NCBI RefSeq assembly: GCF_037126465.1
Contig: NC_088201.1
Coordinates: forward strand, 197,602,403 to 197,666,402
DNA length: 64,000 nt
Direction: 5' to 3'
Source: Ornithodoros turicata
Taxonomy: Eukaryota; Arthropoda; Arachnida; Ixodida; Argasidae
The position numbers were made by a program, and so were the translations under genes. Shown here piece by piece: positions 1 through 64,000 of this stretch (the stretch's first letter is position 1; the number at the start of each line of letters is the position of its first letter). Under the pieces are notes generated by a model. The model searched no databases and had not been told where the DNA came from. It saw only the letters and a list, made by a program, of their open reading frames with translations.

Positions 1-464
1 AGCTACCACGTGCAATTCCACTCGAAAGTGGTCGTCTCGTTGAATCCTTTATAATGGACACCAACGTTCAAGTTTGCACAACGACATAAAGTAAACCAAC
101 GACGACAACAACAACAAGTAAATTAGCGTCAATGATAATATGGGGCCAAACTTTAGACTCAAAAAGCAAACCAATAACACTGGAAAGTAATAATAAAATA
201 TAAAACAAATAAAATATCGTCTTGTTTCCAAGCGTGATTACAGCAACCATTGCGACCATGAGAATTTAAGAAAAAATATTCTGTTAGTTTATAACGCGTG
301 GATTTTCCTCACTTAACATTCTCCCCAGTGCTCCAAGGGTGGCTGTTGTCGCGCTCGGAAAGGCTGACGGAAGCTGTACATTATCAACTATTAAAATTGA
401 CTGAGTATGAAATGAAATCATTAACCCCTGGTAAATTATCCCAATGGACTTCTCCCTGCTTGTA
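1..464. other. no recognisable feature
   Basis: No coding, RNA or repeat signature was recognised. Short open frames on the minus strand are low-complexity hydrophobic translations without family resemblance. Confidence 0.4.
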
Positions 465-735
465 AACAAATGACGTCATCGTGGTTGACAGCGCCACCAA
501 TTTGGTAGAGTTGAACTACGCTGCAAGCCAAGGGCGAACAAGGTCGCGCTCGAAAGCCATGGTGTCCAGAAGATTACAATGATCCCCAAAGGGGACGCGA
601 CCTCCGGTCCTACTTGTCTTTCAATTGGAAGCAGTGAACAAGTGCACATTAGTGGAGCCCAGCCCTTCCCATTCCGATTTGTTTCGGTTTCAGTGTGTTT
701 GTCAACGTCATGATGACGTTCCTCGGGTAGAGGTC
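465..735 (+). repeat. dispersed repeat family R1, copy 1
   Basis: This segment is clearly similar to the reverse complement of 31385-31680. Shared landmarks in the same order are a 'CCAATTTGGTA' block, a 'CGCGAC...TTCGGTCCTACTT' block, 'GAACAAGTGC', 'CCGATTTGTTTCGGT' and 'GTCATGATGAC'. Similarity runs over about 250 bp with many substitutions and small indels, as expected of an old dispersed repeat. No transposase, RT or clear pol III boxes were recognised, so it is unclassified (SINE, LTR fragment or MITE are all possible). Confidence 0.6.
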
Positions 736-3700
736 TATTTTTTTATTTATGTTGATACCTCACGTGCCCTCAAGGGGGAGTTGTGTGTGTGGGGAAGGGA
801 ACATGAACAAATATACACCACAGGAGAAGCAAACGAAAAAAAAAAACATTGCAAAATCATTTTGAGTCGAAATATGAGATGACGACAAGGAAATTATATA
901 CCAATACTGTCAGCTACCTGGCTGCGAAAAATTCAAAAGTCGGCTACGATAGGCTGAGGAAGGTTGTTCCAAGCAATGATGGTTTTGGGGAAGAAGGAAA
1001 ATTGGAAACGGCATGTACGACATGGATTGTGTTCCATGTGGTCGATCAGTGTGAAGCCATAGATGCTTACACATCCAGACTCTACTTATCGAGAATAAAG
1101 TGCAGATAACGATGGCAGATGATTCCAAGCTACAATACAATGCAATTTGCAACATATAATAGCAGTATTGTTAGGTTGACATTGAGATTCAAGGCTTTAA
1201 AGGCTCGTCAAGAAAAGTATTCACGAGGGACGCAGGCAGGGATGAAAGTTGCGAAAGCGATAACGATGGTGATGCAGATGAGACTATTTCCTGCACGCAA
1301 CACTCGCATCATAATTATGTTTTCGAGTTAAATAAAGCTAAAGCATCTAACATAACAATATGTATGCTGCTTAATTTAGACAAGCCGATGCAAATAGTCT
1401 GTGCACAAGTTTGACGAGCAAATGTTCGTCTTTTCCTAGCACAATGTCCACCTGCTGTTTAGCTGAGTGGGCATAGTGAGTGTTAATATACTGTAGCAGC
1501 TGCAGTTTGTGTAGCTGGCATTTATAGCTGCTTGTCTGTGCCACGCTTTTGCCTGAGATCGCTACGTCTGACCCGAAGATTTGTTCTTCCGCATTATAAA
1601 CGTCCCCGGATGCCAGTAATATCATTCCCTTTTCGATATCGCTGCTTGAAAAGTTGCAATAACTTACGAACACCCTGCAACGCGCCTAACAACGCGCAAA
1701 CATATGTGAACCATACCAACGAAACGGCATGCTACAGGAAATGTTTGCACATAATTCTCGCAAGAGGCGCTGAAGGCCAAGGAGCGGAAGTGCCGGCTGT
1801 GAAACGCATCGTCCCTATGCGAGCTGTGCTGATGCAAATATTTACCTTCTGTCCAACATGTGTCACTCCTATAAGCACTCTTTACAGGGAACCTTTTGTT
1901 CTATACACATCTTCACACCGATCCTTATAAGAAGGCCACACAGCCACAACTTTTTACATGATCATTGGTCACCACTGGGGAACAGTATCTCAGGGGAAAA
2001 AATCGTCGCGTCTCAGATGCAAAGAGGAAAAGAAACACAGTCGATCCATTTCTGCGTCCGACGGAAATGCGTTAGCAACTTGAAAACCGCGTTCACGAAG
2101 TTTGCACGAAGGGTGCCGGCTGTGCTCTCTGTGGTTTTTCCTGGGTTTTCCTCACACGCTTTCAGACATATGTGGGCACAGTTCCCTTAGAAGTCGGCCC
2201 AGGACGGACATTCCTAAAGGGCGTCAGTCGTGACGTTGCCCACCTACGTGAGGCTGACAACGGCAAGCCCTTTCACCATCACCACCACCAGCGTTCAGGA
2301 ACTCGCAACTGCTCAAGATGAGTCCCAGGGAGGAGTCTAGTAATTAATTAAACGATAAATACTTAATAAATAATAATAATAAATAATAATAAATATTATA
2401 TATTACATAATAAATAAATTTAATGGTTTAATAATAATTAAGTAATATTAAATCTATAAATATTAATAAATTAATTAAATAACACAATTCAGTACGAACT
2501 GCGGATCGTGTTCAGAATTGTGAAGAAAGCGCAAGGTTGAAGTGATGGAACTTTATCAGGGTATTCCTACGGTATGCTCACTACAAAGTTTACGTAGTTA
2601 CGCTTTTGCTGGACAGTCTAGGAACACTAATCGCAGTCCGTTTCTGTCTGTCTCTTCAACACGGTTTAAGGGTTCAACACAGTGTGTACGTGTGTGTGTT
2701 CGTCCGTTATTTGCTTAGTCCTTTGTCATCCTTGTGTTTACTTCTTCGTGTGCTTCATATTAACCATAGCCGCGTCGGAAATTCCATTCTGACATACCAG
2801 AAAGGAATGGAAATGCTTTCGGCGTACTGGAGAGGGAGTTGCAACAACGTGACGACTGTAAGGAGTACGCCTCCTTGAAACTGAATGTCGTTCACCACAG
2901 CTGAAGTGTTGGTACAGTGACGTGGTCTTGCCTCAGCTGTAGTTCCAGGTTTGCCAATTAAATAACACATATGTTCCAGTGGCAATTATTTGTTTCTTTC
3001 ATTTGTTGTGCATGTGAATCTGTAAATATAGTGATCACGCGCTTTTCGACACTGGATGCATTTAGATGGATTACGTATATTGTAGCTCTATGTTGCGAGT
3101 ATGCGTTGTGCACTGATGCGAGCTCATTTTGAGCACCATTTGTTCTGTAGAGTCTGTGAATAGGCGGGCATCTTAGAGACAGCCATGGCTGGCCAAACTG
3201 TAACTTTTACGTCGGTGTGGCGGTTAGGAGACAGTAACCTCTATTTATAGGTGATCTGTGTAACGTGTGTAGAGGGCATTGTCCATAGGTTACAGGGTAA
3301 CTTCTGACATAGACGGTAAATATTTTGATTTTTTTTCCTTTACTAAAAGGTACCAGATTTAGAGTGTAGTCGTGACGATGTCCACTTGAGTGCGGCCTAC
3401 AACGGCAAGCTACCTCGACCCTTCCCCCTGTCCCCCACACACACTTGAAAACCGCTTTGGGAAGCGTGCACCCTTCGCAAACGCTACACAACCCTTCATA
3501 ACGACCTTACACAATGCTAACTCAAGACAGCATTTGCAGCCAAACAATCCTTTCGGGCTTCCTTAGATGCAGCTTGCTGGCGGCAGCTTAACGAAGCTAC
3601 AATAAAAGTCTATTGTAGCGGAAAACTCACGTGACCTCCGGCGTTGGCCAATGACTTAGGACTTGCCACCCGTTCTCTTTCTTTCTTTTTTTTCCTTCTT

Positions 3701-4706
3701 CTGATTATATAGCCAAGGACGTTGAATTACGTAGCGCGTTTCTCTTGCTCTACTCTCCTTCTTTCCGCTTTGCTTTTATCGTTTTCCCGTTTCTCTCTTT
3801 CGTTGCTTTTCGTTTCGCGTTTGTTCAAATGCAGTGGGAGCTGCAGAGAAGGCGACGGATCCTCGGCTGTTTTTGTCACTTTAAATATTTTGATTTGGGA
3901 AGTATACATTTACGTAAGCAACACACACACACAGCTTTCTTGCAGTAACGCAAACGACATGGCATTAGTATTGCTCCGGAATTTGCTCGAAGAAGCCTGA
4001 CGACGTGGGACGGTCTCCTGCAAGGACTGTAATCCTGCTACTGGGGCTGGAGCTCAGAGGCTGCAATATTAAAATTAGGGTTAAAGGACGTCTTCCACAG
4101 GTAGTTATCCTGCTTGATGACAATACACTTGCCATCTTGCAGACGGATGCGCCCAATCTTGATGTCAGTATATTATTTGCCCACTGCTGGCAATACAGTA
4201 CATTACCTGGCAAGGTCGACGGCGCGGTATCGCTTGTGGTGATGTTCCAGCAAATTTGTTCTTAAAAACTTGGCTTTATGGCGCTGCTTCTGGGAAGATT
4301 TCACTGTTAAAAATGCCCGAAATTTATTATGCAACGAGCCGCCAGGTGTAACATAAGCGCGCAATTATAGGACATTACTGTCACGTGTACCTTTTAGGGT
4401 TTATCTCTGCTCCCAACAGTCTTGTTAACGGGTCTGTGGCAAAGGAAGCCTTCCTGGCTCGACGCAATATTTCACAGAATCATGCTCCCGCCCTCTCCCA
4501 CCCCCACCACACACACACCAGCTTAACATTTTTCCGTTATTATTCGGTTATTGGAGCGCACCACGAAATATCTGGTTAAATTTCGTGCGCTCATTATAGT
4601 GTACTTTGCGCTGACATTGCATCCAAATGGTAAGACAAGTAACGCGAAGCTATGAAACTTATTTAATTTCTTGACGACCACTATATACTAAAAAAATCTT
4701 ACGCCT
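736..4706. other. anonymous AT-rich DNA, no gene recognised
   Basis: About 4 kb without a coding region I can support. Open frames are short, lack domain resemblance and overlap on both strands. The stretch holds homopurine/pyrimidine tracts (around 3675-3705), short CA runs (about 3920 and 4510) and the A/T island listed separately at 2336-2490. Confidence 0.4.
2336..2490. repeat. A/T-only low-complexity island
   Basis: Roughly 150 bp are almost entirely A and T, built of irregular AATAAT/TAAT/ATTAATT steps. This is simple-sequence DNA rather than a gene. Confidence 0.8.
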
Positions 4707-5030
4707 ACACTCTTTAAAAAAAAGGTGTACTTTAACTCATTTTTCTCGCCACATGTGTCACTTCCTTTTGGATAGTGCAGTTACTCTAAAAAAAGTAGTC
4801 TCATCACTCCCTTTAGGGAGTGGGGCTACGGTTTAACTCCCTGCTGGAGTGCATTACTGCTCCCCGGTAGGGAGTAATGTTACTCCCTTCAGGGAGTGAG
4901 GAGACTCCTTTTTGAGATTAATTGCACTCTCCAAAAGGGAGTGATATATGTGACAAGAAAAATGAGCTAAAGTACACCCAGTTTTACAGTAGTACAGTAG
5001 TAGTTTAGTACAGTCTTTTTTAAAGAGTGT
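4707..5030. mobile_element. palindromic MITE
   Basis: The ends are ACACTCTTTAAA at 4707 and its reverse complement TTTAAAGAGTGT ending at 5030. Further inside, the arms keep pairing: the segment with 'GGTGTACTTTAACTCATTTTT' pairs with 'AAAAATGAGCTAAAGTACACC', and the centre is built of repeated ACTCCCTT/AAGGGAGT palindromes. The whole 324 bp could fold into one long imperfect hairpin. There is no coding capacity. This is the architecture of a non-autonomous TIR element; the superfamily is unknown because no clean target duplication is visible. Confidence 0.7.
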
Positions 5031-5205
5031 CGAGTACTGAAGGCAGAACCTGTACTGACGCTTTAAAAGGCAATAAAACAAGAAAAGTAGTCGTGTACAT
5101 TAGATTAGTTTGTGAAGTACAAAGTGCATTAACAAGGTACCTGCGGGTATTCCAGTGATTCAATCTCATGACCAGCTCGTAAGAGATGACCAACGCTATA
5201 TACCC

Positions 5206-5345
5206 TCAAAGCTCTTTTGGCCTTTTTTGGACTTCGATCCTTATTTCTGAAGGGGCTGATTATTTCATTCCCCGCATCATCACCCCCAATGGGATAGAGT
5301 ATCGATCCTGGCGATGAAACTCCCCATTCATCATCTCACAATAAA
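5206..5345 (+). repeat. dispersed repeat family R2, copy 1
   Basis: Shares 'CTCAAAGCTCTTTTGG', then 'TTTTGGACT', then 'GGGATAGAGTATCG...GCGATGAAACTCCC' in the same order and orientation with 30347-30480 (there 'GGGGTAGAGTATCG...GCAATGAAACTCCC'). Unclassified dispersed repeat. Confidence 0.6.
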
Positions 5346-6170
5346 ATATTTTGTGTTGTTATTGTTTCGTTGTGAAGCGACAGAAGGTAGACAAAGACGG
5401 AGGACGAAAAAATACAGTCGCACTATCAAAGGATTATTGACATTTGTTTCATCTTTCGTGTACGTCAACCTCTCGTCGCTCACAAAGGAAACCTACCAAC
5501 CAGCCCAAATATTATCTTGTTAGAACTGTCTTCCCCACGACAGGAGTGAAGCAGGCGACGAACGACAGAACCATACCCGCCACGTGGAGTTTTCACACTC
5601 GCATGGAGTCCCGCTATACAAGAAAGCCGTGAAGTGTCGAATATCAGGACATAGAAGGTACGCAAAACGCCGTGACCAGAGTGGAAGGGTCCAGGGAGGG
5701 CGTTTTTTGAATTCCGTGTTAGCGCCGCGAAGCGACTGTGGCTATGAATGAGGTACAGACATGGGCAGATGGAGAGACGACAGCAGGAAGGTAGTAAGAG
5801 ACTGGGAGTTAGTAGGAGTCCTCGGTCGACTTCTAGGGGAACCGCGTCGTCACTCGTCAGGAAGGTGTGCCTGAAAAGCGAGGGAAAACCTCACACAGTA
5901 TAGCTGATACCCGGATTAGAAAGTAGTATAAGTGGGTGTCCAATACGGACCCTAGGTGCCTGGTTTGAACCCCCACAGCGTCTGGGCCGACTTCACTCGC
6001 GTATTTTTTTTCCAGCGCGCGGCGGGCAGCACGTGTGCGGAGGGTTGTCCGCGCGCTTATAACATGCATAGACATGCAAAGAAGGGTCATGCACAAAAAG
6101 TACAAGTGAAAATATATTATATTTATAACATATAAATATATAATATTTGAGTATATGATATATTATTAAT
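5346..6170. other. no gene recognised
   Basis: No domain or RNA gene is supportable here. A 'GGTTTGAACCCCC' motif at about 5960 resembles a tRNA B-box but no matching acceptor stem or A-box was found. The right edge (6115-6170) is A/T rich and abuts the Polinton end. Confidence 0.4.
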
Positions 6171-6173
6171 GTC

Positions 6174-6310
6174 AATTGTAATGCCAATCAAGTTGAAATA
6201 TATTTATTAAAGCCAATCGTGCTGGGAATCGTGCCAGTTGTGATGCCAATCACGTAAAAGAGAAAAACCCAGATGAAAAACCTTCACGACCTGTAACAGA
6301 AGAAACACAA
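6174..6310 (+). repeat. Polinton left terminal inverted repeat
   Basis: Positions 6213-6310 match the reverse complement of 18193-18290, including the inner block CCTTCACGACCTGTAACAG followed by AAGAAACACAA. The outer part consists of short sub-repeats built on 'ATTGTGATGCCAATCA'; a further outer copy lies at 6174-6190, separated by an A/T insertion absent on the right. Sub-repeats at the termini are known in Polintons. Confidence 0.85.
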
Positions 6311-6331
6311 TGCACATAATAAAGAATATAC

Positions 6332-9300
6332 TTACTCATTACCAATTTCACAGCTTCCATATGGGTATGAGTCAATGACATTAAAGAGGTATCTCTTATG
6401 ATCATAGGGCGTGAGTGCAAGCTTAGTTGTTTCCACTGTATACATGCGTTGGCGCTTACTACATATGGTCCTTTGTGGATGACTTACCTTCACCCTATTA
6501 AACAAAACATCTTTATATACATCGTGATGCAATTCCTTACGAGCAATACTTTTCTTAACACGTTTTGGTCTAGCAATTTGACTATCGTCACTCAATCGGA
6601 TAGAATACATTTTTGCTTTCAAAGCAACCACCTCTTCAATTATCCTACCTCCAGTCTCATCCTTGAAGCGGAACAATGCCCCATTATTCTTATTACTATA
6701 GAGTGGATGATCAGTGGGATAGGATGAAAGATCAAGGTGATCATCTGCAATCTTTTTGATTTCCTCTTCATACTCTGACATATGAAACACACCAATGATA
6801 GAATCGGTATCCGAATACATGATGGTAATGGGACAGTTCAACTTTTGCAAGAGAGTGCAATAGACAAGTTCGTACATTATCAACTTACTGTAATCTAAAA
6901 TACAAAAAGAAATCTGCAATAGAAAGCTACATTTTACCTTCCTTTTCTTCATCTCATACAACACACAATTCTCTGACAAAATTTCAAATCGAATGCAGTC
7001 GTTCGAGGAACTATATCTTCAGGATCTTCTTTGGTGAATGCTATCTTAATTGATCTAAATCGCCTGGGGGAAAGCAAACATCGACCGTACAAAGAGTTAC
7101 AGTTCATTTTATATGTTTCCTTCTCAAATCCGTTTGTGCTGCAATGCGTCGCTGAATGTTCATTTTAATGTACGGACCAAAGACCCTACCCTGAAGAAAT
7201 TTCAACACTCTATGAATTTTGCTCACACGCATACCTAACTTGCAATATAGACTCAGCAAATGATAATGCACAACTTACTCTGTCTTATCATTACAAGTGA
7301 GAAGTAACTTACCTTCTGCTGCAGGTTTGGAATTCAACTGATCTTTTAGAGACAACTGGTACTCTCACAACCAGCTCTCGTCACCCATATGCTTCACTGG
7401 CGCTAGTGGGAAATACCTGGTCTTCTGGTGTAGGTTCGGCTCGTAAACGAGGTCGCACAAGTAAATGTAGCCATACTCTGCATCCTGAGGATGGTTAATA
7501 TGTGTCCAAGCTCGAAAATTCGGATTCGGGCACCCACTGGAATCTTCCAATAGGCAATGGCAATGTTTGGCAACTGGCATAAAGACTGTTTGCATCCCAA
7601 TAGGAGATGTAACTGTGTGGTTTCTGAGGGTCAAAGTTTGCATAATATTTCTTACTGGCAGCAGCATACCTCAATCCTTGCTGGCAAATACCGCCTCTAA
7701 TAGATGACTCAATGGTTCTATACATATATTCATCTGTAAGCAACTCGATCTCGGCCTTTGTATACTTGAGGGCAGCCTGCCAACTGAATCCGGGTAGACT
7801 GACAAAATGCAGCACTTCTAAGCCATATGTCTTCATAGAAAGCTGTTTAAAATGCTGCATAACAACTAACAGGAGCAGGACGTCACATTCCAGATAGATC
7901 AAAGTATAATCTGTCAATGTCTTGCAATCAAAATGATTGTATGTTTCCCGAGGAAAAGCATAGTCATCGTTGCTGATGTGTGTACCATTCAAATCATCAT
8001 AAAAACCCTCCTTGGTCGGCAGGTATTCTTCATTCTAGACTTGAAAGCTTTTGATCCAGGAATAAAGGTACACACCTTTTCAAGTTAAATGTGCAAAGTC
8101 ATTACCATACACCTGCTGTAGGCACTTAAATGCATCAATTCCTTCCGACACTTTTAAACTATCTACCAAGCAAGAAAGGGTGTGATGTCTCTGAATATGA
8201 GATTCCCATGTTCAAAATTCCGAATCTTCTCAGAACTCGTCGCGATGAGCTTTGGCGGTCGCTTCCACTTCAAAGCATGGAAGCAATGCAGTAGGAAACT
8301 GATGTCATACTGAAGGTTGTGGATGAGCACTGGAATTTGTAACCCCTTGTACACTTTTCACAAAAAATCTACATTTCTTACCAAACAAGGTACTGAAATT
8401 CTTTATACCAAAAAAAGTGATTATCAAATTCCCATAATTGCACTTTATCGTTAAACGCGAGACGCAGAACACGGGAATTGTGAATACTTCCATCCTGATA
8501 GGAGTACACATACACTTCAATTTGGTTCCGTTCTTCAAATCCTGCAATCTCCGAATACGATACCGGACCGTCGGGCCACCATTTGACTCTAGCCAATGGA
8601 TTCGAATCGATATCAACCACATACTTGCAATATGTTTTGCATTCACTTGCTTTTTTTCTTTGAGGATGCAACAGTGCTAAAGTATTGTACTTGAAACACT
8701 CATTGTCGGGGCATTTTACCTTTGTGAGTGTTCTCTTTCTTTTTTTCAATTCGATAGGAATTACAGTGCCACAGCCAATCTTCTTTTTTTCGATCCTGCT
8801 TATGTTCAATTCGATTTCGGACATGTCCCAAGAGACATAACCGCTACCTTCACCCTGATAATTTTCCAGGTTGCGGGATAACTCACTAATCATTTTATTT
8901 AGCACAACCATTATATCTCCGAGACTATGAGTTTCACGCTGCACGGAACTTAGAAAAGCAAAGTGGCTGCTCATCGAATCGCCAACTTGCTTCACCATCA
9001 ATATTTTCATGCGCATAAAAAATTTAAATGGTATGGGGTACTGTTGTAATATGAAAACTATATCGTGCCGGCAATGTATCAGGTATTCGAACGAATCCTC
9101 AACAAAGTCGTCCTACGGTGACGCCAACAGGACGTAACGTCCAACGTATCCTTCAAAGGCCACAGCGGATTCAATGAACGGAAAGTATAGTACGCTAACA
9201 CCAGGATGAACCACCGAAACATGTTCCGCGAGATCGTTCAGAACAGGCTCTGGGCTATCTAGATTTTGCACGGCATCTGCCGGCGTATTATCACCAAGAC

Positions 9301-9480
9301 TCTATCCATCAAAACCTGATCAAATTCTAAGCCCCACTCTTCATCAAACAAAGCAGGATCTAAATTTGGAACGTTAGCTTCCTCCTCCATACGACGAATT
9401 ACCTCCTCAACGCAATTGTACCCACAGATTCCACAGCGAGAGACTAGAACAGACATTCTGTAAATTAAAATAAGAACAAT
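6332..9480 (-). pseudogene. Polinton protein-primed DNA polymerase B, frameshifted
   Basis: Polymerase B would replicate the element by protein priming. Reading on the minus strand: the N-terminal domain (about 9480-8380) contains the family landmark 'DNECFKYNTLALLHP' at about 8700. An exonuclease segment follows at 8354-8163 ('IHNLQYD', corresponding to the HNLxxYD exonuclease motif). The palm segment at 7992-7495 carries 'LECDVLLL', 'GGICQQGLRYA' and 'DANSLYA' (the metal-binding motif A region). The C-terminal palm at 6979-6332 carries 'YSDTDS', the invariant motif C, and 'LKAKMYSI', the K-x-Y motif. The fragments lie in different frames with stops between them, and a plausible intron (GTAAGT...TTTACAG) lies near 9440-9500. 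I conclude an inactivated gene; unrecognised introns could account for some of the breaks. Confidence 0.85.
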
Positions 9481-9719
9481 AAGCAAGATACAGACTTACT
9501 CTTCAAAGATCTCGGCACCACCTCAAAACAAATTTTTGGAAAAGGAAACAAGCACTGCAACCGGGGCAACAGAACTTGGTGGCAAAAACAACCCATCGGC
9601 CACTATTTTATAGTAAATGTGGGCGGACCCGAAAATTGTATATAGACAATCGTTACCCAATGGCATACTGATAAAACCAATAGGCATTCTTTCCATCTCA
9701 TTCTCTCCCAAATCATCGA

Positions 9720-10383
9720 TGGAAACAGATGAGTGCTATTCACTCTCCCTGGAGGACTGTGAGTTTTAGAGCTTTTCTCCTCTCTTTCCAGTAACTTTAA
9801 GGAGATTTTTGTTTTAGATTACGAGTGCCTTCTGATATGAGACTTGCGCATTGTGCAAACATTGAGGACACCACGCAGAAGTTTATCTATACAAAATGGC
9901 GACCATCTGAGACAATGTCGCTGCGGGGGATTGATTTCAACGAAATCGTCAGACTGGCTAGATCCAAGTCATCAGGCCATATCTCGGATGCCATCCCAAC
10001 TCGGATTGTGTATGAACTCGGCTGAGATATTTCACTTGACTATACAGTGGATAATGTAAAAAGACCTGATGAAATTAAACTCGTACTTGAATTGCGACGG
10101 ACCTGAGAGTGATTTCACACTCATCTTGCAAAGTTTACCGTATCAACTCAAAACAAGACGCGGACAACTAAGGAAGAGACTATAAAAGTTTGTCGCCTTG
10201 AAATGTGACTTGTTAAGACGCTATCGTGATGGCGAACAGATTTCACCGACCCTTATCAATGCTTATTATATGAATTATTACATTCAGTATTCGCATTACA
10301 TCGTCCAGCGAAAAGAAGACGGCTCTCGCAAGATAGTGAGCCTGGAGGATTATCTTCAAACAGCTTGGAAATTGAATAAATGA
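9720..10383 (+). pseudogene. plus-strand Polinton gene of unknown function, broken
   Basis: Between the polymerase and protease genes, and opposite to them in orientation, lies a broken reading frame. A start-like segment at 9719 is followed by an open frame at 9825-10025, then pieces in other frames, then an open stretch at 10198-10383 ending in a stop. The last part encodes a charged, tyrosine-rich tail ('YYMNYYIQYSHYIVQRKEDG'). I recognise no family. Its location inside the Polinton and the absence of a competing minus-strand gene suggest an accessory gene, damaged by at least two frame changes. A donor-like GTGAGT at about 9769 and acceptor-like TTTTAG at about 9816 could also mean it is spliced. 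Confidence 0.45.
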
Positions 10384-10392
10384 GATAATTTT

Positions 10393-10827
10393 TTAAATGA
10401 CGTATTCCTCTTCAGTCATTCTTATTACATTGAGATCGTTGTGTACAAGGTTATTGTCAAATAATGACATAATACTTTTGAGTGAATAATTATTGCAAAG
10501 ACAAGAAGCAAATAGGGAAACAAAGAGGCCACAATGGGAGATGTAGAGACTCTGTATACACTTGTCACAATATTCGTCAATAGGTAGATCTAGCAGTTCC
10601 ACTTCAATTGGTGGTAGACCAAAGCTGTCCACGTAGATGAATCTATCATTTGGATCCATCATGTACAACAACCAATGCTCTCCCGGGCCGTCGTGTGGAT
10701 GCATATTAATGACAATGAAGCCTTCTTCTTGAAGTGGCGAAACTCTGTCGACAGCGTAGCTTCCTCGATATATTCTCACAGTTTGAGGATTCATTGAAAA
10801 CAGTAATTCGAGATCTAGAACATCCAT
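10393..10827 (-). CDS. adenain-like cysteine protease (Polinton PRO)
   Basis: An uninterrupted 144-codon frame. The family (C5/adenain, Ulp1-like fold) matures virion proteins in adenoviruses and Polintons. The catalytic layout is visible: a histidine in 'GEHWLLY' (about residues 50-56), an aspartate in 'YVDSFGLPP', a candidate oxyanion-hole glutamine in 'CIQSLY', and the nucleophile in 'HCGLFVSLF'. The order His-Asp-Gln-Cys and spacing fit the family. It is somewhat shorter than adenain (about 200 residues), with a compressed segment before the cysteine. The start Met at 10827 is the first in the frame and falls directly after the capsid gene's stop (10831), as in a compact viral gene block. 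This is one of the few Polinton genes here with no break. Confidence 0.8.
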   Translation of the reverse strand: MDVLDLELLFSMNPQTVRIYRGSYAVDRVSPLQEEGFIVINMHPHDGPGEHWLLYMMDPNDRFIYVDSFGLPPIEVELLDLPIDEYCDKCIQSLYISHCGLFVSLFASCLCNNYSLKSIMSLFDNNLVHNDLNVIRMTEEEYVI

Positions 10828-10830
10828 GAT

Positions 10831-12144
10831 TTAATCCAAATGAACTGCAAGGTCAGCACTGACTGTCAATATCTTGGGGCTCTCACTTATAAATATAACC
10901 GACACGGCGTGAGGCAATGGCTTTGCAAATTTAAGTTCAATTCTACAATTTCTCTTACGTATCGGATTAAAGTAGCCACCAATGGACTCGTCTGCACTGA
11001 GATTCCAATGCAATATCAATGAATTAGTTTTATAATTCTGATAACGTAGCTTGATGCTTCTATCATTCAGTTGAGATATTAAATCATAATAGCTTCCTCT
11101 GCATAGGTCATTGTCCCAATCGTATGAGAGTTGTTTTCGATGTCCATCAATTGGTAGTGTTACTGAACTCACATTGAAATGCTCAAAATTGAATGGACTC
11201 AGCTTGAAGTCACCCCGATAGGCGTCGGTCCGTGTCATAACCATTGAGATCCGACTGGAATGCGATCGGTGTATAGATTGTCGAAAATTCCATCCACTGA
11301 GCCAGCAGTTAATGTCTTAATTTTGCTCTCTAAACCTCGCATAGTATAACATGCTGGATGTTTCTTCAGTATAGACTGGTGAGAGAGGAATGTTGAGTTA
11401 CTGACTTTGACTTTACGTAATGACAATACTGCATTGTGTATCTTCATTTGATATTGATGCGTTTCTCCTGGACCAGTCTATAAGCAATTCACGTCGCTGG
11501 GGTGCACAGCAGACACCCTAACATCCAATCACGGTAATAATAGCTTAATTTGATCTGTCAAATCTGTATTAACACGCATGACAACTTCAAATAGTTTGCC
11601 ACGATTTGTTCTAGAAATGAGCGCTTTAGCAACATTTGAATTTGGATCATTTGCAGCATGTTCACCTTAATCATAAATATACACACCACAATCATCTAGT
11701 GTTTTGTGAAGATGCGTGTTGGTGTGGAGCAAAGTATCAAGCATAAATTGGTAGCAATTCAGACAATTTGACGATACTAATCGCTGATTGATATACACAT
11801 TAATATACTTCAACATTGCAGCTCCCAAGTTATTCACTGGGAATACAACATCGTCGACTACACCATCCGCCGTTCTTGTATACGGATCACTCCCGTCGCT
11901 TCTCAATATCTGCATAGTTCGTTTAATGTACATACTAGAAACACCAAGATAGAGATCAGATAAGTTGCTTATATTCCATTCAATCGTAGATCCGCCACCT
12001 GTAATTGTCGATACAGGGTAGAACAATTGGTTCTCGCATGATTCTATAGAAATTTGAGTGGGCGGGATTTGAAAAAGCTCACACTCCCCCTTCAAAACCA
12101 ATTCGGACTGGGTGTGGACTACGTTGACCATTGACATTTTTGCG
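10831..12144 (-). pseudogene. Polinton major capsid protein (double jelly-roll), frameshifted
   Basis: The N-terminal segment (from about 12144 down to 11667) has the family's opening landmark 'SELVLKGECELFQIPPTQ' and later 'PVNNLGAAMLKYINVYINQ', equivalent to the conserved PVNNxLHSLFxQVDVxLN region. A middle part around 11450-11650 is in another frame ('GKLFEVVMRVNTDL'). Segments at 11447-11235 ('VLSLRKVKVS') and 11244-10831 ('NPFNF'-like 'SPFNFEHFN', 'CRIELKFAKPLP') correspond to the second jelly roll and C-terminus. Together they cover a length close to a full capsid gene. At least two frame changes separate the pieces, so no continuous protein is encoded. Confidence 0.85.
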
Positions 12145-12224
12145 ACTGAATACAAATATAACCCTCTCCCTTGTTTTATTTTTAGGACTTGACAGACCAT
12201 TTAGATGTCGCCACTTATTTCCGT

Positions 12225-12400
12225 CCCCCCCCCCTCGCCGCCTCCGGCACTTCTTTCAAGGTGGAAGACTATGTGTCGCGACCTCCGACGCCTTAATCGC
12301 TGTTTCTTTCAAAGTGGACAACCCGTGTCGCGACCTCCGGCACCGATGCACCGCTTCTAATGGCTTTTTTTAAAGTGGACGGTCCTGTGTCGCGAACGCT
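12225..12400 (-). repeat. degenerate ~60-bp tandem copies derived from the neighbouring pX-like gene
   Basis: Three imperfect units recur ('TTTCAAGGTGGA...TGTGTCGCGACCTCCG', 'TTTCAAAGTGGAC...GTGTCGCGACCTCCG', 'TTTAAAGTGGAC...TGTGTCGCGAA'). The core 'GATGCACCGCTTCTAATGGC' in the last unit nearly matches 'GATGCACTGCTTCTAATGGC' at about 12594-12613 inside the adjacent gene. The array thus looks like local duplication of the part of that gene encoding an 'LKEAIRSSAS' helix. Confidence 0.6.
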
Positions 12401-12484
12401 TTGACTTAATAGGTTATTTTCCATTTTGTAGACTCCTTTTTTCTACTCAATCAGACAAACGGACACCTGCGTTGACGAAAATAT

Positions 12485-12835
12485 TCATACCTGACTCCAG
12501 TCGGGGTGCTTGTCAAAGACGTCTTTTCTTGTTATTTTCCTCCGTCTGCCACCGCTGCCAGTGAAATCTTTTAACACTTGCGCCTTAAGCTCGGATGCAC
12601 TGCTTCTAATGGCTTCTTTCAAATGTCGTCCATCTGATAGTTTTCGTGCCAGGTTTTTTGCTGCATTCATTGTGGTCTTAGTAATGTATGGATGTGCTCG
12701 TCGCAGGAGTGGTAATGCAAACTTGTGCAATAATTCAAAGAATCCACTGCCCCTCTGAAACACTGGTCCCGAGTATGGTGTAAGCTTGCCAAGTTCATTA
12801 CCGTAGTGGATTTCTGGGATTTCTTTAAGATACAT
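12485..12835 (-). CDS. Polinton pVI/pX-like minor virion protein
   Basis: An intact 116-codon frame. It has a short N-terminal tail ending 'SGPVFQRGSGFF', an amphipathic or hydrophobic stretch 'ELLHKFALPLLRRAH', a long basic helix-forming middle and a very basic C-terminal segment ('GSGGRRRKITRK'). Polinton relatives consistently encode such a protein near the capsid genes, with the same 'YQRGxGxGxFF' start of the hydrophobic helix; it is compared with adenovirus pVI/pX because of a membrane-active helix plus basic region. Family resemblance is recognised from pattern, not from a search. The start at 12835 overlaps the upstream gene's end by a few bases. Confidence 0.65.
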   Translation of the reverse strand: MYLKEIPEIHYGNELGKLTPYSGPVFQRGSGFFELLHKFALPLLRRAHPYITKTTMNAAKNLARKLSDGRHLKEAIRSSASELKAQVLKDFTGSGGRRRKITRKDVFDKHPDWSQV

Positions 12836-13520
12836 GACTAAAGTGTAGAGCTAGAGCTGTTTTGCCTGGTCCTTTGAAGTGGAGAGGTCGACCAGAGTCC
12901 TCACACAACTTAATTGAACTGAAATTTATTGCATTATGCAATAGCTTAAAATATTGCATGTTTTGGAACGCGTAATGAATGATATTGTGTTCCTTCGCAG
13001 AGTATGGGACTAATTTTAATATTCGAAACTTCTTTGCACCCAAGTGCGATGATTCGATAATGTCACAATAAACTATAAAATGATGGAATAATGGTGTTTA
13101 AGTCTGAGGTGCATGTTTCCACTTAAACTGCTTGCAAAAGTTGTATGTGGTGCAAAACCCAACATATTAGAGAGGTATTCTGATAGATGAATGGTAACAC
13201 GATCAATTGGGTTGATATTGCAGAGCTTTGTGTCATTACTATACTGGAGTAGAGCTTTGGCCTCTAATTGATTGTTGATTGTACGTAGCAGTAATTTTGG
13301 AGTTTCGTAATGATCTGGTGGAATAGTTATTTTTTTTGTAACAAGTACTTATTTCTTTAAAATCAACTCATAAGTGTGTTTAAATAGATCTCCATAGTAG
13401 TAGGCAGTGTTACCTTTTATATTAAAATTATTTAATCTGAGGAGATTCTTCAGCTGTTCTGGAATAGCAAAGAGACTGTGTAAGACTGTGTAATGACTGT
13501 GACAATCTATAACTATTCTC
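12825..13520 (-). pseudogene. Polinton capsid-associated protein, second family member, broken
   Basis: Reading right to left, fragments in different frames carry 'TIPPDHYETPKLLL', then 'RVTIHLSEYLSNMLGF' (a β-strand/loop pattern typical of this family), then an open stretch 13043-12825 ending 'PLHFKGPGKTALALHF'. That ending corresponds to the conserved 'GKxxVTLHF' C-terminus found in Polinton penton-like/minor virion proteins. Stops near 13350 and 13070 and an apparent frame change break the gene. It lies directly after a relative at 13529-14167, so the pair may be a duplicated gene or one gene split by insertion and decay. Confidence 0.55.
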
Positions 13521-13528
13521 TCGGAACG

Positions 13529-14167
13529 TTACACTTGCTTCAATATTATGTGTTCTAAAAAAAAACGATTTAATGTGGTCTTGATGGAACAACCTGGAAT
13601 GAATGTGATCAAGCCAGTTGAAGTAAGGATAGAAATTTCTTCAAGTATGCATAGCTGCGAAGCAAATTCCTCACGAAGGAATGTGTCCTGATGAGGCACC
13701 TTAGAACCTATTATAGTAATGCCTTGAATGAATGGCACTCCAATAGCGTCTTGTAAGTTTTCATCTATAAATTTAATTGACCGAATAGAATGTGGCAAAT
13801 GGAATACATATCTCCCGTCATTATAATTGAAAGAAATGTTCAAGTCTTCAAAAAGCTCTAGAAGGGTCATTTCCAAGGTTCTTTTAACGACAATAGTCTT
13901 GCGAACCTCTGCAAAGTCTTTGTAATCAACCTGCACGACACCGTCATCGCTCTGCGGTATATAGTAGAATAGATTACAGATGGATAGTTCTTGTAATCCA
14001 ACGTCATACATTCCACTCAGTTGTAGGGGTGCATTCAAAGCAACTGTAAAGCTTTCCAGTGTATTTGTTTTATATAATTCAGTACAGTAATTGGATAGGA
14101 GGTACATATAAAACTCAGAGCTTGGCAACATCATGCACTGGAACCCACTAATTAAATGAATCGTCAT
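13529..14167 (-). CDS. Polinton capsid-associated (penton-like candidate) protein
   Basis: An open 212-codon frame. The N-terminal part 'EFYMYLLSNYC...NTLESFTVALNAPLQLSG' followed by 'YDVGLQEL' matches the recognisable start of a family encoded by most Polintons ('FYVxLPSNxS...NTLSxFTTxLxxPLxLxGxWEVGLxEI'). The rest alternates short β-like segments. I assign it as a virion structural protein; whether it is the penton or another minor protein cannot be settled by eye. It is shorter than full-length relatives, and the C-terminal 'TLHF' ending is absent here but present in the next broken fragment. Confidence 0.6.
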   Translation of the reverse strand: MTIHLISGFQCMMLPSSEFYMYLLSNYCTELYKTNTLESFTVALNAPLQLSGMYDVGLQELSICNLFYYIPQSDDGVVQVDYKDFAEVRKTIVVKRTLEMTLLELFEDLNISFNYNDGRYVFHLPHSIRSIKFIDENLQDAIGVPFIQGITIIGSKVPHQDTFLREEFASQLCILEEISILTSTGLITFIPGCSIKTTLNRFFLEHIILKQV

Positions 14168-14202
14168 AACCAGTCCACTTCACTTGATAATGACTGACTC
14201 CA

Positions 14203-15295
14203 TCAATTTTCTTGCTGGATATAATTTTTTTCAATTGGATATGGGTCATCATCCTCTTTGATCACACGGTCCAATTTATTTGCATAATATGTGCCCTCTT
14301 CTTCTACACCATCTGGGCCTGCAATGTAAAAGACTGGGGGATCTGTTTTCTTATACCTCGCAATTGTGTAGATAACGTGAGACCAGTGTCCTGTGTACCC
14401 CTTGTCAAAGACTGATCGATTCAATAGAACACGAACTTGCTGGCCAATTTTGAATGGTATTGTGATGTCATTATCATCTTTTTTTACTATTGAATCTACT
14501 GAAGAGTTGAACCTCGTTACTTTCATTCACTTCATTCGGTGCCATTTTAATAGTTCTATGGTAAGAATTGTTATAATCCTCTATAATCTTTGGAAGAATT
14601 TTAAGGTATTTGTGATGTCCTTTACTACGGAAATAGCGGAATAGGCGCCCTTTAATTGTTCCAATTGCGCGTTCTGCCAAACACGATTTTATAAGAGAAA
14701 ACGAATGATAAATAATTATACTGTGACGCCTACACCAAGCCTGCACATGTTTGTTGAAGAATTCACGCCCCTGATCCACCTGGATTGGGCGGGTTTTTTC
14801 CCCCCTATTTCTGTATACCTTCATAAATCCTTTCTTCACGTCTTCACCTCGCTTGGTCTTGAGAGGTGTGGCCATGATTTGCCTCGACAAACAGTCGATC
14901 ACAAGCAGTATGTAGGAGAATCCTTTATTGTATTTCTTGTATTGAATGAATGAAATGAGGTCTGCTTGATGGAGGTCGTTCAGGTGGAGTGAGATGACTT
15001 TCCTTCTCTTAAATCTGGGTTTTTGTGGAGAGTATAGACGTCGTCGGCGTTGTAATTCTTGTAGTCCTTCTTTCCTTGTGATTTTTCGTGCCTTTTCGTA
15101 AAGTTTAACCCCTCCAAGCCCACCGTCAGGTGACCTGTATCTCATTCTTCTTCTGAGAAATATTCTTCGTCCGAAGATGAAATCAACTGTGTTCTTTGCG
15201 GCGACTTGTAGGTCTCCCACAATATTTTCTTCTTTGATTTTCTTTTCTGTCTGATTTTGTGTGATGGTAGAAGCTTCGACATTTTTAGAAATCAA
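14203..15295 (-). pseudogene. Polinton retroviral-type integrase with one homopolymer frameshift
   Basis: The main frame (15295-14474) has a basic N-terminal region, then the DDE core: Asp in 'LLVIDCLSRQIMATPLK', Asp in 'IQVDQGREFFN', and Glu in 'CLAERAIGTIKGRLFR', with 'YNNSYHRTIKMAPNEV' after it, as in retroviral and Polinton integrases. The C-terminal SH3/chromodomain-like part ('FKIGQQVRVLLNRSVFDKGYT...HVIYTI') is in another frame, 14526-14203. The two overlap at a run of seven T on the plus strand (about 14479-14485), where a single-base slip explains the break. Otherwise the gene is complete, so the disruption looks young or could be an assembly error. Confidence 0.85.
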
Positions 15296-15639
15296 ACGGG
15301 CCTCACTCGTTTATGACCGGATAGGTACAACACCAATTCCATTATACTAGAGCTATGAATGGTTTTGTTGTTATGAATGATTTCTCCTTTTTCATTCCAT
15401 GACAAACTCCTTGGTAGCGCTGACACTATCCATTTCACTTTTTTAATATTTATATTATCTGGTAGATCATCATAATCGAATTTTCTGCTAATACTTTCCT
15501 CCATTTGTGATGGTTTTATTATTGGCGGATCTGATTTTCTTGTCGGCTTCAATTTATTTTTTATGGTGTAGTACATAACTGTTAGCATACATTTTACCTC
15601 AATGTCTTCGCTTTCATTAGATTCCAAAATGGTGTCCAC
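15292..15639 (-). CDS. conserved Polinton protein of unknown function
   Basis: An open 115-codon frame overlapping the integrase start by 4 bp. Its C-terminal half has the pattern 'LSWNEKGEIIHNNKTIHSSSIMELVLYLS', which recurs in Polinton/adintovirus-type elements as W-[DN]-x-x-G-x-[LI]-x-x-[ND]-x-x-[IV]-x-x-[ST]-x-[IM]-x-[DE]-L-[VI]. The N-terminus is acidic and charged. Function is not known to me. The tight overlap with its neighbour fits a compact gene block. Confidence 0.5.
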   Translation of the reverse strand: MDTILESNESEDIEVKCMLTVMYYTIKNKLKPTRKSDPPIIKPSQMEESISRKFDYDDLPDNINIKKVKWIVSALPRSLSWNEKGEIIHNNKTIHSSSIMELVLYLSGHKRVRPV

Positions 15640-15656
15640 TGGATTTAATACCTAGA

Positions 15657-16033
15657 TTTTGTTGGCTTTACCGGCTACCTTAGCTATAGCCCGCCCTGCT
15701 ACACCACCTAATATACTAGTCAAGGCTGTCAGTAATAGCGGGAGTAATGGGACCAAACCTCCTCGTTGTCGACATAAAAACTTTTGTAGTTTCTTTGGTG
15801 ATTTGTGCAATGTTTTATATGCGATGTATCGAATTGTGGCTTTATATTTATTTCTTTAAATCTTTGTATATTTTTGGTGACAGTTTAACGTTACCATTCA
15901 ATATATTCTTGCAAACTTCGGAAAGAGCTTCAATGCTGTGTGAAGGAGCCTCCTTCAATATGTTGTCCCATTCTCTTGGAGTGCATGTTGCAAGCACTTT
16001 AAAAAAAGTTAAATGGTGACGTAGATTTTTCAT
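15657..16033 (-). pseudogene. Polinton small PX-like protein with Gly/Leu-rich hydrophobic tail, frameshifted
   Basis: The first half (16033-15848) is open and has a helical region ending 'NGNVKLSPKIYKDLKK'. The second half continues in another frame at 15843-15657, with a basic linker and then 'GGLVPLLPLLLTALTSILGG'. Polinton elements often encode exactly this combination (helical domain, 'GNVxLSPxxxKxLK', hydrophobic glycine-rich end), which may be membrane active. The stop at 15848 and the frame change make this copy non-functional as read. Confidence 0.6.
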
Positions 16034-16790
16034 TTTGATACGAGAACGTATTGCGACTCGAGCTTGGTTGTACCTGTTCGCAATCTTTTATCAGACTGGG
16101 TAAGTGGATGTAGGTCAATCACTAGATAACCAAATGGTCTCTCTGTTGCTTGTTCGAATGCATTCAGAAAGTATGGTAGCCGTGATTTCCCATAGATTTG
16201 TCGTCCTAGAAGTTCGGGTTGCGCACGAGATCTTAAATTATTGAATAATATTATATATGTGCTGTTGTGGGATAGAGTGCGGTAGTTTACATCGTTATGA
16301 AATAAGTATTGACAAAGAAAAATAATTGATGCATTCTTGTGATGGGATGCTCTCGTATAGGGATGAACCATATCTTGCATAACATTATTTTCAGTCATGA
16401 GATCATCAACTATAATCAGTGTTGGTATGTTCTTATCCCATGTCGTTGGTAATTCTTTACTAAATGTAATCTTAGTGAATTCATTCTACCAGCTAGCATC
16501 ATATTTACCAATATAAAATATTTGATCTGAGACTGCACTGAATACTGATAGATTTCTGAGGATGTTACGAAGTTTTTCGTGACATGGAAGGTCCACATAT
16601 AATAATTCGTGCAGGGTGGATGAAAAAAAACAGTGTTACGTCGGACATTGTGTTGCAGAGGTAGAAATGAAACTGATAATAAGACATGTATAAAACTAGA
16701 TTTATTACCATCCAGTGCTTCCCCAGCCATCGATTTGATCAAATTGACTTTTAGCAGACTCGTTTGGCCCTGAGGAGACGTTTGTGAGAC
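16030..16790 (-). pseudogene. Polinton FtsK/HerA-type genome-packaging ATPase, damaged
   Basis: The C-terminal half is clear: 16398-16030 contains 'MTENNVMQDMVHPYTRASHHKN', preceded in frame by a Walker B region reading 'TLIIVDDL', and then 'YIILFNNLRSRAQ', all landmarks of the Polinton/adintovirus packaging ATPase. The N-terminal half is in several frames with stops. The Walker A position at about 16765 reads 'GPNESAKS' rather than GxxxxGK[ST], an alanine replacing the key glycine. A 'HxxxxHDVNYRTLSHN' segment is conserved. Non-functional as read. Confidence 0.75.
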
Positions 16791-16924
16791 AAAACGCGTC
16801 TGATAGCTTCAGTTTTTGCTTCATGAATTTCTTGTTTCAGACGCCATTTCCTATCTTTGGGAGACTCAACTTCCTCCTCCTCTTCACATTTCTTTCCAAA
16901 ACAGCGACGAAAGAGTTTCCGCAT
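16751..16924 (-). CDS. small charged ORF upstream of the ATPase
   Basis: An open 57-codon frame with a basic start ('MRKLFRRCFGKKCEEEEE'), an acidic run and a basic helical end ('EAIRRVLSHKRLLRAKRVC'). It overlaps the beginning of the ATPase in a different frame. No family recognised. It could be an exon or a chance frame, so confidence is low. Confidence 0.3.
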   Translation of the reverse strand: MRKLFRRCFGKKCEEEEEVESPKDRKWRLKQEIHEAKTEAIRRVLSHKRLLRAKRVC

Positions 16925-17091
16925 AATTATTTTGGCAGTGAGCTCCTGGTCTTGGGAACGAATAGGAAAATTAGGAGGTGGGCTCGTCCAAAAGGTAATA
17001 AACGGGAAAGAGTGGAGAGGAGGTTGTATTATAATGAGGATGCTGCATGTTTAGAAGTTTCTTCCTCACTTGACTGACTCATATTCCAAAA

Positions 17092-18165
17092 ATGTCTGAC
17101 GATAGCGGTAAGTTTTTGCTTCGCAATGTAGTTCTTTTTTCCTCATGACTGTTGTCTTTTTCGGTATTTACTCCCAGTTCAGTACTATTTGAAGAATCAA
17201 GAAATTATACTGAATATGAAAAAGGTGTTTAAATTTGATTTTTTGTTTCAGCTCCAAGTCGCCGCCGCCAATATGTGTCTATTATCGAAATTTAATTTGA
17301 CGTTAATATATGAGTCTGATGACTTTGCTGGATTGAATGAATAGTTAATATAATTGTTTGAATCTTTTCAACGTACACACCTGTGTCCGACGAAAGCAGT
17401 AAGTTTTTGATTCGCAACGTAGTTCTGTTTTCTTATGAATATTGTCTTTTTCAGTATTTACTACAAGCCCAATATTTTTTTGAAAATGGTAAGGAATTAT
17501 AATGGATATGAAAGGAGTGTTAAAATTGTATTTCTTGTTCCAGATCCGGAGTCGCCTGCCCCGTTATGTATGTATTGTTGGAATATGGTTGTGCATGTTT
17601 AGTTATCTTCTTCATCTTACACACCTGTAGCACAGCCAACCCCCGAATGTGAGTAAAAGTTATAGGACACGATTACAATAATAAATGAGATTCTCTTTCA
17701 GATCATTGGACTTCGCCGCCACCGCAATGTACGTATTATTATAAAACGAGTATGGATGTTGATAATGTGACTATCTTTTCAGATTACCCAACGTTGGATC
17801 CAGTGAACTGTATGTATTATTGAAATGAATAAGTTGGTATTACTTTAGATTCACTTACAGGTTATTGGGGTCCACCGCCACCACAATGTATGTATTATTG
17901 AAATGTATAAGTCGATATTTATTCAGATTCACTTACAGATTACTGGAGTCCGCCGCCACCGCAATGTATGTATTATTATAATGTAAATGTGGTTTCATGT
18001 AATAATAATAACCGCTTCTGCAGGTCACTATTGTGCCCAACGTGAGTTATCGTGTGGTAAGCAATGTTATGATGTTAATTTTATGTTTTTACAGGGTCGG
18101 AAATGATGGAACTAATAAGGAGTACAATAATTAATACATTGAATGAAATATTAAGTAATGAATAA
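17092..18165 (+). CDS. micro-exon gene inside the Polinton (9 exons, 84 aa)
   Basis: Proposed exons: 17092-17107 (ATG), 17544-17567, 17631-17648, 17702-17728, 17783-17809, 17861-17887, 17939-17965, 18024-18041, 18095-18165 (TAA). Each internal exon has AG before and GT after, with strong donors (GTAAGT, GTATGT, GTACGT, GTGAGT). All introns are phase 1; internal exons are 24, 18, 27, 27, 27, 27 and 18 nt, and the total of 255 nt has no internal stop. The 27-nt exons encode variants of a 9-residue unit such as YYWSPPPPQ and CYWGPPPPQ. The last exon encodes a leucine/isoleucine-rich amphipathic helix. Splice junctions twice generate PPQY, a PPxY-type WW-ligand motif. It is on the opposite strand to the ATPase and 28 bp from the right terminal repeat. 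I know no family for it. The role is unknown; a virion or host-trafficking adaptor is only a guess from PPxY motifs in adenoviral capsid proteins. Confidence 0.7.
17380..17580 (+). repeat. diverged duplicate of the first exon-intron block of the micro-exon gene
   Basis: 17092-17290 and 17385-17575 are similar in order: 'TCTGACGATAGCG|GTAAGTTTTTGCTTCGCAA' versus 'TCCGACGAAAGCA|GTAAGTTTTTGATTCGCAA', then 'GTCTTTTTC.GTATTTACT', then a pyrimidine tract and a proline-coding segment. In the first copy the downstream exon has a weak donor, in the second the first exon has lost its upstream AG, so one good exon from each copy is used in my model. Confidence 0.6.
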
Positions 18166-18192
18166 ATGTATGTTTCCTTAACATGAACTCTC

Positions 18193-18300
18193 TTGTGTTT
18201 CTTCTGTTACAGGTCGTGAAGGTATTTCGGCTGGGTTGTTCTCCTTCACCTGATTGGCATCACAATTGGCACAATTCCCAGCACAATTGGCATCACAATA
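18193..18300 (-). repeat. Polinton right terminal inverted repeat
   Basis: Reverse complement of the left repeat over about 98 bp, with a handful of substitutions. It ends outward in sub-repeats of the type 'ATTGTGATGCCAATTG'. It begins 28 bp after the stop codon of the micro-exon gene, which places that gene inside the element. Confidence 0.85.
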
Positions 18301-18689
18301 CTCTGCTGTAATCTTCGGGCAAGCAGTTGAGTACCCAGATGTACAAAAGCGACAGAGTCTGAAAGGCGCGCAACTCGTCGTTCAGATTCAGTCACGAAGT
18401 TGCAGCTACACCCAGCGTGCTTGCTGTTTGCTCGTTGTAGAAGACAATAACGAAGCTTTCCGAAAGAAGCGTCAGCTTCGTGAGCTCGGCTCTGCATTCT
18501 TCCTGCTCGCCTGCCATGCTAGAACTCTCGAACATCAAGGATGGCGACTCTTCAGCTGGTCCCATTACATGGGATCGCACATAGCAAGACCGCCCGAATA
18601 CTCAAACATGACGCCGCGGCCACCAGAGGGTAGTACTTATGAATAAGGCGCATTTTCACATCTCTCGCTCTCACGGTTGCCCGTCTTGC
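18301..18689. other. unassigned segment right of the Polinton
   Basis: Open frames exist on both strands (18254-18646 plus, 18580-18392 minus), but I recognise no domain in either. It separates the Polinton end from a LINE fragment. Confidence 0.3.
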
Positions 18690-19165
18690 TGAATGTGTGA
18701 AACCGCAGAGTTTTGTTTCAGACATTGTCACTTTTCTCCTTTGATGTGGCGGAGATTAACGCAAATATTTCAGCTGTGGAAACTCGCCTGGGCCACCGTC
18801 CAGTTCCTAGAACCCTTGCCGGTTCCTCGCACTCATCGTAAACAATTGGCTTTATTAATTACCAAATATGGATTCGTCGTTGCGGCTGGGTTTCGGTGGC
18901 CCAGACTTCGGAGACGCAGTTATGTTTCAGGCTGTCAGGGCAGGCTTTCGTAGCCACACTGCCCGTGAGGAAACACTCTACGGTCTTGTGGAATGCTCTC
19001 GCCGCTGACCAGTGTCTACTCGACTTTTCCGTCACGTTCAGGGTGAGCCGCAAAGCATGTTCTAGTAAGCTCGCTAGGACTGTACTGCGCTCCCCAGCGA
19101 CCCTCCCGTGTTTGGATCGTTCGCTTGGTATGGCCAGTATGAAAAGCAAACTCTCCTGGCGTTGT
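18690..19165 (+). mobile_element. L1/Tx1-type LINE, 3' fragment (copy 1)
   Basis: Translated pieces ('AEFCFRHCHFSPLMWRR', 'WATVQFLEPLPVP', 'INYQIWIRRCGW') follow the same order as the LINE ORF2 C-terminus at 50240-50460 ('EHCFLQCQIPLLLWSR', 'WATVSSWNRC', 'FQIWIRRC'). This is the cysteine/histidine-rich zf-RVT region found after the reverse transcriptase in L1/Tx1-like plant and animal elements. Frames change several times, so it is a dead, 5'-truncated copy. The 3' part (19060-19120) resembles 50620-50680. Confidence 0.65.
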
Positions 19166-19248
19166 TATGTAGCTTGTAGGGTTGTAACGTGAAGTTATTG
19201 TCTGTCCAGATGTGACTACCTCCGTCGCTAACTCTGATGCATAATGTC

Positions 19249-19556
19249 TCTGATAACGCGGTCCGGCTTCGGGTGGGCCGTGCTCTTGAGCGCGCTTCCA
19301 ATAACACGGTCGTCGAGGCAGCATCTTTTACGATGCTGTTCCCGGGAAGATATTTTTCTGAAATCTGGTCTTCCTTCAAAGCGTGTCAGCGGTGGAGGGA
19401 GGTAAAGGCGAGCGGGTTCTTCGTATATCTTAGAAGGGTCCCCCAGGTAACGCGGTCCGGCCTCGGGTGGGCCGTGTCTCTGAATACGCGGCCGATAAAG
19501 AGGTCGTCGGGGAAGTGTCGCGTGCGGTGCTGTTCCCGGGAAGATTCTTTCTAAGA
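19249..19556 (+). repeat. two diverged direct repeats, ~195 bp apart
   Basis: 19253-19365 and 19448-19556 share 'AACGCGGTCCGG.CTCGGGTGGGCCGTG', then '.GTCGTCG.GG', then 'TGCTGTTCCCGGGAAGAT'. GC is higher than in the surroundings. No family recognised. Confidence 0.55.
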
Positions 19557-19984
19557 TCTGCTTCTTAGATCTCTTCGAGAATGTTGACAGTCGCCATGTT
19601 TAAAATAGGCGCGTGATTATAATAAATCACTGTTATTGGTAATTTATGTTATTCGCATCTTATCATCCCAACAGTTTGATTAACAACTTTGTGGCAAAGG
19701 AAGCCTTCGAAGGAATGTTTTGTAGAATAGTGCCACCACCAATAGTTAACTCAGACGTCGTCGTCGTCATCGCGTTGCGCTAGGGGAGCAGCAGTGACGA
19801 ACATATTTGTTATAAACGCATCCGCCACACCAGCAAAGTTGGATCACTGACGCCGATGACATGTAACAGACCCGAATTTCACGTTTGCGGTGATCGCCGC
19901 GGTAACAGTTGATACATTTATACGCATACGCATAGGTAGCTCTCCTGCTTGATGACAATACATACGCACGCTTTTCGCAATTGT
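19557..19984. other. no gene recognised
   Basis: No supportable coding or RNA feature; short GTC runs at about 19755. Confidence 0.35.
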
Positions 19985-20134
19985 CTGCTCCCGGATTTTT
20001 TATGGCACAAGGCTGAAGTGCTTTACGGCATTCCGTTCATTCGGTGGGGCACGGTCCAGTTACTGAGCTCGCTCCCAGTTCCGGTCTGCGATAGACGCCA
20101 GTTTGTACTCCTGGCGGTATAAATCAACTACCAG
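19985..20134 (+). mobile_element. L1/Tx1-type LINE copy 2, left part of a split fragment
   Basis: The frame reading 'WGTVQLLSSLPVPVCDRRQF' and ending 'INYQ' at 20134 is homologous to copy 1 ('WATVQFLEPLPVPRTHRKQL...INYQIWIRRC'). Translation resumes after the Harbinger compound at 27526-27529 with 'VWIARC', so the LINE was whole before that insertion. Confidence 0.7.
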
Positions 20135-21409
20135 GGGCGCGTTACCGAACACTGCGCGAGCTTGCGAGCTCGCGACGCACCGCCCATCGTCGGGGCTGCG
20201 CAGGTGGCAGTCGCACGATCAGTAACACTACCGTTGCGCCATCGCATCGCGAGCCGTGGCGGAGCGAAGAAACTCTCGACAACACGTGCGTCTCGTAACA
20301 GCAATAAAATAACAACAGGTTGAAATAAACTTGAAGTGCAATGTATACTTTTGTTCATATGAATAAATGAATTGTGAGTACGCCTCGAAACAGCCATTCA
20401 TTTGAGTGGTTTGTCTTATTCTTCAACTTGACCAATGGGGGAACACCTCTTCGTCGTCTGCTAAGAAAACCGCCAAATTCATCTCGCGAAAGTGATCGAC
20501 CCAAATATTTACCGGTAAGTATAAAAGTATTCTCAGAATTATTTGCCTGTGCTATCGCACAGTCGTATACCACCTTTTGCAAGTTTATATCCCAACAACA
20601 ATTAGTATAAGCCATGAATATGTAAATCAACAAAATGAAATCGTGTAGCTACATTCCCGTATTGCTTCGCGAGTTCGCATGCTGCACTTTGTTGTCATGA
20701 CGAGCTTTTCGTATTGAACTTCTTCCACTGACGCGAGTTATATCACACTGTACAATACGCTTGCAGCAGGCGCCGACCACATTTTTTAGTTGCTTGGCTA
20801 CGCAGTTTAACACTCTCGGTACACACTATACATGATGTTGGTCGTTAAGTTCTCATTTCATTTTGATGTGCCTTCATTTAGCGCCGGCGTAAAATTTAAG
20901 CAACATTTCACACAGTCTGTCTTGGCGCGCTACTGTAGGGGTGTAGTTAGTAACTTACCATGATTATTTTGAATAAAGAAAACAAAAAAAAACAGCAGTA
21001 TAGTGAAAAATAGGGAGATGTAGCGACAATAGCGATCCCTCCTCTCTAGTGCAATTGATAAAGTAAGTAGCCATCTATATGAAGTAACATCTGAAACAAA
21101 GAAAAGAAAAAGGCGAAAGGCTTGCACCATCCTTGGTGTAAATGTTGTTCATGCTGGAATTGTACAGCTACCTATTCAGTCTCACCTAAACATTACTAAA
21201 GCTAGTGCATGAATACATGCAATTTCAGCTGCACCAAGAGCTGTACATGACCCACTGCCCCCATTCACATGTTCAAAGCGTATTGTACAGTTGCATGCAA
21301 ATGAATAAACCTGAGGAGAGTTTATTAATCATGCAGTATTTCATGTTTCAGCATATCAGTGTAAGTGTAAATGTGGTCAATGTAAATGCTTTTCCTCCCT
21401 TTACAGCCA

Positions 21410-21560
21410 TGGCAACCGAGACACAACGGATGCTGCTGTTGTCGCTGCTGGAGGAAGCTCCAGAACTCTGCAATAACCGGACCTTCCTCCAGGGTGAGAC
21501 AACACTAGCCGTGCCAAATGGGACCGGATTGCTGCCACCCGTAATGCTTCGCACACTTCC
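21410..21560 (+). pseudogene. truncated Myb/SANT-like exon of Harbinger copy A
   Basis: Starts with the same 'MATE..RMLLLSLLEEAPEL' as the copy B gene at 23166, preceded by a TTTACAG acceptor-like sequence. It is cut off after about 50 codons by the internal deletion, within the DNA-binding domain. Confidence 0.7.
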
Positions 21561-21735
21561 CTGGAAGCTTCCTTCGACAAGCGGAAGGTAGCGATTAATT
21601 CGTCTTCCGATAACGCTTCGAAAGCATCTCGATGACTGCGGAAGTTGCGCACCGGCTCTTCCTCAGCAACACCTTCTTCGAGGAAAAGCAGATACAAGTC
21701 CACCGGGTACGCCATTTGCAACGCGAACGTCGTAG
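21555..21735 (-). pseudogene. truncated transposase first exon of Harbinger copy A
   Basis: Encodes the same N-terminal segment as copy B ('LYLLFLEEGVAEEEPVR', 'FRSHRDAFEALSEDE'), with Met at 21715, then is cut off by the deletion junction near 21560. Extends the minus-strand frame into Myb antisense sequence, which is not meaningful coding. Confidence 0.75.
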
Positions 21736-23165
21736 AGCTTTGCGTTGTTCTTCCCTCTCTGCGCTGGCGACTACCCTCTGCCACGCGCAGTAGCTGCGCC
21801 GTTCTCGAAAAACGTTTTTTTTTTTTTTTTTTGCCACCCGCGAAGAGTACCATGTGAGCGCCACGTGAACGCCCTGTTGCTATGGTGACGACGACGCGGA
21901 AGGCGGAGGCATCGCAAGCTCGCGACGCTCCGCCCATCGTCGGGGCTGCGCAGGTGGCAGTCGCACGATCAGTAAGACTACCGTTGCGCCATCGCATCGC
22001 GAGCCGTGGCGGAGCGAAGAAACTCTCGAGAACACGTGCGTCTCGTAACAGCAATACAATAACAACAGGTTGAAATAAACTTGAAGTGCAATATATACTT
22101 TTGTTCTTATGAATAAAAGAATTGTGAGTACGCCTCGAAACTGCAATTCATTTGAGTGGTTTGTCTTATTCTTCAACTTGACCAATGGGGGAACACCTCT
22201 TCGTCGTCTGCTACGAAAACCGCCAAATTCATCTCGCGAAAGTGAACAACCCAAATATTTACCGGTAAGTATAAAAGTATTCTCAGAATTAATTGCCTGT
22301 GCTATCGCACAGTCGTATACCACCTTTTGAAAGTTTATATCCCAACAGGACTTAGTATAAGCCATGAATATGTAAGTCAACGAAATGAAATCGTGTAGCT
22401 ACATTCCCGTATTGCGTCGCAAGTTCGCATGCTGCACTTTGTTGCCATGACGAGCTTTTCGTATTGAACTTCTTCCACTGACGCGAGTTATATTACACTG
22501 TACAATACGCTTGCAGCAGGCGCCAACCACACTTTTACGTGCGTGGCGACGCAGTTTAACACTCTCGGTACACACGATACATGATGTGGGTCGTTAAGTT
22601 CTCATTTCATTTTGATGTGCCTTCCTTTAGCGCCGGCGTATAATTTAAGCAACATTTCACACAGTCTGTCTTGGCGCGCTACTGTAGGGGTGTAGTTAGT
22701 AACTTACCATGATTATTTTGAATAAAGAAAACAAAAAAAAAACAGCAGTATGGTGAAAAATAGGGAGATGTAGCGACAATAGCGATCCCTCCCTCTCTAG
22801 TGCAATTGATAAAGTAAGTAGCCATCTACATGAAGTAACATCTGAAACAAAGAAAAGAAAAAGGCGAAAGGCTTGCACCATCCTTCGTGTAAATGCTGTT
22901 CATGCTGGAATTGTACAGCTACCTATTCAGACTCACCTAAACATTACTAAAGCTAGTGCATGAATACATGCAATTTCAGCTGCACCAAGAGCTGTACATG
23001 ACCCACTGCCTCCATTCACATGTTCAAAGCGTATTGTACAGTTGCATGCAAATGAATAAACCTGAGGGGAGTTTATTAACCATGCAGTATTTCAAGTTTG
23101 ACATGCGTCATATCAATGTAAGTGTAAATGTGATCAATGTAAATGGTTTTCCTCCCTTTACAGCA

Positions 23166-24147
23166 ATGGCAACCGAGGCACAACGGATGCTGCTGTTGTC
23201 ACTACTGGAGGAAGCTCCAGAACTCTGCAATAACCGGACCTTCCTCCGGGGTGAGACAGCAGCTGGTCGCCGTGCCAAATGGGACCGGATCGCTGCCACC
23301 CTTAATGCTGTTGGGGCATTTAATAAAGATGCTAAGGGGTGGCAGCAGCTCTGGAAAGACTGGAGGTACCGTGTGCGCAGCCGCGCACGGGAGATGACGC
23401 GGAAAATGCAGGCCACGGGTGGAGGCAGTGGGTACGTGTGTCCAGTCAGGGGGCCACTCCTGTGGACATCGCTGCCCACCTGTCTGGAATCGACCAGAGG
23501 GTGATGGCCCTTGTTGGATGGGACTCCGCCTCAGGATTTCCCAGAGGAGTGGAGCCATCTGTGGAAACCGGAGCCATGGAAGTGAGACTTCCTGTCTCTG
23601 CTGTAAGACATGTACAGTAATCTTAGAATAACACGATTTTGAAGCAATTATGAAACAGTACACCCAAATGGAGAACATTTCACATTCCATCCTTTTTATA
23701 TAGAGTCCTCCTTCCTTCAAAAAGAGTGATGTGTTGTACATATTTTTTTTTTTTCAGGACGCGGAAGAGCCTGTACCATCGACCTCGGCCGGTCCTGCTG
23801 GTGCTGAGCCAACCGAGACGGTAATGTCAATATGGTGAAAACTGTCCAGCCACTATTCTAAAAACATCTGATTCCATGGCTTACAGGACCAAGCACCTCC
23901 TCCGTCTGACAGCAGGCGCCAGGGCACAGGTGGTGCATGCCGACGACGGAGGAGAAGAGTTCCTCCCTCTATTGCTGGGCAACTCATGCAGCGCCAGCAA
24001 GAGTTGCTCAGCGAGCAAAAGGCTCTCCTGGAAGAGCAGAAGAAGACATTCAACTGTTTGACCACAATTTGTCAGGTAGAGTTGAACCGTTGTATACAAA
24101 GGCAGATATGGGACAATGTTGTCAGTAAGAGAAACAGGATTGAATGA
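23166..24147 (+). pseudogene. Harbinger Myb/SANT-like partner protein, one frameshift
   Basis: PIF-Harbinger elements encode a Myb-like protein needed for nuclear import of the transposase and for terminal-repeat binding. Exon 1 (23166-23581) starts 'MATEAQRMLLLSLLEEAPEL' and contains the trihelix/Myb pattern 'AKWDRIAATLNAVGA...KGWQQLWKDWRYRVRSRAREM'. Exon 2 is 23758-23820 and exon 3 is 23887-24147; both junctions are phase 0 with GT/AG ends. Exon 3 has an arginine-rich run and a glutamine/leucine coiled-coil-like helix ('GQLMQRQQELLSEQKALLEE'). Between about 23420 and 23450 the frame changes by one base with no credible intron, so the protein as read is interrupted. About 245 residues if that break is ignored. 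Confidence 0.75.
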
Positions 24148-25117
24148 TTGTGAATAATAGTAGTCATAGCACATTAAAGTAGCATGTCAGCTGACTTGAT
24201 CAGTTGAGCAGTGGTAGTACTGATTGTGCACACTGTATTTCTCACTTGAGTTCATGACGACAGCTGTGCAGAGGACTAAGAAAATGTAATGAAAAAACAG
24301 GTACGGGTAGTCTTTGACTGCCTTCTTTACAGTCAACCCTTTTTTATCTTCATCTTGTAGTTTACAACAAAAATTGCATCGAAAGTGAAGTATCCTGATG
24401 AATAGAACTCAAGAGGGGATCAGTCACTAGATGATAGTAAAGAAGATGTTGATTTCAGAAGGTATGAAACAGTACACTACAGTACAACAACGGTACAATG
24501 CACACTTGCATAAAATTACTGTACACATTAGCTGACAAAGTGATGTGCATGGCTGAAGGTGTTGTTGAAAGTTTTACAGTCGCCATTCTCCAGGGCTTCA
24601 AATGACTTGGTCAATGCATGTTACACAGGTCCGAGGGGAAATTCTTCAAGGTTGTCACACTGCCTTGATGAAATATAGGTCGCACACTGTCTCTCACTCA
24701 ATACCGCACACAAATGTAGCACACTTTGTACTGAGCCCTCCAATCCGGATAAGTGAAGGCAGCTGTTGGGCAATCTCCTAAGCATTTTCAGAAAATCGTT
24801 GGTCTGATCCAGGAACTCTGGCCCGGATGAATGAAGGAACATTGAATGGACTAGAATCTATCACCATGCTGTTTGTCAGTGTGGTGCTGGATCCACATCT
24901 GTGAAGTCTGGATAAATAGGGGTTGACTTGGCTAGATAATTACATTTTAAAATATCTCAAGCACAGCTCAGCCTCAGTTGTTTTTCGTGAATGACAAAAT
25001 ATACAGTCTCTGCACATATCACAGCTTGCTTATCACTTGCAGCTGCTCACTCCTATGAGCGAATATTTCGCTTATCACCTGGAAAGAGACAGACGAAATG
25101 ACAGTCAATGAGGTAGG

Positions 25118-27364
25118 TTATCTTCTTCGCCTAAAACCATGCGTAATGAGCTGGCTTCTAAGTTGTGCTGCACGATTTCTCATAGGCTGAGAGTCATGGT
25201 CCTCCTCTTCCTGTGCTCCATCCTCCTGTGTCTCCCCTGCTGCACCAGCTTCTGCCCCTTCCCCACTTGGCCCATCACCTTCATCTGTATTATCAAGAGG
25301 TTCACGGGTGTTGTACGCCAAGCACATATTGTGAAGCACAGCACAGGCGTTGATAATTCTGCAGCTTCGATCAGGAGCAAAGTGCAGCGTACGGTACCTT
25401 TGGAGGCATCGAAACCGCATTTTCCACAGCCCAAAACATTGTTCAATGCACACGCGGGTCCTGCTGTGTGCATCGTTGCAATCTTTTTCTTCCGATGTCG
25501 TGGGTGTACGAACCGGTGTCATCAGCCAAGGTTGGAGGGGGTAGCCACTGTCACCTGTAAATAGTTGTAAAGTTATATTTATTCTCTTGAAAATCCACAA
25601 ATTCAGACAAATGGATAGAGAAGGGAGAGCAGGAAGAAGTGGGAGGAGTTTGTGCGTGTTTATATATTCATGTTGACAATGTGTTATGCTGCTGTAGATA
25701 ATGTAAATGAAAGTGTATGAAAATAAATGTTGTTGTAATGTACCTGGCATGTAATAATGTATGTATGTATATGTAATGTAATGTATCTGTAATAAATGTA
25801 TCTGGCACAATAATTTATCCCTTCATCCAATAACACAATAAAGTGCTCACACAACTGATAGTTAGCAAGGCAGATGTTCTTTTATACAACTTGCAACAGT
25901 GTAATGCATCCATGTTAATTAACCCACTACTTAATGTATATTAATTAATGGAATACAGCTGCTTAGTTCAAGTATGGGTTGCTGAAATGAACTGAATGTG
26001 AAGTGTAATGCACTGTGTACTGTAAGAGTACAAATTGCATTATAAACAGATAAACGCATCCTACCAACTAGCCACTCTCCTTCTTCAAATACGGTTGAGG
26101 CGGCTTGACGGAGGTTGCAGGCAGCCCATACAGCTGCGTCATGGCATGAACCAGTGAACCTGGCATTCAGGAAGAGTATCCGCATGGAGGCATCGCAAAC
26201 CTGGGTATATGAAAACATGTTTAATGAGAACCTTGTTGTAGGTGCCCTTCGCGAACAGCAAAATGGAAGAAAGCATTATTGGAGAAGAGAAAAAGACATG
26301 GGGCAATTGTGCCTCGTACTGGTTTGAGACATGCATGGTACTGAAATTCTGAGCAGAAAAGGCACATACCATTAAGACGTTGATGGAATGGTAGCCTTTA
26401 TGGCAATAGTAATTGCCATCCACAAATCTCGGGTCGAAAATGCTCGGCTGCAAAATTGCTACCTGCGTACCGTCGATAGCCCCTGGAATCATGAACACAC
26501 TTTTTGGGATATGTCGCAGGCAGCACATTTCAACAGACAGTCAACTCGAACCATGTGTGATCACTCGTAACTTATCAGTACAGCATGTATACTGTACTAC
26601 ATTATGAGTCACAGTGCACATAGTGACTGACATAGACCCCTGTCTCGCACGAAACGCCTCTGCACCGAAAATCAGTGTATTGAAAACACGTAAGATAACA
26701 CAGGATTCGCTCTGTGCATTAGCCTTTTCATGCGTACATATCATGTGTGGTCACATACCGACACAGCCTGGGAAGCCTGCCAGCTCATGAAAGCCACGTT
26801 TCACTTCTAGCTTCGCCTCAGGAGTTGTGGGGAACCTCAGGTACTTGGGTGCAAGGTACTTTAAGATGGCTTCGCTAACTTCATGGACAGCCTGTGACAC
26901 TGCACGCTTGCTGCAGGCGATCGTTTCCTCATTTCCAATGTTTCCAAGGAAAGCTCCAGTAGCGTAGAAACGAAGGGCTGTGAGGACTCTCCGCTCTACG
27001 CTCAGAGTTGTCCGACGGGATTCTCGGGCTGAAATGTATATTTTAAAAATGGGGTGCTGTTACGTGCGCAAAGAATGAACCACATTATGATCGTGTACTT
27101 ACTGCGCTGCAAGTCCGGCCTAACAGCTTCGCACACCTCCCTGGCAGCTTCCTTCGACAATCGGAAGGTAGCAATGAACTCGTCTTCCGATAACGCTTCG
27201 AAAGCATCTCGATGACTGCGGAAGCTGCGTACCGGCTCTTCCTCAGCAACACCTTCTTCGAGGAAAAGCAGATACAAGTCCACCGGGTCCGCCATTTGCA
27301 ACGCGAACGTCGAGGAGCTTTGCGTTGTTCTTCCTTCTCTGCGCGGGCGATTACCCTCTGCCAC
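25118..27364 (-). CDS. PIF-Harbinger (HARBI1-like) transposase, 5 exons
   Basis: Exons on the minus strand: 27364-27103, 27028-26759, 26482-26370, 26200-26065, 25554-25118. All introns have GT...AG ends; the exon total of 1218 nt gives 405 residues plus stop with no break. A second Met at 27295 would give 382 residues. The DDE nuclease signatures are present: 'GAIDGTQVAI' (first Asp), 'GSCHDAAVW' (second Asp), 'GDSGYPLQPWLMTP' and 'CIEQCFGLWKMRF' (acidic residue of the third motif). N-terminal helices include 'FRLSKEAAREVCEA' and 'LTALRFYATGAF'. The C-terminus is acidic, then basic ('GFRRRR'). It looks capable of encoding a full transposase that cuts at the terminal repeats; its partner gene is frameshifted, so autonomy is doubtful. 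Confidence 0.88.
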
Positions 27365-27525
27365 GCGCAGTAGCTGCGCCGTTCTCGAAAAACGGGGTTT
27401 TTTAGGCCACCCGCGAAGAGTACTACGTGACCGTCACGTGAATGCCCTGTTGCTATGGTGAAGACGACGCGGAAGGCGGAGGCATCGCGAGCTCGCAAGC
27501 TCGCGCAGTGTTCGGTAACGCGCCC

Positions 27526-27760
27526 CAGGTCTGGATAGCACGCTGCATAGCTGTGCAAGGTGGCCGTTCTCGCATCGCCGTTGAGGTACTGAACAGGGTC
27601 AGAGCGGGCATCCGTAGAGTGCTATACAGGGAGAGAGCAGTCCTTGGGGCCGTCCAGTTTGGTAGGCGGTGGCAAACATCAGCGACCCTCTTCGAAGAAA
27701 GGAATGGTATATCATCCGCTTCTAATATCCTTCGTGCTGCTGTCCCATGAGCAACTCTCC
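27526..27760 (+). mobile_element. L1/Tx1-type LINE copy 2, right part
   Basis: Continues the frame of 19985-20134 with 'VWIARC' and then 'RERAVLGAVQFGRRWQTS', equivalent to 'REQAVLGSVECCRHWLCS' in the LINE at 50520-50575. Ends with a stop at about 27748. It lies immediately upstream of the 5' part of another LINE of the same group. Confidence 0.7.
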
Positions 27761-27991
27761 GTGAGTTTTGGTTTGTTGCGAGGTGGCATTTAGCACGTAC
27801 ATCAATCCCAGACCTGCCGTGAGCTCGTCTTCAGGTGTTGGCGTTGCGATGGTTGTAGACTAGTGCGTTTGTTGCGTTAAAGGGAGCCAGCCAATATGGT
27901 TGGTCATCCACGATGATGCCAATACATATATACAGAGAGCTGGACGTGTTCCTTCCGCGCACCTCTGCTAGATTCTACTTTTGGTAAGCTT

Positions 27992-28942
27992 GTGTGTGGG
28001 CAGGAGATTGAGATGGTTTCCATGGAATCCAACTTCATCACAGTGACGGTAGTGTCCGTACCGGATCCGGTCCGAGATCAGGTGGTGGAGGCGGCGCTTA
28101 CTGCCTTTGGGCCTGCGACTAAGGTTACAAGGGAAACCTTCCCGCAGAAAGAGTTAGAGGGCATCGAAACGGGTAACCGTCGAGTTTTGATGGAAATGAA
28201 GTGCCCCGTACCCAATCTCCTCTACCTTCGCGGTAGGCGGGTTGCGTGCAGCTACGATGGCTTCAAGCGCGTGTCCTACGATGCAATTGCGAAGGGCACG
28301 TTAAAAAAGATTGTATCGCACCAGTATGCTCCCGTTGTTCCGAGGTTGGGCATGGGTCGTGTGATGCTTTGTGCAAGCGGTGCGGCGGTGACCACGCCAT
28401 ACCTTCTTGCATAGTCAAGACGTGGGCTTCACGTGTAGTCGGTGATAGTGTGTCGAGGGCGCTCCCGTGTTGCCTGTTCCGGTGGTTGTGGGGGAGCCTG
28501 TGCGCTCCGTAGAGTTGGAGTGTACCACTAACGCACCCTCAGTAGCTACTACAGCAGACGCAGTAACTGTCGGTGAGGCAGTTCAAGAGGGTGCCAGCGG
28601 TTGTCCCGCTGTAGTAGCTTGTGCATCTGTTCGGGGTGCGGAGCGCGGCAACTGTGGTACCGCCCCCGTGGGTGATTCCTTCGATCCTGCTCCTGCGGTC
28701 GAGCAGGTAGACACTGTAGATGAGGACAGCGTAAGTGTCGCGTCTTCCGACTCCGATAGGTTAGTAATCGACTAATCGACCTGGAGGCAGGTGCTGTGAT
28801 GCCTGGCACGCCTGGCTGTAAACGGAAGCATGACTCCTGGGACGAGCCTCCTGATGTAGTGGGCGACGCCGCCACCGTTGCTGACGAAATATCTGCTCCT
28901 GATTCCAAGCGCAAGCCCGATGATCCGGACGTCCCTTGCTAG
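27992..28942 (+). pseudogene. LINE ORF1 with zinc knuckles, frameshifted
   Basis: The nucleic-acid chaperone-type ORF of a LINE. The first part (27992 to about 28265) is open, then the frame changes and the segment reads 'CNCEGHVKKDC' followed by 'CSRCSEVGHGSCDALC' and 'CGGDHAIPSC', i.e. CCHC-type zinc knuckles. A further frame change leads to an acidic, serine-rich tail (28467-28772). The last portion (28799-28942) has basic clusters 'KRKHDSWDEPP' and 'KRKPDDPDVPC'. The stop at 28942 is followed 17 bp later by the ORF2 start. Confidence 0.7.
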
Positions 28943-28958
28943 ATTCTCTGTCAATACT

Positions 28959-29180
28959 ATGGTTGTATTCTTAGTATCCCTCTTTTTTATGTCCCAGCTT
29001 CGTGTCGCCACCTTAAATGTGCGTGGGTTTTGCAAACAGGCCAAACCGTTGGAAGTTGTCAGCTGGGCGAAATTGGCCCACGTTGATATTCTACTGCTGC
29101 AAGAAACCATGTCATTATCCGGAAGGTCCATTCAGATTCTAGAAACTTCACATGGGGTAAAGGCATTCTTCAGCTGTGGC
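28959..29180 (+). pseudogene. LINE ORF2 N-terminus: APE-type endonuclease, part 1
   Basis: Contains 'LRVATLNVRGFCKQ' (catalytic Asn region) and 'HVDILLLQET' (catalytic Glu), the first two AP-endonuclease motifs. The frame ends at 'FFSCG' where the 16.7 kb block begins and resumes at 45868. Confidence 0.8.
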
Positions 29181-29239
29181 GGCTGTACACTGTTACCCAC
29201 TCCTAATAATAAAACTTTTGAAATTCCAATCCTTTGAAA

Positions 29240-30346
29240 TCCAAGCTGTCAAAATAAATCACAATGGGTCTATGCAGTCCAGGGTTAAGCATGGCTTTAC
29301 GTGAGAAAATCAGTGTTTAAGAGGGTCACACTCCAGAATAACGAGCCTTTATGCAATTCTGTGTCGTATTCAGCATGTATCTCTTAATTATTCATTAATT
29401 TAATTAAGTTATAGGCGTAAATAACCACGCGTATGAATACTAGGAAAGCAACGCTTCAGCGGTTCGGCCGTTCGGCTACCATTGAGGACGAGGCTATTTG
29501 AGAAAATGGAGCAACGATGGAGCCGTATGGTGTTGCGCGATGTGCTGCATAAAAAGGATAATCACTGCAAGCTCTAATAAAGCATATGTTTCTTCTGCCG
29601 ATTTCGTCAGGTATTTATTTTTCAGACGTGTAACGACTTAGTGTGCTAACACGCGCGTGCAACTCATGGGTGAAGTGACATTGCAGTCGTAGCTGTTTCG
29701 GACAGGAAATCGAGTAGCGAAAAATGTCCAGGATGAGCAACACATAAAACGTACGGCAAAACTGCTGTGTCGACCATTTGTCACGACGGTAACCACGTAA
29801 ACATCATGTAAACGTCTCTTGCGTTCCGCCGCAGCCTACGAAGAACCGGTAATATTACGTTTGATAAGAGCCGCGAAAAGTGGTTCAGCAAGGTAAAACT
29901 GTGTCGGGGACACCGTCACATGAGGGAGGTGTTTAATTAAATCACAGTGAAAGATAACAAAGGACTGTTACTGGTCATGTAGACAGCAGATCTCGTTCAC
30001 CAACACATCAATGGATTGTATAAATAGTCTTCCTGTCAATGGACAACTGACATTTTCTTCCCGTCTAAACTGAGCAATATTGACCCAGAGCTCGGTTTTT
30101 GGATGCCACAAACCACTTCTCGCCAAGATACTGCACTGTGACTCATAGACTGTGACTCAATGGGGCATTTACAGCTCAGTGTCATTACCATCTGAGGCAA
30201 GTTGACTCTCTCAGATACTGTCTGCAGTGCTGTAGAACACCCAGAGTATATTCTGTGTCATTGCACACACTACCAAGCTTTCCAAACCGCCATTTTCAGA
30301 TAAAATTGTGTGGCTTATGGCTAAATCGAGCCCACGAATGCCTGCT
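29240..30346. other. no gene recognised
   Basis: AT-rich DNA without a supportable coding region, RNA gene or repeat other than those listed separately. Confidence 0.35.
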
Positions 30347-30480
30347 CTCAAAGCTCTTTTGGCAATTTTGGACTCCACGGGACATTATTTCCTTCCTCAC
30401 AGGACAATCAGCTATGGGGTAGAGTATCGCCCCAGGCAATGAAACTCCCTGTCCATCTCAAAATAAAGTTGATGAACAAC
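30347..30480 (+). repeat. dispersed repeat family R2, copy 2
   Basis: Same landmarks and order as 5206-5345, same orientation, diverged. Confidence 0.6.
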
Positions 30481-30531
30481 ATCTGCAACTTCTGCGAGGT
30501 GGTTTAAACCACTCTTATAACTACATGTTAT

Positions 30532-30720
30532 ATAAACAAAATACACAAATCGACACTGAAGATTTTTGTTTAAGTTTAATTTGGAGAAGCTTTCGCGTGG
30601 AGGTGCTTGTACCACGCGAAAGCTTGTACAAATTAAACTTAAACAAAAATCTTCAGTGTCGGTTTCTGTATTTTGTTTATGGGATCTACAGGACTTGACT
30701 CCCCTCTTCGCATACACTTG
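30532..30720. mobile_element. hairpin insertion with 13-bp target duplication
   Basis: 30532-30600 and 30612-30680 are inverted copies (about 69 bp each, roughly 6 mismatches) around an 11-bp loop. The 13-mer AACTACATGTTAT is present directly before (30519-30531) and after (30721-30733) the 189-bp insert. The inner arms contain 'AAGCTTTCGCGTGG' and its complement. A 40-bp unpaired tail follows the hairpin. Confidence 0.7.
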
Positions 30721-31384
30721 AACTACATGTTATGTGTAACCTAAGAATGCCGTTATGTGAATGGAGTGGCTAGTTTGCCACAGTACCACAAATAGGAGCA
30801 CAAATGGCTGGTAAATCTTCTACAGAATCTGGGCCAATACGATGAGCACTTGGAATCATCACAGTTTTTAGTACCATGCAGAGGAAGATAGAGTAGAGTA
30901 CCCTCAAATTTTGTACTCCTTTTTCTGAATTACTTGTAATTATGCTGCAGCTACATAGGCATCAGTTAAAATGCTACTCACAATTGACAAAACTTCATAC
31001 TAGCACTCAATGGTTTTTACAAACTTTGGTTTGTGATGTGATGAATGTTTCGGTGACTTCCATAGGCACCAACTCTGGTTAACTGAACCAATATCAAGGG
31101 TTGCCAATTCTTGAACTTAACAGACACTTCTTTTTTTCCATCGGTGATGTAGGGAATATTTCAGTAATAACTCCTTTAGTGAAGCAGATAGTTTAATGAC
31201 CGTTCATCTTAGTTCAGATGCTGAAAAGGTTGGTGAAACTGGGTCATTATGTAGCCTTTGTGTTCTGATGCTGGGCAATGGTTTTTCGAGGGATTCAAAC
31301 TACAAAAAAGGTTAATAATAAAAAAAAAATTCTCGGCATACCTACCTACATACATGTCCCGGACAGCACGTAAGAAACTCAACA

Positions 31385-31680
31385 GAATATAAATGTCATC
31401 ATGACATTGATAGACAGACTGATACCGAAACAAATCGGAAGGGGTGGGCTGGGTTCCACGAATGGGCACTTGTTCGCTGCCTCCTCTTGAAAGAAAAGTA
31501 GGACCGAAAGTCGCGTGCTCTCTCAGAGACCACCGTAATCCCCTCAAGACCGTGCCTTTTTGACGCGAACTCGTCCCCCCTAGCTTTGAGCATAGCTCAA
31601 CTGTACCAAATTTGTGGCTCGGTTGAACAGTACGATGTCATTTGTTTTTATGATGAACAGTATGATGTCATTTGTACCGT
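31385..31680 (-). repeat. dispersed repeat family R1, copy 2
   Basis: Reverse-complement relative of 465-735, with the same blocks in the same order. The near-duplicate 'ACAGTACGATGTCATTTGT' and 'ACAGTATGATGTCATTTGT' at 31629-31674 is a small local duplication at its edge. Confidence 0.6.
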
Positions 31681-32732
31681 TTCTAAGGCACTTTGTACGA
31701 GAGTTTTGTATGCCAGCAGCGTACTGTCTGCGAAAGGTAGTTTTCGTGTCCACTTCAAGAAGACAAATTTTTTAAGTGGCTTAGAGGATGCGTATCTACT
31801 GTGTGATTTCCACTAAATATCAGAAGAGAAGTGCACACCTAAATACCCGAAACCCTCAACTCAATGGTAGGATCAAAATTACGTGGGAATATATTGACGT
31901 TTGTCTCGTTCACATATGATGTCATTGCACACTCTGCAATGTTCATCGGTAATTGCCATTGCCTACATCAATCATAGACACTGCAAACCACTCATTGAGC
32001 ATAGTCAGTCCGCGGTACGCAAAGTCAAAAGCGTCATTGCCCATTGTGAACATGGCCATGCAACACTGCTTGCGGCTTCGCATTTCTCACTAGTTTCTTT
32101 TATGAGATGACTAATGCTTTGCCAATTCAACACGAACATACTTTGTAACAACTACTTGGAACTTTGCAACAACCTTGCAAAGCATATGTACTCGTATGCA
32201 CTTCCTTTAATCGCTTCAGGAGTATTTCTCCCGTAACATATCTCAGCAGATGCAGTATGTCATGTAGGTAACACAATTTTGGCACAGTATTTGCTTGATA
32301 TGTCCAACAAGTAGAGATATCAAATCTTGCCAAAATGGTGTGCCATGTGTCCGTGTAAAGACGAGTCGCTTAGATGGAACAGGTACAGCATCAACAGGTA
32401 CAGGTACAGCATCTTGATGTTGAATGCAAGAAGTTAATGTTTGACAACATATATGTCATGGGTTAAATAGAGCAGTATATCATACACATCAGAAGAATGC
32501 CAACACTTCAGTGCTTTACCTTTACCTGTTATTCCAATGTTTACTCTCCCTTCTATTGGAATTATGTATTTCAGAATCATTTTTGTATTATTGAATTTTA
32601 ATTTGGCAATCCTTTCACATGTCTTGTGATAGACAGGTTAGCAATGTAAGCAGTGTTTATGTGCCTCTCACAACCTGCATCTTTATGCAAAAATACTCCA
32701 AAAGCCCTGAGACGACATAACTAGACAATGAA
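31681..32732. other. no gene recognised
   Basis: No supportable gene. A short repeat of 'ACAGGTACAGCATC' lies at 32380-32414. Confidence 0.35.
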
Positions 32733-32991
32733 GTAGAGAACTCCAACTTAACGTAACAAAATAACAAGGTTTACTCAGACGTTTCATCCGTCATGCGACG
32801 GACATCATCGTGCCAAACTGAATGAGCAATTGCACAACCGGTCACTATTTAAGCAGATGGGAGTATTGTTCGGAGAGGGGCCACGGTCTTTGTTAAAAAC
32901 TGAGGGGTCACTGCGCATGTGCCAAGACTCTAGAAGCTTCCTGTGTCCCCATCTTTGTTTTCTCTTGTTATGTTAAGTTGGAGTTCCCTAC
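32733..32991 (-). mobile_element. short element with inverted ends and a Penelope-type hairpin
   Basis: Ends 'GTAGAGAACTCCAACTTAAC' (32733) and, inverted, 'GTAGGGAACTCCAACTTAAC' (from 32991) form terminal inverted repeats of about 26 bp. Just inside the left end, on the minus strand, lies 'ATGATG', a TCCGTC/GACGGA stem, then 'GAAACGTC', the same arrangement as the hammerhead-like block in Penelope-like elements (compare 53080-53116). Box one is degenerate. No coding capacity. Confidence 0.5.
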
Positions 32992-33399
32992 TTTTTTGTC
33001 TGTATTTTTATGTCTGAGGGTGTTTTTGTGACAAGAGGGCAAGGGTGCCGGCAACATGGCACACGTTCACAAAAATGCAGAACCAGAGAGACACACACAC
33101 ACACAAAGAAAAAAGTATAGCATAACACAGTCCCAATCATTTTGTCGTGTGCTTTTTGATGTGTCGTCTGTTCTACAGTTTTTTGTTTCTTCGTGTGTAG
33201 TTTCTGGATTTAAGCCCAGGAGCAGTTGCTGTAGAGGATGCTGAGAACATGTGAAGCATACATTTTCTCATTCTCACATTATGCTGTAAGCAGTGTGAAA
33301 TACAACCCAAAAGGAATTTAATGAGAGACAACTTGTCACCAAGGTCAGTGTGGGAACATTGCAAAGGAAAAATAATTCTAAACCATAATGGATTGCTAT

Positions 33400-33595
33400 C
33401 CTATTTAACGGTACAGTATCAGATGAAAGTAGTTCAAATAATATTAAAGAAGTAACCGTGCAAATTATCGGTCAAACAGCGAAGCTGGCTGCAGTACACT
33501 ACAATGTGTCACATGTAACAATATCAGTGTTTCCAAAACTGACACATAAACCTTAGGGAGGCCGCAATAGTCAAAGCGCGGGTTACACCATTTGG
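33400..33595 (-). repeat. dispersed repeat family R3, copy 1
   Basis: The reverse complement shares 'GGAAACACTG', 'ATTGTTACATGTGAC', 'TTGTAGTGTACTG.AGCCAGCTTC' in order with 40505-40680. Unclassified. Confidence 0.6.
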
Positions 33596-33699
33596 CGAAA
33601 AGAAAAAGCAGATGAAATGAACGCAATATGCGACAAAACCAAGGAAACTATCACGCTACAACTGCAATATATTGAAGTTGTTTTTAAAAAATAGAAGTT

Positions 33700-33990
33700 A
33701 GTTCAGCGCACTGATATCAGCTGTCGTACACACAGCCCTCCCGAAAACTATGCCCATGTTCGTTGATGCACCCACGGATCCACAGGAAGACCGCCGAGGC
33801 TTTCCCACTCGGATTAAGTATATGTATCTTGAACTGTGAACAGTTCGGTGTACACTCCAGAACACGAGAACAGCTGATTGCCGATTTCATGGGCGCGGCC
33901 ACGCGAGCCGACAAGGACAGTTCAACAGAGGAGCAATTTGAACGCGAATGTGGCGCTAGTGGTAGGCGCAACAATTTGCACTTCAAACGA
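33700..33990 (+). repeat. repeat R4 with conserved open frame, copy 1
   Basis: Paired with the inverted copy at 35525-35800. The open frame 33763-34011 encodes 'HPRIHRKTAEA', 'REQLIADFMGAA' and 'DSSTEEQF', all found also in the frame of copy 2 (35739-35557, minus). Conservation at the peptide level across copies hints at a formerly coding repeat, but I recognise no domain. Confidence 0.55.
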
Positions 33991-34345
33991 CGTAAAGTGA
34001 CCAAAAACTGAGCAGCGAGGATGCTTGCTTGCTCATTTGTCATTATTTGGGCCTGTAATCCACATCACGGTTCAGAAAGGCTGCTAAAAATGCCGATGAC
34101 CGGCACAAGAAAAACGAGTCTGCAATGTTTTTTGACCCTTTGAGGTTCAAGCGAATATACCTTGTTTGTGCTTCATTCCTCTTTTTTTCTTTCTTGTTTT
34201 TCTTTTTTCTTTACTGTTTTTAACTGTTGTCGGTTCGTTCCGGAGCCCTAGCTTGGAAAGCTGCTCCTGTTTAATTTCGGTATAAATCGGAATGTGGGGG
34301 CAGGGGGAACAGTCCACCGCTACTCGAGTTTTCACGGTGCTGGCT

Positions 34346-34366
34346 CTGCCCCCCCCCCCCCCCCCC
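34346..34366. repeat. poly-C tract
   Basis: An uninterrupted run of about 19 C residues; length likely unstable. Confidence 0.8.
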
Positions 34367-34445
34367 CGAATTTTCCCTCCGAGGACCTCTTTGAAAATGC
34401 CGTACTTCTCAACCTCTAACTCCATGTCCAGCAGTGCTCTCCTTC

Positions 34446-34489
34446 AGGTTAGGTTAGGTTGGGTTAGGTTAGGTTAGGTTAGGTTAGGA
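34446..34489 (+). repeat. interstitial TTAGG-type telomeric repeat
   Basis: About nine units of AGGTT/TTAGG with one G substitution. TTAGG is the ancestral arthropod telomere motif. A short interstitial tract can arise by telomerase repair of a break. Confidence 0.85.
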
Positions 34490-35524
34490 CTCGTCCGCCC
34501 TTGCCGACTTCCGAGTTAGTGCGAGCGAGGTATCTCCATAATGAAAAATCAGAAACGGTGCACTAAAAACAAGTGTCACCTCTGTGGATAATAATTTGAA
34601 GCATATAGATGAAGGATTCATCTCATATCTAAACCGATTCCCAATAATTCTGCTCTTTCCGTTTCTCGAAAGAAAGAAAAACAGCTTCATAAAAAAAATA
34701 CATCTTACTGAATTATGCAAATTAGATTGCCAAAATACCTTGCAGATAAGGTTTTCCTCCACTCGCGTATGCGTAAGTGCGAAACTAATGTACACGTAGT
34801 CCTAGTTGTTTTATTTTAAAAAAATCTCTATTAAAAATGGCTACGACCACGAAGTATGCGTTTGTGGCACCCCGTTTATTTTGTGTGTGTGTGTGTGTGT
34901 TTCAGCTTGGACAAACTTTTATAAAAAAAGTGACGAGAGCACGTCATTTTCACAGTTGAGTCCTACGGGCGCGTATCTTTTCCAAGACAGACTATAATGA
35001 CCAATAAGGATGACTAATCAATTAAATTCATTAATTAACTCTAATAAGGACGTCTTGAACAAAAGCCAGATACCGATATGAGAGACTGCCCTAGTTAAAA
35101 TCCACGTTTAAAAATTTTGAAACACGTACGTGTATTAAAATATCAATCCCTGAATTTTGACATGCAAATGGGCCAAAACCGTAACCGTGGCAACCACGTT
35201 TGCGGTGGTGGTCTTCACGGTACGGGTTACTTTTGTATGTCAATTGCGCTCGCAACTATATTGTCTTGGGTCAGAAACCGTATGTTTCTGGAACGTAGAG
35301 AGGGAAAAAGGAATCACAGAACACGAATAGACTTCAAGTACAGCCAGGAAGCGAAATATTTATTTACTCTACTTTGCACTAGTGTCAGCGCGCTGAGTGG
35401 TTGAGCTGGAATTGGAATTAGAATTGGAGATGAATAAAAATTAATTATAAATAATACTAAAAAGAAAAAGAATGAAAAAAGCGTTATCTGAGCTGATCGA
35501 GCTCGGCTCACTCTGGAAATTGTT

Positions 35525-35800
35525 GCACCGATGACTGGCGCCACGTTCGAACTTACCTAAAATTGCTCCTCTGTTGAACTGTCCTTCTCGGCTCGCATGG
35601 CCGCACCCATGAAATCAGCAATCAGCTGTTCTCGTTTTGTGGAGTGCGCACTAAACTGTTTGTAGTTCAAGCTACAGGTACTTAATACGAGTGGGAGAGC
35701 TTCGGCAGTCTTCCTGTGGATTCGTGGGTGCATCAACAAAGATGGGCATAGCCTTCGTGATGTCTGTGTGTGTGACAGCCGGTGTCTTTCTCAACAGAAA
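35525..35800 (-). repeat. repeat R4, inverted copy 2
   Basis: Inverted relative of 33700-33990. Its open frame ends right after 'STEEQF' with a TAG that sits inside a donor-like GGTAAGT. Together the two copies could be the long inverted ends of a 2.1 kb element, or independent insertions. Confidence 0.55.
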
Positions 35801-36053
35801 AATTAGGGCCGGTTGGTACAACTCCATTTTTTTGCGACAAAAAATAATGCGACCTGTTCTTTCCTATTCTGTGTCTAACCGAGTGTCCCTATTTTTCGCC
35901 GCTAAAAAATGGTGTCTTTCTCCCTCAGTTGTCGCAAGACAACTGAGATCACCGTCTGTGCGCGCTCAGGAAGCTTGAAATCTGCCCTTATACATATACA
36001 GTAATATACACCTTCAATATACGCTGATACATATACGGTCAATAAACTGGGAC

Positions 36054-38054
36054 TTGCTCCACGGCAATCTTTCCCGGAGTTCACAAGAGACACTGTTTGT
36101 GGATTTATGCCTTACATTTAATCTATCGCATGTCGTTCCACATCCTACCCGAATAACTCATGCCACGCAGTCAACCCTTCACTTGGTTTTAACCTCCCAT
36201 TCTGAGCACATCATTTATTTGCATGTCACTGATGGTCTCAGTGACCACAAGGCCATTTTCTTAGATATCTCTTCAAGTTGTCCAAATGTCCATAAATTCA
36301 ACGATAAAACTATATATATGCCTATGCTCGAGCTAACTTCCAAGCCATCAACGAGGGTCTTGAAGCTCTGTATGAAAATTTCTTTCATGGCATCTTGCTT
36401 CACTCCATTGAGGATAACTGGTCCCTCTTTCGTGACAACATGAACTACCTTACCGAGTACCATGTTCCAAAGATAAGAGTGAAATTTTATGATCACAATC
36501 CTTGGTTCACGAAAAGTCTTAAAATCTTGCTAACCAAGAAAAACCGTTTATTCAGGAAGGCAAAGCGTCTTGGCGACGACGTATCATGGGCTATATTTCA
36601 CTACTGTGAACGGGAATACAGGTGCTCGATCAAGAAAGTGAAACATAAGTTCTTTACCATCGACCTCCCGTCTCTCTTGACGAATAAACCAAAACAATTC
36701 TGGAAAATTTTATCTCCCCCAAAATCCCACCTTATCACCCACTGACATCCGCCGACGACGACTGCGCCAACGCTTTCGCTTGCTTGTTTTCATCCGTTTT
36801 CAACACCGATAACGGGTACACCCAAACTCTATTAGTATCAGTAATCGCCTCGTCACCTATGGTCCCCATTCATATCAGCACTCGTGGCATTTGTAAAATC
36901 ATTGTGTCACTTAAGCTGTCGTCAAGTGCTGGTCCGGACTCTATTAACCCGAAGGTTCTATACAACACGAGATCTATTTCCAGCAAGATTCTACGTTGCA
37001 TACTTACTCAGTCACTCCAGGATTCTGCTTTACCGCAGGACTGGAAGGCGGCGAAGATTGTCCCTATTCACAAATCAGGCAGCTGCCACATCGTTAATAA
37101 CTACCGCCCCATTTCACTCGCTTGTATAGTATGTAAAATTCTCGAACGCATACTCCAACGTAGTTAAGTACCTTGAAGAAAAATGCTTCTTCTATCCCTT
37201 GCAGCACGGGTTTCGAAACCTCTTTTCATGTGAAAGTCAAGTATCCAGTTTTGTTCACGACATCTTTCTCCACGCGGACAATAATCATCAGACCGCTTTC
37301 TTAGATTTTCGCAAGGCCTTCGATATGGTGCCGTACTCTAAGCATCTATACAAACTCTATCTGCTTAACCTCGACCCGTATGTCGTCCGTTGGACAGCTC
37401 AATTTCTGACTAATCGTACGTTATCTGTTACTTGCAACAACTACCTATCCCCAGATGTACCTGTGCTTTCTGGTGTCACTCAGGGTTCAGTCCTCGGCCC
37501 TCTCCTTTTCCTTATCTATATAAATGACCTTCCTTCAGGCATATCTTCCACGATTCGTCTCTTTGCTGATGACTGTGTAGTGTACAGGCAAATCCTCTCT
37601 CCTTCTGACCAACTAACCTTACAAAGCGATCTTTAAGTAATCCGGCATTGGTGCAATGAGTGGCAAATGCCTCTGAACATTGCAAAGTGTCGCATTTTGT
37701 CGTTTTCTCGAAGACGGGTCTCCTGTCTTCTTCCCTTCCCCTACATTCTTACAAATATCTTGGAATCCACCTTTCCTCCAACCTAACTTGGAACGAGCAC
37801 ATCAACCACATAATAACTAACGCTTCTCGCTCCCTAGGCTTTGTTAGACGCACCCTCAGGTTGGCGGCCTCCATCTTAAGCTCCTAACCATCACGGCTCT
37901 TGTACGAAGCAAGCTGAAATATGCATCACCTATTTGGGACCCTCCCCAAACATATGTCTGCGACGCCCTAGAAGCCATCCAGAATCGGGCTGCCCGTTTC
38001 ATTTCCAACGACTACTAATTCGATCCCTTGTAACCACATTAAAATCAAATCTTA
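36054..38054 (+). pseudogene. LINE endonuclease/reverse transcriptase, part 1, frameshifted
   Basis: RT motifs: 'PQDWKAAKIVPIHKSG' and 'NYRPISLACIVCKILE' (motif 1), 'QHGFRNLFSCESQ' (motif 2a), 'TAFLDFRKAFDMVPYSKHL' (motif A, catalytic Asp), 'GVTQGSVLGPLLFLIYINDLP' split across motif B, and 'RLFADDCVVYRQI' (motif C, catalytic Asp pair). Stops or frame changes at about 36745, 37166, 37634 and 37890 inactivate it. Confidence 0.85.
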
Positions 38055-39684
38055 CCGCCGTATTCTTGAACAAGCCTCGACTCGACGCTCCGCCTCGACT
38101 CCAGCGAGTGGAGGAAAGTGGCGCTGCTCCACTCGAAGAGCCTATGCGTTTCATGAACCCGCTTCGGGGATTCCTCCGCCAAGGCGCTCCTCGAGAAACC
38201 GTCCTCGAATAAAGCTGTATTCTCGTCCCCAGCCGTCTTTCGGGACCACTCTAAAATGTTAATTATCGTGCTTAAAACACACTTCTGGCATGAAAAATAA
38301 ATGTAATTCTTTACTTTATTTCGACCAACGTGCATTACAAATACAAACACAAAGGTCTGCAAGTGTTTGAAGAAGGGTGCAGGTGTTTCGAACAGGGAAA
38401 CAGACTGATAGGTTTCCTAGTTTTCTGGTCTGGCAATTACAACCACAACGGCAGCAGCTAGCTTAATGGCATGGTCACCTCGTATCAAGTACATAATATG
38501 AAAGATGATGTCACTGCTTGCCACTCTTCTATTATGTTACAATATGTGGCGCGAATGACTGTTTGTTAGCGGATGGGTACGTTTACCCAACACCTTGAGT
38601 GTACTTATAAACAATCAAACAAACAAAACAGATTTTACAACAACATCCCGAGCAAAGAATCGGGGAGACCATTCTTGGGGAGTCACCGCGAGCATGTCGT
38701 ACGAACTTTTATGGCCCTCAATCGCGCTCTGCCTAAACGGTGGAGCCTGTTATCCCACCCAACAAACGGAATTCGTACAATTGGAGCAACAACTGCAAAA
38801 AAAAAAAAAGGAAAAGGAAAAAAGAAAACGAGAGAGAAAAAAAAACATGAATGGAAGATTTGTTGAGCCGTTTCGGTGATAGCTGGAGCAAGGGTTGGGC
38901 CAGCTTGATACAGTATAAAGATTACAGAAAAACATTGAGGAGGCAGATCAGATGTTTATTTTTTTTAGATGTCCAATCAATGCACTGTTTCTTTTTTTGC
39001 ACCGGTTTTTGCGTGAAAACATCCTTCAAACACACCTTCTTTGTGTTAAATAGCGCGACAGAAGGAAAATTTATTACACCTTGTCTTGAAAAGTGTGCTT
39101 GCGAGAAGGTGTTGGATTTTTTCCACAACGCGGCACACCGTCGTTTCTGACACATTCACAATGTCTCCTGTGGCAGTTCGAAAAGTCCTAACATCATAAA
39201 ATCACATGTCGACGGGCAGCTGTAGCACAGGAGGTAGAGGCAGCCCACGATTGCACACATTTTCCTCCACTGGCAATGTATCCAAAAGGCTTCGTACGGT
39301 TTTCTTCGTGAAGCGGTACCGTATACCGTATATATGAGGAACTCGTGATCATCAAAATCATCAAAAGGAGTTTGATGGCCCCATATTGAACGTTGTCGCT
39401 CAGTGGTAATGTTGTCAGCACCCAGTTCAAGGCCATCGTGACACAAAACGCAGTCGATGGACGCAGCGAACGACCTGTCTTCCGCCATGACACCAGCCAA
39501 ACTCGAGTTGAGGAGCGTTCTCGAGGCAGCACCGATGCTACCTCCAGATTTTCGAGGAATGTACGGAGGAATTCCTCCACTCGAGGAGCGTTTCGAGTCA
39601 AGGTCGATTTATGAAGCGCAAAACCGGCCTCGAGGAGCAGCTCAAGTCGAGTTTCGAGTCGAGGCTCGTTCAAGAATACGGCGG
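38055..39684 (-). mobile_element. second PIF-Harbinger element (1630 bp), TSD TTA
   Basis: Terminal inverted repeats begin CCGCCGTATTCTTGAAC on both ends and extend to about 31 bp with one mismatch. TTA is duplicated at 38052-38054 and 39685-39687, the target preference (TWA) usual for PIF-Harbinger. The excision site restores the host LINE frame. Different terminal sequence from the 20-27 kb Harbinger, so another lineage. Confidence 0.9.
38940..39500 (-). pseudogene. Harbinger transposase N-terminal remnant
   Basis: Pieces on the minus strand read 'DDFDDHEFLI', 'KKTVRSLLDTLPVEEN', 'NRGLPLPPVLQLPVD' and 'TATGDIVNVSETTVCRVV', which follow the order of the Harbinger N-terminal helix-turn-helix region ('RGxPLPPxLQLLVALRFYxTGxFQxxxGDxxNVSxPTVxRxV'). 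Several frame changes and stops are present and the DDE catalytic part is missing, removed with most of the left half. Confidence 0.7.
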
Positions 39685-39687
39685 TTA

Positions 39688-40060
39688 ATCTCGACTCACT
39701 CGAACACCATCGCCGTCTTGCCAAGTTAGCCTACTTCCATTGGTTCTTTTTCATCTTGCCACCGCACCAATTGCCCATCACCCGCCCGAGTGTCATTTTT
39801 CCTCGCATCGACCACACTAATAAGGTCACACGCTTTCATTGTAATACCAATGCATTATCCAGATCATTCTTTTGTTCAACTGCCATCGAATGGAACAACC
39901 TCCCATCACCTCTCACAACTATTATCGAGCATACAGTATTTTGTAACACCCTCTCCCGTTCACTCCACCCAGAAGACCACCACGCTTGTATGTCAATTGC
40001 TTTGAAATTTTTCACCTCCCCCTTATCATATTTGTTAATGTGAACGAACTCCGTGTTTCA
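39688..40060 (+). pseudogene. CR1/Jockey-group LINE C-terminus, part 2
   Basis: Open frame with 'LEHHRRLAKLAYFHW', 'RIDHTNKVTRFHCNTNALSRSFFCSTAIEWNNLP', a C-terminal signature shared by CR1/L2/Jockey-group elements, ending at about 40041. Continuous with 36054-38054 once the Harbinger is removed. Confidence 0.8.
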
Positions 40061-40504
40061 CGCTTTAATACTTGTTTTCTTATATGTTAGTACTGTCGTC
40101 GTTTCTTTATTTTCTTGTTTACTTACTGCTAATTGTGTTGTTCTTTTCTGCTTGCTTGTTTGTTTCTATCAAGTTACTGTAAATGTATCTTACGTTCCAG
40201 TTCCCACCTCCCATGTAATGTCCTCCGGACCGTTGGGGTTCTCGAAATAAGTAAATAAAGAAATATGAATGTTATACTAGTGTTTGCAAGTAGCGTCATG
40301 TAGGTCCACAGTCTCGTCATGGTACAGTGAGGAATACAGCAACACACTTGATTCAAGGCATTGCTGCGAGTTAGCTTGTTTCCCGATTGATTGTGCACTG
40401 AACTGAACTTGCATTTTTGTAAAACAACTTATATATAATGCAGTCGTAGAGAGCTAGTTTCCTTGGTTTTGTGGCATATTGCGCTCACTTCATCTGCTTT
40501 CTCT

Positions 40505-40680
40505 TGGGCCCCGTTTGGGCTATCGCGGCCCCAATGGGGGTCCCGACACACGGTTTGGGAAACACTGAGGCATACTGTATATTGTTACATGTGACATGTT
40601 GTAGTGTACTGAAGCCAGCTTCACTGTTGTATTGTTTCTTCGCATGGTTGCTTCTTCAACGTTACTTGATTGAGGAATGC
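40505..40680 (+). repeat. dispersed repeat family R3, copy 2
   Basis: Relative of 33400-33595 in opposite orientation; includes 'GGGAAACACTGAGGC' and 'ATTGTTACATGTGACATG'. Confidence 0.6.
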
Positions 40681-43600
40681 GGAGAATCACAAAATCTATG
40701 CCTTGCATGTTCTGGATGTGCTCTAATTGCTGACCCCTGCTGTTGGGCTAAAATCCAGCTACTACACAAAAAGATTGACAAATGCAGAACAGGAGACAGT
40801 AACACGGACACAATGACATGATTGAGATCATGATACGCTGTCAATCTTTTTCTGTGTCTTGGTTCTACATCTTATGAACATGCGCCACATTGCCAGCGCC
40901 CTTTCCCTCTAGCTACGAAGACGGCCTCTCAGTAATAAAAATGCAGGTTGTCAAATGCACGTAAACAGTGCTTACATTTTTTGGGGTCTTTGCTCATCTA
41001 ATGTTTATGGCAGAAAATGCTACTCTAGTTCACATGGCATACTGAATATGAGTGTGCTCCACAGCCACAAACTACATTGTAAATTAGCACTGCAGTATGT
41101 TTACCGTCACACATGAAATTACCCTTCATAAGGGCATCATGCAAGGTCATTGATTCTGATGGTAATTCCTCACGAAATGACGTGGGGTGGGGTGAAAGAC
41201 ACTGGAATAACATGTTGCGTGACTAGCAGTGCCGTACTCACTCAGCAGCGACATCACAAGCAGTGATTTTTCACTCAAGCCTGCAACTGAACGATGTAAT
41301 TCACGTCTTGATTGCAGAAAAAGTAAGCACATGTTTGTTATTACTTGGTATACAGTTGAAACTTGTTAATGTGATGACGGTCATTCTCATTGATTTTTGC
41401 AATGAAACCATTTTAGGATAAAAAAACACCTGTCAAGGTGTAAGCTATGAAAAGTAGTGAATTGAGTGAGGCTTTTTAAATTGCCTTTTTTCCTTTATAT
41501 TTTCAATGCTGACATACATCAGCTTGTGTAACTGTCAAACTGGGCTATTCCAGCCAAAACCAGCCAGAGATGTAGCTTGCCTCTCTTAAATATCACTGGA
41601 AAAAATTGTGCGCATTTTTTAGACGATGCATATATCGAATGTAACTCATCATTTTGCTTTCTTGAACAATGGGGGCGCATTAAACTGTGCCGAAATATGA
41701 AGTTGTCCATTACGAGCTTCCTTCTGGCATCTACATATACATCATTTGTGCGACTTCCTTGCCTGATGTTAGAGGGGAAGCACGGGTCTGCCATCCCAAA
41801 GAGTATGTAGAACGAGAATAAATCTGGTGATGTGGTGAGAACTCAAGAACGGAGCACATTTGGGGTCAAGTTTACAATAAATTTCGGACAAATTAGCATT
41901 CGGAGCCCCAGATTATTTATGGTTGTAACTAATTGATTGTGATTGGCTTCACATGAAAATATCAAGCTGATCTATATCCATTGTTTAACCATGTGTTTGA
42001 GAAGATCAAGCAGTTGCAAAAAATTACTTTTTTTTTCGGATAGTATATTCACATACAGGTTGTCTAAAAGAAATCTTCCCTTATTTGTATAACTAGTCCT
42101 CTCCTGCAACATATTGAAAATCTAGAGGTTTATTTTTCTTAAAAAAATTAAAAAATTGTCACCATAATGTGCTGCAGCTTGTTCGTCAGTTGAGGCAATC
42201 TAGGAAGCAAAAAAAAAGAAAAAAGATTTTAAGAACCTACAGGTGTATTTGCTCTTACGCAAGAAAAGTGTTTTGTCAGCTCATTCATATCCCATCTGTA
42301 TGACGCTATAGCACACTTTGAACAAATTCTGCATTCAACCGTTCTGCCCACTTCTACAGATTAATTGCAGTCGCTGCTTCATAACAGCTTTGTCAACATT
42401 TATGATTCTTTTCACATACCTGAAGTCATCTGTAAACTGAACAAATCTCATCATTTCAAGGGCATACCCTCTCCGATAGCATGTTCAGAATCTGCTGGCA
42501 TGTGTTTTCTGTATATCTTATAGAATCAGCTGACCATATTGGCTCAGATCATGTCAGAATGCGAAGCAACAGCTTTTAGAAACAATTTATTATGATCTCG
42601 TGTGCCTTCAACCACAGCAGAAAAAAAGCCCACAGTCTTTCTTTCAATGGCAATAGGTGTTTTTGCTGCATTAACAGAAGGTGGCTCAAATTAATTGTAC
42701 CTCCTTGTGGCCTGGGTGGAGCATGCCTCACTGTGCTTTATGTCCAGTAATTTCTTCTCCAACCGTATCTCTTTGGCAGTGAGCCGCAACTTATGCAGTT
42801 TCCAAGCTTTCTTTCACCTGGAAGAACAGCTTACAGCTCTGCAGGCATCAGAATATCTGCACATAATAGGGGCTGCAATCTAGCCCTATAGGTGCCAACG
42901 TTTTAAATGGTACTGCGAACACAGTCATAGTACCCTATATCACGGCACAAAGCAATTATGTCAAAGTTATGCTTGTGGAGGCAAAGCCATGCTTGCCAAA
43001 GCCAAAGAGGCAAAGTGATGCTGATGGAGGGTTTTATTATGCTTTGCTGCTCAGTGTATGGCTTTTGTTCTTAGCTGGAACAAACCAATAAAAAAAATAT
43101 GAGGAAAGAAATATGCGACCTTCAGTTGTCACCGACCAAGCAAACTAAGTCAATAATGGTGGTTGTTATTCACTCTGCACTATGTGATTGTGTTCATGTT
43201 AATTCACCTGTTTGGTACTGTGGTACCAGCTAGCTTCCTTGTAGCGTAACATATATGTGACCGCATGAAGGACAAAGAGGAGGAATTCGCTAGTCTGGCG
43301 TAGGAGCTCTCACACTGGCATAGCTGGTCAGAAAGAAAATGTGGGCCATACATCACATAAGACACAAATACCAGTATATTTTCAGCAAGTACTGGTTAAT
43401 TTCTAGTAGGTGCGGTGCATATAGCGTGTCCATGGACTGATTTTTTTTTATTCTTAGAGAAATCATATTTTTGCAGTTATAAGGGATGACAGCATGTCCT
43501 ACGTCCGAAGTGGATCTACTAATTAGGTCTCGTTTAATTATTTTGGTTATAGAAGGTCGGTGCAAATGCAATGTCGGTTTCCCTATGTGCCGCTATAGTT

Positions 43601-44385
43601 TTCAAAAGTATGCTCGTGACCATTTAGTGCGAGGACATGGCCCCGAAATAATGGTTGTGTGAGAGTAAGTATCGGAGCGTTCTTTTTGCTTTTTCACTTG
43701 AACGTGAGGAAGAAACAACGCTGCAGAACTGCAAGCAGCACATTTAATGTAATGTCCCGCAGGATGCAAGTCTTACAGCGATTTCATATTTCAGCACAAT
43801 ATTTATAAGCTGTAAAAATAGGTGCAAGGGTACCATACAATGAAGTAGCTGGTACCGTAAATTTTAGACCTCTTCTTGGCGTGGGTGCTTGGCATAAAGA
43901 GTAACCTGCTAATAAACGTACTTGGGAATTTCGGAATGTGAAGATCATAGGAGAGAAAGGAAGGCAAACAAATACAACAGAGGGTGCCATTCAGTTCTCG
44001 CACTTCTGATTTCAGTTACTTATTGCGCTTGGTTTTCTTCAGTTCCAGCGTTTGATAACGAGAATTTGCACTGTATATCCACGTGAATAAAAAAGATGCA
44101 AAAATTTCTGTGAGATAAGTTCACGGTATTTAAGGAAATGGCATCCTTAGGTTCCAGGGTATTCAAAGACCAGTAAAAAGAAAGTGCTTGAAGTATTACG
44201 TCTAGATACATCTTCTGCAGCTTTTGCATGGCAAATCTTTGTCTAGGAAGGTGCGCGAATCAATGTGGATGTTCCTGAAATTAGAATCTTATTTTGTTAC
44301 ACTTTGAGATTACCGTATGCTGGTTACAAAAAATTAGGGCACCTCTGCTGACTCAAGTTATTCATCCGAGAGAAAATAGTTTTTT
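40681..44385. other. 3.7 kb without a recognised gene
   Basis: AT-rich, with only short open frames lacking family resemblance. I see no repeat pair, RNA gene or motif here that I can defend. Confidence 0.4.
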
Positions 44386-45323
44386 CGGTCCATGTCTAGT
44401 TTAGGTCCGCCAGTCGATTTCAACCTTGAAATCTACATACCTGGATGTAATAGTGCAAGGTGCATCGTAATCTGTAATTAATATGCGGCGCTCGGTTCCA
44501 CAAATATCTCTAGAGACCTGTGATTCACGGAAAGTTTCGGCAGCGGCGACCATGCCATCTCCATGCACCCATTGTTTACCTACGAGTACCTACGCACACC
44601 TTACCCTCTTCCCGGCATTCTTTTCGCCTGTTCTCTCTCGCCTGTTGCTAGGAACGCGTACCACTTCCGCTGGCAGAGAGCAGCCGCGCGTGCTATGGAA
44701 GTCCATTTGCCTCTTGCATTTGGTTCAGAGTGGCCGCAGATGGTAGTTTTACATTCTTCTGAAGCGTCTATCACCAAAATACACCTTCTCTTATACATAT
44801 CTGAGTCTTTATTGTCCATGTGAGGCGTTCAGCGTCCTTGCACTGGTGCATTTGTTGTCAAGTATAGTAGCCCCGTCATTATTTCTTCAGGAGGTCAATG
44901 AAAAGGGAGATATCTATAAGAGAAGGTGTGTTTGGTGGCAGACGCTTCAGAAAAATGTAAAACGTCCATCTGCGGCCACTCTGAATCATATCCAAGAGTC
45001 AAATAGACTTCCATAGCACGCGGGGCTGCTGTCTGCTAGCGGAAGTGGTCCGCGTTCCTAGCAACGGGCGAGAGAGAACAGGCGAAAAGAATGCCGGGAA
45101 GAGGGTGAGGTGTGCGTAGGCACTCGTAGGTAAACAATGGGCGCATGGAGATAGCATGGTCGCCGCTGCCGAAACTTTCCGTGAATCACAGGTTTCTAGA
45201 GGAATTTGTGGAACCGAGCGCCGCATATTAATTACAGATTACGATGCACCTTGCACTGTTACATCCAGGTATGTAGATTTCAAGGTTGAAATCGACTGGC
45301 GGACCTAAACTAGACATGGACCG
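44386..45323. mobile_element. fold-back element with ~415-bp inverted arms
   Basis: 44386-44803 and 44909-45323 are inverted copies over their full length, roughly 93 percent identical by eye, separated by about 105 bp. Both start from 'CGGTCCATGTCTAGTTTAGG' on the outer side. Open frames in the arms ('MRRSVPQI.LETCDSRKVSAAATM') are the same on both arms because the arms are copies. No transposase. Confidence 0.75.
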
Positions 45324-45859
45324 CTTTTTCGTCGATCGTCACTTTTCAACTCTACGACTTCAAAACAAAGGCAGCTGCAGGAGAATGGCGATGTTCGCGA
45401 CAATGTTCATAAAATAGCAGGCGTCCATCATAGCTGGGACCAACACCGGGAACTCATTTGGTGACACGACACGAATTCAGCGTTCGACATACTCAAATTT
45501 GACAGGCGAGCAGCAGAACAAATCATTAACTGCAGTGTCAACAGAATCCTGATAGCCGGCGGAGCATACAGTAAACGATTCATCCAGACTCGGTACTCTC
45601 GTTCCCAGCCCACCGCAAAAAGCCACACCCTGAGGGGAACTATTTTGAGACGCGGGAGCCAAAAGCCTTCGCTGCTCTGAGGCTGTCGTGCCTGTCGCCC
45701 AATGAGAGGCGATTTATTTTCAAAGTTTGAATCTGAAGCGTTTGTATCGCAAAAGTTGATTTTTACAGCTTTATCTTTACACCGTGGATTTTTTCGTGAT
45801 TTATTTCGAGGAGTTCATTCTCGAAGTTTATTTTGCGAAGTGTAAACCATAGTGATCCC
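45324..45859. other. right edge of the 16.7 kb inserted block, no gene
   Basis: No supportable feature other than the boundary at 45859/45860. Confidence 0.35.
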
Positions 45860-45867
45860 GCTGTGGC

Positions 45868-47071
45868 TCGCCTCAGCGGGCTGGCACCGGCTTTCTAATA
45901 TTTCCGTCTTTTCAGGGCTCCATCCGGTGGTTTGACATTGATACGGATGGGAGGGTGGTATCTTTGGAGCTTCAGATTGACGGCAAATAATTTCGTATTG
46001 TAAATGTTTATGCGCCTGTACGTCGTAGTTAGCGATCGGACTTCTTCCGTCGATTAGACACTTTTCTTTTCGGCAGCCAAAACTTGATATTTGCTGGTGA
46101 TTTTAATTGCACGATCGACCGCCAACACGGTAGACAGGCGTGCAGAGAGCTCGAACGCCTTGTAAGCGCCATTGGCTTAACGGACGCCTGGTCTCACGTT
46201 CATGGCGACAGATATGAATTCACTTGGGTGAACTCCCGTGGCCATCACAGTCGGCTGGATCGCTTCTATGTGTCTTCGGGAATGCTTAGTTCTGTTTCTG
46301 GGTGGAACACGAAACCGGCGGGGACCTCACTGATCATCATGGAGTCGTTTTATCTTTGTCAGGGCTGAAGAATTTTCGCACGGGTCGCTGCCTTTGGCGA
46401 TTGAACGTGTCTCTGCTAGACGACCACGAAATTAAAGAGGATATGCAACATTGGCTGTCGCAACAATGTTCCGCCCCCGATTTCGGGCCCGATCACTGGG
46501 AGGCTTTGAAGCTGGGAGCCGCTGATCGCTTTCAATGTTGGGGAAGACGGCGCGCGCGTGAACACCGGGAGTGTAGAGACGCACTCAGGCAGGTGTTAGC
46601 TATTCTACGCCACCCTGGCTCTCGCAGCCATGACACTGCATCTGATATAGCGGATGTGCAGAGGCGCCTGATGGCCATGAGAATGCGCTCCTGGCCCAAT
46701 TTCGCAGCGCAGCGAAACGTCGAACGCTGGTGTCGGGAAGCATACTGCTCCTGCTTACTCCTCCGGCGCTATGTGGCACGAAACCCGGCCTCGGATATCG
46801 CCGTTGTCCGGTCAGCTGACGGCTCACTTCTCACACAACCTGATGACATTCGAGCTGCAATGTGTGAGCATTGCGCGGCCCTTTATCAAGAGTCATCATC
46901 CAACGAGCAGGTGGTTAGCCCAGAGTGCCCACTCTGTCGCTCACGCAAAATGAACTTTTTGCCGCTGTTTCATCAATACAGAACGGAAAGTGCTGAGGCA
47001 TTGATGGCCTCCCAGTCGAGTTCTTCAAACGTTTCTGGAGGGTAATTGGCGGTGCTTTAACTCGTATAGTA
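45868..47071 (+). pseudogene. LINE ORF2: endonuclease part 2 and linker
   Basis: Continues the endonuclease from 29180: 'RAGTGFLIFPSFQGSIRWFD', then 'IFAGDFNCTIDR' (GDFN motif), 'LTDAWSHVHGDRYEFTW' and 'SRLDRFYVSS' (SRLDR motif). The linker follows in 46302-47045. Frame changes occur near 45990, 46300 and 47000; near 47020 the alternate frame reads 'GLPVEFFKRFW', the usual lead-in to the RT domain. Confidence 0.8.
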
Positions 47072-47234
47072 TGTAGAGGACGATGGTATTTCTCTACATG
47101 AGTCCCGACCGACGATGATGGTCTGCCACGGAGAGGCGATGACGGTGGCCTATCTCCATGGCCGCGCCGGTGGAACTGAGAAGCGGGTGCTCCAGGCGCG
47201 TGGCCATCCTTTTTGTTGTCCAGCGGCCGCTACA
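47072..47234 (+). repeat. 5' LTR (163 bp)
   Basis: Direct copy of 48338-48500 with few differences; TG...CA termini. I could not identify a matching primer-binding site just downstream. Confidence 0.8.
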
Positions 47235-47969
47235 GGGGTCCCCCTGCAGTCAGATGCGTTGTGGACGCATCGCAAGAGCTGGAGTCCAGGTAACGCGCCT
47301 GGGAAAGGTTGCAGTTGAGGGCGACCGTGGTAGGCGTGCATGGTTGAACAGGTGCATGGCACGGCACACGTTGGCGACATGTCACAGATGGGGAGGACGG
47401 AAACAACGATCCGTCAGGCAGAGACGAGCGGGAGAGAGTGAGGCGCTCGGTGTCGTGGTCCTGGGTCGCGACCGGCACGGGAGCCGAAGCTCGAGAGTCC
47501 CAGGTTGGGTGAGTGAGGCAAGGCTATGCGAGCCGTGGTGAGACGCCGAGATGCCGGCTGAAGCGTGCCGTGGCGTCGGCTGCCGCGACTGCCGCGACCG
47601 GCAGGTGAGCAAGGCTCGAGTGTCGCGGCCGACAGTGAAAAGCGTTGGGAGCGGTGAAGAGTGCCGAGATGCGGCAGGAGTGAAGGCGGCTCCATCTGTG
47701 AAGCGCGTGTGTGCCGGAAGAACATGCTTTGCAATATGGCGTCTGCAGTACACCGGTGGTCTTAGCGAGCAGAGGAAGCCTTTGGAAATGTGACCAGGTC
47801 ATGGCGTGTGGAGCAAACGGTCCGAAGGAGACGAGTCGCAGTTGAATGGTCGGCTGTTGCCAGAACCCAGGGTGTCGTTGGGCTGGGAGGCTTCCAGGAT
47901 GGGATGCTCACCACCATGCCGGTGAAGCTGTTGCAAAACTTGGGATGGTAAAAGGCCTAATTGTTTACC

Positions 47970-48285
47970 GAACTGAGGTGTTCTTTCCCTCACCTTCCTC
48001 GGCCATCGCATTGACAGTTCCGGCATCATCCCCCTGCGCCAGAAGATTGACACCATTGACCGTTTTCTCCGCCCTACCACACGCCGGAAGCTTCGTGAGT
48101 TTCTGGGCTTGGCGAATTTTTATCGCCATTTATACGGCGCTGCGCGCGCACCATCAAGCCGCTCTGTCATTTGCTGGTTGGCCCTGGCGGTCCGTCGAAA
48201 TCTATCGAGTGAATGCCATCCGCTTACCAAGCTTTGCGAAAAGCGACCAAGCTTTGCGATGGCAGTTTGCCGAAAAATTTAGGAT
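47970..48285 (+). pseudogene. Ty3/gypsy reverse transcriptase remnant
   Basis: In the frame starting near 47980 the translation includes 'LGHRIDSSGIIPL' and 'TTRRKLREFLGLANFYRHL', the well-known end of the gypsy RT and connection region (LGHxIxxxGI...LRxFLGLxNYYRRF). The rest of pol and gag is missing. Confidence 0.8.
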
Positions 48286-48337
48286 GGTGCATGGCCCAAT
48301 TACACCGAACATGGTGTTCGCTGTTCGGGTCACCATA

Positions 48338-48500
48338 TGTAGAGGACGATGGTATTTCTCTACATGAATCCCGACCGGCGATGATGGTATGCCACGGAGA
48401 GGCGATGACGGTGGCCTATCTCCATGGCCGCGCCGGTGGAACTGAGAAGCGGGTGCTCCAGGCGGGTGGCCATCCTCGTCGTTGTCCAGCGGCCGCTACA
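48338..48500 (+). repeat. 3' LTR (163 bp)
   Basis: Direct copy of 47072-47234. Confidence 0.8.
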
Positions 48501-48893
48501 TGGTAATCAATGCTTGTCGCGAGGCACGCTCTGCTCCACAATGCAGAGTGGCATAATTGTCCTTCTCTGCAAAGACGCTTCAAGAACGCAGGACCCGGAA
48601 GCGTATCGCCCCATAACACTTTTGACTTGCGACTACAAAATTCTAGCCAAGGCGCTTCTCCTACGTGTTTCGCCGCAGTTGGAGAAGGTGTTGCATCCAT
48701 GTCAAGCCTGTTCGGTCCCTGGCAGGTCATCGGTCCTCCACAGGATGGCTATCCGTGACACCACGCAGTGCTTAAATCTGAGACAGCTAACAGCGGTGTT
48801 GGCCTCGTTCGACCAGGCAAAAGCTTTCGACAGAGTGCGTCATTCGAATCTGTTCTCCACGCTTACAGCTTACGGCTTTCATGAAGCGTAGAC
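48501..48893 (+). pseudogene. LINE ORF2: reverse transcriptase N-terminal part
   Basis: 'MQSGIIVLLCKDASRTQDPEAYRPITLL' with 'TCDYKILAKALLLRV' (RT motif 1) and 'LTAVLASFDQAKAFDRVRHSNLF' (motif A with catalytic Asp); the D-Q-x-K-A-F-D-R-V form is typical of L1/Tx1-like elements. The frame ends at a TAG at 48889-48891; the palm motifs B and C are missing, replaced by the segment up to 49877. Confidence 0.85.
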
Positions 48894-49255
48894 TGGAAAC
48901 CAGGTAGGCACACAACATCGACAACAAAACATCAAACCAAATCATCGCCGTCGAGCACCTCCCCCCCCCCTTACATACACACCACATTCGACTTCCCAGA
49001 ACACAGAACTGTGCCGAAATTCGCGGAGCTCCGAAACTTGGCAAGGTCACAATAGCATCGCCATCCTGGACCATGTAGGGAGCGCGATATGGCAGGTAAG
49101 TGAACTAAGTGCAGCACACGCTTTCAATGGGGAAATCGCGAAGCTTTCAGGCCTGGTGTAATACATGGAGGCTTAGTTACATGTGACCGGTTGTGACTGT
49201 CTACCAATGTGCCGTAGTGTTGGATTTAATTTCATCCGCCCAAACTCTTCTCTTT
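48894..49255. other. non-LINE segment left of the 79-bp array
   Basis: About 360 bp with no recognised feature except a C11 tract at about 48959-48970. With the array it separates the LINE RT and C-terminal parts. Confidence 0.35.
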
Positions 49256-49877
49256 GGTTACGTTCCCCTTAAGAGGGAACACACTCAACTAAACAGTGAC
49301 CCATGGAGGCTGCGTAACGGCTTCTCTTCTCTCTGGTTAGGTTCCCCTTAAGAGGAAACACACTCAACTAAACAGTGACCCAAGGAGGCTGCGTAACGGC
49401 TTCTCTTCTCTCTGGTTAGGTTCCCCTTAAGAGGAAACACACTCAACTAAACAGTGACCCAAGGAGGCTGCGTAACGGCTTCTCTTCTCTCTGGTTACTT
49501 TCCCCTTAAGAGGGAACACACTCAACTAAACAGTGACCCATGGAGGCTGCGTAACGGCTTCTCTTCTCTCTGGTTAGGTTCCCCTTAAGAGGAAACACAC
49601 TCAACTAAACAGTGACCCAAGGAGGCTGCGTAACGGCTTCTCTTCTCTCTGGTTAGGTTCCCCTTAAGAGGAAACACACTCAACTAAACAGTGACCCAAG
49701 GAGGCTGCGTAACGGCTTCTCTTCTCTCTGGTTACGTTCCCCTTAAGAGGAAACGCACTCAACTAAACAGTGACCCAAGGAGGCTGCGTAACGGCTTCTC
49801 TTCTCTCTGGTTAGGTTCCCCTTAAGAGGAAACACACTCAACTAATCAGTGACCCAAGGAGGCTGCGTAACGGCTTC
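49256..49877 (+). repeat. 79-bp tandem array, 7.9 copies, with 237-bp higher-order pattern
   Basis: Units start with GGTTA at 49256, 49335, 49414, 49493, 49572, 49651, 49730 and 49809; the last stops at 49877. Units differ at only a few positions. Units 1 and 4 share 'AGAGGGAACAC' and 'CCCATGG', units 2, 3, 5 and 6 share 'AGAGGAAACAC' and 'CCCAAGG', so units 1-3 and 4-6 form two copies of a three-unit (237-bp) block. Confidence 0.95.
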
Positions 49878-50600
49878 CGGTGGTCCGGTGGTTCACCGAT
49901 ATCACTGACAGCCGTCCCAGAGCAGAAGTTCCCTCCCCTCTTTTCACAGCTTGCATAGCTGCCGTCAGACGCGTACGCGAGATGTCCCCAGACGCTGAGG
50001 TCTCTCTTTGGGAAGCCAAGGATTTCTACGCCGCGCTCATGGAGGCGGTGCTGGTTCCCTCCCGGCCTGGTGCCGTGGGTAGTCCTTCCGGGAGCGCCTG
50101 GCGACGTATCACGGCAGGCTGGTTGGACGCCCGTCGAGCGAGTCTCCAGTGGAGGATGGCTCATGGTGTCCTCCCGCTTCGTGAACGTTTACACCGCTTC
50201 CATATTTGTCACACGGGTCACTGCCCGTCTTGTAGCATCTCGGAGTCACCAGAGCACTGCTTCCTTCAGTGCCAGATTCCGCTGCTCCTGTGGAGCAGAG
50301 CGGCTGTTGTTTTTGACCTTCCAAGAGTCGAATGGGCCACTGTAAGTTCATGGAACCGCTGCCGGTTGCACCAAGGGATCGGAAACATCTGGCGTGTTTG
50401 ACTGCGGAAATAAATTTCCAAATTTGGATACGCCGGTGCCGGTTGGCCTTCAGTGGCCACGACTGTGGGAGCATAGGCTTGCTTCAGGCAGTTCGTACTG
50501 GACTACGGGCGCTGATCACCAGGGAACAGGCAGTGCTCGGCTCAGTCGAGTGCTGCCGTCACTGGCTCTGCTCCACTCGCATCTTCAGCTATGATCAGGG
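49878..50600 (+). pseudogene. LINE ORF2 C-terminal zinc-binding region
   Basis: Open frame 49880-50401 contains 'WRMAHGVLPLRERLHRFHIC' and 'CPSCSISESPEHCFLQC', the CxxC...H...C zf-RVT pattern following the RT in L1/Tx1-like elements. Stops at about 50401 and 50412 and frame changes interrupt the last part ('IWIRRC', 'REQAVLGSVECCRHW'). Confidence 0.8.
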
Positions 50601-51060
50601 TGAGTGGCACATTCTGTTCCTGCCACTTTGCTAGACTTGTACTGTCCTCCGTCGCCACTCTCCCGTATACCATGGATTTGTGGATACCTAGCAGATAATA
50701 AGGAACATAGGTCCGTGCTGTGCACCTGCCAGGTGACAACTGGCCGGCGCGTTTATTGCACACCAAAGTGCAAAGTTGGGGTAGTTGGTGTGACATTAGT
50801 AGTTTAGGCTGCCAAGGGGGACGTCGGACAAAGTAGGAGACACGACAACAGAAACAGCGTTTATTGCGTCGTCGTTATGACTTTTTTCCGTCATTATAAT
50901 TCGTCGGCTTGCACTGTGGTATTGAGGAGTGCTTACTCACCCTCCCGGGGGCATATCGCTCGCAGCGACCCCTGGTTTGCCAATTCCGAACGATGCGCAG
51001 CTACCCAGAGCTGACGAGCCGCAAACACGGCGGAACACGTGTCCTCCGGTGCTGTCGCAT
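50601..51060. other. LINE 3' region and junction to the Penelope-like element
   Basis: 50620-50690 resembles the 3' region of LINE copy 1 (19060-19120). From about 50790 to 51060 no family was recognised. Confidence 0.35.
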
Positions 51061-51061
51061 C

Positions 51062-51092
51062 GTTCCATTCTTCCCATGGAAGAATGGAACGA
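51062..51092. repeat. 31-bp hairpin at the Penelope element boundary
   Basis: CGTTCCATTCTTC and its perfect complement GAAGAATGGAACG (13 bp each) flank a 5-base loop. The RT-coding part of the Penelope-like element starts right after it. Confidence 0.8.
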
Positions 51093-51098
51093 TTTCTT

Positions 51099-52217
51099 TT
51101 AAATTTCTTTAATTTCGAACCTCTAATTTTTAAGCTGTTTTTGGACGACATATTCATCCTTTGGCCACATTCCGAAGACTCCTTTTTGTCGTTTATTGAA
51201 AACTTCGGTAACGTGCACCCCGCTATAAAGTTCACTCACGCCTATTCTAGAGAGAGCATAGATTTTCTAGATGTCCATATAAGCATCTCCAATGGCATCC
51301 TCGTAACAAACCTGTACCGAAAACCGACTGACTCCCAACAGTACCTATCGTCTCACAGCTGCCATCCCCGACATACTAGATTGGCCATCCCCTACAGTTA
51401 GGCCCTCCGTTACAGGCGCATTTGTTCCCAAGATGACGAACTGGACGCAAACCTTAACAATCTTCAAAACACGCTGGTCAGCCGAAACTTCCCCCAGGAT
51501 CTGGTGAAGGACGTCATTTGTAGAGCCTGCCGTACTAATCGCAGTGAACTTCTACAAAACTCAACACGCCCCGAACGCCCTAAGCTTGTTAATCTTATAG
51601 TCACCTTCAATGGCGCGATCCCTAACCTTAAAAACATACTGAAACGTCATCATCCAATTTTAACACAGTCGGAGCGCCTTGGAGAAATATTCCCAGAACA
51701 GCCTCGCATAGCATATCATCGTGCAAGTAATCTTCAAGACCACTTAGACAGCGCAAAAGTCAATACGTCACCTCCTACAACCGAAGGCTGCCATCCATGC
51801 AACGGACGAAGATGCCAATTTTGTACTGTAATGCAGACTGCAGAGAGAGTACGAAGCATAAACAGCAACCTCCAAGTAAAAATTAAAAGTGCTTCTGATT
51901 GCATCTCATCTAACGTGATATATCTATCAGAATGCAAAGCATGCCAAGCACACTATGTTGGCCAAACTACACCATCATTCCGAATTCGTTTCAATAATCA
52001 CAGATCCGATATTACAACGAAACCAAATCTCCCTGTGTCGCGTCATTTCAATCAAACCTGCCACTCATTCAAGGACATCCGCGTGTACATCTTACAACCT
52101 GGTTTCCCCTCAGACCGTAGCAGACAACAGCGTGAATCATTCCAAATCCACAAATTCCAGTCCACGATAAACGAAGACCCCGGCGTATTGTCTATAGTTC
52201 GCAGCCTTAGCTCGTAG
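51099..52217 (+). pseudogene. Penelope-like RT C-terminus and GIY-YIG endonuclease
   Basis: One reading frame throughout with a single in-frame TAG at 51399-51401. The RT catalytic pair is in 'LFLDDIFILWPHSEDS', followed by 'FLDVHISISNGILVTNLYRKPTD', both typical of Penelope-like RTs. The endonuclease has 'VIYLSECKACQAHYVGQTT' (GIY-YIG equivalent Y-L..YVGQT) and 'FRIRFNNHRSDI', with a Cys-rich linker 'CHPCNGRRCQFCTV' before it. The N-terminal part of the RT is missing. Such proteins prime on DNA ends and cut with the GIY-YIG domain. Only the stop and truncation prevent function. Confidence 0.88.
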
Positions 52218-52459
52218 ACCAAACCCCCCGACCGTCTTTCGTTCTTTCTGCCGCCTCTCTTTTTATTATTTCAGGTTTATTAAACGAGCAAGAAGAACTC
52301 TCCTGGAAGACACCCAACACCCTCAATGGACTCAAGTACTCAATGGACGACCAGCAACATTGCTCCTGCAACATCACCAACACCGCTCCACGTGCACTGT
52401 TCCCCACTCATTTTCGCCTTTCCCTAGTATATAAGCCCTTGTCACCTATTTCCAGGTTT

Positions 52460-52499
52460 GGTCCTGTTGAAGGCAGCGCTGACTGCCGAAACGTCGACC
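52460..52499 (+). ncRNA. hammerhead-like motif in the Penelope 3' region (core altered)
   Basis: Layout GGTC, CTGTTGA, stem GGCAG/CTGCC, GAAA, C, GTC, GACC. Stem I (GGTC/GACC) and stem II are intact, but box one reads CTGTTGA instead of CTGANGA, so cleavage would be expected to be lost. Stem III is only two pairs without loop, as is known for minimal hammerheads in Penelope-like elements that work as dimers. Confidence 0.6.
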
Positions 52500-52639
52500 C
52501 CTAACTATAAATCAATTTCTAGTACCCACTTAATTATTCGTATAATAAATGTAGCAGCCGTTTTTAACCCTTCTACGGCCTCCCAAGTCTCTTCATCACT
52601 TCTAGTCTATTTTTTTCGCGTCCATCTGTACCCAGTTAT

Positions 52640-52790
52640 CCGTATATATATATACATATATATAATATATATATATATATATATAATAATATATATAATA
52701 TATAATATAAAGTATAAATATATATATAAAATAATATAATATATATATATATATATAATATATATAAAATATATAATATATATATAAAAT
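52640..52790. repeat. TA-rich microsatellite
   Basis: About 150 bp of (TA)n with interruptions, between the Penelope 3' end and a hammerhead element. Confidence 0.9.
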
Positions 52791-53012
52791 AGACGAAGCT
52801 CTGTAGCTGCACGTTGAGCATATGTTTACAATTTGATCGTGCACTCCCAGACAGCTGCTTCGCTCTACTTGCACAACAGTGTCCGTCTCGCCGTCTCGCC
52901 GAGACGCACTGTTGTGCCGACCCAAGATCGTGTCACTTCCCTACGCCAGGCTGACGAGCTCCAAGTAGAGCGAAACAGCTGTCCTTGGCTGGGAGTGCAC
53001 GATCAAATTGTA
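52791..53012 (+). mobile_element. fold-back hammerhead element between TA tracts
   Basis: The left half (52795-52870) is in minus orientation and the right half (52915-53012) in plus orientation of the same short element as in the 62-64 kb array; they meet at a separate hairpin (52872-52916, CACAACAGTG/CACTGTTGTG). Both outer parts contain 'ACAATTTGATCGTGCACTCCCA' or its complement. The right half holds a complete hammerhead. Confidence 0.7.
52945..52989 (+). ncRNA. type I hammerhead ribozyme, complete core
   Basis: Stem I GCCAGG (52945-52950) pairs with CTTGGC (52984-52989, one G-U). Box one CTGACGA is 52951-52957. Stem II GCTC/GAGC encloses loop CAAGTA. GAAA is 52972-52975. Stem III ACA/TGT has a GC loop. 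Cleavage would follow C52983 (GTC). Every conserved hammerhead position is present. Self-cleavage is inferred, not shown. Confidence 0.85.
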
Positions 53013-53013
53013 A

Positions 53014-53042
53014 ACATATATATATATATATATATATATATA
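53014..53042. repeat. TA microsatellite
   Basis: (TA)n of about 28 bp separating the hammerhead element from an inverted Penelope-type terminus. Confidence 0.9.
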
Positions 53043-53213
53043 CGGATAACTGGGTACAGATGGACGCGAAAAAAATTTTGTCCTGACGAAGACAGTGCCA
53101 CTGTCGAAACGTCGACCATTCTTTTTTTAATCTATGTGTTAAATTGCCCATTAAATAAATTAGTTTTTGTTAACGTTCCTGTAATCTGTAGTCCAAGTCT
53201 TATTATTTCACTT
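53040..53213 (+). mobile_element. Penelope-type terminal fragment, inverted start
   Basis: 53040-53075 is the reverse complement of 52607-52645 (the Penelope terminus); it continues into a hammerhead-like block and 100 bp of 3'-type sequence before another TA tract. Probably a terminal (pLTR-like) fragment of a relative. Confidence 0.6.
53080..53116 (+). ncRNA. minimal hammerhead motif, intact core boxes
   Basis: GTC, CTGACGA (53083-53089), stem II GACAG/CTGTC, GAAA (53106-53109), C, GTC, GAC. Stem I is only 3 pairs, stem III 2 pairs with no loop, so activity would require a dimer, as reported for Penelope-like hammerheads. Confidence 0.6.
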
Positions 53214-53232
53214 ATATATATATATATATATA

Positions 53233-53470
53233 ATAGGAAAAAAAATAGCCGGAGCTCTTTGGCTGCACGTATAGCATATGCCTGTAACTCAAACATCGCC
53301 ATGCCAGTACTGGACAGCTCTTTCGGCCTTCTTGGACCTCATCAGCAGTACGCAGGCAGGCAACGTTTGAGTGGATGGCGTCAGAAGGTCACGTAACACG
53401 TGATTCCTCCCGTCAGGGTGAGATAACTCACTCACTGAAAGCCCAGTGCAAAGCCAGTGAAGCCAGTGAA
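53233..53470 (-). mobile_element. hammerhead element, subfamily 2, single copy
   Basis: Lies between TA tracts (53214-53232 and 53470-53490). Shares the order of landmarks with the 233-bp array ('ATAGCCGGAGCTCT', 'GCATATG', hammerhead, 'AGTGCAAAGCCAG'), but differs in most loop positions. Confidence 0.65.
53307..53351 (-). ncRNA. hammerhead ribozyme with swapped stem I
   Basis: On the minus strand: stem I GTACTG/CAGTAC (6 perfect pairs, entirely different from the array copies), box one CTGATGA, stem II GGTC/GGCC (one G-U), GAAA and GTC. Stem III has one mismatch (G opposite G at the second pair), so activity may be reduced. Confidence 0.75.
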
Positions 53471-53520
53471 TATATATATATACATATATATGTTTACAGT
53501 TCAAGCGTGCCACAATCCCA

Positions 53521-53565
53521 GCTGTGGACGGCCGTTTCGAGCTTCTTGGCTCTCATCGGCACAGC
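53521..53565 (-). ncRNA. hammerhead fold, subfamily 3, unit 1
   Basis: Minus strand: stem I GCTGTG/CACAGC perfect, stem II GAGC/GCTC perfect, GAAA, stem III ACG/CGT with GC loop, GTC. Box one is CCGATGA, i.e. the conserved U at position 4 is C, which should weaken or abolish cleavage. Confidence 0.7.
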
Positions 53566-53759
53566 GTAGGGATGTGACACGCTCTTGGATCGGCACAGAC
53601 ACTGTGTCTCTGCAAGACATCAATGTTCCAGGCTGTTAGCAACACCTCTGGAGGCCGCAGTGCAAAGCCAGTAAGTACAGATACAAATATAAAAATGAGC
53701 AAATGCTCCATGGCTGCACGTGAGGCATATGTTTACAGTTCAAGCGTGCCACAATCCCA

Positions 53760-53804
53760 GCTGTGGACGGCCGTTTCGAGCTTCTTGGCTCTCCTCGGCA
53801 CAGC
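53760..53804 (-). ncRNA. hammerhead fold, subfamily 3, unit 2
   Basis: Same as unit 1 except box one CCGAGGA; all stems unchanged. Confidence 0.65.
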
Positions 53805-53870
53805 GTAGGGATGTGACACGCTCTTAGATCGGCACGAACACTGTGTCTCTACACTGAGACATTGTGTATG

Positions 53871-54806
53871 TCCATTCCTATCCCTCGTCTCGGGCTTTTC
53901 GTTATAGACCTTCATGATGTTTCGCTCCGGAAACTTTACCTATTTTTATGTAGAGTTATGAACGTACAGCCAGGCGCTGTTAGCAAATCACAGTACTTGT
54001 CTTGAAACAAGTATCCATAAAAGGTACACAGTTATCTTAAGCATTGCACACATCTATGGGACATGTTAATCACTTTGGAATGTCACAGACATGTCATGGA
54101 GGCGGGCACATGATTAGTGGTGTTGAATAGACAACTATCTGTCATATTTTAGGCACAAAAATCAATCTTGGCAGTAGAGACAGATGTACCTCTACATACT
54201 TTGCCATGACACAAATATTTGAAGCGACAAAGGTACTCTCTATTTTATTATGGTTATTAGTCAACACGACATTTGTCAACACAGAATGTGGGAACACAGT
54301 CTTGTACACCTAACTCTTCAAAATGGCCTTCACACATGACACATTGTAGGTCAACGAGACTCCAGATGTCATCTCCCTCCCCATTGGCTAAAAACATTTT
54401 CGACTACTTTGCTTAAGAGGAAGTTAGTACAAGAAATGCACACATTCCTTTTTTGGAGCAAGTCAGTATTCAGAGCATTACCATACTGTGGTGGGCCTGC
54501 AGTGCATTACGTGGTACAGCACACGTGGCACTCTTCTCCAGTTTTTCAAACTGACATTTCCGATAGTGGTTTATGATACGACACAGTATTTCTAAATCTT
54601 TACTGTAGTTTACCAGTTGTAGCAGTAAAAGATACCATTGTTTTCGATCACAGGACGCAAGCCGCCATAAGTGCTATACGGCAACAGTACATCCCGCTGT
54701 CTAGCAGTTGTTCGTGTTTGGACATGGTATGGTGCATGCAGGGTAAATTCCACGGTTAAAATATGCAAACGTGAACAACTGTTAGATGACATGACGTAGA
54801 ATGCTG
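53871..54806. other. no gene recognised
   Basis: No supportable coding region, RNA or repeat. Confidence 0.35.
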
Positions 54807-54808
54807 TA

Positions 54809-55573
54809 CAGAAAAACCTCCAAAGTCGGTCACCTCCCTACCTCTGACAACTCCCCATGTCGGACAAGATTTCATTGCACGGGCAGGCTCCCATTACACT
54901 ACACGGGGACTACACTACGTCCCACTACATGGGGACAAAATTCTCCATGTCGGACACCTTCCTATCCCGGAAGTGGTACAGGGTTTTCCGTGCTTAGTCG
55001 GACAAAACCCTGGCCAAATTACCTCAATCTCGGCCCATCTTTGCACCAAAAAGACCCAAAATGAGTCAGTGGCCTTGACTTTTGCCCCCTTGTTCCCCTA
55101 TACTGGCCTCAGCATTTTGTTGTTTTAGTTTTTTTAGTCCAAAAATAAGTGCTGTCAGTCTACATTGTAATTCTTTGTGTGAGCACTTGTCTTCTGTTTG
55201 TGTAGAGCCTTTGAACACGCTCTGCACGAAGGCAATGAAAAGCGGGCTGACGCTTCAGAGACAAGTCCTCGCTGCTCGAAAAGCTCCAGAGGTAATGCCA
55301 TTGAGTGGAATCTGAACGGAACTGTGTCTACCAAAATCAGTAATAATTATCAGTGAAGAGTGGGCAGAGGTTCCACTACGACCAGGTACAACTACCAGGC
55401 ACCACCACCAGGTACCACTAAGGACCATAAATTGAAGAAGGGGTACATTTCTGGCAGCACAGCTGTGATCTTTTCCATTTTCTGTTTCCCTCATATTCCG
55501 TAACTCTGACACCTCTATAAGTAGGACACGCTTCGGCTGCACCGCGGGTGTCCAACATGGGAAGGTTTCACTG
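54809..55573. mobile_element. pogo/Tigger-like element remnant, TA duplication
   Basis: Ends CAGAAAAACCTCC (54809) and, inverted, CAGTGAAACCTTCC (from 55573) are related terminal repeats flanked by TA on both sides (54807-54808 and 55574-55575), as in Tc1-mariner/pogo elements. The arms also share 'GTCGG/GTTGG.CAC' steps. The 765-bp length is too short for a transposase and I recognise none, so non-autonomous. Confidence 0.6.
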
Positions 55574-55575
55574 TA

Positions 55576-58080
55576 GTTATGCCCCGTGTAATGTGACCAA
55601 AAACAACATGTGCTTTTGCTCATGCTTCGAAGCACAGGCAAAATGAGCTGCATGTGAGGATAACATCATGAAACCCGAGGCGTGGAGGAAAAGGCATAAC
55701 TTTACGATCTCTGTGTCAGTTGTTTCATGTTGTAATAATTGTAATGTAATGTAATTGTAATGAGCGTAGCAGCTCGCCTGTACCTGAGAATAGGTTGATG
55801 AGATAGGTTTGATAGATTGTACACGGACCTTAGACACGCAGTGTGTGGCGTGTTGTGATAGTAATGCCACTGCCAATTGAAAAATAACGCTCCAGGTGGA
55901 TTATTTCGGTACAATCTCGAACTAAGCAAACCAAGGGTTGAAAAGCGATAAAAACCGGGCTTCTTGGTGGTACATCCTAACCATCCTAACAGTGCTTCGT
56001 CTGTTTTGTCTCTTTGTGTCCCCTGCACTGGGGTTTTATCGCTTTTAGGACATACCAAGGGGTAGGGCATCTGCGTGACAGGTTTCCCTGGAAGTAAGAA
56101 TGTAAATGTTAGCTGAAGTCATTGAATAATTAACATTATCAATATACTGCTGCAGGTCATACCAACAATAGCACACAATATGCTCCGATATGTCATGCAG
56201 GAATGTCTCTGTACTCACAATATTAGTACAGCAGCTACAGAAAGGCATAAGACAAGTTTTCGTATAACTGATACCACTTGAATGCAACACAAGCTTCTGT
56301 TGCATTGCTAGAACATAATAGTGGACAGATTTACCTTACTTAAACCTGTGAAAAAGAATGTACTGTTGCACACATGATGCTGTTTGAATGTAATCCTGAA
56401 ACTTCTCGAAAAACATAATTTATGACCGCAACTCATCAAGTGGAAGATTTCGATGTATCTTATTCAAAACTGAGAGAAGGTATGTGCTGTTGCACACATG
56501 AAACTGCTTGAGCTGCCCTTCAGGGCTCTAGAAGAACACCTTATTTGGGAGCAGAATACAACAGCTGAGCAAATATTTTAATTTGTACCTTACTCAAAAT
56601 ACACAAGATGTGCTGCCGTGCATATAATACCATGATACTGCTTAAATGTACTCTGAAAGCGCTGGAGTAAGAACACAAACAGCTCAGGCATGGTCGCTCT
56701 AAGCTAGCGAGCAACACAAGGGTATAGGAACACAAGAAGTCGAGCACAAGTGATAGAATGCACTTGATTCATCAGAAAATAAAACAGTCTGAATGAAAAT
56801 GTCTCAGTACCAGGTGTCACTGTTCCGTCAACAAAAACAGATGAACTTTGAAGAGGCGTCTGGGTGGCACTGGTGACAGGCTTCAGCTTGAAACCCAGAC
56901 GGTGATAGTTGAGATGTGGAGTGCAAGCTTTTCGGCGGTACCAGAATGCCTGCGAAATCATTTAACAAATAAGGAAATTCCAAATCTGCACTGAGAATAC
57001 ACCCGCTGAGGCGTAATCTCTAAAGGGTGAAGCAGTAACTGACAGATAACGTATTTTTCTTTTCTGTGTGATGGCATTTGCACCGCATGACTGACTTGTC
57101 TAACATTACGTGTCTTACGTTTATCTGCTGCCAAGTCCTGCCCCTGTAATGTCCTGCTGCAGATAAGGTTGGCACAGCATCCCGGACGTGACACCTTCAG
57201 CCTCGTATGAAACAAGTTGCGCATTGCTTCCGTAATATTCGTCTGAGCGATATGAAGAGGTAAAATCGCTGCTTTCGCAGGTTGCACCCAGTCGGAGTTG
57301 CAACCGATTGTTGCAGTCAATAGCTTTTTCTTTCGCCTTTCGGAAAGTTGTGGTTTGAAACATTGGAACTGCACGGTGAAGAGTTCTTGCAGACGGGAGC
57401 AAAACGCTCACACATTCTCCGCACGCACCACAGAACACGAAACACCAGGAAGTCTGTACTGGCTTAGCAAATGCTTTGCAGTCGAAGGAAGCGAAACTAA
57501 CGTTCCTCGTGGGTTCAGTGAAGTCCAGAAATATACTGGCTCCTTAATAGCGAACTGTTTACCACTTCCCCAATGTGAATCTGCGCAGCAGACGGCTCGG
57601 CAGAAGAAACTGGCGGGCTTGGCGGAAGAAACTAAGCCAAAAGTCATGCCAAGCCGGAGCGCGGGCAGACCACGAATGTGTCGTCGACGCAGGGTATGCG
57701 GGCCACAAAACGGAATGTCAGTGAAACTAAAAATTCACTTTTTCGAGAAACCGCGAGGAATTTCGGATAACTATTTTGCACACATAATCAGTGTTCCCTT
57801 ATGAACACATCGTGCGAGTACCATTCCATTCTGTAGCACTCGAAAATCGGCGTAGCTGAGCTTTAAAGGTGACAAAGTGGCATTCAAGCTACTACATTTT
57901 ATCACAAGTTCAGGTTCAAATACCGCTTAGTTTAGAGAGCCGATAACACGAATCTCTCTACCCCGCAGGATGGGCGTCCACCCCACATGGTTTTCTTTTT
58001 CAGCACACCCAGAAATTGCTGGTATTACCCATACAGCTGGTCTCCCAAAGAATAGAACCACAAATATGCCTCTATACACG
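55576..58080. other. 2.5 kb without a recognised gene
   Basis: Contains a small inverted pair AAAGCGATAAAAACC/GGTTTTATCGCTTT at 55942-56045. An open frame of 168 codons at 57298-57804 (plus) is antisense to other open frames (57438-57121 minus) and resembles nothing I know. A C11 tract follows at about 58086-58096. Confidence 0.35.
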
Positions 58081-58441
58081 TATCCCCCCCCCCCCTCGGC
58101 AGCATGGGATGCTGGGTACCCCCTTGAGGTCGACCTCTAGTGCCTTGCAACGTCGTATGGGATCACACTGACATGATATTTCTCCCCTAACTTCATTCGT
58201 TTTTGAAAACACCCTTGCTTACATGCTTTAGGTTAAAACGGTGTAACACGGGGTGCAGAAGGGTATAAATCACTTCAGCACCTTTTCTGATCCCAGCATC
58301 TGGAGTTAAAAAGGGTGCTTTTTTAAAAACTATTTTCTAAAAACTGTCTGTTACACTCTTCATCATGGTCAGTGCAGTAAAAAAGTGTATATCACTTAAA
58401 ACACCTTTTTTGTGTAGAAAAGGTTGTTTTTCGACTTACTG

Positions 58442-58616
58442 TGTAGCAACACCTCTGGAGGCCGCTGGGCAAAGCCAGTAGGTCCAGATACAATTATAAA
58501 AATGAGCGAATGCGCCATGACTGCACGTGAGGCATATGTTTACAAGTCAAGCGTGACACAATCCCAGCTATGGACGGCCGTTTCGAGTTAGTTGCCTGTT
58601 ATCGGCACAGCGTAAA
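58442..58616 (-). mobile_element. hammerhead element, subfamily 3, decayed single copy
   Basis: Aligns from 'GCAACACCTCTGGAGGCCGC' to 'GCACAGCGTA' with 53637-53806. Its hammerhead (58567-58611) keeps GTC, GAAA and stem III, but stems I and II carry mismatches and box one is CCGATAA. Confidence 0.75.
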
Positions 58617-59177
58617 AAGAAATTTCTTCGATGGCGCCACCTGTTCACGAATTATTCAGCCAGGGATTTTCGTGAAACAATTCTGAGAGGTTACTGGTAG
58701 AATTAAGCTCATATTTCTCTCCCAGTGCAAAATGGAGCGTTCAAGAGGAAACTTGTCTTCTGATCGCTTGCGGATAGACGACGCAATCGCTGCATAGAGA
58801 TAACGGCCGATATCGTCAGGAACGGCGTACAAAGTACGAGACACTTGAAGAAGTGACGCGTTAGATGCAGTTGGACGCTAACACCAGTGTTCGTTAAAAG
58901 GCTGGAGATATATGTAAGTTAATTTTTTTTATCCGCCATCGGGTACCTGGGGCAGCCAGTACTTCCATGTGGTTCACTGTATACGGCGCTTGACAGAATG
59001 CTACAGAAACTCCTCCTTGTTTTTAGGGCACCTTGAGAAGATCGGTTTCGTTTTTTGTTCTGCAAAACCGCTTCGTATTATGGTTTTCGCCCTTATGTTC
59101 TATCCACGTGTCATAGTACATCACTGCGACGTGGGGCAGCGTACACGAACGCTCTGCTGCGTACGAGAAGGACACTG
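58617..59177. other. no gene recognised
   Basis: No supportable feature. Confidence 0.3.
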
Positions 59178-59335
59178 AGTTTTATTATATTGTACGCTGG
59201 TGTGTTTGCGTACGTACGCGATAGCATGGTGGTTCTGCGCAATACTCAACGCTCTATTTATGTATTGCGCGTGCGCAGAACCACCAACTCTATCCCTTAC
59301 GCAGCAAATGCGATAGCATACGATATACTAAAACT
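59178..59335. mobile_element. palindromic MITE, copy 1
   Basis: Ends 'AGTTTTATTATATTGTACGC' and inverted 'AGTTTTAGTATATCGTATGC'; the arms pair for about 70 bp including 'GGTGGTTCTGCGCA'. Same family as 59500-59658. Confidence 0.8.
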
Positions 59336-59499
59336 CTATTGTGCCAGGATCGGTCGAGCTGAAATACATCTCAGACTAGTTAGGCGCTCATTGAGGTCCA
59401 CAAGCTCCCAGACAAGGAGCGTATTCTGTATAATTTTCTTCGCAGATTCAAGATTCACAAGATTCAACGTTCTCTCTTCACTTGAACAACTTATTAGTG

Positions 59500-59658
59500 A
59501 GTTTTAGTGGATAGTACGCTATCGCCTTTGCGTGCGTAAGGAATAGCGTTGGTGGTTATGCGCACGCGCAAAACATAAAGAGAGCTTCGCGCACTGCGCA
59601 GAACCACTACGCTATCCCCTACGTACGCAAAGGCGATAGCGTACGATACACTAAAACT
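59500..59658. mobile_element. palindromic MITE, copy 2
   Basis: Ends 'AGTTTTAGTGGATAGTACGC' and inverted 'AGTTTTAGTGTATCGTACGC', arms of about 70 bp with 'GCTATCGCCTTTGCGT', same length as copy 1. No obvious target duplication. Confidence 0.85.
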
Positions 59659-62382
59659 CTCTATTATCTGAAGCATCCAAAATTGGGATTGAAGTTCGCG
59701 TACAATCGGCTGACAGGCAATGTCCATCATTAGAACATGTAAGCAATGAGTGATAAAAGCATGGGTAAATCACGCGAAACGCTACGTGGAAGTTTATCAG
59801 TTCCGGAATATGGGCACATGTGTTTATCGTCTGCCTCACTTGATCGCGAGACAGGCATCTGCAGCGTTGAAAGTATATGATTTTTTTTCTGTTTTTTTTT
59901 AGTTCCTATTGGGGAAGTTTCTCGCGGTGCATCTCCAGTAGACATTGTCGTCATTGACATTAAGATACTACATCACTGCATTAGTGGATCAGCTAGAAAT
60001 GATCGAGAACCGCACGGTTCGATTTTTCCTATCAATTTTCAATAGAACACCGGCGTCCCCGGACGTCCATAATTTGGCTCATCATTACGACCCGGATATT
60101 TAGGCACTAAAATGGGCAGAAATAGGCAGCCGTTTATATTCCAAGAAGCAAATAGGCAAAATAGGCAGTAAAAATAAATAAAAACACAAGCAGGCTCTCC
60201 TGAGGATGTATATGGACTTTCGTGTCCAGATTTCCATGATACGCCACGCTACTGCTTGCCCTTGTTAGAATAATACGATACTATGCAAGCTTCAACTCCT
60301 CGTACAAGAATACTTCTATGTAGTGGTGCCGTTCGTCCATGCTTCGTTCAGTGTGAACGAGTTAGACGTGTGAAATGAACTAAACGAACTTGTTTTAGAG
60401 AACGTCATGTATTTGTCCTTCCTTCCTTGTCTCGTGTTTTTACCGTTTGGAAATTGCCCCCACTAGAGAAAACACGAAACGAAAATCGGTCACAGTTCAC
60501 TTGATTGCCCGTTTACACTTCGCAATTCCTACACTTCGTACTAGTACTATGGTGAGCTAGAAAGACTGGCATGGCTGATCGGCCGCTGTCACGTGTAGTC
60601 GCCGATGTGCCTGGCCGTAGATGGCGCCAAGTATATCTTGCTAGTACGATCGAATCGCCTCTGGCAGTTTGTCACGGAAGTACGCATCACATCCTGTCTA
60701 CTGACACGTATCGCTCTTCTCGAGGAAATGCGGGCGTACCCAGACCTTGACTTGGAACAACAAGCGAACTGCTTCTGTGTCTGTTCAAGGCCAGTGTATT
60801 TCTCTGGTGTGCGTGCTGAGTTAATATCTCGGTTTCACACTAGTGACGGTCTTCGCGTAAATGAAATGCGTCCCTGTTGGGACCGCATTTTTACTAGGTG
60901 ATCATCCGTGAGAAAAAACAAAACAAAAAAATTAGCAGATATCTGGAACACAGTGCCAGATATTTGCTTGGTTTTTTATGTTTTCTGTTGTTGTTTTTTA
61001 GCACTTTTCACAGTTTCCACTCCAGTTCATGTCGGACATACACACTATCGTATTTCCTCGCGAGTGGCGTGTTTTCACACGTCTTGAAGTCCGTGTCTTC
61101 TCAGCCAACAGAGCTTTCTACTCCGTGTCATGTCGAAATTTCAAGTGGGTAAAACAGCATCCAGCATTGCTCAAGGCTGCTGCTAACAGTGCCCGAGTCC
61201 GTGTGGCCGCACAGTGGAGACTACTGCGTGTCCGTGTCTTTCCCGTGTTTCTCGGGCACAACGCCCCGTTTGGATACATTTCCTATCGCTTCCGTTCCTC
61301 AAGCATATCACGACGGTGCAGCTTTGTCACTTCTCCACTTCAAGTACAGCTTGGGACAAAAGTGTGCCGAACACGGGGGTGTCGCACTTTTGTCGGGGCG
61401 ACACCCTAGCGCAAACAGGACTGGGCGCATATGCTGAGAGATGGACAGAATGGACAGTCACCCGTTGCTTGTACGATCTCTTTCTGTTAGCTAGCAGAGG
61501 GCCGCACACATGATGAAATACGCTACTGCCCAGTCAGCCGCTACAGCGTCTTCAACAGCTTCACAGATGATGCTAGATGATATCTCTAAGATATATTTCT
61601 TGGAGGCATCTGAAACAATAAGGTGAGTTAGGAAGCTAGTTTTAGCAAGGGATAATACATTATATGTCACATAAAATGTGCCAAAACTTGTGCATCACAG
61701 CTTAGCCAGACTCCCCGCGTATGCTGTTACTTGCGGTCCAATGACGCTTCTTTTTGTTTGTTACCAGCCATATATAGCGCAATAAGATCAATTAACTGTG
61801 ATAACTTGGGCTACAGCAAGATTGTCAGTAAGGCATTACCTGAAGAGGATGAGAACAATGCACATTGAATTCTATATCCGCGATTATTTACATTCTATGC
61901 AGATTTCTTCCACACTCGGGAAAAAATATGCACGACCCAAGCTGAGTTATTATGAATTAATAACGAATAAAGGAAGGTCTATTACTTTAGCGCACCGTTA
62001 CTCTGAGATACCAAGAATTGTTTTGATCCATGGAATTTTAGGTGAGAATCGGTCTATGACGTCATCCAATTGGTGTCATGGATGACGTAGTTGCATGGGT
62101 GAACTGTGTGCTCTATCCGTTTCGCAGGAAATACAAGTCAGTAAAAGCTGCAAAGTTGAAATGAGAACATGCGTTCCTTTCGGTCACCTGATATCGTAGC
62201 CGTTTTCAGAACAAAAATCCGTTCGATAGATCGTCCGCAAAAACTCGTAAAAGAACACATTTTTTTCTTTACTCTGTGCATTGCGCACCTTAGGAGACAC
62301 TTCGTTCCTTCACCCTTAATGTCAGGGGGCCGAAAGAGTACACTGTCATCGCTTGTGTCCTCGAAAAAGATTAAGGCGTAGG
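59659..62382. other. 2.7 kb without a recognised gene
   Basis: Open frames near 60605-60901 and 61029-61437 have no recognisable domain, lack codon-level support and overlap others. A short 'AAATAGGCA' repeat occurs at 60116-60167. Confidence 0.35.
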
Positions 62383-62567
62383 GAAGTGACACGATCTTGG
62401 GTCGGCGCTGATAGTGTGCCTCGGCCAGTCATAAATGCTCCACGGTGACTGCGCCACCTGTGGAGCCCGCCCAGTGCAAGCCAGCAATTGCATATGCAAA
62501 TGGAAAATAGCCGAAGCTCTCTATCTTCACGTTGAGCATATGTTTGTAATTTGATCGTGCACTCCCA

Positions 62568-62612
62568 ACCGAGGACAGCGGTTTCGTTCTACTTGGAGCT
62601 CTTCAGCCCGGC
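62568..62612 (-). ncRNA. array hammerhead 1
   Basis: Minus strand: box one CTGAAGA, GAAA, GTC intact; stem I GCCGGG/CTCGGT pairs with two G-U; stem II GCTC/GAAC has one mismatch; stem III has one mismatch. Confidence 0.7.
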
Positions 62613-62800
62613 GTAGGGAAGTGACACGATCTTGGGTCGGCCCTGATAGTGTGCCTCGGCGAGGCATCAACGTTCCACGGTGACGCCGCCACCTGTGGAG
62701 GCCGCAGTGCAAGCCAGCAAGCACATATACAAATGGAAAATAGCCGAAGCTCTGTACCTTCACGTTGAGTATATGTTTGTAATTTGATCGTGCACTTTCA

Positions 62801-62845
62801 GCCAAGGACAACTGTTTCGCTCTACTTGGAGCTCTTCAGCCCTGC
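62801..62845 (-). ncRNA. array hammerhead 2
   Basis: CTGAAGA, GAAA, GTC intact; stem II GCTC/GAGC and stem III ACA/TGT (loop GT) perfect; stem I GCAGGG/CTTGGC has one mismatch and two G-U. Confidence 0.75.
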
Positions 62846-63033
62846 GCAGGGAAGTGACACGATCACTCGTCGGCCACGATAGTATGCCTCGTCGAGGCAT
62901 CAATGTTCTACTGCGACGGCGCCACCTGTGGAGGCTGCAGTGCAAGCCAGCAAGTACATATACAACTGGAAAATAGCCGAAGCTCTGTACTTTCACGTCG
63001 ATCATATGTTTGTAATTTGATAGTGCACTCTCA

Positions 63034-63078
63034 GCCGAGGACAGCTGTTTCGCTTTACTTGGAGCTCTTCAGCCCGAC
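63034..63078 (-). ncRNA. array hammerhead 3
   Basis: CTGAAGA, GAAA, GTC intact; stem I GTCGGG/CTCGGC (two G-U); stem III perfect; stem II GCTC/AAGC has one mismatch next to the loop. Confidence 0.75.
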
Positions 63079-63266
63079 GTGGGGAAGTGATACGATCACT
63101 CGTCGGCCATGATAGTATGCATCGGCGAGGCATCAATGTTCTACGGCGACGGCGCCACCTGTGGAGGCTGCAGTGCAAGCCAGCAAGTACATGTACAACT
63201 GGAAAATAGCTGAAGCTCTGTACTTTCACGTTGAGCATATGTTTGTAATTTGATAGTGCACTCTCA

Positions 63267-63311
63267 GCCGAGGACAGCTGTTTCGCTCTACTTGGAGCTC
63301 TTCAGCCCGAT
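63267..63311 (-). ncRNA. array hammerhead 4
   Basis: CTGAAGA, GAAA, GTC intact; stem II GCTC/GAGC and stem III ACA/TGT perfect; stem I five pairs (two G-U) then a mismatch. One of the best preserved in the array. Confidence 0.8.
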
Positions 63312-63499
63312 GTAGGGAAGTGATACGATCACTCGTCGGCCCTGATAGTGTGCCTCGGTGAGGCATCAATGTTCTACGGCGACGGCGCCACCTGTGGAGG
63401 TCGCTGTGCAAGCCAGCAAGTACATATACAAATGGAAAATAGCCGAAGCTCTGTACCTTAACGTTCAGCATATGTTTGTAATTTGATAGTGCACTCTCA

Positions 63500-63544
63500 G
63501 CCGACGACAGCTATTTCACTCTACTTGGAGCTCTTCAGCCCGGC
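63500..63544 (-). ncRNA. array hammerhead 5
   Basis: CTGAAGA, GAAA, GTC intact; stem II GCTC/GAGT keeps pairing through G-U; stem III has one G-U; stem I GCCGGG/GTCGGC loses its first pair. Confidence 0.7.
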
Positions 63545-63740
63545 GTAGGGAAGTGGCACCATCTTGGATCGGTCCTGATAGTGTGCCTCGGTGAGGCATC
63601 AATGTTCTACGGTGACGGCGCCACCTGTGGAGGCCGCAGTGCAAGCCAGCAATTACATATACAAATGGAAAATAGGCGAAGCTCTGTAGCTGCATGTTGA
63701 GCATATGTTTGTAATTTGATCATGCACTCTCAGCCGAGGA

Positions 63741-64000
63741 CTCAGCTTCGGCTATTTTCCATTTGTATATGTACTTGCTGGCTTGCACTGCGGCCTCCAC
63801 AGGTGGCGCCGTCATCGTGGATTCGTGGAACATTGATGCCTTGCCGAGGCACACTATCAGGGCCGACCCAAGATCGTGTCACTTCCCTACGCCGGGCTGA
63901 AGAACTCCAAGTAGAGTGAAATAGCTGTCCTCGGCTGAGAGTGCACGATCAAATTACAAACATATACTCAACGTGAAGGTACAGAGCTTCGGCTATTTTT
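63741..64000 (+). mobile_element. inverted hammerhead unit at the window edge
   Basis: A full unit in plus orientation, head-to-head with the array, containing all the array landmarks in reverse complement; continues past the window end (next unit begins at about 63987). Confidence 0.85.
63891..63935 (+). ncRNA. type I hammerhead ribozyme, complete, with compensatory changes
   Basis: Stem I GCCGGG (63891-63896) with CTCGGC (63930-63935, one G-U); box one CTGAAGA 63897-63903; stem II ACTC/GAGT around CAAGTA; GAAA 63918-63921; stem III ATA/TGT (one G-U) with loop GC; GTC ending at 63929. Compared with 52945-52989, stem II changes G-C to A-U and stem I changes A-U to G-C, both on paired positions. 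Confidence 0.85.

Follow-up and report, generated by a model that had tools for sequence, protein, structure and literature searches.

To our knowledge, micro-exon genes have been encountered only as host genes, in schistosomes and in aphids. In the portion of the source available for the Schistosoma micro-exon genes (MEGs; PMC10526429), these are described as rows of very short exons (3–81 bp) with introns of up to 5 kbp, which encode secreted worm proteins and produce many isoforms, 14 splice isoforms being given for MEG-1. The gene considered here resembles them in its row of very short exons and in its many predicted isoforms, but it is borne by a transposon, and its introns 2–8 measure only 51–63 nt. 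The aphid bicycle genes likewise contain multiple micro-exons and form a large, fast-evolving family; however, according to the available part of PMC9168663, they encode salivary effectors with elevated dN/dS, whereas pN/pS is below 1 here, and the bicycle classifier weighs phase-2 exons positively and phase-1 exons negatively, whereas all introns of the present gene are in phase 1.

The gene was analysed in a 64-kb stretch of Ornithodoros turicata DNA (hereafter, the window), where nine exons of the + strand sum to 255 nt and encode an open frame of 84 residues followed by a stop codon. Canonical splice sites with phase 1 introns throughout (all eight are GT-AG), internal exons of 24, 18, 27, 27, 27, 27 and 18 nt and a total length divisible by three had been claimed in an earlier, sequence-only reading, and each of these was confirmed; intron 1 measures 436 nt and introns 2–8 51–63 nt. 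Exon 1 (17092–17107, 16 nt) carries the ATG and ends in phase 1, and a homologous 16-nt exon opens the NCBI isoform P0002 at the locus L094. Exon 2 (17544–17567, 24 nt), recognised by its splice sites and by alignment to the copy L003, corresponds to exon B′. Exon 3 (17631–17648, 18 nt) is the 3′ remainder of the 33-nt exon D (17616–17648) and relies on a substitute AG because the acceptor of exon D itself has been lost. Four 27-nt exons follow, namely exons 4 (E, 17702–17728), 5 (F, 17783–17809), 6 (G, 17861–17887) and 7 (H, 17939–17965), which encode HWTSPPPQ, YPTLDPVN, YWGPPPPQ and YWSPPPPQ, respectively. So, the 9-residue proline/tyrosine unit previously assigned to every 27-nt exon is found with its PPPPQ in exons 6 and 7 and as PPPQ in exon 4, but not in exon 5, which contains a different unit. 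Exon 8 (I, 18024–18041, 18 nt) encodes HYCAQ, and the terminal exon 9 (18095–18165, 71 nt) ends in a stop codon (18163–18165) overlapped by AATAAA and has an alternative donor after 18121. The distance from this stop codon to the called start of the right terminal repeat (18193) is 27 bp rather than the 28 bp given earlier. Note that a second donor 15 nt downstream of exon 8 (18024–18056) adds RELSC in frame, and an acceptor 12 nt ahead of exon 7 (17927–17965) would lengthen the product by SLTD, likewise in frame; each of these sites recurs across many copies.

Chains of potential micro-exons were sought with a rule demanding a YAG acceptor, a GTRNGT donor, a length of 9–36 nt divisible by 3, an open frame and introns of 40–120 nt. 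The longest chain in the window comprised seven exons and was located at the gene, with a maximum of one exon for the rest of the + strand and one for the − strand, and the maxima in 100 first-order Markov 64-kb sequences of the region's composition were one (45 times), two (53 times) and three (twice). A chance origin of the exon row was therefore rejected. A simple tandem minisatellite was rejected as well: the exon classes do not repeat a single unit, and exons that differ from one another nonetheless retain their splice sites and frame.

At the same time, the nine-exon model is incomplete and the window copy is partly decayed, as judged by its alignment to L003, according to which intron 1 conceals four further exon homologues on the + strand. 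Exon A (17165–17197, 33 nt) is a relic that has lost both splice sites, and exon C (17372–17398, 27 nt) is a relic that has lost its acceptor; the homologues of exons B (17252–17274) and A′ (17455–17488) have intact splice sites and measure 23 nt against 24 and 34 nt against 33, respectively. Inclusion of either B or A′ singly breaks the frame, but their joint inclusion preserves it (312 nt, 103 residues), and the 84-residue product is therefore one of two open readings.

The element that surrounds the gene has the hallmarks of a Polinton: a type B DNA polymerase (PolB), an rve integrase, an A32 ATPase and terminal inverted repeats. The left repeat (6212–6310, 99 nt, +) is 90% complementary to the right one (18193–18291, −); by eye, the former may extend outward to about 6150 and the latter may reach 18301, ending in ...ATACT. 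All recognised core genes lie on the − strand. The PolB region (6332–9112) consists of several separate reading frames, of which Pfam DNA_pol_B_2 covers 7495–8034 only (6.7e-10), the pieces 6332–7018 and 8378–9112 having no significant Pfam match and being assigned by position. A candidate Ulp1/C48-like protease (10393–10830) gave a weak match to Peptidase_C48, below the cut-off (E 0.097), and is followed by the integrase (14474–15310; PF00665, 1.2e-12) and the A32-type packaging ATPase (16030–16485; Pox_A32, 1.2e-5, above the cut-off). For the piece 11667–12200, considered as a candidate for the double jelly-roll major capsid protein, no useful match was obtained in Pfam or among solved structures; no 6-bp target site duplication was seen by eye at the presumed ends of the element, the positions of which are not certain. 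The micro-exon gene is located between the ATPase and the right terminal repeat. Its proposed status as Polinton cargo is supported by the presence of PolB, the rve integrase and the A32 ATPase in the same element and by the same gene order in 8 of 20 other copies. No relative of the integrase and ATPase was found in viral contigs, and none of the neighbouring gene stretch in phages. Across the genome, the Polinton ATPase was matched in at least 150 places (150 of 2042 candidates scored), many with equal scores; the Polinton population would be very large and apparently partly recent. Outside the element, the window contains a DDE_Tnp_4 transposase (25118–25810, −), reverse transcriptase fragments (37199–37636 and 48424–48891, both +) and tandem arrays with units of 79 bp (49166–50018) and 233 bp (62375–63733).

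Gene models made by others agree with the splice sites predicted here. The 84-residue spliced model had one match at E up to 1 (5.8 billion database), LOC135392451 of Ornithodoros turicata; a second protein search returned two isoforms of LOC135375699, and an alignment search returned isoform X4 of LOC135372181. The protein searches, which needed shared 5-residue words and similar length, matched only O. turicata proteins. Four NCBI proteins (P0001–P0004) from three other loci are modelled with homologous micro-exons and differ in those included. In general, NCBI isoforms usually rest on RNA-seq. P0002 and P0003 map whole, letter for letter, to L094 by exact spliced alignment. The exons of P0002 measure 16, 33, 24, 33, 24, 33, 24, 27, 47 and 84 nt; P0003 lacks the first three exons of P0002 and begins instead in an exon further upstream, and both isoforms end in an exon of the terminal repeat. 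Isoforms with differing exon sets, which had been proposed from the symmetry of the exons, are thus present among the NCBI models of one locus. P0001 maps to L003 from residue 24, its 5′ exon not being found in the stretch covered; its exons of 33, 24, 27, 33, 24, 34, 24, 26, 27, 27, 18 and 27 nt precede the terminal-repeat exon. P0004 maps to L009 from residue 17, with exons of 27, 33, 28, 33, 24, 27, 19 and 22 nt, its first micro-exons being read in another frame and its end lying in exon 9. The 34- and 26-nt exons of P0001 and the 28- and 19-nt exons of P0004, together with the frame change in the latter, show that the pattern is not strictly followed in some of the annotated copies either. 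In the window, a counterpart of the upstream exon of NCBI isoform X1 (KEFPHNYFGSELLV...) lies at 16901–17000 (+), antisense over a small minus-strand gene (16751–17050).

The alternative 3′ exon in the right terminal repeat of the window (18213–18253, +) reads REGISAGLFSFT and then a stop codon. Its homologues in P0001, P0002 and P0003 occur at two of the three loci modelled by NCBI and are read in the frame of the window repeats in P0001 and in another frame in P0002 and P0003. Downstream of PolB, the left terminal repeat contains the same exon (6250–6290, −), which there reads REGFSSGFFSFT, with an acceptor identical over 20 nt. Since AATAAA overlaps the stop codon of exon 9, the gene may have two 3′ ends. 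When P0002 was searched against the genome, at least 157 matches were obtained (150 of 1581 candidates scored); among the matches listed, the majority were to the terminal-repeat exon, and many of these formed, by eye, inverted pairs about 10–17 kb apart. The terminal-repeat exon pattern was found in none of the viral contigs. On the − strand at 6290–6340, a donor-like GTAAGT overlaps the stop codon of the PolB frame ahead of the repeat acceptor, so PolB transcripts might also be spliced into the repeat. In L091, an insertion at about 600–1480 lies between exon 9 and the terminal repeat; its short inverted ends begin CAGGGTGTCCCA, and we take it to resemble a small transposon.

A DNA search located the gene in at least 39 places of the O. 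turicata genome including the window, i.e. in at least 38 other copies; these places were obtained by manual grouping of 92 matches, with 39 of 1624 candidates scored, and their number is a lower bound. The possibility of a single odd locus was thereby rejected. All 39 copies contain a chain of phase-1 exons, comprising 4–16 exons under a looser rule, which was run without a shuffled control of its own and probably includes some chance exons (e.g. in L047), and 2–14 exons when limited to recurrent exon products. Among further loci, chains of 5–7 exons were present in L090 (the same place as L094, which is outside the 39), L091, L095 and L096, and none was present in the stretch of L093 examined. 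The recurrent exon products, junction residues omitted, were FSSSPIYFEN, PESPPPI, YTPVSDES, YTPVPQPTPE, HWSPPPQ, YPTLDPVN, YWGPSPQ, YWSPPPPQ/YWGLPPQH and QCCVQ/HYCAQ. The last of these exons, in its CHYC or CQCC form, presumably resembles the CYC motif of the bicycle genes. Short acceptor–donor pairs had a length divisible by 3 in 184 of 271 cases in the 39 copies against 8 of 26 on the opposite strand, with the reservation that the count takes the nearest acceptor and apparently breaks up a number of genuine exons (41 cases in a 13-nt class).

The 3′ half of the gene was aligned for 38 of the 39 places, L047 being without a 3′ end. In these 38 copies, the AG acceptor of exon 7 was present in all 38, its GT donor in 36 and a length divisible by three in 37; exon 8 had AG in 37, GT in 38 and a length of 18 nt in 37; and exon 9 had AG in 36 and a frame open to the last codons, also in 36. 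Splice sites and frame, the loss of which in other copies, together with an absence of spliced reads from any copy, the sequence-only reading had named as evidence against the gene, were thus kept in 36–38 of 38 copies per site checked. The surroundings of the gene were more varied. Within 3 kb upstream of 20 of the 38 copies, the integrase and/or ATPase stood in the window order in 8, only the nearest gene or a scrap of it was found in 2, and no core gene was found in 10; ten ORFs upstream of copies lacking core genes gave no match in Pfam, and five copies without core genes nearby had an upstream repeat of their own in common. The places L042 and L043 (97.7% alike over about 2 kb) and L059 and L060 (96.9%, likewise over about 2 kb) form inverted pairs with members about 9–10 kb apart. 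The gene may thus be present at each end of some elements, and for 3 kb upstream of L042 and of L059 no core genes were recognisable.

Diversity among the 38 aligned copies was 0.182, 0.150 and 0.294 at the first, second and third codon positions, respectively, and 0.122 in the intron cores; exon 6 contributed only 10 usable columns to this test and one intron none, and L047 was left out. Third positions exceeded introns with p 1.8e-7, the sites not being independent. The excess at third positions, together with the largely kept splice sites and frame, indicates that the gene is coding. Exon 8 was less diverse in total (0.094) than most introns, and one intron reached 0.222. In 34 copies (561 pairs; L034, L045, L051 and L038 were left out because of length or alignment trouble), micro-exons 7–9 had pS 0.365 and pN 0.153, and intron cores had 0.097; pS and pN were 0.280 and 0.139 for exon 7, 0.233 and 0.043 for exon 8, and 0.426 and 0.188 for exon 9. 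A comparison of the dN/dS type across copies had been suggested earlier, and it gave pN/pS of 0.50, 0.19 and 0.44 for exons 7, 8 and 9. For 17 disjoint near pairs, the values were pS 0.174, pN 0.067 and introns 0.045. Core genes were included for the window and the seven copies with alignable neighbours (28 pairs; micro-exons 7–9, three introns and three neighbouring genes): the micro-exons had pS 0.381 and pN 0.186 (pS 0.471 for exon 9 alone), the core genes pS 0.151 and pN 0.056, and the introns 0.102, with micro-exon pS exceeding core-gene pS in 27 of the 28 pairs. Since pS of the core genes is also low beside that of the micro-exons, it is the exons, not the introns, that are the outlier. 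The contrast was reversed for the closest pair, the window and L032, with exon pS 0.00 (0 of 21.7 synonymous and 1 of 92.3 other sites differing) against 0.06 for introns (6 of 99); in L054 and L057, 7 of 21 synonymous and 17 of 93 other sites of the exons differed, against 5 of 99 in the introns.

Distance matrices of separate segments often disagreed at short range, as in the two halves of exon 9 (r 0.16) or in intron 8 and the stretch after exon 9 (r −0.20), although some nearby segments agreed, r being 0.83 between intron 6 and exon 7 and 0.55 between intron 7 and the first half of exon 9; these values come from 30 copies (L034, L045, L051 and L038 and the near-duplicates L036, L060, L066 and L043 were left out), and distances are noisy for segments as short as about 30 nt. 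The conflicting relationships fit an exchange of exon segments between copies.

The product is short, with 84 aa in the window and 87–144 aa in the NCBI models. The N-termini (MSDDSD.../MSNEKE...) contain, by eye, no hydrophobic stretch of a signal peptide, and no Pfam family was assigned beyond a sub-threshold extensin match. The motif [ST]P occurs 238 times in the predicted chains against 114 expected in shuffles and is present in 39 of 39 copies; PPxY occurs 27 times against 14.1, in 18 of 39 chains, and YPxL 13 times against 2.2, in 12 of 39, the shuffle tests ignoring shared ancestry and exon duplication. Neither PPxY nor YPxL is present in the two NCBI isoforms of LOC135375699; being absent from many copies, these motifs are not required. 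Lysine makes up 0.1% of the predicted chains, exons 1 and 9 excluded.

Taken with the gene models of others, the sequence comparisons make it highly probable that the micro-exon genes form a genuine family, spliced and protein-coding, on board a Polinton lineage of O. turicata, with exon exchange and a varied product. The gene opens with an ATG micro-exon, continues as a row of mostly 18–33-nt phase-1 exons of 6–11 residues each, rich in Pro, Ser and Tyr, and closes with a Cys-rich micro-exon and the terminal exon, an alternative 3′ exon being located in the terminal inverted repeat. Because the exons are symmetric, they could be gained, lost, doubled, skipped or traded among copies without loss of frame, and the conserved introns (about 50–60 nt) may act as spacers for recombination between copies. 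A decaying relic, which spread with the element, is no longer selected and appears conserved merely through recent copying, would account for the lost sites of exons A, C and D and the odd lengths of B and A′ in the window copy, for the odd-length exons of two annotated copies and for the 10 of 20 copies without a Polinton core gene within 3 kb; but pN is below pS, codon periodicity and splice sites are retained although the copies differ by 0.29 per third position, and we regard this origin as very unlikely. Equally unlikely is a role of the row at the RNA level, in control of splicing or expression or as an RNA decoy, with the peptide as a by-product. The introns are indeed conserved above most exons, and there are numerous alternative donors, acceptors and 3′ exons; however, third positions vary most, pN/pS of exon 8 is 0.19, exon 9 is open in 36 of 38 copies, and the intron divergence of 0.10 is close to the synonymous divergence of neighbouring genes (0.15), so the introns need no strong special constraint. 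For the coding gene, selection for a varied protein combined with conversion that evens the introns could produce the excess of exon over intron diversity, and MHC genes are a case of selection for variety. We tentatively propose that the family may be a diversification system of the mobile element, with exchangeable in-frame cassettes and a 3′ exon stored in the terminal repeats, in which recombination and alternative splicing would yield new linear-motif variants under diversifying selection. It is quite possible, by analogy, that gene conversion instead evens the introns and selection merely protects existing exon differences, as in the gibbon L/M opsins, for which the available part of PMC3213168 reports a synonymous diversity higher in exons than in introns, together with pN below pS, as found here. 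The conflicting segment relationships also agree with conversion, but synonymous divergence of the core genes is low too (0.15), and conversion would then have to be assumed to even out much of the element except the exons.

With regard to the function of the protein, a rather speculative suggestion is an adaptor that is intrinsically disordered; its micro-exons would each supply short linear motifs, with [ST]P sites throughout and PPxY and YPxL in some copies, for host partners with WW domains, proline-directed kinases or ESCRT components, and the choice of exons would tune the partners. A proline/tyrosine-rich virion component of the fibre or spike type, with repeats that are exposed to receptors or host defence and hence variable, appears unlikely. 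Repeated units in variable number, an exon diversity exceeding that of the neighbouring genes and a location beside packaging or integrase genes that 8 of 20 other copies share with the window would suit such a component; against it, the product is very short, is without a Pfam family save for the sub-threshold extensin match and would change its C-terminus with the alternative 3′ exons.

In an element that has PolB, rve and A32 genes, the micro-exon gene lies between the core gene block and the terminal repeat and thereby resembles the accessory cargo of Polintons/Mavericks; no Polinton gene built of micro-exons was noticed in the part of the open-licence literature surveyed. Adenoviruses are related to Polintons. 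Adenovirus protein VI, according to the available part of PMC2841620, offers a likeness in its short viral PPxY motif, which recruits Nedd4, but PPxY is present in only 18 of the 39 copies here, and a likeness of motif is meant, with no claim of homology. A micro-exon gene borne by a transposon illustrates a way in which such genes could originate and be dispersed, its exon duplication and exchange running in parallel in dozens of copies within one genome. The tick family also offers a tractable set of isoforms for host-partner searches, and its exon-over-intron diversity, a phenomenon already known from other genes, is a natural experiment on diversifying selection versus gene conversion. Micro-exon genes and Polinton cargo are each known kinds; no case of their union was noticed in the part of the open-licence literature surveyed.
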